Source: Lachnospiraceae bacterium
GTDB lineage: Bacteria; Bacillota; Clostridia; Lachnospirales; Lachnospiraceae
Assembly: GCA_021769135.1 (NCBI GenBank)
Contig: JAETTM010000046.1
Span: 1 to 33,954 of the forward strand
Reading direction: 5' to 3'
Length of the DNA stretch: 33,954 bases
The stretch's first letter is position 1; each line of letters starts with the position of its first letter. A program made the position numbers and the translations under genes. A model generated the notes under the pieces. The model searched no databases. It was given only the letters and a program-made list of their open reading frames with translations, and was not told the DNA's origin. Positions 1 through 33,954 of the stretch are shown here, in pieces.

Positions 1-195
1 GGTACGATTGCAGTGGCAAAAGCTTTGGCTGAAACCGATGCAACCACGATTATCGGCGGCGGAGACAGCGCGGCAGCTGTAAACCAGCTCGGATTTGCGG
101 ACAAAATGTCCCATATTTCAACAGGCGGCGGCGCATCCCTGGAATTCCTGGAAGGCAAGGAACTGCCGGGCGTTATGGCTGCGGATGATAAATAA
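1..195 (+). CDS. pgk: phosphoglycerate kinase, C-terminal end (partial)
   Basis: Phosphoglycerate kinase makes ATP from 1,3-bisphosphoglycerate in glycolysis (cytoplasm). Only the last 64 residues are in the window; the reading frame is open from base 1, so the gene is cut by the window edge and is not truncated biologically. The glycine-rich nucleotide-site motifs GGGDSAAAV and [18 protein letters not shown] are typical of the Pgk C-terminus. It ends with TAA followed directly by TAG. It lies 43 bp upstream of tpiA on the same strand, the usual clostridial gap-pgk-tpi arrangement, so co-transcription is likely. The identification is firm. Confidence 0.95.
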
Positions 196-238
196 TAGCT
201 GTGTAAACTAAAGTTGGAGAAAGGAGCTTTGTTATAAA

Positions 239-988
239 ATGGCAAGAAAGAAAATTGTGGCTGGCAACTGGAAAATGAATATGACTCCCAGCGAAGCTGT
301 TAAATTGTGTGATGAACTGAAAGACCTGGTAAAATCCGATGACGTGGATGTGGTATATTGTGTACCCGCTATCGACATTGTTCCTGTAGTAGAGGCAGTG
401 AAAGGAACGAATGTGGAAGTAGGCGCGGAGAATATGTATTTCGAAGAGAAGGGCGCTTACACGGGCGAAATTTCCGCAGCTATGATTAAAGATGCGGGCG
501 CAAAATATGTTATTATCGGACATTCCGAGAGACGTGACTACTTCAAAGAGGATGACGCTCTGCTCAATAAGAAAGTGAAGAAAGCTTTTGAAGCGGGCCT
601 TACCCCGATTCTTTGCTGCGGCGAAACGTTGGAGCAGAGGGAAATGGGCGTTACCATGGATTGGATTAGGCTGCAGATTAAATCCGACCTTACAGGAGTT
701 ACTGCTGACCAGGTAAAAGGCATGGTTATCGCGTATGAGCCTATCTGGGCTATCGGCACAGGCAAGACGGCTACCACGGAGCAGGCTCAGGAAGTATGCA
801 AGGGCGTTCGCGACTGCATCGCAGAGATTTATGACGAGGCTACGGCGGAAGCTGTTCGTATCCAGTACGGCGGTTCTGTAAATGCGGGCAATGCGGCAGA
901 GCTGTTTGCACAGCCGGATATCGACGGCGGCCTGGTAGGCGGCGCTTCCTTAAAGGCTGACTTCGGCAAGATTGTATGCTACAAATAA
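239..988 (+). CDS. tpiA: triosephosphate isomerase
   Basis: Triosephosphate isomerase interconverts dihydroxyacetone phosphate and glyceraldehyde 3-phosphate. The 249-residue length is normal for bacterial TIM. All catalytic elements are visible: GNWKMN with Lys12, IGHSERR with His95, [14 protein letters not shown] with Glu167 and the phosphate loop, and the C-terminal YGGSVN and GGLVGGASL phosphate-binding turns. The ATG is preceded by AAGGAG at 221-226. It follows pgk by 43 bp and is followed by a hairpin terminator, so it is probably the last gene of the glycolytic operon. Confidence 0.98.
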
Positions 989-1019
989 TAGGAATTATTT
1001 GCAGATAAATAGGTAAAAG

Positions 1020-1072
1020 AAAACTCACTTCAGTGTGTGGAAAATACATAATTGAAGTGAGTTTTGATTTTT
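1020..1072 (+). terminator. terminator after tpiA
   Basis: A perfect 13-bp inverted repeat (AAAACTCACTTCA at 1020-1032, TGAAGTGAGTTTT at 1053-1065) with a 20-nt loop is followed by GATTTTTA. The T-tract is interrupted, so strength is uncertain, but the position 30 bp after tpiA fits a terminator that also separates the CotH gene. Confidence 0.7.
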
Positions 1073-1114
1073 ATGATATTGGCTCCATAGAGCAGAAGAA
1101 GGGAAGTTTTTAAT

Positions 1115-3490
1115 ATTAAGGCGAAAATATATATAGGTTTCATTTCTGCCCTTTTAATCGTTTTGTTTATTTTTTTTATCAAAGGGGATACGGGCGGAGA
1201 AAAAGGAACAGAATACTTGGATAATGCGGACGGAGGGCAGCCAGAGATTGGGGGAACTTCCGGGGATGGGTCTGTCAAATTGCAGGTAATGGAAGAGAGC
1301 GGCTTTTATGACAGCGATATTTATCTGACGGTTGCAACAGGGCAGGAAGGGGAGGTTTTCTATACTTCGGACGGCTCGATGCCCGATTTGCGGGAAGGCG
1401 GAAGCACAAGGCGCTATGAGGAACCGATTCTTCTTACAGCCGGTGAGGAGGAAGCCGTCATGGTATACCGTTTTCGGGCGGCCTTTGCGGACGGAACGGA
1501 ATCGGAAGTCGTAACGAATACCTATATTATGGGAAAGAATGTGGGGGAGCGTTACGATACGATGGTCATCAGCCTGGCGGCGGAAGAAGACGATTTGTAC
1601 GGGTATGAAAACGGCATTTTTGTTGAAGGAAAGCTGCGGGCGGACTGGGAAGCGGAGCACCCGGGGGAAGAAGCGACCTTCGACGCCCCGGCCAACTATA
1701 ACGTAAGGGGAAGGGAAAGCGAACGCGATGTCCATATAGAGATTTTTGAGGAAGACGGGAGAAGAATCATTGAGCAGGACGGAGGCATCCGCATTTCCGG
1801 CAATTTTACGAGGCAGTCGGAACAGAAGTCCTTTAAGCTTTATGCCAGGAAGGGATATGATGAGGTGAAAAACCGTTTCCGATATCCCTTGTTCGCCGAT
1901 ATGCGCTCCTTCGGGGAGCAGTGCATTGTGGACCAGTATAAGTCGCTGAAAATCAGGAATACGGGCAATGACCGTTCGGAAGGGTTTATCAGGGATGAAC
2001 TGGGGATGCGGCTGGCGGCGCAGACATCTTTTCCCGATGTCCAGTCGGTACGCCCGGTGAGCGTATATATCAATGGCACCTATCAGGGGCTTTATTGGAT
2101 GCATTCCACCTATGATGAGGAATATTTCGAAGAAAAATATGGGGAATATGAAGGGGAAATGACGGTCATAGGAAGCGGCGAAACCAATATGACCGGAGAG
2201 CCGGGCAGTGGGGCCGAGGAACAATGCGCGGCGGAATATAATGAGCTATATGCCAAATACAGCGCTATGGATTTGACGGAGGATGAAGCATGCGGGGAGT
2301 TAAACCGCTATATTGATTTGGAAAATTATCTTCAATATTATGCGTTGGAAATTTATATGGCAAACAGGGATTGGCCTTATAACAATATACAGGCTTACCG
2401 TTATGTGGCGGCACCGGGCGAGGAATACAGGGAAGGCACTGTATTTGACGGCAGATACCGTTATCTTCTTTATGATGTGGATACCACCATGGGCCTGGGA
2501 ACCATAAGGGATTCCCTGAACCCGGACCAGAGCTTCGAAACACTGGCCTTATTGGAGGAAAGGGGATATGCCCCTTTGTTTACCGCGCTGATGGAGCGGG
2601 AAGACTGCCGCCAATATTTTGTGTCCTATGTGTGCGATTTGCTCAATGGCGCTTATTCTACGGATAATGTGGCCCTTGTTTTAGAGGATATGCACCGGGA
2701 AAGGGAAAACGAGATGCTGGAATATATTGAAGAAAGCATCAGAAACCCGGAGCTTCCGGAAATTGGGGAGGCTTATCTGGAAATGCAGATGGACTGCATC
2801 AGGGCCTGGGCGGAAACGGCGCCGGATAGCATGCTGGAAGGGATGCGGCAGATGTGGCAGATGGGAGACATTTATACGGTCTATCTATCCCTTATGGAAG
2901 GGGAAGGCGCAAGGATTAACGGGATTACGGTGACGGAACCGGAATTTACGGGAAGATATCTGACGGGGTGCGATACTCGGCTTAAGCCGGTGCTGCCTGC
3001 CGGCAAAGAATTTTCCTATTGGGAAATCAATGGGGAATATTATGCCGAGGAAGAAATCTTGATAGATGAAGGCATGCTTGTGGACGGAATATTGTATGCG
3101 AGCCTCTATACGGAAGAGACCGGCGAAGGGGGATTGGAATTGAGCGCCATAAGCGCCAAGGGCGAGAACGATTTTATCGTGCTGACCAACACGTCCGGGG
3201 AAGATGTGGATACTTGGGGATACTGCCTGATGGATAAGGAGAAAACTTCCCATATGAATTATTTGGAGCATACGATGATAGCTCCCCAGGAAAGTATCCT
3301 TATCGGATGTAAAAATTACGATGGCGACGATGCTTTTATGAAGGTAAACTTTAACTTGAAGAAGGGCGAAGAGGTCATCTTGTCTTATACAGGAACGGGA
3401 GTGAAAGAAAAGGTGCTGATTCCCGATTTGGGGATGGAACAGGGGATTTACAGGAAAAACAGCATCACTGGTTTATGGCAGGAAGAGTAA
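1115..3490 (+). CDS. CotH kinase family protein with membrane anchor
   Basis: Probable membrane-anchored CotH-family (spore-coat kinase-like) protein. Numbered from the TTG at 1163, residues about 30-110 resemble a chitobiase/hexosaminidase C-terminal type beta domain (FYTSDGSMPD). Residues about 125-520 carry CotH hallmarks: RISGNFTRQSEQKSFKLYAR (from 210), LKIRNTGNDRSEGFIRDELG, a NRDWPYNN catalytic-loop-like motif (401-408) and DVDTTMGL (438-445). The last 130 residues look like a lamin-tail-like domain. The frame is open back to 1091 and encodes a strong signal anchor (KAKIYIGFISALLIVLFIFF) upstream of the first TTG. An ATT at 1115, 8 nt after GGGAAG, would include it, so I place the start there. 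CotH of Bacillus is an atypical kinase of coat proteins; the substrate here is unknown. It heads a three-gene run with the VTC and DUF4956 genes. Confidence 0.85.
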   Translation: MKAKIYIGFISALLIVLFIFFIKGDTGGEKGTEYLDNADGGQPEIGGTSGDGSVKLQVMEESGFYDSDIYLTVATGQEGEVFYTSDGSMPDLREGGSTRRYEEPILLTAGEEEAVMVYRFRAAFADGTESEVVTNTYIMGKNVGERYDTMVISLAAEEDDLYGYENGIFVEGKLRADWEAEHPGEEATFDAPANYNVRGRESERDVHIEIFEEDGRRIIEQDGGIRISGNFTRQSEQKSFKLYARKGYDEVKNRFRYPLFADMRSFGEQCIVDQYKSLKIRNTGNDRSEGFIRDELGMRLAAQTSFPDVQSVRPVSVYINGTYQGLYWMHSTYDEEYFEEKYGEYEGEMTVIGSGETNMTGEPGSGAEEQCAAEYNELYAKYSAMDLTEDEACGELNRYIDLENYLQYYALEIYMANRDWPYNNIQAYRYVAAPGEEYREGTVFDGRYRYLLYDVDTTMGLGTIRDSLNPDQSFETLALLEERGYAPLFTALMEREDCRQYFVSYVCDLLNGAYSTDNVALVLEDMHRERENEMLEYIEESIRNPELPEIGEAYLEMQMDCIRAWAETAPDSMLEGMRQMWQMGDIYTVYLSLMEGEGARINGITVTEPEFTGRYLTGCDTRLKPVLPAGKEFSYWEINGEYYAEEEILIDEGMLVDGILYASLYTEETGEGGLELSAISAKGENDFIVLTNTSGEDVDTWGYCLMDKEKTSHMNYLEHTMIAPQESILIGCKNYDGDDAFMKVNFNLKKGEEVILSYTGTGVKEKVLIPDLGMEQGIYRKNSITGLWQEE

Positions 3491-3514
3491 CAGAAAGCTC
3501 AAAGGAGGCGGCCT

Positions 3515-4252
3515 ATGGCACTTAAATACAGGCATGAGTTAAAATATGTGGTATCTGCACAGCAAATAGCTGTGCTGCGCAGCAGAATCCGGTATTTGAT
3601 GGAATTGGACGAGCATGCGGGGAAGGATGGGAGATACACAATCCGCAGCGCTTATTTCGATGACTACCAGAACACATGTTATTTTGAAAATGAAAACGGA
3701 ACAAGCCCCAGGGAAAAATTCAGGATACGCATTTATAATGCCAGCGACAAAGAAATCCATCTAGAACTGAAAAGGAAAGACGGCGGAAAAACCCATAAGG
3801 ATTCCTGTTCTTTATCCAGGGAGCAGTGCGAAGCTTTTTTGGGAGGGGCGGACTGGCAGGAAACTGGCGAAAGCGTATTGGATAAGGCATTCCATGAAGG
3901 AAAGCCGGTATTTTGCAAATTCTGCCTGAAATACCAGGCGGAGCTTTACCGTCCAAAGGTAATCGTGGAATATGACAGGGAGCCCTATGTATGCAGAAAC
4001 GGGAACGTGAGGGTGACGTTTGACACCAATATCCGTTCTTCCAACCAGGTGGACGGCTTTTTTCAGGAAAATATATTTGCACGGCCGGTGATGCCGTCGG
4101 GATATCATTTGATGGAAGTGAAATATGACGAATTCCTTCCTGATTATATTTATAACAGTCTGCAGACGGAAAATCTGCAGCAGGCAACTTTTTCCAAATA
4201 CTATTTATGCAGGAAATACAATATAGGAGGAGTAAGAAGAAATGGGCTTTAA
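3515..4252 (+). CDS. polyphosphate polymerase (VTC) domain protein
   Basis: This 245-residue protein looks like a bacterial VTC-type domain, a triphosphate-tunnel fold that in yeast Vtc4 polymerises polyphosphate from ATP. Charged tunnel strands are recognisable: RHELKY (6-11), IRSAYFDD (43-50), REKFRIRIYN (66-75), HLELKRK (82-88), KVIVEYDREPY (148-158), RVTFDTNIRS (166-175) and LMEVKYDEFLPDYI (199-212). It has no membrane segment, so it is probably cytoplasmic and may act with the membrane protein that follows. The ATG is preceded by AGGAGG. The gene starts 24 bp after the CotH gene and overlaps the next gene by 11 bp, so the three are translationally linked. That it makes polyphosphate is inferred from the family, not shown here. 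Confidence 0.85.
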   Translation: MALKYRHELKYVVSAQQIAVLRSRIRYLMELDEHAGKDGRYTIRSAYFDDYQNTCYFENENGTSPREKFRIRIYNASDKEIHLELKRKDGGKTHKDSCSLSREQCEAFLGGADWQETGESVLDKAFHEGKPVFCKFCLKYQAELYRPKVIVEYDREPYVCRNGNVRVTFDTNIRSSNQVDGFFQENIFARPVMPSGYHLMEVKYDEFLPDYIYNSLQTENLQQATFSKYYLCRKYNIGGVRRNGL

Positions 4253-4913
4253 CGATATTTTGAAAAAATCATTTATCCAGACGGCAACGGAAGGAATGAG
4301 TATAGGAAATGCCGTTTTGGCATTGGCCATTACCTGTCTGATTGCAATTTATATCTTTTTTATATACCGTGTGATGACAAGAAAAGCTTTTTACAGCAAA
4401 AGCTTTAATATATCTTTAGTGGCGCTTTCATTAATAACGGCGGCCATTATCCTTTCCATACAGTCCAGCGTAGTGATTTCCCTTGGTATGGTCGGCGCAT
4501 TGTCCATTGTAAGGTTCCGTACGGCGGTAAAGGAGCCGATGGACCTTGTTTTCCTGTTCTGGTCTATCAGCGTGGGGATTATATGCGGGGCAGGGCTTTT
4601 TGTCATCGCCATTTTTGCCTCCCTGTTGATTACGGCGGTGGTCCTGGCGCTGCAAAATGTTCCCTCTGCCAAGGAATCCATGCTTTTAATCGTGGACTCC
4701 GCCAATATTGACGGAGAAGAAGAGATTATGGAAACGGTGGAAAAATACAGCACCCACAGCAAGGTAAAATCAAGAAATATGGATGCAAAGAGCCTGAACA
4801 TGGTGATTGAGGTAAAGATAAAGGAAGGGGCGGAGTGCATCCGTGAAATGAACCGGCTGGAAGGAATGCGGCATGTATCCATGGTTTCCCAGGAAGGGGA
4901 GGCTACGTTTTAA
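4242..4913 (+). CDS. DUF4956 family membrane protein
   Basis: A 223-residue protein with four or so hydrophobic segments in residues 20-140 and a soluble C-terminal part of about 80 residues containing a predicted alpha/beta repeat. The conserved loop GMVGALSIVRFRTAVKEPMDL between membrane segments is characteristic of the DUF4956 family. No enzymatic motif is recognised. The start codon lies inside the VTC gene (11-bp overlap) behind AGGAGGAGT. DUF4956 genes are repeatedly found beside VTC-domain and CotH genes, which suggests a membrane partner or transporter for the VTC product; that role is inference. Confidence 0.85.
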   Translation: MGFNDILKKSFIQTATEGMSIGNAVLALAITCLIAIYIFFIYRVMTRKAFYSKSFNISLVALSLITAAIILSIQSSVVISLGMVGALSIVRFRTAVKEPMDLVFLFWSISVGIICGAGLFVIAIFASLLITAVVLALQNVPSAKESMLLIVDSANIDGEEEIMETVEKYSTHSKVKSRNMDAKSLNMVIEVKIKEGAECIREMNRLEGMRHVSMVSQEGEATF

Positions 4914-4969
4914 CAGCCTAATCTAGGACTTTGCACAATCCGGCTCTTTTGCCGTTGGCAAAACACCAC

Positions 4970-4998
4970 TTGGATTCCGGTATACTTTATGATAAAAT
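4970..4998 (+). promoter_or_regulatory. candidate promoter of iorAB
   Basis: TTGGAT (4970-4975), a 17-bp spacer and TAAAAT (4993-4998) lie 37 bp before the iorA ATG. The -35 is weak. Just upstream, TTTTGCC-GTT-GGCAAAA (4947-4963) forms a perfect 7-bp hairpin without a T-tract; it may end the previous transcript or bind a regulator. Confidence 0.4.
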
Positions 4999-5035
4999 AG
5001 GACATACGCATTGATACAGGAAGGATGAAAGAACA

Positions 5036-6772
5036 ATGGCAGAAAAGAAAATTATGTTAGGAAATGAGGCGATTGCCCGCGGGGCATATGAGGCCGGCGT
5101 AAAGGTTTCGGCAGCTTATCCGGGCACGCCCAGTACGGAAATCAGCGAAAATGTTGTCAAATATGATGAAATATATGCGGAATGGTCGCCTAACGAAAAG
5201 GTGGCTATGGAAGTGGCTATCGGGGCATCCATCAGCGGCGTCAGGGCCATGGCATCCATGAAGCATGTGGGCGTCAATGTGGCCAGCGATCCATTATATA
5301 CCGCATCTTATACGGGGGTCGGCGGCGGCCTTGTGCTGGTAGCTGCGGATGACCCCGGATTATACAGCTCGCAAAACGAGCAGGACACCAGATGCGTGGC
5401 CAGGGCGGCCCAGGTGCCGGTTTTAGAGCCTTCGGACAGCCAGGAGGCAAAAGATTATATGAAATTCGCCTTTGAAATCAGCGAGAAATACGATACGCCG
5501 GTGATTTTGCGGACGACTACCCGACTTTCCCACTCTCAGGGAACCGTAACGCTGTTAGAGAGGGAAGAACGTCCGGATAAGCCTTATGAAAGGGATATCA
5601 GCAAATATGTGATGATGCCGGCGATGGCAAAAGGCAGGCATATACATGTGGAAAAGCGCATGGAAGCTATGGTCAAAGACGGCAGCGGCTTTCCGGTAAA
5701 CCGGGCGGAGTACAACGATACCTCCATCGGATTTATAACAAGCGGAATCCCTTATCAGTATGTAAAAGAAGTTTTCCCGGAGGCTTCCGTATTGAAGCTG
5801 GGCATGGTACATCCCCTTCCAAGGAAAATGATTGAAGAATTCGCTTCCAAAGTGGAGAAACTCTACATATTTGAAGAACTGGAGCCGGTGATTGAGGAAC
5901 AGGTAAAATCATGGGGAATCCAGGCAACCGGAAAAGAAATATTTACAAGGCAGGGGGAATACAGCGCCAATATGCTGCGCCGCGCCCTGCTGGGGGAGGA
6001 AATGCAGCAGCAGCCTGCCCAGGTTCCGGCCAGGCCGCCCATCCTTTGTCCGGGATGCCCCCACAGAAGCGTTTTCACCGTTTTGAAAAAGTTAAACATC
6101 CATGCGGCCGGCGATATCGGCTGCTATACGCTGGGTGCGGTAGCTCCTCTTAGCGTCATCGACACTACCATATGCATGGGGGCCAGCATTTCTTCCCTCC
6201 ATGGGATGGAGAAGGCAAAGGGGAAGGATTATATTAAAAACTGGGTGGCGGTAATCGGAGATTCCACCTTTATGCATACCGGCGTGAATTCCCTGATGAA
6301 TACGGTATATAACCAGGGAACCGGAACGGTTATTATTGTGGATAATTCCACCACGGGGATGACGGGTCATCAGGACCATGCGGCAACTGGCAAAACATTA
6401 AAGGGTGAAATTGTTCCTGCGATTGATATTTTCCGGTTCTGCAAAGCCATCGGCATAGAGCATGTGGTGGAAGTGAACGCCTTTGATTTGCCTTTGTTGG
6501 AGAAGACGATAAAAGAAGAAACGGCGCGGGATGAAGTTTCCGTAATTATCGCGAAATCCCCCTGCGTATTGCTGAAAGGGAACGTGTTCCCCGACGTATG
6601 CGTTCCGATACCTGAAAAGTGCAGGAAATGCGGCGCATGCCTGAAACCGGGATGCCCGGCCTTGACCAGGAATAAGGACGGAAGCATCGCCATAGACGCT
6701 ACCATGTGCAACGGATGCGGCTTATGCATGCAGCTTTGCCATTTTGATGCGATTGCAAAGGAACCGAAATAA
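5036..6772 (+). CDS. iorA: indolepyruvate ferredoxin oxidoreductase, alpha subunit
   Basis: With IorB it oxidatively decarboxylates aryl-pyruvates (indolepyruvate, phenylpyruvate) to aryl-acetyl-CoA and reduces ferredoxin; an oxygen-sensitive cytoplasmic enzyme of aromatic amino acid breakdown. The 578 residues match the family. The N-terminal pyruvate-oxidoreductase domain carries AYPGTPSTE (27-35). The thiamine-pyrophosphate domain has CPGCPHR (338-344), GDIGCYTLG (359-367) and GDSTF (408-412). The C-terminus has two [4Fe-4S] motifs: Cys529, 532, 535, 540 and Cys558, 561, 564, 568. The ATG is preceded by GGAAGG. iorB follows after 19 bp. Aryl-acetate production from gut amino acids would fit, but the exact substrate cannot be read from sequence. 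Confidence 0.95.
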   Translation: MAEKKIMLGNEAIARGAYEAGVKVSAAYPGTPSTEISENVVKYDEIYAEWSPNEKVAMEVAIGASISGVRAMASMKHVGVNVASDPLYTASYTGVGGGLVLVAADDPGLYSSQNEQDTRCVARAAQVPVLEPSDSQEAKDYMKFAFEISEKYDTPVILRTTTRLSHSQGTVTLLEREERPDKPYERDISKYVMMPAMAKGRHIHVEKRMEAMVKDGSGFPVNRAEYNDTSIGFITSGIPYQYVKEVFPEASVLKLGMVHPLPRKMIEEFASKVEKLYIFEELEPVIEEQVKSWGIQATGKEIFTRQGEYSANMLRRALLGEEMQQQPAQVPARPPILCPGCPHRSVFTVLKKLNIHAAGDIGCYTLGAVAPLSVIDTTICMGASISSLHGMEKAKGKDYIKNWVAVIGDSTFMHTGVNSLMNTVYNQGTGTVIIVDNSTTGMTGHQDHAATGKTLKGEIVPAIDIFRFCKAIGIEHVVEVNAFDLPLLEKTIKEETARDEVSVIIAKSPCVLLKGNVFPDVCVPIPEKCRKCGACLKPGCPALTRNKDGSIAIDATMCNGCGLCMQLCHFDAIAKEPK

Positions 6773-6791
6773 GGCAGGGAGGAAACGGAAT

Positions 6792-7358
6792 ATGATGACG
6801 AAAAGTATTATGATAGTAGGTGTAGGCGGCCAGGGTACGCTGCTTACCAGCCGGATTCTGGGCGGAATCATACAGGAAGCCGGATATGACGTAAAATTGT
6901 CGGAAGTACATGGGATGGCACAAAGGGGCGGCAGCGTGGTGACCTTTGTGCGGTATGGGGATAAGGTAGCGGAGCCTATTGTGGAAGAAGGGCAGGCAGA
7001 TGTCCTGATTGCTTTTGAGCGGCTGGAGGCTTTGCGGTACGCCCATTTTCTGAAAAAGGACGGGGTCATCGTCATCAATGACTGGCGGATTGATCCGATT
7101 ACTGTTGTGACTGGGGCTGCGGAGTATCCGGAAAATATTATCGAGGAATTAGGCAAAAAGTATAAGGTATATGCCATCAATGCCATGGAAGAAGCTATCC
7201 GGCTGGGGAATGCCAAGGCTTTCAATACGGTTGTGCTGGGCATGGCCGCAAAACATATGGATTTTGAGAAAGATGCTTGGTTAAAGGTGATTGAGAAGAC
7301 CGTTCCCGGGAAAACAGTGGAGATAAACCAAAAGGCCTTTCTTCTTGGATACAGATAA
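6792..7358 (+). CDS. iorB: indolepyruvate ferredoxin oxidoreductase, beta subunit
   Basis: Small subunit of the IorAB complex, of the pyruvate ferredoxin oxidoreductase gamma-domain family. The 188-residue product has the nucleotide-like GVGGQGTLLTSRIL motif (10-23) and the conserved SEVHGMAQRGGSVVTFVR segment. The frame extends upstream to an ATG at 6744 inside iorA, but AGGGAGG at 6775-6781 points to the ATG at 6792, which also gives the usual family length and starts just before the first beta strand. No clear terminator is seen between it and the helicase promoter. Confidence 0.95.
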   Translation: MMTKSIMIVGVGGQGTLLTSRILGGIIQEAGYDVKLSEVHGMAQRGGSVVTFVRYGDKVAEPIVEEGQADVLIAFERLEALRYAHFLKKDGVIVINDWRIDPITVVTGAAEYPENIIEELGKKYKVYAINAMEEAIRLGNAKAFNTVVLGMAAKHMDFEKDAWLKVIEKTVPGKTVEINQKAFLLGYR

Positions 7359-7372
7359 ATTTATATTAGTAC

Positions 7373-7401
7373 TTGACTTTATTATAAAATGAATGTATAA
7401 T
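7373..7401 (+). promoter_or_regulatory. strong sigma-A promoter of the helicase operon
   Basis: TTGACT (7373-7378), a 17-bp spacer and a perfect TATAAT (7396-7401). Transcription should begin near 7408, only about 12 bases before a terminator hairpin. Confidence 0.8.
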
Positions 7402-7418
7402 AACGTCGTTCGTTGGTT

Positions 7419-7455
7419 AAAAGACAACACTTTTGATGCGGGTGTTGTCTTTTTT
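7419..7455 (+). terminator. leader terminator / attenuator before the helicase
   Basis: AAAAGACAACAC (7419-7430) pairs perfectly with GTGTTGTCTTTT (7442-7453), an 11-nt loop between them, and runs into a T-tract ending at 7455. Because the consensus promoter lies just upstream, this hairpin would end that promoter's own transcript after about 50 nt unless it is bypassed. It could also stop read-through from iorAB. Confidence 0.8.
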
Positions 7456-7510
7456 GACGGTAGTTGGAAACGGTAAAAATGCCCGGAATGCTGCAGGAGG
7501 CATGAAAACG

Positions 7511-7534
7511 ATGGGGCATAATGGTTGGATATGA
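7511..7534 (+). CDS. possible 7-codon leader peptide
   Basis: The only strong ribosome binding site here, AGGAGG (7495-7500), is 10 nt before an ATG at 7511 that encodes MGHNGWI and stops at TGA 7532-7534. That stop overlaps the helicase ATG at 7531 (ATGA). The helicase itself lacks a properly spaced site, so translational coupling is plausible. It could also be chance. Confidence 0.3.
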   Translation: MGHNGWI

Positions 7535-9204
7535 TGTTGAAAGGATGGAACAGTAATTTGATGGAAAGTATGGAAAACATGGAGAACATGGAAAACACAG
7601 AAGGATTGACAGGAAAGAGAAGCTATAGGGATTCGGCAATAGATGAGAGGATTATAAGGGCAGTGGAGGAAATGGGGTTTGAAAGCATGACCCCTATCCA
7701 GGAGCAGGCGATTCCTATTATGCTGGATGGAAAGGATTTAATTGGCCAGGCCCAGACTGGAACGGGGAAGACGGCGGCCTTTGGGATACCGATTATCCAG
7801 AAGATAGACCCGGAGTCAAAGGAACTCCAGGCGATTATCCTTTGCCCTACCAGGGAGCTGGCTATGCAGGCCGCAGAGGAAATCCGCCGTTTTGCCAAAT
7901 ATATGCACGAGGTAAAAGTTTTGCCCATATATGGAGGGCAGGATATATCCAAACAGATTCGGGCGCTTTCCAAGGGGGTGCAGATAGTGGTAGGCACGCC
8001 TGGAAGAGTCATGGACCATATGCGCCGGCATACTTTAAAGACCGGGAAGGTAAAAATAGTTATCCTGGATGAGGCGGATGAGATGCTGAACATGGGCTTC
8101 CGGGAAGACATCGAAACCATATTGAAGGATATGCCGGAAGAACGCCAGACAGCGCTTTTCTCAGCCACGATGCCTAAGCCCATACTGGAGATTACAAAGG
8201 AATACCAGAAGGAAGATGCGGAATATTTGAGGATTACTCCAAAGGAAGTAACGATTCCTTTGGTAAAGCAGGCCTATTATCAAGTACCCAGGAAAGAAAA
8301 GGAAGAAGTGCTGACAAGGTTGATGGATTATTATCATCCGAAGCGTTCCCTTATATTCTGCAATACTAAGCGGATGGTGGATGAACTGACGGAGCATTTG
8401 AAGGATAGGGGATATCAGGCGGAAGGGCTGCATGGGGATTTAACCCAGCATCAGAGGGATACGGTGATGAATTTGTTCCGCAGCGGCAGGATGGAGGTGC
8501 TGATAGCCACCGATGTGGCGGCAAGGGGCATCGACGTAGACGATGTGGAAGCGGTATTCAATTACGATGTGCCCGAAGATATCGAATATTATGTGCATAG
8601 GATTGGTCGGACCGGAAGGGCCGGAAAAACCGGGCGTTCCTTTACCTTAGTGGCGGGGAGGGAAATATATAAAATCCGGGATATTGAGAGGGTATGCCAT
8701 ACGAAAATCCGTGAAAGGAATATACCTTCTGCTGCCGATATCACTTCCGTGAAAGCGGAGAAGATTTTAGGGGAAGCATTGGAGACAATGGAGAATAAAA
8801 ATCTGGATTCCACCATAGATTTCCTTCGGGAAAAACTGGTGGATGGGGATTATACGGCATTGGAACTGGCTGCCGCCTTTATGAAAATGAAGATGGGCGA
8901 CGATATCAAGGATATTAAAGTGGAAAAATTCAACCCCAAAGATATTGTATTTGGAAAGAGCGGAAGCAAGCGTGGAAAACGCGGCGGAAGAGGGCGTTCT
9001 TCTGAAAAGGACAGGGGCAGAAGAAGCGGGGAAAAAGAAAGAAGCAAAGAAAAAGAAAGAAGTAAAGATAGAAGCGGCGCGAAAGGGAAATCTTTTGAAA
9101 AGGAGAAAGGCGCGGAGAAAGGAAAAGCACCGAAAGGATTCGAAATATTTGTGGAGAAGAATGATTTCTTTACGGGCAAAAGCCGCAGAAGGAGACGTAA
9201 ATAG
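7531..9204 (+). CDS. DEAD-box ATP-dependent RNA helicase
   Basis: Cytoplasmic RNA helicase of the CshA/DeaD type, acting in RNA unwinding during ribosome assembly, decay or cold growth. All motifs are present: Q motif MTPIQEQA, Walker A GTGKT (77-81 from the ATG at 7531), PTRELA, GTPGR, DEAD (180-183), SAT, LIFCNT, ATDVAARGID and HRIGRTGR (356-363). The core is followed by a helical linker and, from about residue 470, a 90-residue tail very rich in Lys, Arg, Gly, Ser and Glu, typical of RNA-binding tails. The N-terminus carries a short Met-Glu-Asn repeat. The start is uncertain: ATG 7531/7534 is coupled to a mini-ORF, while ATG 7561 lies about 12 nt after AAGGATGG. Regulation by the leader terminator is likely. 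Confidence 0.93.
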   Translation: MMLKGWNSNLMESMENMENMENTEGLTGKRSYRDSAIDERIIRAVEEMGFESMTPIQEQAIPIMLDGKDLIGQAQTGTGKTAAFGIPIIQKIDPESKELQAIILCPTRELAMQAAEEIRRFAKYMHEVKVLPIYGGQDISKQIRALSKGVQIVVGTPGRVMDHMRRHTLKTGKVKIVILDEADEMLNMGFREDIETILKDMPEERQTALFSATMPKPILEITKEYQKEDAEYLRITPKEVTIPLVKQAYYQVPRKEKEEVLTRLMDYYHPKRSLIFCNTKRMVDELTEHLKDRGYQAEGLHGDLTQHQRDTVMNLFRSGRMEVLIATDVAARGIDVDDVEAVFNYDVPEDIEYYVHRIGRTGRAGKTGRSFTLVAGREIYKIRDIERVCHTKIRERNIPSAADITSVKAEKILGEALETMENKNLDSTIDFLREKLVDGDYTALELAAAFMKMKMGDDIKDIKVEKFNPKDIVFGKSGSKRGKRGGRGRSSEKDRGRRSGEKERSKEKERSKDRSGAKGKSFEKEKGAEKGKAPKGFEIFVEKNDFFTGKSRRRRRK

Positions 9205-9249
9205 GAGCATGGCTTTTCGTTTGTACCGTTGAATGGGGATGGGTCGAAT

Positions 9250-10614
9250 ATGAAAAACGCAGAAATGGGTGCAAAGCACAAAAAAAAGCGGAAAAAGAAT
9301 GATAGCATGAAGGATAATGCAGCCCGCAGGAAAAAGGAGCTGCCCCTTGCGGAAAGGCGAAGAAGGCGCAGGAGGGCAAGAAAAAGAGTGGTATTCCTGG
9401 AGCGGCTGCTGGTGGCCTGCGTGATTGCGGCTTTTCTTGGAGGGGCGGGCTTTTTGGTTTGGAATATTCCTTCCCTTAAGCTGACCAGACAGCTGGATGC
9501 CGGGAAGGAATATACTAAGAAAGAGGCATATGATGCCGCTATCAAAGCCTATGAGAACGCTCTGGAGATAGATTCCGCCTCCGTGGAGGCTTACCGCTGT
9601 ATGGCAGGAGCATATTTGGGTATGGAGGATGCAAACCATGCGAAACAAATCTTGCTTGACGGGTGGCAGAATACCCAGGATGAAGGCTTGCTGAAATATT
9701 ACTGCACAGTGTTGCTGAATGAAGCGGTAGCAGAAATCAATGATGACAGGATTAGCCTTGAAACGGTGAAAAAGATTGAAGCTGTACTGGAACAGAATAT
9801 GCTGGAAGAGGAAGCTATGGAAGTGCTGGGAACGGCATGCGGCCGCCTGAAGGAGCAGATAGAATCCGAGAGCCTGGATTTTGCTTCCTTTCAGGAAATA
9901 GCCAACAATCTCTCGGATTTTTACGCGTCCACAGGGCTGGAGGGAATGGCAGAAATAGTTTCCGGATTCGGATGGCTTTCCTTTGAAGAAATAAAGCTTC
10001 CCATGGAATATGTGGACGCTTATTTAAGTATTTTGGAGAATGCCAATTCTTTAGAGGAAATGCCGGAAAGAAGCGATATGATTGCATGTCTGTATAAAGC
10101 AAAAGAGATACAGGCCCAGTTTGCGGATATTTTTGCCCAGATGGATGAGGGGAACTACGAGGCGGCGAAGGACTTTATTGTCACCGACGGTTATCTTCAG
10201 CTGAGGGATGCTTTTATAGGCGGCACTATGGAATATTGGGAAGGTTCCACTTATATTCCTGTGAGCCGGGAATACGTAATATTGAAACAAAAGGATGGAA
10301 AAAGCAGCTTTTCTTTCCCCGCTTATGATGAAATAGAAGGCCGGACAGGCGTTATGACAGTCTGGGGGAATGAAATGACAGATAATGGCGTGCAGCGTTC
10401 CAGCATTACCTACGAACCGGCAAGGGAAGGGGAGAGTTATTATCCCCATACGGAATATGTGATAAGCTATATGTGCAGCAATGTGCAGAGGGCGAACGGA
10501 TATGTTTCCGATATGAATTACCATTTTGAAACAAGGGTGCATACGGAAGAGGGAACATCCACCACAATGATTGGCGACTGGGGCGGCCCATACCAATGGC
10601 AGAAGACTTATTAG
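9250..10614 (+). CDS. membrane-anchored TPR-like protein, function unknown
   Basis: A 454-residue protein with a very basic cytoplasmic N-terminus (runs of Lys and Arg, residues 8-46), one membrane segment at about 52-72 (LLVACVIAAFLGGAGFLVW), then a tetratricopeptide-like region (about 80-150; KEAYDAAIKAYENALEID) and a helical extracytoplasmic domain. The last 150 residues are beta-rich and unrecognised. The orientation (basic end inside) puts the TPR outside the membrane. A frame start TTG exists at 9229, but the ATG at 9250 has a GGGGATGGG site. It follows the helicase by 45 bp and may be co-transcribed. The function is unknown. Confidence 0.75.
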   Translation: MKNAEMGAKHKKKRKKNDSMKDNAARRKKELPLAERRRRRRRARKRVVFLERLLVACVIAAFLGGAGFLVWNIPSLKLTRQLDAGKEYTKKEAYDAAIKAYENALEIDSASVEAYRCMAGAYLGMEDANHAKQILLDGWQNTQDEGLLKYYCTVLLNEAVAEINDDRISLETVKKIEAVLEQNMLEEEAMEVLGTACGRLKEQIESESLDFASFQEIANNLSDFYASTGLEGMAEIVSGFGWLSFEEIKLPMEYVDAYLSILENANSLEEMPERSDMIACLYKAKEIQAQFADIFAQMDEGNYEAAKDFIVTDGYLQLRDAFIGGTMEYWEGSTYIPVSREYVILKQKDGKSSFSFPAYDEIEGRTGVMTVWGNEMTDNGVQRSSITYEPAREGESYYPHTEYVISYMCSNVQRANGYVSDMNYHFETRVHTEEGTSTTMIGDWGGPYQWQKTY

Positions 10615-10665
10615 TGCAGCTTTTCGGCGATGAGGATGCCGTAAAAGCAGGAAAGGCGGTAAGCT

Positions 10666-11313
10666 TTGAAAACTTGTATTGTAATAGGTGCCGGCAATTT
10701 TTCCATGAGCCATATTGCCTTGGAGGAAAATGACTTTTGTATTGCCGTAGACGGGGGATATGCCTATTGTAAACTGTTGGGCATAGAACCGGATTTGATT
10801 GTAGGGGATATGGATTCCCTGCCGAAGGAACAGCAAAAGGAAATCGATGATATCAGTGAAAAAGAACCGGGCAGGGTGGTACGCCTTTGCCCGGAAAAGG
10901 ACGATACGGATACATTGGCCGCCCTTCGAATCGGTATGGGAAAAGGATACAAAAATTATCGGCTGTATGGGGCATTGGGCGGGCGTATGGATCATACCAT
11001 CGCCAATATCCAGTGCCTTTGCTATTTAAAAAATAACGGTGCGGAAGGGATTATATTGGAAAAAGGCCTTTCCATAACGGTTATCAAAGAAGAGAAGGTT
11101 TCGTTTGAAAGCAGGGGAAAAGGGTATTTATCCTTGTTTTCTTTAGGGGAACGGGCGGAGGGCGTTACCATCACAGGTATGAAATACCCGCTAAATAAAG
11201 CCCTCCTGACCAATGACTATCCTATAGGTATCAGCAATGAGTTTATTGGGGAAGAAAGCACCGTGGAGGTAAAGAAAGGAATGCTTCTTGCCATCCATTC
11301 TCAAGAATCATAA
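10666..11313 (+). CDS. thiN: thiamine pyrophosphokinase
   Basis: Transfers pyrophosphate from ATP to thiamine to make thiamine pyrophosphate, the cofactor of IorA among others. The 215-residue protein shows the family motifs DGG (29-31), GDMDS (47-51), EKDDTDT (77-83) and GGRMDH (105-110). It starts with TTG: an in-frame TAA lies two codons upstream, and GGAAAGGCGG precedes the TTG. It converges on the symporter gene with only 14 bp between stop codons and no obvious terminator. Confidence 0.93.
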   Translation: MKTCIVIGAGNFSMSHIALEENDFCIAVDGGYAYCKLLGIEPDLIVGDMDSLPKEQQKEIDDISEKEPGRVVRLCPEKDDTDTLAALRIGMGKGYKNYRLYGALGGRMDHTIANIQCLCYLKNNGAEGIILEKGLSITVIKEEKVSFESRGKGYLSLFSLGERAEGVTITGMKYPLNKALLTNDYPIGISNEFIGEESTVEVKKGMLLAIHSQES

Positions 11314-11327
11314 ACTCATTATGGAAT

Positions 11328-12866
11328 TTAATCGCCCAAATCGTTCTTAACGGAAACCTCCGTTTTCCTTTCATAGCAGGAGAATGCAGCGTCTATAAAG
11401 GAAGCTTCCAGCTTAGGGGTAACGAGGCTTACCGCCGGCACGAGAATAAGCCCGGCTATCATGGCAAACGCGCCCGCATTGATGGGGGATTGGAGTATGG
11501 CCGGGAAATGGCTGCGGAAGAGCATATTGCATACCATGAACCCGGAACCGAAGATAAAGCTGACCCATGTAGAGGCGGTAGTCGTTTTTTTCCAATACAG
11601 CCCGTACAGGAACGGAGCCAGGAAAGCCCCTGCCAGCGCACCCCAGGACACGCCCATAAGCTGCGCGATGAACGTGACGTTCCCTTTATACTGCACGATA
11701 GCGATAATAACGGAAATGGCGATGAATACCACAATCAAAATACGGATGGAGAGAAGCTGCTTCTTTTCATCCATATTTTTAATAATATGCCCTTTCAAAA
11801 AGTCGATGGTCAGGGTAGAACTGGAAGCCATAACCAAAGACGATAAGGTGGACATGGAGGCGGAGAGGACAAGGATAACCACCAAGCCGATAAGGGCCGG
11901 CGAAAGGTTGGAAATCATGGCCGGGATAATCGCATCGAAGCCTTCGGAAGCGATATCCACGCTGTTCCCGTAAAGCCGCCCGAAGCCGCCGAGGAAATAG
12001 CAGCCGCCGGAAACGACGATGGCGAATAAGGTGGAAATGATAGTTCCTTTGGAAATCGCCTTTTCGCTTTTGATTGCGTAAAATTTCTGTACCATTTGAG
12101 GAAGGCCCCATGTTCCAAGGGAAGTCAGGATGACAACGCCAAGGAGGTTGACGGGGTCGGGGCCGAAGAAGGAAGCGAAGACCCCGGGCTGGGAGGAAAC
12201 CGTTTCATCGCTGACCATAGCCAGCTGGTTCAATGCTTCCGTAAAGCCGCCGTTGCTTTTGAGTACGGCCAAAATAACGGTAACAATGCCGAACAGCATA
12301 ACAATGCCCTGCAGAAAATCGTTGATGGCGGTGGCCATATATCCCCCCGCAATGACATAAACCCCGGTCAGCACTGCCATAATCACGATGCAGACCGTAT
12401 AGTCTATATTAAACGCCATGCCGAACAGGCGGGATAAGCCGTTATACAGCGATGCCGTATATGGGATAAGAAAAATAAATACGATGACGGAGGCACCCAG
12501 TTTTAGCCCGTCGTTATGGAAGCGCCTTCCGAAAAACTCAGGCATGGTAGCGCTGTTCAAATGCTGTGTCATAATGCGGGTGCGCCTGCCCAGGATGACC
12601 CAGGCCAGCATGGAACCGATAAGGGCGTTGCCGATACCGATCCAGGTGGAAGCGATGCCGTATTTCCATCCGAACTGCCCTGCATAGCCGACGAAAATAA
12701 CCGCCGAGAAATAGGAGGTTCCATAAGCAAAGGCGGTCAGCCAGGGTCCTACAGAACGCCCGCCCAAAACGAAACTGTTTACATCCGTAGCATGCTTGCG
12801 GCAATAGAAGCCGATTGCGACCATAACTGCAAAGAAGATAATCAGCATTGCGATTTTCAGTACCAT
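11328..12866 (-). CDS. sodium:solute symporter family transporter
   Basis: A 512-residue integral membrane protein of the SSS family (relatives transport pantothenate, proline, sugars or monocarboxylates with Na+). About 13 hydrophobic segments are visible, with the family-type N-terminus (GFYCRKHATDVNSFVLGGRSVGP) and the conserved GGYMATAINDFLQG stretch. The start is preceded by GAGGGAAA. It is the second gene of a minus-strand pair behind an acyl-CoA ligase, 50 bp apart, which suggests the substrate is a carboxylate activated by the ligase; that is inference. The exact substrate is unknown. Confidence 0.88.
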   Translation of the reverse strand: MVLKIAMLIIFFAVMVAIGFYCRKHATDVNSFVLGGRSVGPWLTAFAYGTSYFSAVIFVGYAGQFGWKYGIASTWIGIGNALIGSMLAWVILGRRTRIMTQHLNSATMPEFFGRRFHNDGLKLGASVIVFIFLIPYTASLYNGLSRLFGMAFNIDYTVCIVIMAVLTGVYVIAGGYMATAINDFLQGIVMLFGIVTVILAVLKSNGGFTEALNQLAMVSDETVSSQPGVFASFFGPDPVNLLGVVILTSLGTWGLPQMVQKFYAIKSEKAISKGTIISTLFAIVVSGGCYFLGGFGRLYGNSVDIASEGFDAIIPAMISNLSPALIGLVVILVLSASMSTLSSLVMASSSTLTIDFLKGHIIKNMDEKKQLLSIRILIVVFIAISVIIAIVQYKGNVTFIAQLMGVSWGALAGAFLAPFLYGLYWKKTTTASTWVSFIFGSGFMVCNMLFRSHFPAILQSPINAGAFAMIAGLILVPAVSLVTPKLEASFIDAAFSCYERKTEVSVKNDLGD

Positions 12867-12916
12867 AGTTTTCCCTCATTTCTCTATTGTTTTTGTATGT
12901 AATGTAAAAGCGCTTA

Positions 12917-14554
12917 TTACCCTCTGTTCTGGGCAGCCACCAGGCTGACGCCGCAATATTGCTCCCTGAGTTTTGGCTTCTCGATTTTGCCCGTAGGGTT
13001 CCGCGGGATATCGGCGAAGATAACCTTGTGAGGGCGCTTATAACGGGGAAGCTTCTTGCAGAAAGCATTGATTTCCTCTTCCGTGCAGGAAATGCCCGGC
13101 TTTAATTCGATAATAGCTGCGGTGATTTCCCCAAGGCGCTTATCAGGAAGCCCTATGACCGCCACATCATGGATGGCGGTGTAATTCCGGAGAAAGTCTT
13201 CAATTTGAACAGGATAGATATTTTCGCCCCCGCTAATGATGACATCTTTTTTTCGGTCTACGAGGAAAATGAACCCATCCTCGTCTTCCTGGGCCATATC
13301 GCCGGTATAAAGCCATCCGTCCGGCGAAAGGACCTCTGCCGTTGCTTTTTCGTCATTATAATAACAGGTCATAACGCCGGGGCCTTTGACGGCCAATTCG
13401 CCTACGGTGCCCCTCGGTACTGTGTTTTTCTCTTCATCCACGATTTTGATTTCCCATCCATAGCCGGCTTTGCCGATGGCGCCTACTTTATGTATGTTTT
13501 CCACACCCAAATGAACGCAGCCGGGACCGATGGATTCGCTTAGGCCGTAATTGGTATCATAAGCATGGTTCGGGAAATAGGTTTTCCAGTGCTTAATCAG
13601 ACTGGGAGGAACGGGCTGCGCACCGATATGCATCAGCCGCCACTGGGAGAGGTTATAGTCTTCCAGCTTAAGCCTGCCGCTGTCCAAAGCTTCCAGGATA
13701 TCCTGCGCCCAAGGAACCAACAGCCAAACGATGGTGCATTGTTCTTTGGATACGGCATCCAAAATATATTCCGGTTTTGTACCCTTTAAAAGGACGGCTT
13801 TCCCGCCTGAAATCAGGGAACCGAACCAGTGCATTTTCGCACCCGTATGATAGAGCGGCGGAATGCACAGGAAAATATCCTCCTTTGTCTGCCCATGATG
13901 CATCTGCTCCACTTTGGCGGAATGCATCAGACTTTCGTGATTATGCAAAATGGCTTTTGGGAAGCCGGTAGTGCCGGAAGAAAAATAAATGGCCGCATCG
14001 TCCTCATCCGTCAACGGGATAGACGGTGACTGGCTGGAGCAGTTGGCTGTCAGCGAATTATAATCTTCCGCAAAAGAAGGGCAGTTATCCCCCGCATAAA
14101 GAAGAAGCTTATTCCTTGTAAGGGAATCGGCAATCTCTTCCACGCGCCCGATAAATTCCGGGCCGAAGACTAATATGTTTACCTCCGCAAGATTAACGCA
14201 ATATTCGATTTCCTCGGAAGTATAGCGGAAATTCAAAGGAACGGCCAGGGCCCCTGTCTTAAGGATGCCGAAATAAATGGGCAGCCATTCCAGGCAGTTC
14301 ATTAATAAGATGGCGACTTTATCCCCTTTCTTAATCCCTTTCCCCAGAAGCAGATTAGCGAACCGGTTGGCTTTTTCGTTAAAAACATTCCATGTAATTT
14401 CCCGCCGGTAGTGGGAGAGGGGGCTGGGTTCCATCAGTTCGTATTCTTTCCATGTCACCCGGCGGATTTCCTTGACCTCCGGATTGATTTCAACCAGACA
14501 GATGTCTTCGCCGTATTTCTTACAGTTTTCCTCTAATAGATTTGTAATTGGCAT
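12917..14554 (-). CDS. AMP-forming acyl-CoA synthetase/ligase
   Basis: Class I adenylate-forming enzyme that activates a carboxylate with ATP and joins it to CoA. The 545 residues contain the phosphate loop YFSSGTTGFPKA (190-201), the adenine-binding YGLSES, the GWLYTGD hinge motif, RKKDVIISGGENIYP and the C-terminal catalytic-lysine motif NPTGKIEKPKL. It resembles medium/long-chain fatty acyl-CoA ligases, but the carboxylate cannot be told from sequence. GGAGAA precedes the ATG. It is first in a two-gene operon with the symporter and has a well-formed promoter and a palindrome at the expected transcript start. Confidence 0.9.
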   Translation of the reverse strand: MPITNLLEENCKKYGEDICLVEINPEVKEIRRVTWKEYELMEPSPLSHYRREITWNVFNEKANRFANLLLGKGIKKGDKVAILLMNCLEWLPIYFGILKTGALAVPLNFRYTSEEIEYCVNLAEVNILVFGPEFIGRVEEIADSLTRNKLLLYAGDNCPSFAEDYNSLTANCSSQSPSIPLTDEDDAAIYFSSGTTGFPKAILHNHESLMHSAKVEQMHHGQTKEDIFLCIPPLYHTGAKMHWFGSLISGGKAVLLKGTKPEYILDAVSKEQCTIVWLLVPWAQDILEALDSGRLKLEDYNLSQWRLMHIGAQPVPPSLIKHWKTYFPNHAYDTNYGLSESIGPGCVHLGVENIHKVGAIGKAGYGWEIKIVDEEKNTVPRGTVGELAVKGPGVMTCYYNDEKATAEVLSPDGWLYTGDMAQEDEDGFIFLVDRKKDVIISGGENIYPVQIEDFLRNYTAIHDVAVIGLPDKRLGEITAAIIELKPGISCTEEEINAFCKKLPRYKRPHKVIFADIPRNPTGKIEKPKLREQYCGVSLVAAQNRG

Positions 14555-14592
14555 TTTGGCAGTTCTCCATTTTCGTGTAAATTTTTCGCGCT

Positions 14593-14609
14593 TTAACGCA
14601 TTGCGCTAA
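14593..14609 (-). promoter_or_regulatory. palindromic operator candidate of the ligase operon
   Basis: TTAACGCATTGCGCTAA is a 17-bp palindrome centred on 14601 with a single mismatched pair. It covers about +2 to +18 of the transcript predicted from the promoter just upstream, a position suited to a repressor that blocks initiation. No regulator gene adjoins it. Confidence 0.5.
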
Positions 14610-14617
14610 TAAAGTAA

Positions 14618-14646
14618 ATAATACATTATTTGACGGGAAAAGTCAA
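14618..14646 (-). promoter_or_regulatory. sigma-A promoter of ligase-symporter operon
   Basis: On the minus strand, TTGACT (14646-14641), a 17-bp spacer and TATTAT (14623-14618) lie about 64 bp before the ligase ATG. Confidence 0.75.
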
Positions 14647-14661
14647 TGGGCAAACCGTTGC

Positions 14662-16434
14662 TCATCTTAAAAACTGCGTCATATATAACTGATAATAAGC
14701 CCCTTTCCGTTCCATCAGCTCCTGGGGCGCACCCTGTTCCAATATTTGGCCGTCGTCTATATAAAAAATGCAATCCGCCTTTTGGATAGTGGAAAGCCTG
14801 TGCGCCACCACGAAGGATGTCCTGCCTTTCAGGAGTGCTTCAATGCCCGACTGCACCAATAGCTCTGTTTTGGTGTCGATGCTGGAGGTGGCTTCGTCCA
14901 GGATGAGGATTTTCGGATTGGAAACCATGGTCCGGGCGAAGGCCAGCAGCTGCTTTTGCCCGGCGGAAAGGCCGCCGCCCCTTTCGGACAGTTCCGTGTC
15001 ATATCCGTTTTCCAGCTTTATAATGAAATCGTGGGCATTGACTGCCTTGGCAGCCCTTATGATTTCCTCATCGGTGGCATTTAGCCTGCCATAACGGATG
15101 TTGTCCTTAATCGTGCCGGAAAAGAGGAAATTATCCTGGGTCATAATGCCCATTTGAATGCGCAGGCTTTCTATGCTCACTTTTTTCACATCGAATCCGT
15201 CAATGAATACGTTGCCCTTCTGCACATCGTAAAAGCGGCTGATAAGATTTACGATAGTGGTTTTGCCAGCTCCGGTAGGGCCAACTAAGGCAATGGTCTT
15301 TCCCGGAGGGATGGTGAAACTGATATCGTCCAGCACATTGACGCTTCCATCATAAGAGAAGGAGACATGGTCAAAGCGCACTTCTCCAACGATGGGAGGC
15401 ATAGCGGCTACCCCTTGGGCATCGGTAATGTCCGCTTTGGCATCCATAATTTCAAAAACCCGCTCCGCTCCGGATATATTCGTGATGAGCTGGGTATAGA
15501 AATTGCTCAGGTTCATAATCGGATGCCAGAACATGGAAATATATGTGCCAAAGGCGATTAAAGTGCCGATGGAAACTTTATCGGTACCCAGAATGACAAT
15601 GCCTGTAAAATAGAGCATGACAGATCCTATCCCCCAGCAGAGATCGATGACCGATCCAAAAGCGTCATTTAAACGGACGGCGGAGATAAAGGAATCCCTG
15701 TGCTCCTTTACCAGTTCCAAAAATGTCTGTTTGGTCTCCGCCTCGGCATGAAAGCTTTGGATAATGCGCATGCCGGAAAAATCTTCATGGACAAAGGCGT
15801 TTAAATTGGAAGACTTCTTACGGTGAATCTGCCAGCGCTTATGGGAATAGACCTGAATCAGCCAAAGGCAGACGGCCATTACCGGAGTGCTGGCCAGGGA
15901 AGCCGCCGCTAAAATAGGATTTTTGGCAAACATGATTAGGGCTACTGCACAGATGGTAATAAAATCCGGAATCAGGGTAGTCACGCAGTTGGAGAGCACA
16001 TCCTTTAAAGAATTGATATCCCCAATAATCCGCGCCAATATCTTGCCGGTAGGACGGCTGTCAAAAAACTGGAAATCCAGAGTCTGTATATGGGTATAAA
16101 GCTCCTGACGTATGGTCAGCAGAATATTGTTGCATACCTTGGCCATAATGTACATGCGGATCTTAATAGTAATTATCATAATGGTATTAAGCACCAGGGC
16201 GAAGCTGATAAGCCCTAAGAGGCCTTCCCAATGGCCCGCTGAAATATAAGTATCGATGGACGTTTCCATAATCAGCGGATTCAACAGGGAAACCGCTACG
16301 CCAAAAGCCATAATGAGCAGCACCAGGGCGATTTCTTTTTTATAGACGGCCAAATAGGAAAGAAGCCTTCCCAATGTTTTTAATTTGCTTGTTTCTACAG
16401 ACTGTTCGTCTGCCCTATAAGAATTAATTGGCAT
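14662..16434 (-). CDS. ABC exporter half-transporter, catalytic subunit
   Basis: A 590-residue ABC exporter half with six membrane segments (about 30-320) and an ATPase domain. Walker A GPTGAGKT (385-392), the signature LSAGQ, Walker B ILILDE with the catalytic Glu514 and the AHR switch are all present. The Glu is intact whereas the partner has Asp, so this is the BmrD/YheH-like half of a heterodimeric multidrug-type exporter. The start lies 3 bp after the upstream partner's stop, with its ribosome site (GGAG) overlapping the partner's end. Exported substrate unknown; drugs, lipids or peptides are possible. Confidence 0.92.
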   Translation of the reverse strand: MPINSYRADEQSVETSKLKTLGRLLSYLAVYKKEIALVLLIMAFGVAVSLLNPLIMETSIDTYISAGHWEGLLGLISFALVLNTIMIITIKIRMYIMAKVCNNILLTIRQELYTHIQTLDFQFFDSRPTGKILARIIGDINSLKDVLSNCVTTLIPDFITICAVALIMFAKNPILAAASLASTPVMAVCLWLIQVYSHKRWQIHRKKSSNLNAFVHEDFSGMRIIQSFHAEAETKQTFLELVKEHRDSFISAVRLNDAFGSVIDLCWGIGSVMLYFTGIVILGTDKVSIGTLIAFGTYISMFWHPIMNLSNFYTQLITNISGAERVFEIMDAKADITDAQGVAAMPPIVGEVRFDHVSFSYDGSVNVLDDISFTIPPGKTIALVGPTGAGKTTIVNLISRFYDVQKGNVFIDGFDVKKVSIESLRIQMGIMTQDNFLFSGTIKDNIRYGRLNATDEEIIRAAKAVNAHDFIIKLENGYDTELSERGGGLSAGQKQLLAFARTMVSNPKILILDEATSSIDTKTELLVQSGIEALLKGRTSFVVAHRLSTIQKADCIFYIDDGQILEQGAPQELMERKGAYYQLYMTQFLR

Positions 16435-16437
16435 TTT

Positions 16438-18192
16438 TTACTCCGTTTCTGTGTGGGGAAGCCTGGGGTATTGGGCCGCATAGGTTTCAAAATAGAGCCC
16501 TTTGGCGGCCAGCAAAGACTCGTGGGTGCCCCGTTCTTTGATGGAACCGTTTTCCAGCACGATAATTTCATCGGCATGCATAACGGAACTGATGCGGTGG
16601 GCAATAATGATTTTCGTAGTATGCTTCAGCTGCCGCAGCGTATCTTGAATCAGCTGTTCCGTTTCCATGTCCAGGGCGGAAGTGGAATCATCGAGGACCA
16701 GGACAGGGTTCTTTTTGGAAAGGGCCCTCGCTATGCTGATACGCTGTTTCTGCCCGCCGGAAAGCCCGATTCCCCGTTCGCCGATTACCGTATCATACTG
16801 CTTTTCCATATGTTCGATAAAACTGCTGGCCTGGGCATCCTTGGATGCCCGTTTTACGGCATATGCATCCAGCATGTCCCGTTTTCCCAGCTTTACGTTT
16901 TCCATGATGGTGTCCGAGAAAAGAAAAACATCCTGCATCACAAGGGAAATGCTTCCCCTTAACTGTTCCAGGCTCATATCCTTCACATCCACGCCGTCAA
17001 TGGTTATGCATCCCAGGCTGGCATCGTAAAAGCGCTGGAGAAGATGGACAATAGAGCTTTTCCCCGCGCCGGTAGCCCCCATGATGCCGATGGTCCTGCC
17101 TTCCTCAACCTGAAAAGATATGTCATGAAGTATTTCATAGGGGACTGTGGCCCCTTCATCCAATTTGGAAAAGGACACATGGGAAAATGCAATCCGTCCA
17201 TGAACACGTTCCAGAATGACAGGGTGTTCCTTTTCCACGATGGCAGGCTTCTCCTTATAAATCCTGTTCAGCTTGCGGTTGGACGCGAGGGCGGCAGAGA
17301 AGCTGTTGGTCAGCCAGCCCAGCATTTCCATCGGCCAGACGATATTCATGGAATATTCTACGAAAGCGCCCAGGGAGCCAAGGGAAAATCCTTCGTTTAT
17401 GACCAGCCTTCCCCCAAAAAGCAGGATGACGAGGGGGAGAAGCTTGGAAATAAAGGAAAGGTAAGGGTAGTAGGCCACAAATATTTTGGACTGCCGCATA
17501 TTTAAATCGTAGTATTTTTGGTTATGGGAAAGGAATTTGCTTATTTCAAATTTTTCCCTGGCAAAGGCTTTTACCGTGCGCACGCCGGCAAGATTTTCCT
17601 CGGCTATGGTATTAAGGGCGGCATTTTCTTCGCTAATCGCTTCGTATACGCAGTCCAGCTTCCTTTCCATCACTATAGCTATTGCGCCGGCAAAAATCAT
17701 GGCAGCGGTAGGGATGAGCGCCAGCCTGGCATCCAGGCGGTACATGCGGAAAAGGACGATGGAAACATGGATGATTACTTCAATCATCAGCATGCCTACA
17801 AAAGTAATTCCGTCGCCGATACGGTCGATGTCGTCTTTGATCCGGGCCATCAATTCTCCGGTGTTGGTGCGGTCAAAAAAGTCCGCGCTTAGAGACTGGA
17901 TGTGGTCGAATAAATCCCGGCGCATCTTGGCGGTAATTTTGATGCCCGTAAGATCGAAGGTATATTCCTTGACATACTGGAAAACGCAGCGGCCGATACC
18001 GATTCCAAGAATCCCTGCAAGCAAATATTTCAATTTATAAAGTTCCCCTCCCACGATGACCTCGTCAATAATCCGCTTTGTCAGCTGAGGGGATGTCAAA
18101 TCCAGGGATACGCTGATTGCTATGGATAAAACAGCAAAAAGGTATGGGAATTTGTATTCGAATATATAAGCGGACAATTTTTTCGGTTTCAT
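16438..18192 (-). CDS. ABC exporter half-transporter, degenerate-site subunit
   Basis: A 584-residue ABC exporter half, first gene of the pair. Six membrane segments are followed by an ATPase domain with Walker A GATGAGKS (372-379), canonical LSGGQ, and Walker B LVLDDST in which Asp502 replaces the catalytic Glu, plus the AHR switch. This change marks the non-catalytic site of heterodimeric exporters such as BmrC. Its own LSGGQ would complete the catalytic site of the partner, whose own LSAGQ is the less canonical one. GAGGT lies before the ATG. No promoter is obvious: the upstream 200 bp is a long palindrome. Confidence 0.92.
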   Translation of the reverse strand: MKPKKLSAYIFEYKFPYLFAVLSIAISVSLDLTSPQLTKRIIDEVIVGGELYKLKYLLAGILGIGIGRCVFQYVKEYTFDLTGIKITAKMRRDLFDHIQSLSADFFDRTNTGELMARIKDDIDRIGDGITFVGMLMIEVIIHVSIVLFRMYRLDARLALIPTAAMIFAGAIAIVMERKLDCVYEAISEENAALNTIAEENLAGVRTVKAFAREKFEISKFLSHNQKYYDLNMRQSKIFVAYYPYLSFISKLLPLVILLFGGRLVINEGFSLGSLGAFVEYSMNIVWPMEMLGWLTNSFSAALASNRKLNRIYKEKPAIVEKEHPVILERVHGRIAFSHVSFSKLDEGATVPYEILHDISFQVEEGRTIGIMGATGAGKSSIVHLLQRFYDASLGCITIDGVDVKDMSLEQLRGSISLVMQDVFLFSDTIMENVKLGKRDMLDAYAVKRASKDAQASSFIEHMEKQYDTVIGERGIGLSGGQKQRISIARALSKKNPVLVLDDSTSALDMETEQLIQDTLRQLKHTTKIIIAHRISSVMHADEIIVLENGSIKERGTHESLLAAKGLYFETYAAQYPRLPHTETE

Positions 18193-18224
18193 AATTTACC
18201 TCATTTCTGCAAGATTTTGAGCCG

Positions 18225-18428
18225 ATTAAGAAATTTTAAGCTGTGAGAATATTCTGACAATATAGTCTGTTCAAATCCCACTGTGCCAAACATTCCATCA
18301 AGCCCAATAGGACAAAATCATGTCGGCGATAGCGCCTCCATGATTTTATGGTCTTGATTCCATGGCACAAAAGGGCTTTTCACAGACTATATTGTCAGAA
18401 TATTCAGCAAGGTTATTGGTTTCTTAAT
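18225..18428. repeat. 204-bp near-palindromic element
   Basis: Two arms of roughly 100 nt pair along almost their whole length. The ends are ATTAAGAAA (18225-18233) and TTTCTTAAT (18420-18428). A perfect 24-bp block (18247-18270 with 18382-18405), TGTGCCA/TGGCACA and AAAATCATG/CATGATTTT pair in register, and the centre is GGCG-ATAG-CGCC. No ORF is present. It resembles a MITE-like non-autonomous element or a long hairpin RNA; no target duplication was seen. Confidence 0.75.
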
Positions 18429-18483
18429 TTAACAAGATATACAAAAAAAACCGCTGCATAGAAATGCACCGGTTCCAGGCAAT

Positions 18484-18513
18484 CGAGTAGGGGAGGCTTT
18501 TTCCCCCTACTCG
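18484..18513. repeat. 10-bp hairpin next to structured motif
   Basis: CGAGTAGGGG (18484-18493) and CCCCTACTCG (18504-18513) form a perfect 10-bp stem with a 10-nt loop. It directly adjoins the structured repeat at 18521-18560 and may be part of the same folded unit or a minus-strand hairpin without a T-run. Confidence 0.6.
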
Positions 18514-18520
18514 CCGCGCG

Positions 18521-18560
18521 GCCCGCATGCTGCCTTGGCAGCAAACTTCCTTATGCGGGC
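18521..18560 (-). repeat. structured repeat, copy C (minus strand)
   Basis: Read on the minus strand: outer stem GCCCGCA/TGCGGGC, a 10-nt one-sided bulge TAAGGAAGTT, and inner stem TGCTGCC/GGCAGCA with an AA loop. The layout and bulge match copies at 30231-30267 and 32666-32699, with different stem bases. It is followed on the minus strand by GCGCGGCGAG, similar to the flank of copy B. Confidence 0.7.
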
Positions 18561-18569
18561 CTGCGCATA

Positions 18570-18601
18570 AAAAGGCGGTTTTAAAAATAAAACCGCCTTT
18601 T
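18570..18601. terminator. bidirectional terminator
   Basis: AAAGGCGGTTTT (18571-18582) pairs perfectly with AAAACCGCCTTT (18589-18600), loop AAAAAT, with T or A runs on both sides. It lies 50 bp after the stop of the 32-codon minus-strand gene, so it would end that transcript. Confidence 0.85.
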
Positions 18602-18650
18602 ACCCTTAAATTTTAAATGGATACCAAAGCCGTAAGCAGGCATCGTAGCA

Positions 18651-18749
18651 TTATTTTCCATTTCCCGGAGGCAATTCTATAAAAAGAGTATGAAGTTGAT
18701 ATACGCTGTTATCGTAATAATTATAATATTTGTTATATCCGGATGTCAT
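18651..18749 (-). CDS. 32-residue Tyr-rich small protein, unknown
   Basis: A complete small gene: ATG at 18749, TAA at 18653-18651, coding 32 residues that begin MTSGYNKYYNYYDNS and end IELPPGNGK. Six of the residues are Tyr, and there is no membrane segment or Cys. AAAGGAGG lies 8 nt before the ATG, a TTGACA promoter 40 bp further up and a strong terminator 50 bp after the stop, so it has every signal of an expressed gene. It lies upstream of, and on the same strand as, the heterodimeric ABC exporter. I do not recognise a family. It could be a structural or signalling peptide, or the ORF of a dual-function RNA. Confidence 0.6.
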   Translation of the reverse strand: MTSGYNKYYNYYDNSVYQLHTLFIELPPGNGK

Positions 18750-18788
18750 AATCGCTGCCTCCTTTCCATTTAAATAAAATGTAATAAT

Positions 18789-18817
18789 ACCATACGCTTC
18801 TGCAAGCCGTTTGTCAA
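18789..18817 (-). promoter_or_regulatory. promoter of the small Tyr-rich gene
   Basis: On the minus strand, a perfect TTGACA (18817-18812), a 17-bp spacer and TATGGT (18794-18789). It is 40 bp before the small ORF start. Confidence 0.65.
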
Positions 18818-18841
18818 CTATTATTTTTTATTTCTTGCCCG

Positions 18842-20047
18842 TTACCCTATAAAAAACGCCGAAGGGTCATTATCCGTAAAACAATAATGGATATCAAAAA
18901 AGTATTTCATAGCCCCATTGAGGAAGGAATCGCTGGGCAAAATGGAATAACGCACCGTAACCGCATCTACCATTTTCCGGAATCCCACTTTTTTTAAATT
19001 TTGCCTTACTTGGTTTAAGAAGTAGTTTCCCAAAGGAGGAATATTGCCCCCTAAAATAATAAGGGAGGTGTTTACCACGCAGACCAGATTCCCCAGGGCC
19101 TGGGCCAGCTCCCATGCCAGCTGCCGGTTCATAGCCAGGGCAACCGGGTCGCGGAATGTGGTGGCCCTCCCCAAATCCGCAAAAGAAATCTTTTCTTTTC
19201 CCGCAAGGGATGGGATAGTGCCGAATTCACGAATCCTGCCTTTTAAGGCGGGTTCGGAAATCAGGACCTCCAGGCAACCGTGATTGCCGCAGACGCAAAG
19301 AGGCCCATTGGAATCCACCGAATAATGCCCGAACTGGGTGACGGAACCGCTGGCTTTTCCCGTCATATTCCCTTCTATAAAAAGGGTAGCCCCGATACCC
19401 CGGCTGAAATTAAGAAACGCGAAATTCTTTTCACGGATGTTTGCATAGACTTTCTCCGCATAAGCATAGCAGGCGGTATCCTCCAAAAAAGCGACGGGAT
19501 ATTCAGGGAATGCAGTCTGCAGCTTGTCGATGATATTTTCTTCCCCCATAAAGGGCAGGCTTAAGGTAGTGGAGTAAACTTCATTATGGGCCGCATCGAT
19601 CATGGCGGAAACGACTACGCAGATTCCAAGGACCTGCACAGGGTCGCAATGGTTCAGCACAGACTGGTACAGGCGGCTGATGGAGCAGGAGACATAGTTT
19701 TCCCCAGGCTGCAGCTCGTATACCTCCTGATAGACAGAAGTGCCGGCAATATCGATGAGGCAGGCGCATATGGTGTTTTCCACCCAGTTGAGGACTACCA
19801 CGTAATAGCTGTTTGTGCGCACATAGAGGCAGTTGGGCTTCCGTCCTGTGCTTTCGGATTCCCCTGTTCCCCCGTCCACTACGAATTTTCGCTCTATCAA
19901 TTCATCCACCAAGGTGGAAACTGTAGTTTTGCTCAGTTGGTTCCGTTTAGCCAGGGCGGCTCTGGAGATCCCCGGATTGGAATAGATGGAAGAGTAAAGC
20001 TGCTTCATATTTGTATCTTTAATCAATTGCTGGTTAATCATTTTCAT
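18842..20047 (-). CDS. ROK family transcriptional repressor
   Basis: A 401-residue NagC/XylR-type ROK regulator. The N-terminal winged helix (about 20-65: SRAALAKRNQLSKTTVSTLV) binds DNA. The ROK domain contains the zinc motif CVCGNHGCLE and a degenerate sugar-kinase fold; no full kinase ATP motif is evident, so it is likely a sensor. It is divergent from the Gfo/Idh-ABC operon, 355 bp apart, and probably represses it until a sugar-like inducer binds. GGAGG lies 12 nt upstream of the ATG at 20047; a second ATG at 20041 is an alternative. The gene has its own promoter. Confidence 0.9.
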   Translation of the reverse strand: MKMINQQLIKDTNMKQLYSSIYSNPGISRAALAKRNQLSKTTVSTLVDELIERKFVVDGGTGESESTGRKPNCLYVRTNSYYVVVLNWVENTICACLIDIAGTSVYQEVYELQPGENYVSCSISRLYQSVLNHCDPVQVLGICVVVSAMIDAAHNEVYSTTLSLPFMGEENIIDKLQTAFPEYPVAFLEDTACYAYAEKVYANIREKNFAFLNFSRGIGATLFIEGNMTGKASGSVTQFGHYSVDSNGPLCVCGNHGCLEVLISEPALKGRIREFGTIPSLAGKEKISFADLGRATTFRDPVALAMNRQLAWELAQALGNLVCVVNTSLIILGGNIPPLGNYFLNQVRQNLKKVGFRKMVDAVTVRYSILPSDSFLNGAMKYFFDIHYCFTDNDPSAFFIG

Positions 20048-20085
20048 TTATTGATTATGCCTCCATATTCGAGTTAGTAAGTTCG

Positions 20086-20095
20086 GTTGATTAAC
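20086..20095. promoter_or_regulatory. candidate ROK operator half-palindrome
   Basis: GTTGATTAAC is an 8-of-10 palindrome lying at the predicted transcript start of the ROK gene. The core TTGATTAA recurs inverted as TTAATCAA at 20349-20356 in the leader of the divergent operon, consistent with but not proving a shared operator. Confidence 0.3.
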
Positions 20096-20098
20096 TAT

Positions 20099-20127
20099 AT
20101 CGTAACACAATTTTCCCGAATGTGCAA
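20099..20127 (-). promoter_or_regulatory. candidate promoter of the ROK gene
   Basis: On the minus strand TTGCAC (20127-20122), 17 bp, TACGAT (20104-20099). Both boxes are four-of-six matches, so this is moderate evidence. Confidence 0.45.
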
Positions 20128-20269
20128 AACAAAAAAATAATATATAAAACATTATAAAATATTTTTTTTCGGAGAAGCAAAAAGGGTAATAATTCGCCAA
20201 AAATTTAGTTATGAATTTGTGAAAAATGACAAAATAGAAAAGGAAGCAAAAGAAATTTAGAATACATTG

Positions 20270-20298
20270 TTGACAAAGAATATAGACGATGCTAAAAT
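20270..20298 (+). promoter_or_regulatory. promoter of the sugar-uptake operon
   Basis: A perfect TTGACA (20270-20275), a 17-bp spacer and TAAAAT (20293-20298). Transcription would start near 20305, leaving a leader of about 100 nt with an AT-rich stretch and TTAATCAA at 20349-20356. The 20130-20265 stretch is AT-rich with nothing else recognised. Confidence 0.8.
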
Positions 20299-20402
20299 CA
20301 TTTACAGATAAAGGTTTTGCAACAGAAAATTGAGTGGATTTTATTTTTTTAATCAATTAGTAAAGGCACCGAACAAACAAAAACAGAAAGAGGTGGAAAT
20401 TA

Positions 20403-21428
20403 ATGAAGGTTGGAGTGATTGGATGCGGAGGAATGGGAACAACGCATTATCTGTCCTTAAAAGCCCTGTCAGCGCAGAAGGGCTTGGACGTAGTAGCGCT
20501 TGCCGACTGCAGGAAAGAGTTTTTGGATAAAGCGGCATCTTATTTCCCGGATGCGAAAACATATGAATACGGTATGGACTTGATTGAAAAGGAAGAACTG
20601 GATGTGGTGCATATCTGCCTTCCCAGCTATTTGCATGTGGATCATGCCATAGCCGCCATGGAGAAGGGGATGAACGTTCTGGTGGAAAAACCGGTTTGCC
20701 TGACGAGAGAGGATGGGGAACGGATTCTGGAAGCGGAAAAAAGGACCGGGGTAAAAGTTATGGTAGGGCAGGTTGTCCGTTTCTTCGAGGAATATTCTTA
20801 TTTAAGACAGGCGTATCTGGATAAACGTTTCGGCAAATTAAAATCTATAGTGATGCAGCGGATAAGCGGCGATGTGAAATGGGGATTCGAGGATTGGTTT
20901 CATGATGAGCAAAAGAGTGGTTCCGTAGTACTGGATCTCCATGTGCATGATGTGGATTTCTTAAGATATATGCTGGGCGAGCCTGACGGGTTCGATGTAC
21001 GGGCCACGGCTTTTGACAGCGGGATGATCAACCAGGTAATAACCACTTACCGTTTTGGGGATGTGACGGCAACGGCGGAAGGCGTATGGGACATTTCCCC
21101 GGCATTAAAATTCCAGGCGAATTTCAGGGCATGCTTTGAGGACGCTACAATAGTTTTCAATGGGGCGGAAAACCCTTCGTTGAAAGTATATAAAAAGGAC
21201 GGAACGGTAGAGGTTCCCGAATTGGCACAGGAATACAATGTAACAAGCGATGCGGCCGGAATCAATGTTTCTAATCTTGGCCCGTACTATACGGAAATCA
21301 AATATTTCATTGAGTGCGTACAGGAGGGGAAAGATATCGATATGGCCCAGGTTGGCGAAGGCGTGAAATCCGTGGAACTGGCTTTAAAGGAATGGGAAGC
21401 GGCGAAGGATTATGTGAAAAATCTATGA
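20403..21428 (+). CDS. Gfo/Idh/MocA family oxidoreductase
   Basis: A 341-residue NAD(P)-dependent dehydrogenase. The Rossmann motif GVIGCGGMGTTHY (4-16), the EKP motif (95-97) and the active-site stretch LDLHVHDVDFLRYMLGEP (from 177) are typical. Such enzymes oxidise sugars, inositols or sugar acids; the substrate is unknown. The ATG follows AGAGGTGG and the gene is first in the ROK-controlled run, next to an importer. Its likely job is to oxidise the imported compound in the cytoplasm. Confidence 0.92.
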   Translation: MKVGVIGCGGMGTTHYLSLKALSAQKGLDVVALADCRKEFLDKAASYFPDAKTYEYGMDLIEKEELDVVHICLPSYLHVDHAIAAMEKGMNVLVEKPVCLTREDGERILEAEKRTGVKVMVGQVVRFFEEYSYLRQAYLDKRFGKLKSIVMQRISGDVKWGFEDWFHDEQKSGSVVLDLHVHDVDFLRYMLGEPDGFDVRATAFDSGMINQVITTYRFGDVTATAEGVWDISPALKFQANFRACFEDATIVFNGAENPSLKVYKKDGTVEVPELAQEYNVTSDAAGINVSNLGPYYTEIKYFIECVQEGKDIDMAQVGEGVKSVELALKEWEAAKDYVKNL

Positions 21429-21542
21429 TGGAATGGGGTAGGTTCCATAGTCGTTGATAGCGATAAGATAAGTTTTGTAAAAACTTTCTTATAAAGAAAA
21501 GGGGAATTTGCAGTAACCTTAAAAAAAGAAGGAGGAAACATT

Positions 21543-22907
21543 ATGACAAAGAAATCAATTGCAGTCCTGCTATCAGCAGCGATGATGGTATCTGTACTGG
21601 CCGGCTGCGGCGGTGCGGATAACAGTGCAAGCGACAGCGCGCAGACACAGGAGGCTGCCAGCAACGAAACGGCTGAACCAGAAGCAGCTGAAACCGCTGA
21701 ACCAGAAGCGGAAGAAGAGGCCGGCGGGGAAACGGCAGCAGCTGGGGGAGACCAGATTGTCTTGAAAGTATTCGATGCCCATGCTTATGGCTTGGATGAA
21801 TACGCAGAAATGGTAGAGGCGTTTGAGAAAGATCATCCAGGCGTGACCATTGAGGTGCAGCATGCAGCGAATGATTCCAACACATTGCTCCAGTCCAGAG
21901 TGAATTCAGGGGATATCCCGGACGTATTCGACGTAGAATCCGGTACATCCGCAAAGGCATATTATGAATATGCTTACGATTGGACGAATGATACGGACGT
22001 AACAGATTTGTTCAACGCAGACGCTTTGGAAACAGGAAGGGATGATGACGGAAAGATTAAGTCGCTCCCTTGGACATATGAAAACATGGGTATCCTTTAC
22101 AACAAGGACTGTTTTGAAAAAGCAGGCATTACCGAGCTGCCCACTACAATGGACGAATTGGAAGAAGCTTGCAAGAAACTGGAAGCGGCAGGCATCACAG
22201 CTTTTGCTATACCGGCAAAAGAAACATGGGTACTTGGCCAGCTGGCAACCCATTTCATGATGGACAAATCCCTGGATGCAGGCGGAACAGCGGATGCGCT
22301 GAAATCAGGCGAATTGCAGTTTGCCGACCTTCCAAACTGGCAGAACCTCTTTAGGTTCCTGGACCTCGCCGTTACATACGGGCCGGATAAGCCGTTGGAA
22401 ATTGACTGGGAAACTTCCGAAAACATGCTGGCAAACGGCGAAGCGGCTATGATCCATATGGGCGACTGGTGCCAGTCCACATTGGATTCCTTTAATCCGG
22501 ATGCAAACTTGGCATTCCTTCCCTGCCCGGTAGGTTCCAGCGCTGATGACTGCACATTGCTGTCTTCCTGTAACTGGACATACCTGGTAAACAAAGATTC
22601 CGAGAATCTTGAACTGGCGAAAGAATACTTGGTATATATCCTTACATCCGATATGGGCCAGTACTGGATGTGCGAAGGCGTAGGCAATGTTCCTGGCGTT
22701 AAGACAGACAAGGAAGTGAAAGGTGCATTGGCAAACGATGCGAAGACATATATCGCAGCGGAAAAAACCAACGGATGGATTCATACCATCGCTCCTACCA
22801 GCTATGGCGAGACCTGCGGGCCTTACTTACAGGCTTATATGCTGGGCGATATGAGCGCAGATGAAGTGACGCAGTTATTCCAGGAGTTCTGGACAGCAGC
22901 ACAATAA
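21543..22907 (+). CDS. ABC transporter sugar-binding lipoprotein
   Basis: Extracellular solute-binding protein family 1 (CUT1 type). The 454-residue precursor has a lipoprotein signal peptide with lipobox LAGC (Cys22), then a 50-residue acidic Ala/Glu linker and a periplasmic-binding fold (VLKVFDAHAYGLDEYAEMVEAFEKDHPGV split across the start of the mature domain). It would sit on the outer membrane face and deliver a carbohydrate to the two permeases. AAGAAGGAGG precedes the ATG. A short hairpin (21470-21486) lies between it and the dehydrogenase gene. No ATPase gene is nearby, so a shared MsmK-type ATPase is probably used. Confidence 0.93.
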   Translation: MTKKSIAVLLSAAMMVSVLAGCGGADNSASDSAQTQEAASNETAEPEAAETAEPEAEEEAGGETAAAGGDQIVLKVFDAHAYGLDEYAEMVEAFEKDHPGVTIEVQHAANDSNTLLQSRVNSGDIPDVFDVESGTSAKAYYEYAYDWTNDTDVTDLFNADALETGRDDDGKIKSLPWTYENMGILYNKDCFEKAGITELPTTMDELEEACKKLEAAGITAFAIPAKETWVLGQLATHFMMDKSLDAGGTADALKSGELQFADLPNWQNLFRFLDLAVTYGPDKPLEIDWETSENMLANGEAAMIHMGDWCQSTLDSFNPDANLAFLPCPVGSSADDCTLLSSCNWTYLVNKDSENLELAKEYLVYILTSDMGQYWMCEGVGNVPGVKTDKEVKGALANDAKTYIAAEKTNGWIHTIAPTSYGETCGPYLQAYMLGDMSADEVTQLFQEFWTAAQ

Positions 22908-22969
22908 TATAGGGTGCGGTTTTTAGGATAAGACGATTGGAAATTTTTAACTGTCGATAAAGTTAATAG

Positions 22970-23022
22970 GAAATGGGGGTGACAGGGATAGGATGGAATG
23001 TCCGGCCCCCATTTCTTTCTTC
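22970..23022 (+). terminator. partial terminator after the binding protein
   Basis: GAAATGGGGG (22970-22979) pairs perfectly with CCCCCATTTC (23006-23015) and is followed by TTTCTTCTTG. The T-tract is interrupted. Between a binding-protein gene and its permeases such a hairpin would keep permease expression lower. Confidence 0.6.
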
Positions 23023-23146
23023 TTGTGGAGGTTTGTTTTATCTCATGGAAAATACCGCCGGACGAATGCGGGATGGCGGAAAACCGAATTTTCTTTCAAA
23101 AGCGATGAATTGTTTTGGGTAAGAGGATTGGGAAGGGGGCACGGAT

Positions 23147-24028
23147 TTGAATAAAAAGAAATGGAAAGACTTTTTCTTGTTTGCGCTGTTTGTATTTCCA
23201 GCAGTGGCATTTGTATTATTTGCAACGGACGTTCCGTTTATGATGAATCTTTATTATTCTGTATTTGATTGGAATGGCATCGGGAAATCGATGACCTTTG
23301 TGGGCTTGGGTAATTTTGTGAAAATATTTACCAATGACACGCTTTTTTGGAAAGGCGTTAAGTTTACCCTTAAGTTCGCTGTATTTTATGTAATTATTGT
23401 CAATATCATTTCGCTTGTAGTGGCGCTGATTATGTCGAAAGAAAGGAAATCTTCCAGCATAGGGCGGGCCTTTTATTATGTTCCTTATATTATCAGTTTG
23501 ACCGCAATCAGCTTAATTTGGAAATTCATTTTCGGCGCAGGGTTCGAAGCTCTGTACAACATAACCGGCTGGGAGTTTTTCAACTGGAGCTGGGTAGGAA
23601 CGCCGAAGCTGGCTTTCTGGGTCGTAGTCATCATGGCTGTATGGCAGAACGTAGGCTTTTACATGGTAAACTATATAGCCGGTATTATTGCGGTGCCGAA
23701 GGATTTAATTGAGGCGGCGAAAATCGACGGGGCAAATAATTTTCAGGTATTCTTAAAAATTACGGTTCCCATGATTATGCCTGCGGTTTCTATCTGTATG
23801 CTGACGGCCCTCACCTTTGCATTCAAACTGTTTGATATCATCATGGTATTTACCAAAGGCGGTCCTGCAAATTCTACTGTTTCGGTGGCATATAACATTT
23901 ACAAAGAAGCTTTCGTGAATAACAAATACGGTTTAGCTACGGCGAAATCTTTGGTTTTCGTATTCTTTGTACTGATTGTTACTGCAATCCAGCTTAAAGT
24001 GACTAAGAGCAGGGAGGTAGAAGCATGA
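23147..24028 (+). CDS. ABC transporter permease (MalF-like)
   Basis: A 293-residue sugar permease of the CUT1 family with six membrane segments and the ATPase-coupling EAA loop IEAAKIDGANNFQVFLKI (188-205). The start is TTG behind GGAAGGGGGC. The 240 bp before it hold the partial terminator and no gene. It overlaps the next permease by 4 bp (ATGA), so the two form a coupled pair that builds the channel in the membrane. Confidence 0.92.
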   Translation: MNKKKWKDFFLFALFVFPAVAFVLFATDVPFMMNLYYSVFDWNGIGKSMTFVGLGNFVKIFTNDTLFWKGVKFTLKFAVFYVIIVNIISLVVALIMSKERKSSSIGRAFYYVPYIISLTAISLIWKFIFGAGFEALYNITGWEFFNWSWVGTPKLAFWVVVIMAVWQNVGFYMVNYIAGIIAVPKDLIEAAKIDGANNFQVFLKITVPMIMPAVSICMLTALTFAFKLFDIIMVFTKGGPANSTVSVAYNIYKEAFVNNKYGLATAKSLVFVFFVLIVTAIQLKVTKSREVEA

Positions 24029-24855
24029 TGAAACAATTAAGAAAGATAAATTTACTTGCTGTTATCGTTTTTGTGTGCTCCATCTTTTGGCTGATGCCGT
24101 TGATTTTGATTTTTATCAACTCATTTAAGCCATATAACGATATGCTTCAGCATTTCCTTGCACTGCCTAAAAGTTGGAGCCTGGATATGTATATAGAAAC
24201 CTGGACCAAATTCGGCTTTCCGATGCTGATTAAAAATACCCTGCTCTATACAGTGGTGACGGTTTTGGCCATTGCGCTCCTGGCGCCTATGGCGGCCTAC
24301 AAGCTGGCCAGGACAAAAACGAAGTTCAGTATTCTTTGCTTTGGAATCATTATTATGCCGATGATGGTGCCTTTCCAGTCCTATATGATTACGCTGACCA
24401 GGCTGGTGGCCAACTTGAATATGATTGGTACCCGCAGAGGGCTGATTTTGGTGAATATCGGATTGTGTATGCCTCTGGCGGTATATATGATTCACGGGTT
24501 TGTAAAAAATGTACCTATAGAGCTGGAGGAATGCGCTCGGATTGATGGGGCATCCCCGTTAAGGATTTATTTTAATATAGTGCTTCCTTTATTAAAGCCT
24601 ATTTTGACTACAGTAGTAGTGCTGGATACGCTGGCAACATGGAACGATATTATCACGAACCAGTTGATTGTTGGCGGGAATGCGAAAGCAATGAATATCC
24701 AGAATGCCTTGTATATGCAGTTCTCGGCGCAGACGGCAGACTGGGAACATGCCCTGCCGGGTATCGTAATGTCCATGATCCCCAGTTTGGTTTTCTTCGT
24801 AGCGATGCAGAAACACATTGTAGGCGGAGTGACAGCCGGGGCGGTAAAAGGGTAA
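24025..24855 (+). CDS. ABC transporter permease (MalG-like)
   Basis: The 276-residue partner permease, with six membrane segments and the EAA loop EECARIDGASPLRIYFNIVL (168-187). Coupled to the preceding permease by an ATGA overlap. Members of this pair import mono- or oligosaccharides; the sugar is not specified by the sequence. Confidence 0.92.
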   Translation: MMKQLRKINLLAVIVFVCSIFWLMPLILIFINSFKPYNDMLQHFLALPKSWSLDMYIETWTKFGFPMLIKNTLLYTVVTVLAIALLAPMAAYKLARTKTKFSILCFGIIIMPMMVPFQSYMITLTRLVANLNMIGTRRGLILVNIGLCMPLAVYMIHGFVKNVPIELEECARIDGASPLRIYFNIVLPLLKPILTTVVVLDTLATWNDIITNQLIVGGNAKAMNIQNALYMQFSAQTADWEHALPGIVMSMIPSLVFFVAMQKHIVGGVTAGAVKG

Positions 24856-24929
24856 CTACATATTTTCAATATAGAGGCTTGTGATGGGCATCAAAGTTTT
24901 TGGATTTTGAAAGGAGATTGATTATAGCA

Positions 24930-25763
24930 ATGAAAGTAGGAGTTTTGATACAGTTATTTAAGGACACCAATATTGATGAACGGTTTGCGGAGCTGCGTTC
25001 CATGGGTATGGAAAGCTGCCAGCTGGTTTGCTGGGACAGGGATATTATCCGCGATGACAGCGTGGCGGACGCGGTGAATGCGGCGGTGGCAAAGCATGGC
25101 GTACATATTACGGCATTCTGGTGCGGCTGGGAAGGACGGCTTGTGTGGGATTTCTATGAAGGACAGCTCACCCTTGGCTTGATACCTGCGGACTACCGTG
25201 TGGAGAGATTGAAAATGTTGATGGAAGGCTCGGATTTTGCGAAGAAAATCCACGCTACGGATTTCGCCACCCATGTAGGGTATATGCCGGAAAATCCCTA
25301 TGACCCTAAATATCAGGAAGTTTTGACTGCCTGCAAGGCGATTGTAAGCAAATGTAAGGAAAACGGGCAGAATTTCTTATTCGAGACAGGACAGGAAACG
25401 CCTGTTACCTTGAAGAGGGCAATCCAGGATATCGAAAAGGACCTTGGAAAAGGGAATGTAGGAATCAACCTCGATCCGGCTAACCTGATTATGTATGGGA
25501 AAGCAAACCCGGTGGATGCGCTGGAAGTATTTGGGGAATATGTAAGAGGAATCCATGGGAAAGACGGGAAATATCCTACCGACGGTCATCACCTTGGCGA
25601 GGAAGTTCCCCTTGGGCAAGGAAAAGTAAATTACCCGGCATTTATCGCTAAATTGAAAGAAATCGGTTATGAAGGGGATATTACAATCGAAAGGGAAATT
25701 TCCGGGGAACAGCAGAAAAAAGATATTATTGCGGCAAAAGAGATTCTGGAGAAGCTGATTTAA
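24930..25763 (+). CDS. sugar phosphate isomerase/epimerase (TIM barrel)
   Basis: A 277-residue xylose-isomerase-like TIM barrel of the IolE/IolI/tagatose-epimerase type. The metal ligands expected at strand ends are visible: Glu152 (FETGQETP), Asp182 (INLDPANL), His209 (GIHGKDGK) and Glu254 (ITIEREI). It starts 74 bp after the second permease; AAAGGAG is 13 nt before the ATG. In a Gfo/Idh-plus-importer cluster it would isomerise or epimerise the oxidised sugar or cyclitol in the cytoplasm. The exact substrate is unknown. Confidence 0.88.
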   Translation: MKVGVLIQLFKDTNIDERFAELRSMGMESCQLVCWDRDIIRDDSVADAVNAAVAKHGVHITAFWCGWEGRLVWDFYEGQLTLGLIPADYRVERLKMLMEGSDFAKKIHATDFATHVGYMPENPYDPKYQEVLTACKAIVSKCKENGQNFLFETGQETPVTLKRAIQDIEKDLGKGNVGINLDPANLIMYGKANPVDALEVFGEYVRGIHGKDGKYPTDGHHLGEEVPLGQGKVNYPAFIAKLKEIGYEGDITIEREISGEQQKKDIIAAKEILEKLI

Positions 25764-25820
25764 AAAGAGGCCAGGATAAGAGAAACGGACATTGCGGAAA
25801 GGTTATAGGTGGTTGCTGGG

Positions 25821-26558
25821 ATGAAAAAAGTATTATATGAGGAATTGTGTCCAAAGGAATTTGAAGAAAGGCTGGAAGAATGCCCGGTTGCCTATCTGCC
25901 TCTTGGAACATTGGAATGGCATGGGCCCCATCTCCCGTTGGGCGCGGACGGGATGCAGCCTAAGGGGCTGTTCGTTCGGGTAGCGGAAAAGATAGGAGGT
26001 ATCGTGCTGCCCGCACTTTTCCTTGGGCCGGACAGATTCTACCATGACCCGAACCGGGAATTTTATGGCATGGATATTTATACAGGCGGAACGATTGTGC
26101 CTTATGAGATGCAGCAGCTGCCGGGAAGCGCCTATTGGATGCCCGATAGGCAATACCAGGATATGCTGCGTCAAATAGGTGCAAATCTTTCCAGGGCTGG
26201 CTTTCGTGCCCTTGTAGCCCATGGGCATGGGCCGTCCACGTGGCAGTTTAACGCTCTGAAAACGGAATTTAAGGAAAAATATCATCTGGATTGCTATACG
26301 GCATTTGATTTCTTAGAGGACGATATTCTGGGATACCAGTGCGACCATGCATCGGCCAATGAAACGTCGATTGTGATGGCCCTCCGGCCGGAATTGGTAC
26401 AGATGGACAGAATTGTTTCCGGAGGGGAGGCGCCCATTGGAATGGGAGGACGCGACCCCAGGGAATTTGCAACGGAAGCATATGGGATGCAGGTGTTGGA
26501 AGAAAATGTAAAAGCGATGAGCGAAGGCTTGGCAAAGTACCGTTCAAACGGGAAATGA
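25821..26558 (+). CDS. creatininase family amidohydrolase
   Basis: A 245-residue protein of the creatininase family, which hydrolyses cyclic or linear amides, lactams or related bonds with a metal centre. The metal site motif LEWHGPHLPLGADG (Glu32, His34, Asp43) is present, as is a later ASANETSI Glu. The usual family NGHGGN is replaced by AHGHGPST, so ligands or substrate may differ. The ATG at 25821 follows AGGTGG by 8 nt; a GTG at 25809 is possible. Placed last in the sugar cluster, it may hydrolyse an amide-, lactam- or lactone-type derivative of the imported compound. That role is inference. Confidence 0.82.
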   Translation: MKKVLYEELCPKEFEERLEECPVAYLPLGTLEWHGPHLPLGADGMQPKGLFVRVAEKIGGIVLPALFLGPDRFYHDPNREFYGMDIYTGGTIVPYEMQQLPGSAYWMPDRQYQDMLRQIGANLSRAGFRALVAHGHGPSTWQFNALKTEFKEKYHLDCYTAFDFLEDDILGYQCDHASANETSIVMALRPELVQMDRIVSGGEAPIGMGGRDPREFATEAYGMQVLEENVKAMSEGLAKYRSNGK

Positions 26559-26601
26559 CAGGAAGGTATTCGGAAAGCAGCTGAAGGAAAATGAATGGTG
26601 C

Positions 26602-26661
26602 GGCGGAAAGGGAATGTGCCGTTTGTCTTAATATGGCAAATGGCATCAAGGCCTTTCCGCC
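26602..26661 (+). terminator. terminator of the sugar operon
   Basis: A two-part hairpin: GGCGGAAAGG (26602-26611) with CCTTTCCGCC (26652-26661), and inside it TGCCGTTTG (26617-26625) with CAAATGGCA (26637-26645). Only TAAATTTTA follows, so the T-tract is weak. Confidence 0.6.
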
Positions 26662-26717
26662 GTAAATTTTATGTTCGGAATTTTCATAGGAAAGGAATAT
26701 TTATGGCAGAAAGGGCA

Positions 26718-26746
26718 TTGAAGAGGTATGAATTTTGTGATAAAAT
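26718..26746 (+). promoter_or_regulatory. promoter of the hemerythrin-regulator gene
   Basis: TTGAAG (26718-26723), 17 bp, TAAAAT (26741-26746), about 120 bp before the ATG. The remaining leader carries a short ACAG-CTGT hairpin near 26824-26855 and no gene. Confidence 0.6.
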
Positions 26747-26867
26747 AACTAAGGTTGAACATATATAGGAAATTATCGGAAGCGCGTGGAATAAAAGCTG
26801 TCCTATCTGATATTTTTGAAAGCGACAGTGCACAAAGTGCGCTTTTGTTCTGTAAAGGAGGAACCAA

Positions 26868-28208
26868 ATGAGCAATCGGTTAATATGGCAGGAGCGGTTT
26901 AATATAGGGGTAAGTTTTATTGACGAAGAGCATAAGAAGCTTTTCAGCATTTTGAACAAGTTATTTGAATACAGCAAGGAAGACGAAAAAAGCAAGTGGG
27001 TCTGTCAGGAAGGAATCAAGTATTTTAAAGACCATGCAATGAAACATTTTTCGGAGGAGGAATCTTATATGGCGTCTATCCATTATATCGGGTATGAAAC
27101 GCATAGGCGCCTTCATGATAATTTCAGAAAAAAGACAATCCCGGCCCTTGAGAAGGAACTGACCAGAACTTTTTACTCTGCGGATGCCATCGACCATTTC
27201 CTTGGTGTTTGTGCGGGCTGGCTGATAGGCCATACCCTGACGGAAGACAGGGCCATTGTAGGCAGCACTGTGAGCAAGTGGGGGGATTTGCTGCCGGAGG
27301 AAAAGCAGACTTACATGGGGCAGGCGATTATTCAGATTTTAGGCGATATGTTCCAGCTGAAATCTCGGATAATAAGCGAATGCTATGGCGGAGAACGTTT
27401 TGGAAAGGGAGTCTATTACCGTTTGGTTTATGTAACTAAAGAGGGAAAGAAATGGGAAATCCTTTTGGTTCTGGAGCAAAAGCTGATTGTAAAAACGGTG
27501 GGGGATATTGTGGATACCCAATCCGATACCGTCAATGTAATGCTGATGAATGCGGCCAGATATATGGCGCAGCAATTTGTGGGCCGAGTTAAGGATTATT
27601 TTTTAGCTGAAGATGTGTTTGAAATAAAAGAAGAGAATTTGCTGACTTATGAACAGTTCGATGCCATATTTAAGGATCAGAATCCGCAGATTAGTTTGCT
27701 TTTTGATACGGGCTCGGGATATTTTGCATTTAGCGTGCTCGCTCCCCATATGCTAAAAAATACGGATAATATTGCCATTAACTCTGACAACGCGATGTCG
27801 GAAATCAAGAATTATCTGGATAAAACCGAATCGCTGGTGAAAAAGAAAATACTGTTGGTGGATGATTCTGAAATTGCGCTTCAGGCGATGAAAGGGCTTC
27901 TGGAAAAAGATTATACGGTGGCGATGGCCAAGTCCGGTCTGGCCGCTATCCGGTGTATCACATTGGATAGGCCTGATTTGATTTTGTTGGACTATGATAT
28001 GCCGGTGGTGGATGGAAGCCAGGTGCTGGAAATGATTCGGGCGGAAGAAGACTTTGCGGATATCCCGGTAATCTTCCTAACCGGAAGGGTGGATAAGAAA
28101 AGTGTGCAGAAGGTAATCCCCTTAAAACCGTTGGGCTTCTTGCTGAAGACATTAGGGGCCGATGAAATTAAAAAAAGCGTGGATAACTATCTGAAAACGG
28201 AAAAATAA
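26868..28208 (+). CDS. hemerythrin - CheX-like - response regulator fusion
   Basis: A 446-residue cytoplasmic three-part protein. Residues 1-135 form a bacteriohemerythrin with all seven di-iron ligands in place: His22, His60, Glu64, His79, His83, His122, Asp127. It can bind oxygen or NO. Residues about 145-310 are a beta/alpha region that resembles a CheX/CheC phosphatase-type domain, a guess from its pattern. Residues about 325-446 are a complete receiver domain with KILLVDDSE, the phosphorylated Asp375 (LLDYDMP) and the Lys420-Pro421 motif. AAAGGAGG precedes the ATG. It stands alone between a promoter and a terminator, with no kinase gene next to it. A role linking oxygen to a phosphorelay is likely; the output is unknown. 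Confidence 0.88.
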   Translation: MSNRLIWQERFNIGVSFIDEEHKKLFSILNKLFEYSKEDEKSKWVCQEGIKYFKDHAMKHFSEEESYMASIHYIGYETHRRLHDNFRKKTIPALEKELTRTFYSADAIDHFLGVCAGWLIGHTLTEDRAIVGSTVSKWGDLLPEEKQTYMGQAIIQILGDMFQLKSRIISECYGGERFGKGVYYRLVYVTKEGKKWEILLVLEQKLIVKTVGDIVDTQSDTVNVMLMNAARYMAQQFVGRVKDYFLAEDVFEIKEENLLTYEQFDAIFKDQNPQISLLFDTGSGYFAFSVLAPHMLKNTDNIAINSDNAMSEIKNYLDKTESLVKKKILLVDDSEIALQAMKGLLEKDYTVAMAKSGLAAIRCITLDRPDLILLDYDMPVVDGSQVLEMIRAEEDFADIPVIFLTGRVDKKSVQKVIPLKPLGFLLKTLGADEIKKSVDNYLKTEK

Positions 28209-28216
28209 TAGATATG

Positions 28217-28264
28217 GGGTGCTGCAAGACGAAAATGATTTTCGCTTTGCAGCACCCTTCTTTT
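28217..28264 (+). terminator. terminator of the hemerythrin gene
   Basis: GGGTGCTGCAA...CGAAAA (28217-28235) pairs with TTTTCG...TTGCAGCACCC (28239-28257) except for two central bases, followed by TTCTTTT. Confidence 0.85.
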
Positions 28265-28494
28265 ATAGCTTCTTGCGATAAAAATGTTCCAGAGCCTGGA
28301 TTAACTGGTAAAGAGCCATGGCAATGATGCAGAGGATAATAATGGATGTAATTACCAAATGGAGCTGGAAGAGGCGGGAAGCGTGAATGATAAAAAGGGA
28401 TAGCTGTGAAGAGGCCGGACAGTTGCCCGAACAGGACAATAGTTATAGAAAGTCCTGGGTTGACAGGCCCTTTGGGCTTTAGGACAGCAGCCAA
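28263..28494 (-). pseudogene. possible frameshifted small membrane protein
   Basis: On the minus strand, the frame from ATG 28494 reads NPGLSITIVLFGQLSGLFTAIPF. After about 28400 the next frame continues with ASRLFQLHLVITSIIILCII and ends at TAA 28265-28263. Joined across the run of T, they would give one hydrophobic protein of about 75 residues with two membrane segments. The join is at a homopolymer. It overlaps the end of the ATPase gene by 16 bp. No family is recognised; it may be chance. Confidence 0.25.
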
Positions 28495-29738
28495 TCAATC
28501 AAATACAAAGATTTGATTCCGTCATAGGAAGTGATATAGCTCCTGTCCATGGACAGCACGATTTTCTCGTAATTATCAGGTATCATGCGCAATGGCCGGA
28601 GTTCCCGCTCCCGGGTTTCGGGCGATTGCATGCTTTCTGTCACTTGGATATACAGCTTGTCATTTGGCCTTTCTGCCACAAAGTCAACTTCTGTTTCCCC
28701 GACTTTTCCGATATAAACACGGTAGTCGCGCCGAAGCAGTTCCAGGAACACGATATTTTCGATAATATGGCCCCTGTCCGCGTCGCGATACCCAAGCAGC
28801 ATGTTGCGAAAGCCCATATCAATAATGTAGTTTTTGCCTAATGTTTTCAGTAGTTGCTTGCCTTTCACGTCATATCTGCCAACGGGGTAGAAAATAAATG
28901 CGCTTTGCAGCATAGAAATGTATTTGCTTACGGTTTTGCCTGCGACATTTCGGCGGACAATATTATTGCGGGCAATATTATTGCCTCCGTTGCCCGGAAT
29001 TTCGCCTTCATTGGACAAGACATTGCCGATGCTATTGGGGGAAGTGATGCTGCCAATATTAGAGCAAAGGAAGAGGATGATTTTTTGAAGCATTCCCTGG
29101 TCGGCTTGATGGTTGCGTTGGAGAATATCGCGCAGTACTACGGTAGAGTAGATGCCTTCCAGGGCCTGATTGCTTCTCGCTTCGTTGAACCGGTATTCTC
29201 TTAAAATGGGCATGCCGCCAAACTGAAGGTATCTTTGGAACTTTTCTTCCACTGCAGCAGAAGGGACAAACTCATAGAAAGTCAAAAATTCCTTAAATGA
29301 CAACGGAAGCATGCGGATTTCCACATATCTGCCGGAAAGCAGCGTAGAAAACTCCGTGGAAAGCAAGTAGGCATTGGAACCGGTAATGTAGATATCTACA
29401 TCATAATCGAGCCGGAAAGACTCAATAGCCTTTTCCCAATGTTCCACAGCCTGGAGCTCATCAAAAATCAGGTAGGCTTTTCCTTCCTTTGGAATGCGTT
29501 CACTGACATAGTCATAGAATGCAAGGTAATCGGAAAGCTTTCGGTAGCGCAGGGATTCCATGTTCATATGAATAATATTGGAATCGGCAACCCCGCTATC
29601 GGAGAGATGTTGATGAAACAGGTCCAGCAAGGATGATTTGCCGCATCTGCGGATACCGGTAACAATTTTGACCAAGTCTACGTCTCTATTTTGAATGAGT
29701 TGCTTTAAATATTCAGGACGATTGATAAGTTCTGGCAT
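28479..29738 (-). CDS. AAA ATPase with DUF4143 domain
   Basis: A 419-residue P-loop ATPase of the AAA_14/DUF4143 class, common and often mobile in anaerobes. Walker A is GIRRCGKSS (28-36), Walker B LIFDE (90-94), and the sensor-like YITGSNAYLLS follows. The C-terminal domain has the DUF4143 signature (NIVFLELLRRDY, EVDFVAE). Its function is not established; a DNA-binding regulatory or nuclease-like role is proposed for the class. AGGAGGT precedes the ATG. A 15-bp tandem duplication adds an Asn-rich insert at about 250-263, which is unusual. Its promoter lies in a region with a palindrome that could be an operator. Confidence 0.88.
   Translation of the reverse strand: MPELINRPEYLKQLIQNRDVDLVKIVTGIRRCGKSSLLDLFHQHLSDSGVADSNIIHMNMESLRYRKLSDYLAFYDYVSERIPKEGKAYLIFDELQAVEHWEKAIESFRLDYDVDIYITGSNAYLLSTEFSTLLSGRYVEIRMLPLSFKEFLTFYEFVPSAAVEEKFQRYLQFGGMPILREYRFNEARSNQALEGIYSTVVLRDILQRNHQADQGMLQKIILFLCSNIGSITSPNSIGNVLSNEGEIPGNGGNNIARNNIVRRNVAGKTVSKYISMLQSAFIFYPVGRYDVKGKQLLKTLGKNYIIDMGFRNMLLGYRDADRGHIIENIVFLELLRRDYRVYIGKVGETEVDFVAERPNDKLYIQVTESMQSPETRERELRPLRMIPDNYEKIVLSMDRSYITSYDGIKSLYLIDWLLS
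28958..28987 (-). repeat. 15-bp tandem duplication inside the ATPase gene
   Basis: CAATATTATTGCGGG (28958-28972) is followed at once by CAATATTATTGCCTC (28973-28987). On the minus strand it encodes two copies of NNI(A/V)R, within an otherwise non-conserved Gly/Asn-rich loop before the RNVAGKTVSKYI motif. Confidence 0.75.
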
Positions 29739-29765
29739 AATGTACCTCCTAAATTATTTACTGTT

Positions 29766-29794
29766 ATTATATCCTAAAATCAAAAAAAAATCAA
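29766..29794 (-). promoter_or_regulatory. promoter of the ATPase gene
   Basis: On the minus strand TTGATT (29794-29789), a 17-bp spacer and a perfect TATAAT (29771-29766), 28 bp before the ATG. Confidence 0.7.
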
Positions 29795-29802
29795 TAGTTT
29801 TG

Positions 29803-29814
29803 GACTTGCAAGTC
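29803..29814. promoter_or_regulatory. palindromic operator candidate
   Basis: GACTTGCAAGTC is a perfect 12-bp palindrome, flanked by TTTTG and GAAAA that nearly extend it to 22 bp. It lies just upstream of the ATPase -35. A related block ATAGTTTTCGAC occurs about 40 bp to the right of ATAGTTTTGGAC, so the intergenic region holds repeated binding-site-like sequence. Confidence 0.45.
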
Positions 29815-29908
29815 GAAAAGTTTAATGAATATTATAGTTTTCGACAATTATGAACTAAAATATATCAATAGTGCAAGGGTTTTTATAATTATAATTTCCG
29901 AAAAAGAG

Positions 29909-29937
29909 TTTACATTTCCGGATGATTATGTTATCCT
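29909..29937 (+). promoter_or_regulatory. candidate promoter of the small ORF unit
   Basis: TTTACA (29909-29914), a 17-bp spacer and TATCCT (29932-29937). Transcription would begin near 29944 and run to the terminator at 30141-30167, about 220 nt. This would be the only recognised promoter upstream of rtcB on the plus strand. Confidence 0.45.
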
Positions 29938-29989
29938 GTTAACCGTAACCGGTTGGGAAATTTCAGTATTAAGGAAGGAGGCGGACGCC

Positions 29990-30076
29990 ATGACAGGGAA
30001 AAGATATCAAATGAAATGTATATGCAGCAAGGAAAACAGAAGGCGCAGCCGTCTTTCTTTGGAACCGAAAAGTTGA
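29990..30076 (+). CDS. 28-residue basic small ORF, unknown
   Basis: ATG at 29990 preceded by AAGGAAGGAGG (9-nt spacing) encodes 28 residues beginning MTGKRYQMKCICSKENRRR, ending at TGA 30076. It is Lys/Arg-rich with two Cys. The same frame is open back to an ATG at 29825, but that start has no ribosome site and lies upstream of the likely transcript start. A promoter and a strong terminator bracket it, so it may be a real small gene or the body of a small RNA of about 220 nt. No family is recognised. Confidence 0.4.
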   Translation: MTGKRYQMKCICSKENRRRSRLSLEPKS

Positions 30077-30140
30077 TCCGGGAGGGCAGCAATGTTTGCC
30101 TGCCTATGGAGCGGACAGGGATAAAAGGAAGATGATTTTT

Positions 30141-30167
30141 GGCACCTCTTGTTGAGGTGCTTTTTTT
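30141..30167 (+). terminator. strong terminator after the small ORF
   Basis: GCACCTC (30142-30148) and GAGGTGC (30154-30160) with a 5-nt loop, followed by seven T (30161-30167). Confidence 0.9.
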
Positions 30168-30205
30168 ATATAATAGGAAATTGCTTTGCAATTACCTATT
30201 ATATA
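30167..30205. repeat. 39-bp near-perfect palindrome
   Basis: TATATAATAGGAAATTGC (30167-30184) and GCAATTACCTATTATATA (30188-30205) pair over 18 bp with one mismatch and a TTT loop. It abuts the terminator. GCCC-TCC-GGGC (30209-30219) and TGCGC-ACTTC-GCGCA (near 30224-30238) follow, so the next 100 nt is a hairpin array. Confidence 0.75.
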
Positions 30206-30230
30206 AAAGCCCTCCGGGCAGGGTGCGCAC

Positions 30231-30267
30231 TTCGCGCATAAGGAAAATGGTTGCTGACGCAACCGCG
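30231..30267 (+). repeat. structured repeat, copy A
   Basis: Inside the array: a short GCGC/GCGC outer stem, a one-sided bulge containing TAAGGAAAAT and an inner hairpin GGTTGC-TGAC-GCAACC. It shares CGCATAAGGAA and GTTGCTGAC with copy B at 32666-32699, and the same layout with copy C at 18521-18560. Confidence 0.7.
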
Positions 30268-30277
30268 CTTTGGCGCG

Positions 30278-30306
30278 AGTGTGCGTTAAAACGCACACTT
30301 TTTTAT
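30278..30306 (+). terminator. terminator in the rtcB leader
   Basis: AGTGTGCGTT (30278-30287) and AACGCACACT (30290-30299) form a 10-bp stem followed by TTTTTTATTTT. It ends 37 bp before the rtcB ATG. No convincing promoter lies between it and rtcB, so rtcB either relies on read-through control or has a weak AT-rich promoter here. Confidence 0.85.
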
Positions 30307-30342
30307 TTTAATTTAATTTTATAGAAAAATGGAGAATGATTT

Positions 30343-31461
30343 ATGGAGATAATAAAAGGAAAGTATTCAGAAGCAAAAGTATTTGCAGATGACATGGAGG
30401 ATTATGCAAGGGCACAGCTTCAGATGATATGCGACAACCCGGTGTCGGAGGGCAGCCGGATAAGGGTAATGCCGGACGTCCATCCGGGGATGGTAGGAAC
30501 GATTGGCCTTACTATGACCGTGGGGAAAAAGGTCATTCCCAACCTTTTGGGCATTGATATCGGATGCGGCATGACCTGTGCAGCGGTCAAAGAAAAAAGG
30601 GTGGAGATGCAGAAGCTGGATAAGGTAATCAGGGAATGCATCCCTGCCGGTTTCCAGGCAAGGAAAAAAGTACACCATATGGCAGAGGGGGGTGGGCTGG
30701 AACGGCTTTGCTGCTATAAGCACATCCATCAGGAAAAAGCCGCCTTAAGCCTTGGAACCCTTGGGGGAGGGAACCATTTTATTGAGGTGGACAAGGATGA
30801 GGATGGAAGGCTGTATATCATCGTCCATTCCGGAAGCAGGCACCTGGGAAAGGAAGTTACGGATTATTATGTGGACGAAGGGGCAGCACTTTTAAAGAAG
30901 GAAGGGATTGAAGTTCCCTATCCTATGACATGGCTGGAAGGGGAGTTGATGGAGGCCTATATCCATGACGTAGGCGTGGCCCAGGAATATGCGCAGTTAA
31001 ACCGGGATATTATCCTTGCGGAGATATTGAAGGGAATGAAACTTAAGGAGACGGAGCGCTTTTCTTCGGCCCATAATTACATGGGAACCCTTGCAGGCGG
31101 GAGGGTTTTGCGCAAAGGGGCCATTTCCGCAGCAAAGGGGGAAAAGGTGATTATCCCCGTGAACATGCGCGACGGTGTAATACTGGGAATAGGGAAAGGG
31201 AATCCTGACTGGAACGAGTCGGCCCCCCATGGCTCCGGCAGATGTATGAGGCGGGATGCGGTAAAAAGCCGCTACACGGTTTCTGCATTTAAAAATGAAA
31301 TGAAGGGCATCTATTGCAGCTGCATCGGTGCGGATACGTTGGATGAAGCGCCGTTTGCCTACCGCGCGATGGAAAAACTGCTGGGGAACATAGAGGATAC
31401 GGTGGAGGTAACCCATAGATTAAAACCAATCTACAATTTTAAAGCAGGCGGGAAAGGATAG
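30343..31461 (+). CDS. rtcB: RtcB family RNA ligase (RtcB2-like)
   Basis: GTP-dependent RNA ligase that joins 2',3'-cyclic phosphate (or 3'-phosphate) and 5'-OH ends. The 372 residues carry the family metal and guanylate motifs: MPDVHPG (43-49), GIDIGCGM with Cys75, GGGNHF with His145, HSGSRHLG (162-169), SSAHNYMG (His244) and the guanylylated His296 in APHGSGR. The short length fits the RtcB types found beside prfH. GGAG lies 7 nt before the ATG. prfH follows after 11 bp. Known PrfH/RtcB pairs free ribosomes stalled by decoding-centre cleavage of 16S rRNA and religate the rRNA, so defence or toxin repair is the likely role. Confidence 0.93.
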   Translation: MEIIKGKYSEAKVFADDMEDYARAQLQMICDNPVSEGSRIRVMPDVHPGMVGTIGLTMTVGKKVIPNLLGIDIGCGMTCAAVKEKRVEMQKLDKVIRECIPAGFQARKKVHHMAEGGGLERLCCYKHIHQEKAALSLGTLGGGNHFIEVDKDEDGRLYIIVHSGSRHLGKEVTDYYVDEGAALLKKEGIEVPYPMTWLEGELMEAYIHDVGVAQEYAQLNRDIILAEILKGMKLKETERFSSAHNYMGTLAGGRVLRKGAISAAKGEKVIIPVNMRDGVILGIGKGNPDWNESAPHGSGRCMRRDAVKSRYTVSAFKNEMKGIYCSCIGADTLDEAPFAYRAMEKLLGNIEDTVEVTHRLKPIYNFKAGGKG

Positions 31462-31472
31462 GGTGATAGAAA

Positions 31473-32078
31473 ATGCTTGTGCAAATCAGTGCGGGGCAGG
31501 GGCCGGAAGAATGCCAGCTGGCTGTAGGAAAATTATTTGATGAATGGAAAAAGGAGTTCCCGGATATTCAGGAAATTGCATCAAGGGAGGGCAGGGGGAA
31601 GGGCTGTTTCCATTCCATCCTTTTTGAAACCGGGGCGGATATGTCATCCCTTGAGGGTACAGTCCTTTGGATATGTAAAAGCCAGGTAAGGCCGGGGCAT
31701 AAAAGGAAGAACTGGTACGTGGACGTGAGCATCATCCCGGAAAGGGAAGAGGTACCTTCAGAAGCGGATTACCGGATTGAGAAGTTCCATAGCGGCGGGA
31801 AGGGCGGGCAGAATGTGAACAAGGTGGAGACAGGGGTAAGGGTCATCCACATCCCCACAGGAATCACAGCTGCCTCTACGGAAGAAAGAAGCCAGTATAT
31901 GAACAAACAGAAAGCATTGAAACGGCTGCAGGGAATCCTTGCAGCCATGGAGCAGGCGGCGGGGGATAAGCAGGCAAACCAGGCATGGAGGGAGCATACA
32001 AGGATTGTCCGGGGGAATCCGGTAAGGGTTTATGAGGGGATGGATTTTCGGCGGAAAACGTCCGGGGGAATTTTGTGA
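31473..32078 (+). CDS. prfH: peptide chain release factor H
   Basis: A 201-residue class I release-factor homologue without the stop-codon recognition domain. The catalytic GGQ is at 111-113 in HSGGKGGQNVNKVETG, and an Arg/Lys-rich C-terminal tail follows. It would hydrolyse peptidyl-tRNA on ribosomes with a cut decoding centre, after which RtcB reseals the 16S rRNA. The 11-bp spacing makes co-transcription with rtcB almost certain. The C-terminus ends in RRKTSGGIL. It differs from PrfB/PrfA by its short N-terminal part. Confidence 0.92.
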   Translation: MLVQISAGQGPEECQLAVGKLFDEWKKEFPDIQEIASREGRGKGCFHSILFETGADMSSLEGTVLWICKSQVRPGHKRKNWYVDVSIIPEREEVPSEADYRIEKFHSGGKGGQNVNKVETGVRVIHIPTGITAASTEERSQYMNKQKALKRLQGILAAMEQAAGDKQANQAWREHTRIVRGNPVRVYEGMDFRRKTSGGIL

Positions 32079-32103
32079 GCGATTGACGTTCCGGTGGGGA
32101 TAT

Positions 32104-32226
32104 ATGGCGGGTTTGCCAACATATATGCGTATGTGCATTTCAAGGCTAATCCAAGAAAACGGCATACCGTTTAGCATGAAGCTTGGAAAGGATTCAGATT
32201 GTATTGATATAGAGGATTTGCTTTGA
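32104..32226 (+). pseudogene. RelB/DinJ-type antitoxin fragment
   Basis: An ATG at 32104 reads MAGLPTYMRMCISRLIQENG, then IPFSMKLGKDSDCIDIEDLL and stop. The GLP-x14-ENGIPF pattern matches the second half of RelB/DinJ antitoxins (after the ribbon-helix-helix strand). The N-terminal strand is missing, and the frame runs back into prfH. GGTGGGG precedes the ATG, so a short product could still be made. The match is by eye and the short length limits confidence. Confidence 0.4.
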
Positions 32227-32236
32227 AAATTATATT

Positions 32237-32309
32237 AGAGTCAAAGACCCCGCCGCAAGCAGTGGGGCATCAAGCTTGAAACGCCCCAAGGGGCGGGGTA
32301 TTTGACTCT
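32237..32309. repeat. 73-bp palindromic element
   Basis: Arms AGAGTCAAA-GA-CCCCGCC (32237-32254) and GGCGGGG-TA-TTTGACTCT (32292-32309) pair with one mismatch. TGGGGC (32263-32268) and GCCCCA (32283-32288) form an inner stem. It sits exactly where the Doc reading frame begins and where the antitoxin fragment ends, which suggests insertion or recombination at this site. Confidence 0.8.
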
Positions 32310-32551
32310 TGCGGCATTCGCCAAGCATGCAGGCGAAGGCAGCCAGACTATGTTATGGACTGGTAAAGAACCATGCAATGATAGATGGGAATAAGAGGAT
32401 TGGTGCTCATGCTATGCTGGTATTTCTGGCAGTAAATGGGTATGAATTAAGGTACACGCAAAAGGAATTAGTTGATTTAATACTTGATGTAGCGGATGGA
32501 AAGAGGGAATATGAAGATATTTTGTCATGGATTTTGAAACATCAAGTGTAA
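32310..32551 (+). pseudogene. doc: Doc (death-on-curing) toxin, N-terminally truncated
   Basis: The remaining 80 codons match the C-terminal two thirds of Doc/Fic-family toxins, which modify EF-Tu with phosphate. The Fic motif is intact (HAMIDGNKRIGAH), followed by YTQKELVDLILDVADG and the family end. The N-terminal part expected for a full Doc (about 50 residues) is absent; the 73-bp palindrome abuts the first codons. A TTG at 32309 could start a fragment, but no ribosome site fits. It is probably non-functional. Confidence 0.7.
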
Positions 32552-32665
32552 ATGGGGTACAGGCTTTTAAAGGGAACTATGAAAATTTCAGATTCTGAAG
32601 GTTAGCAATTAATGTATTATGAAGGCATTTGCCAGGGATGGCAGATGCTTTTTCTACGCGTAGGA

Positions 32666-32699
32666 CCGCATAAGGAATTTGTTGCTGACTCAACTGCGG
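32666..32699 (+). repeat. structured repeat, copy B
   Basis: CCGCA/TGCGG outer stem, bulge TAAGGAATTT and inner stem GTTG/CAAC with loop CTGACT. GTCGCACAGCGGG follows and resembles GCCGCGCGGCGAG next to copy C. The surrounding 32552-32885 stretch holds no gene I recognise; an ORF of 83 codons there shows no family pattern. Confidence 0.7.
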
Positions 32700-32885
32700 G
32701 TCGCACAGCGGGCCGGGGAAGAACCTGCTATCCGAGAAAGAAATATATGGAAAGGGGCAGATTTAATAGGACTATTGCAGCGGCAAAAAGGGATGAATAT
32801 AAGCAGGCATGCAGGCCGAATATGAACAGGGAAGCCTGGATACGGCGGGGATTGATGGACTAATTTTCTGGTGAAAATCAATGAT

Positions 32886-32897
32886 ATATGGTATAAT
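32886..32897 (+). promoter_or_regulatory. extended -10 promoter, first copy
   Basis: ATATGGTATAAT is an extended -10 (TGGTATAAT). It recurs identically at 32957-32968, with a hairpin between the two copies. Confidence 0.45.
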
Positions 32898-32928
32898 GTT
32901 GAAACAGAGAAGCATTGTTTCAACTTTT
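32898..32928 (+). terminator. hairpin between duplicated promoters
   Basis: GTTGAAAC (32898-32905) and GTTTCAAC (32917-32924) form an 8-bp stem followed by TTTTG. TGTGCGC-AGAA-GCGCACA (32936-32953) follows at once. The first would end a transcript from the first promoter; the second separates the two promoter copies. Confidence 0.45.
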
Positions 32929-32956
32929 GATTCCATGTGCGCAGAAGCGCACAAAA

Positions 32957-32968
32957 ATATGGTATAAT
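32957..32968 (+). promoter_or_regulatory. extended -10 promoter of the nuclease gene
   Basis: A second ATATGGTATAAT, 45 bp before the nuclease ATG; the nearer copy is the better candidate for driving it. Confidence 0.5.
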
Positions 32969-33012
32969 AATAAAGAATGGAGTCGCGAAAGATGAAAGAA
33001 ATCGAAAAATAA

Positions 33013-33804
33013 ATGGACATGAATGCCAGATGGGAAAATCTTGGTATTTCCAATGATTTCCTGTTTGGGAAGGTTATGCAGGACCCGGAGCTGTGCAAGG
33101 AACTGCTCCAAAGGATACTGCCGGGGCTGGAAATAGACCGCATAGAATATCCTGAACTGCAGAAAGGGATTAACCCTGATGCCGATGCGAAAAGCGTACG
33201 GCTGGATGTATATGTAAAAGACGGGAAGGGAACGGTCTATGACATAGAAATGCAGGCAACGGAGACGGGGGAACTTCCTAAAAGGACCCGGTATTACCAA
33301 AGCATGCTGGACTTGCAGATGATAGACAAAGGGATGTTTTATAAACAGCTAAAGCCAAGCTATATCATCTTCATATGCCCGTTTGACCTATATGGGGCTG
33401 GAAGGCATATTTATACTTTTGAGAACTTCTGCAAAGAAGGCAAAGACATTCCGCTTGGGGATGAAACAACAAAAATATTCCTGAATGCAGACGGCCGTCT
33501 GGATGACGTAAGCAAGGAACTAAAGGCGTTTTTAGACTATGTGGCCGGAAAAATGCCGGATGACTCTTTTGTAAGGAGGCTGGCGGACGCAGTAAAGGAA
33601 GCCAAGAAAAACAGGAAATGGAGGCATGAATATATGACGTTATTGATGCGTGACCAGGAGAATATTGAAAAGGGGATTGAAAAGGGGAAAATTTATGGGA
33701 TGATATCTGCCTACAGGGATTTGGGCTTGCTGGAGGACGAGATATTGAAAAAAGTGCAGGAGAAGTTCCAGCTGTCATTAGAGGAAGCAAAGGAATATTT
33801 GTAG
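33013..33804 (+). CDS. Rpn family recombination-promoting nuclease
   Basis: A 263-residue PD-(D/E)XK protein of the Rpn/putative-transposase family. The catalytic set Asp65, Glu79 and Gln81 (RLDVYV then YDIEMQ) is visible. A soluble helical C-terminus with an Ile-Glu-Lys-Gly repeat follows. E. coli Rpn proteins are calcium-stimulated nucleases that increase recombination; this one's role is not known. It is directly preceded by a 6-codon mini-ORF (MKEIEK, 32992-33012) whose TAA touches the ATG. GGAG serves that mini-ORF, so either coupling or a CAA-to-TAA nonsense change explains it. Confidence 0.85.
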   Translation: MDMNARWENLGISNDFLFGKVMQDPELCKELLQRILPGLEIDRIEYPELQKGINPDADAKSVRLDVYVKDGKGTVYDIEMQATETGELPKRTRYYQSMLDLQMIDKGMFYKQLKPSYIIFICPFDLYGAGRHIYTFENFCKEGKDIPLGDETTKIFLNADGRLDDVSKELKAFLDYVAGKMPDDSFVRRLADAVKEAKKNRKWRHEYMTLLMRDQENIEKGIEKGKIYGMISAYRDLGLLEDEILKKVQEKFQLSLEEAKEYL

Positions 33805-33813
33805 AAAAATACT

Positions 33814-33858
33814 AGGAAAAAGCGTTTCCAGATATTTTAGGATGGAAACGCTTTTCCT
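33814..33858 (+). terminator. terminator of the nuclease gene
   Basis: AGGAAAAAGCGTTTCCA (33814-33830) pairs with TGGAAACGCTTTTCCT (33843-33858) with one bulged A. There is no long T-tract beyond the TTTT within the stem. Confidence 0.65.
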
Positions 33859-33884
33859 ATGGCTTGCTGTCATTTTTATGTTCC

Positions 33885-33920
33885 TAATATTTTGCATATG
33901 GATAACATTGCAAAATATTA
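33885..33920. repeat. inverted repeat at the window end
   Basis: TAATATTTTGCA (33885-33896) and TGCAAAATATTA (33909-33920) form a perfect 12-bp inverted repeat with a 12-nt loop. GTTCCT (33880-33885) and AGGAAC (33931-33936) flank it. It could be an operator of the next gene, which is outside the window. Confidence 0.5.
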
Positions 33921-33954
33921 AAGCAAGTTAAGGAACTATAGAAACACAAAAGAA

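Follow-up and report, generated by a model that had tools for sequence, protein, structure and literature searches.

Three look-alike hairpins stand in the 33,954-nucleotide stretch of Lachnospiraceae DNA analysed here (the window), and the question that they raise is whether a small folded sequence, whose stems differ between copies and still pair, is an RNA under selection for its structure, as an earlier note on this DNA proposed, or a repeat of another kind.

The three copies in the window

Reading of the sequence confirmed that all three copies are present and that their bulges lie where they had been placed, at 30239-30248 (+), 32671-32680 (+) and 18544-18553 (-). The copy at 30231 is real, with boundaries that had been drawn a few bases off: its stems span 30234-30237/30265-30268 and 30249-30254/30259-30264, and with A30238 unpaired as well its bulge is 11 nt long in the layout first proposed. 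The supposedly fixed bulge motif, TAAGGAANNT, was found five times in the window against 1.75 expected; 7 of 100 shuffles had as many, so that this count is weak by itself and was rejected as sole evidence.

A covariance model (R1) was trained on 20 copies from the same genome, which included the window copies at 18521 and 32666, leaving the copy at 30231 as the sole independent match among the three. Folded alone, the copy at 18521 takes the shape described in the earlier note. The fold of the 30231 copy is also stable (z -4.16), yet its outer arm prefers a competing local fold. In the copy at 32666 the second hairpin is lost, and 139 of 200 shuffles are as stable. The features in the window are as follows.

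18480..18568, minus strand: complete type A copy, with 5' start ATGCGCAG and end ATT (sequence; R1 107.5 bits, E 2.8e-23, in training set; fold z -4.86)
18563-18566/18516-18519, minus strand: helix 1 of the type A copy
18554-18561/18520-18527, minus strand: its outer stem
18544-18553, minus strand: its 10-nt bulge, TAAGGAAGTT
18538-18543/18528-18533, minus strand: its inner hairpin
18504-18513/18484-18493, minus strand: its second hairpin, CGAGTAGGGG..CCCCTACTCG
18569..18601, minus strand: intrinsic-terminator-like hairpin GGCGGTTTTA..TAAAACCGCC with T-tract, directly 5' of the type A copy (sequence; comparison with G205:C293 and G204:C303)
30141..30167, plus strand: hairpin resembling an intrinsic terminator, immediately before the 5' end of the type B repeat (sequence)
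30162..30306, plus strand: stretch that the whole type B repeat probably covers, including a 5' palindrome TATATAATAGGAAATTGC..GCAATTACCTATTATATA and AAAGCCCTCCGGGCAGG (DNA search in genus-mates)
30223..30303, plus strand: type B core copy, first noted at 30231-30267, in which the second hairpin is terminator-like, GTGTGCG..CGCACAC with T-tract (R1 35.9 bits, E 1.2e-6, outside training set; alignment of 12 type B copies)
32625..32654, plus strand: terminator-like hairpin GCATTTGCC..GGCAGATGC with TTTTT, directly 5' of the third copy (sequence)
32656..32738, plus strand: decayed type A-like copy, first noted at 32666-32699, core kept and second hairpin degenerate (R1 42.0 bits, E 4.3e-8, in training set; z +0.59)

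Anatomy of the unit

The complete unit is about 87 nt long and thus exceeds the core seen at first, to which it adds a second hairpin. It starts with TGC[G/A]CAG and the outer stem; a 10-nt purine-rich bulge then leads to the inner hairpin, and a second hairpin and CTACTCGATT close the unit. The best window copy (18480-18568, minus strand) reads ATGCGC, A, outer stem GGCCCGCA and the bulge in its 5' half, then the inner hairpin TGCTGC-CAAG-GCAGCA and the returning outer stem TGCGGGCC, and finally GCGC, GG, the second hairpin and ATT. The first base of the element is variable (A 76, G 9, T 8, C 3; n = 96), giving the starts NTGCGC or NTGCAC.

Type B repeats carry a AATAGGAAATT palindrome and AAAGCCCTCCGGGCAGG before the core and a terminator-like hairpin after it. 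A GCGC ... GCGCG frame is common to the 12 aligned type B copies, apart from one or two that deviate at their 5' side; their stems differ, and pairing is retained as judged by eye. The approximate type B stretch of the window had at least 16 matches in the genus-mate G214 by DNA search. One locus (L119:305-392, minus strand) is a chimera that joins the 5' part of a type B repeat to the 3' part of a type A element, as if the template had been switched during copying inside the core.

Distribution of the family

Further copies, the search for which the earlier note had suggested as a check on its proposal, are present in the same genome, the genus and a sample of the family. When two mismatches at most are allowed, the pattern TGCGCAGNNNNGCATANGGAANNTT matches 25 places of the genome to which the window belongs (G000, 4.4-Mb), and its reverse matches none; an exact, shorter pattern gave 13 places against one for its reverse. 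With R1 this genome yielded at least 52 matches at E<=1 and at least 47 at E<=0.01. Across the genus, 10 of 16 genomes had matches, with 14 to 107 copies each (lower bounds, the best 150 candidates being scored per genome) and the most in G211 (at least 107), G213 (at least 102) and G212 (at least 101); the other six had no R1 match among their best 150 candidates. Scoring the best 21 candidates per genome, again for lower bounds, we found a match in at least 38 of 200 genomes of the family sample (G000 included), although in many of them the match is weak and stands alone.

When named genome contigs were scanned with a pattern, 21 stretches came back, labelled Lachnospiraceae (15), Clostridiales (4) and uncultured bacterium (2), and by these labels the family probably belongs to the Lachnospiraceae. 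No copies were found in plasmids and phages (blastn with the window copy) or in IMG/VR (exact pattern). The literature searched contained no description of an approximately 87-nt, terminator-docking repeat family. The earlier note had recognised no named RNA family, and this has stood: Rfam gave nothing at the element in the window at the gathering score, and at E<=1 five element loci gave one unrelated match, to the L20 leader (E 0.74, 23.8 bits against a cut-off of 58.7).

Conservation of the fold

In the alignment of the 20 own-genome copies, 93.8% of cells are paired against 88.4% in shuffles, and the covariation score of 0.171 (shuffles 0.091) was reached by none of 500 shuffles; further pair types (22 vs 20.4, matched in 112 of 500 shuffles) were the one measure of five that did not exceed the control. 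A multi-genome alignment was built from 96 matches (95 distinct) at E<=0.001, which came from 91 of the 95 loci searched (L039-L097, L102-L128 and L192-L212, i.e. 95 of 107 element loci after 12 were left out as type B or weak: L060, L065, L085-L087, L089-L091, L093-L095 and L097). Here 93.3% of cells are paired against 80.6% in shuffles, 26 of the 28 pairs show changes on both sides, and 345 cells are changed on both sides against 107. The covariation score was 0.402 against 0.175, none of 500 shuffles reached it, and slid controls gave 0.031-0.102; because this alignment was fitted to the model it favours the model, and relatedness among the sequences inflates the shuffle control. The two alignments support the view that selection has kept the fold, and to this extent the earlier proposal appears sound.

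Helix 1 is the weakest part, its third pair being non-standard in 32 of 94 copies, mostly A-C (GCAC vs GCGC). G-U outnumbers A-C by 117 to 61 in helices 2-4 (87 to 36 in helices 3-4), against 8 to 33 in helix 1 (total 125 vs 94), and the excess in helices 3-4 points to RNA rather than DNA as the folded molecule, which may be either RNA or single-stranded DNA.

Docking behind terminators

All three window repeats follow a terminator-like hairpin by reading, the type B core standing at a distance from it with the rest of its repeat between. This address is general: a terminator hairpin with a T-rich tail lies directly 5' of 68 of the 96 aligned copies, while the same test was positive at the other flank once in 96 and at 39 of 1920 random positions in the same loci. 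One further copy was flagged as tandem and 27 of the 96 were neither, 17 of these 27 having four or more consecutive T within the last 14 nt and 10 lacking such a run. At positions -5 to -3 a T is found in 78 to 85 of the 96 copies. The nearest upstream ORF is on the strand of the element in 73 of 92 cases, and 27 of 96 copies overlap an ORF of at least 80 aa, a crude count that short ORFs and extended starts inflate and that was therefore set aside.

Signs of mobility, arrays and truncation

The terminator 5' of the window's type A copy is occupied in G000, and the homologous terminator in the genus-mate G205 is empty, R1 finding nothing at E<=10 in the homologous stretch. G204 carries another variant of the element (43.9 bits, E 2.4e-9) in this intergenic region; it stands behind a second terminator, and this terminator too is empty in G205. 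Because the flanks have diverged too far, the junction cannot be fixed to the base; comparison of the window's type A site with G205 and G204 gave no nucleotide-exact empty site, and therefore no target duplication can be read. At rtcB, the type B repeat is represented in G205 by its 5' part, and the remainder is missing.

The stretches of G202 contain 14 complete matches, of which 11 share at least 94% identity with one copy; four of these are identical, at different places. Units also follow one another head-to-tail, another start (TGC[G/A]CAG) standing directly after 11 of the 96 copies; one of these follow-on units is complete (L102), and the others are cut short or recognisable for a few bases.

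In 396 kb of G211 taken without choosing sites, a profile of 90 of the 96 rows (E<=0.05) found 10 complete copies (one split by the region edge), two 3'-truncated copies and none truncated at the 5' end. The G202 stretches, most of which were chosen around known copies and so are not a fair sample, contain one 3'-truncated copy, two copies with altered first bases, and a palindrome (L300:14423-14456) that is a second hairpin alone, without recognisable core. When the loci were scanned for second hairpins, a core was recognised beside 36 of them and not beside nine; in most of the nine cases the pattern had overlooked the core or the hairpin is on the antisense strand. Truncated copies thus mostly keep the 5' end, which is a tendency and not a rule, because second hairpins without a recognisable core do exist, such as that of the unit before L029. 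Three G202 elements, two complete and one truncated (L301:3135-3167, L301:7673-7759 and L302:10347-10433), have a diverged second copy of their first 15 nt directly before the 5' end, the break always falling at the junction of outer stem and bulge.

The patchy presence in the genus, the variant in the same region, the occupied and empty terminators, the tandem arrays and the truncated copies together indicate that the family is apparently mobile and behaves as a mobile element rather than a regulator.

Neighbouring repeats and genes

Adjoining the type A copy is a 200-bp dispersed repeat with inverted ends (AATATTCTGACAATATAGTCTG; window 18230-18429), which has many copies in G000, G203, G205 and others and looks like a MITE. 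A long palindrome, GTCAAAGACCCCGCC..GGCGGGGTATTTGAC, lies at 32237-32334 and has more than 10 copies in G211 among the matches listed; at L008 a related palindrome replaces the second hairpin of a type A element. The rtcB and prfH-like release factor genes (window 30323-32057) are 95% identical to those of G205, and other matched G205 stretches are about 81-85% identical, a difference which suggests that the pair may have been exchanged between species.

A probable non-autonomous element and its possible mover

We consider it rather probable that the repeat is non-autonomous and that an enzyme acting in trans recognises it as a folded single strand, and we infer from its anatomy and placement how it might move. 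The family would consist of non-coding, non-autonomous mobile elements of about 87 nt. The 5' end of a copy (TGC[G/A]CAG) follows directly on the 3' side of a T-tract, in most cases the T-tract of an intrinsic terminator, and the copy points away from the terminator. A complete copy, ending ...CTACTCGATT in a hairpin, could then have later copies land behind it, which would produce the head-to-tail arrays. The constant purine bulge between two stems of free sequence, together with the constant 5' motif, would be what the enzyme reads on the folded single strand, and the fold would be conserved because this reading depends on it.

The likeliest enzyme would be a single-strand DNA transposase or nickase of the HUH type. 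It would join the element to the T-tract by the 5' end, after which the strand would be completed towards the 3' end, an early stop leaving a 3'-truncated copy; the terminator hairpin may help by exposing a folded, single-stranded target. We deem an HUH-type enzyme the likeliest mover because the layout of the element is like that of the substrate which a REP transposase is reported to need, a strand-specific, single-stranded hairpin that has a bulge and a conserved motif before it (PMC8266576). This assignment is tentative, and a IIC reverse transcriptase seems an unlikely candidate for the same part.

REP/RAYT systems are characterised by a GTAG or CGTC foot at the hairpin and a cognate Y1 (HUH) transposase in the genome. 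Neither foot is seen in the alignment of the element, where the 5' foot is TGC[G/A]CAG and GTAG occurs only inside the arm of the second hairpin. A Y1 transposase (PF01797) was not found in the element-bearing G204, G213 and G214, which are 97, 81 and 92% complete, so that the gene may have been lost in assembly gaps; the other seven element-bearing genomes have one (G208 a fragment only), as have all six element-free ones. The Y1 transposases of G000 are one with an in-frame TAG and one fragment. As its presence does not track the element across the 16 genomes, the Y1 transposase was rejected as a resident partner, and the element is best called REP-like, the absent GTAG foot and the distribution of Y1 transposases leaving membership among REPs without support. 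At one locus of G000 (L098, C152 about 20425-21165) an IS200-like Y1 gene with an in-frame TAG is followed by a group II domain V/VI remnant ending CTACTCGATT.

Alternative explanations

SINEs are copied by the enzymes of LINEs, and group II introns have a bulged branch-point A in domain VI before an AY terminus, and a GUGYG 5' end, a start that was considered for the element (NTGCGC or NTGCAC) as well. The element could be a miniature parasite of group IIC introns, its RNA using the 3' end and terminator target of the intron and being copied into DNA by the reverse transcriptase that the intron encodes. Group II introns of one kind, present in the genus and in other Firmicutes and by our reading probably IIC, end CTACTCGAT (once CTACCCGAT), mostly followed by T (L098, L134-L136, L139, L143, L145 and L213-L218). 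Such introns begin right behind a terminator T-tract wherever the 5' side was seen (L159, L213, L215, L216 and L217), and on a Peribacillus plasmid (L216) the start of a second intron directly follows the first. The element also ends CTACTCGAT, with T as the base after CTCGAT in 57 of the 67 ends recognised among the 96 copies, and in G208 (L154) an intron end runs straight into an element (74 bits). Insertion of IIC introns at intrinsic terminators is described in a review (PMC4424553). The G202 introns L152 and L153 are of another kind, with the same terminator docking and other ends.

Against such a parasite stands the lack of a domain V, RF00029 being absent from the window (gathering score) and from five element loci (E<=1); its matches in G000, two among the 150 of 390 candidates scored, lie elsewhere than the element, and one match in G208 (C65) abuts an element. 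The position of the branch point is base-paired and covaries (UA 47, CG 23, UG 10, other 10; n = 90), and truncated elements mostly keep the 5' end, whereas the two intron remnants examined (L098 and L136/L158) keep the 3' end. A IIC reverse transcriptase query had no match in the element-bearing G000, G211, G213 and G214 and weak ones in G203 and G205, while the element-free G201 and G210 have full-length relatives and G200 and G209 fragments; matches were found in the element-bearing G202, G204, G208 and G212, and none in the element-free G206 and G207; the genomes are incomplete drafts. Different termini (CTACCCTAT, CTACTCGACC) are found on other group II introns of the genus. Neither group II maturase nor IIC reverse transcriptase tracks the element across the 16 genomes, and both were rejected as resident partner. 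Truncation polarity and the missing correlation with the reverse transcriptase led us to demote the parasite from favoured model to an explanation that we now find doubtful. A wider form of the idea is speculative: the family might be a bacterial counterpart of SINEs, an element of about 87 nt without ribozyme core or protein that has acquired the 3' terminus of a IIC intron and its terminator target, is moved by reverse transcription or by some strand-transfer enzyme that reads the bulged fold, and builds arrays on its own terminal hairpin.

That the copies are kept as functional RNA, i.e. as 3' UTR or read-through structures (stabiliser, protein sponge or fail-safe terminator), would account for the covariation of the fold, the G-U excess in helices 2-4 (117 vs 61) and the placement behind genes in the direction of the gene (73 of 92). 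This explanation is improbable given the patchy presence in one genus (6 of 16 without match), the occupied and empty sites, the tandem and truncated copies and the position after rather than before the terminator, owing to which the element would be transcribed from the upstream gene by read-through only. Selection on the fold is retained from the earlier note. Neither a role of the copies as an RNA gene or regulator nor action of the bulge as a Shine-Dalgarno site is supported; the copies are distributed as mobile repeats.

Passive spread by replication or recombination between T-tracts and hairpins, without a dedicated enzyme, is least likely of all: the T-tract at the 5' boundary, the arrays, the 15-nt 5' stubs before three G202 copies and the A/B chimera (L119) would suit it, but neither end varies among dispersed copies, and conservation of the internal fold extends over several genera.

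Significance and comparison with known systems

Read as a non-autonomous mobile element, the repeat represents a large family of structured, mobile sequences that Lachnospiraceae-type genomes carry at an unusual place, immediately behind terminators. From there it could alter read-through and 3' ends at dozens of loci in each genome. A further question is which enzyme moves a folded strand of 90 nt, and why its end and target are shared with group IIC introns.

Like REP/RAYT repeats, the element is an imperfect palindrome with a conserved bulge. Unlike REP/BIME repeats with their TnpA-REP (RAYT), it is about 87 nt long with two hairpins and a 10-nt one-sided purine bulge, docks behind terminators, forms head-to-tail arrays and has no matching Y1 enzyme. 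In the main text of a REP/RAYT comparison (PMC3733652) the words Firmicutes and Clostridi do not occur. The ends of the element, TGC[G/A]CAG and CTCGATT, are not inverted copies of each other in the alignment, as the terminal inverted repeats of a MITE would be. Pneumococcal BOX, RUP and SPRITE are likewise small structured interspersed repeats, and BOX is also built of modular and tandem units (PMC3049150); they differ in layout and hosts, and BOX and RUP have terminal inverted repeats, of which none were seen in the element.

The group III introns of Euglena chloroplasts, described as reduced relatives of group II introns, 90-120 nt long and without domain V (PMC4424553), are similar in size and in the missing domain, but are organellar and spliced, while the element gives no hint of splicing. 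From group IIC introns the element is set apart by the absence of a domain V and of a reverse transcriptase, by its paired branch-point position and by the opposite polarity of truncation; with them it has in common the terminator target, the orientation, the 3' terminus CTACTCGAT followed by T, and tandem insertion, and this agreement in terminus and target is striking.
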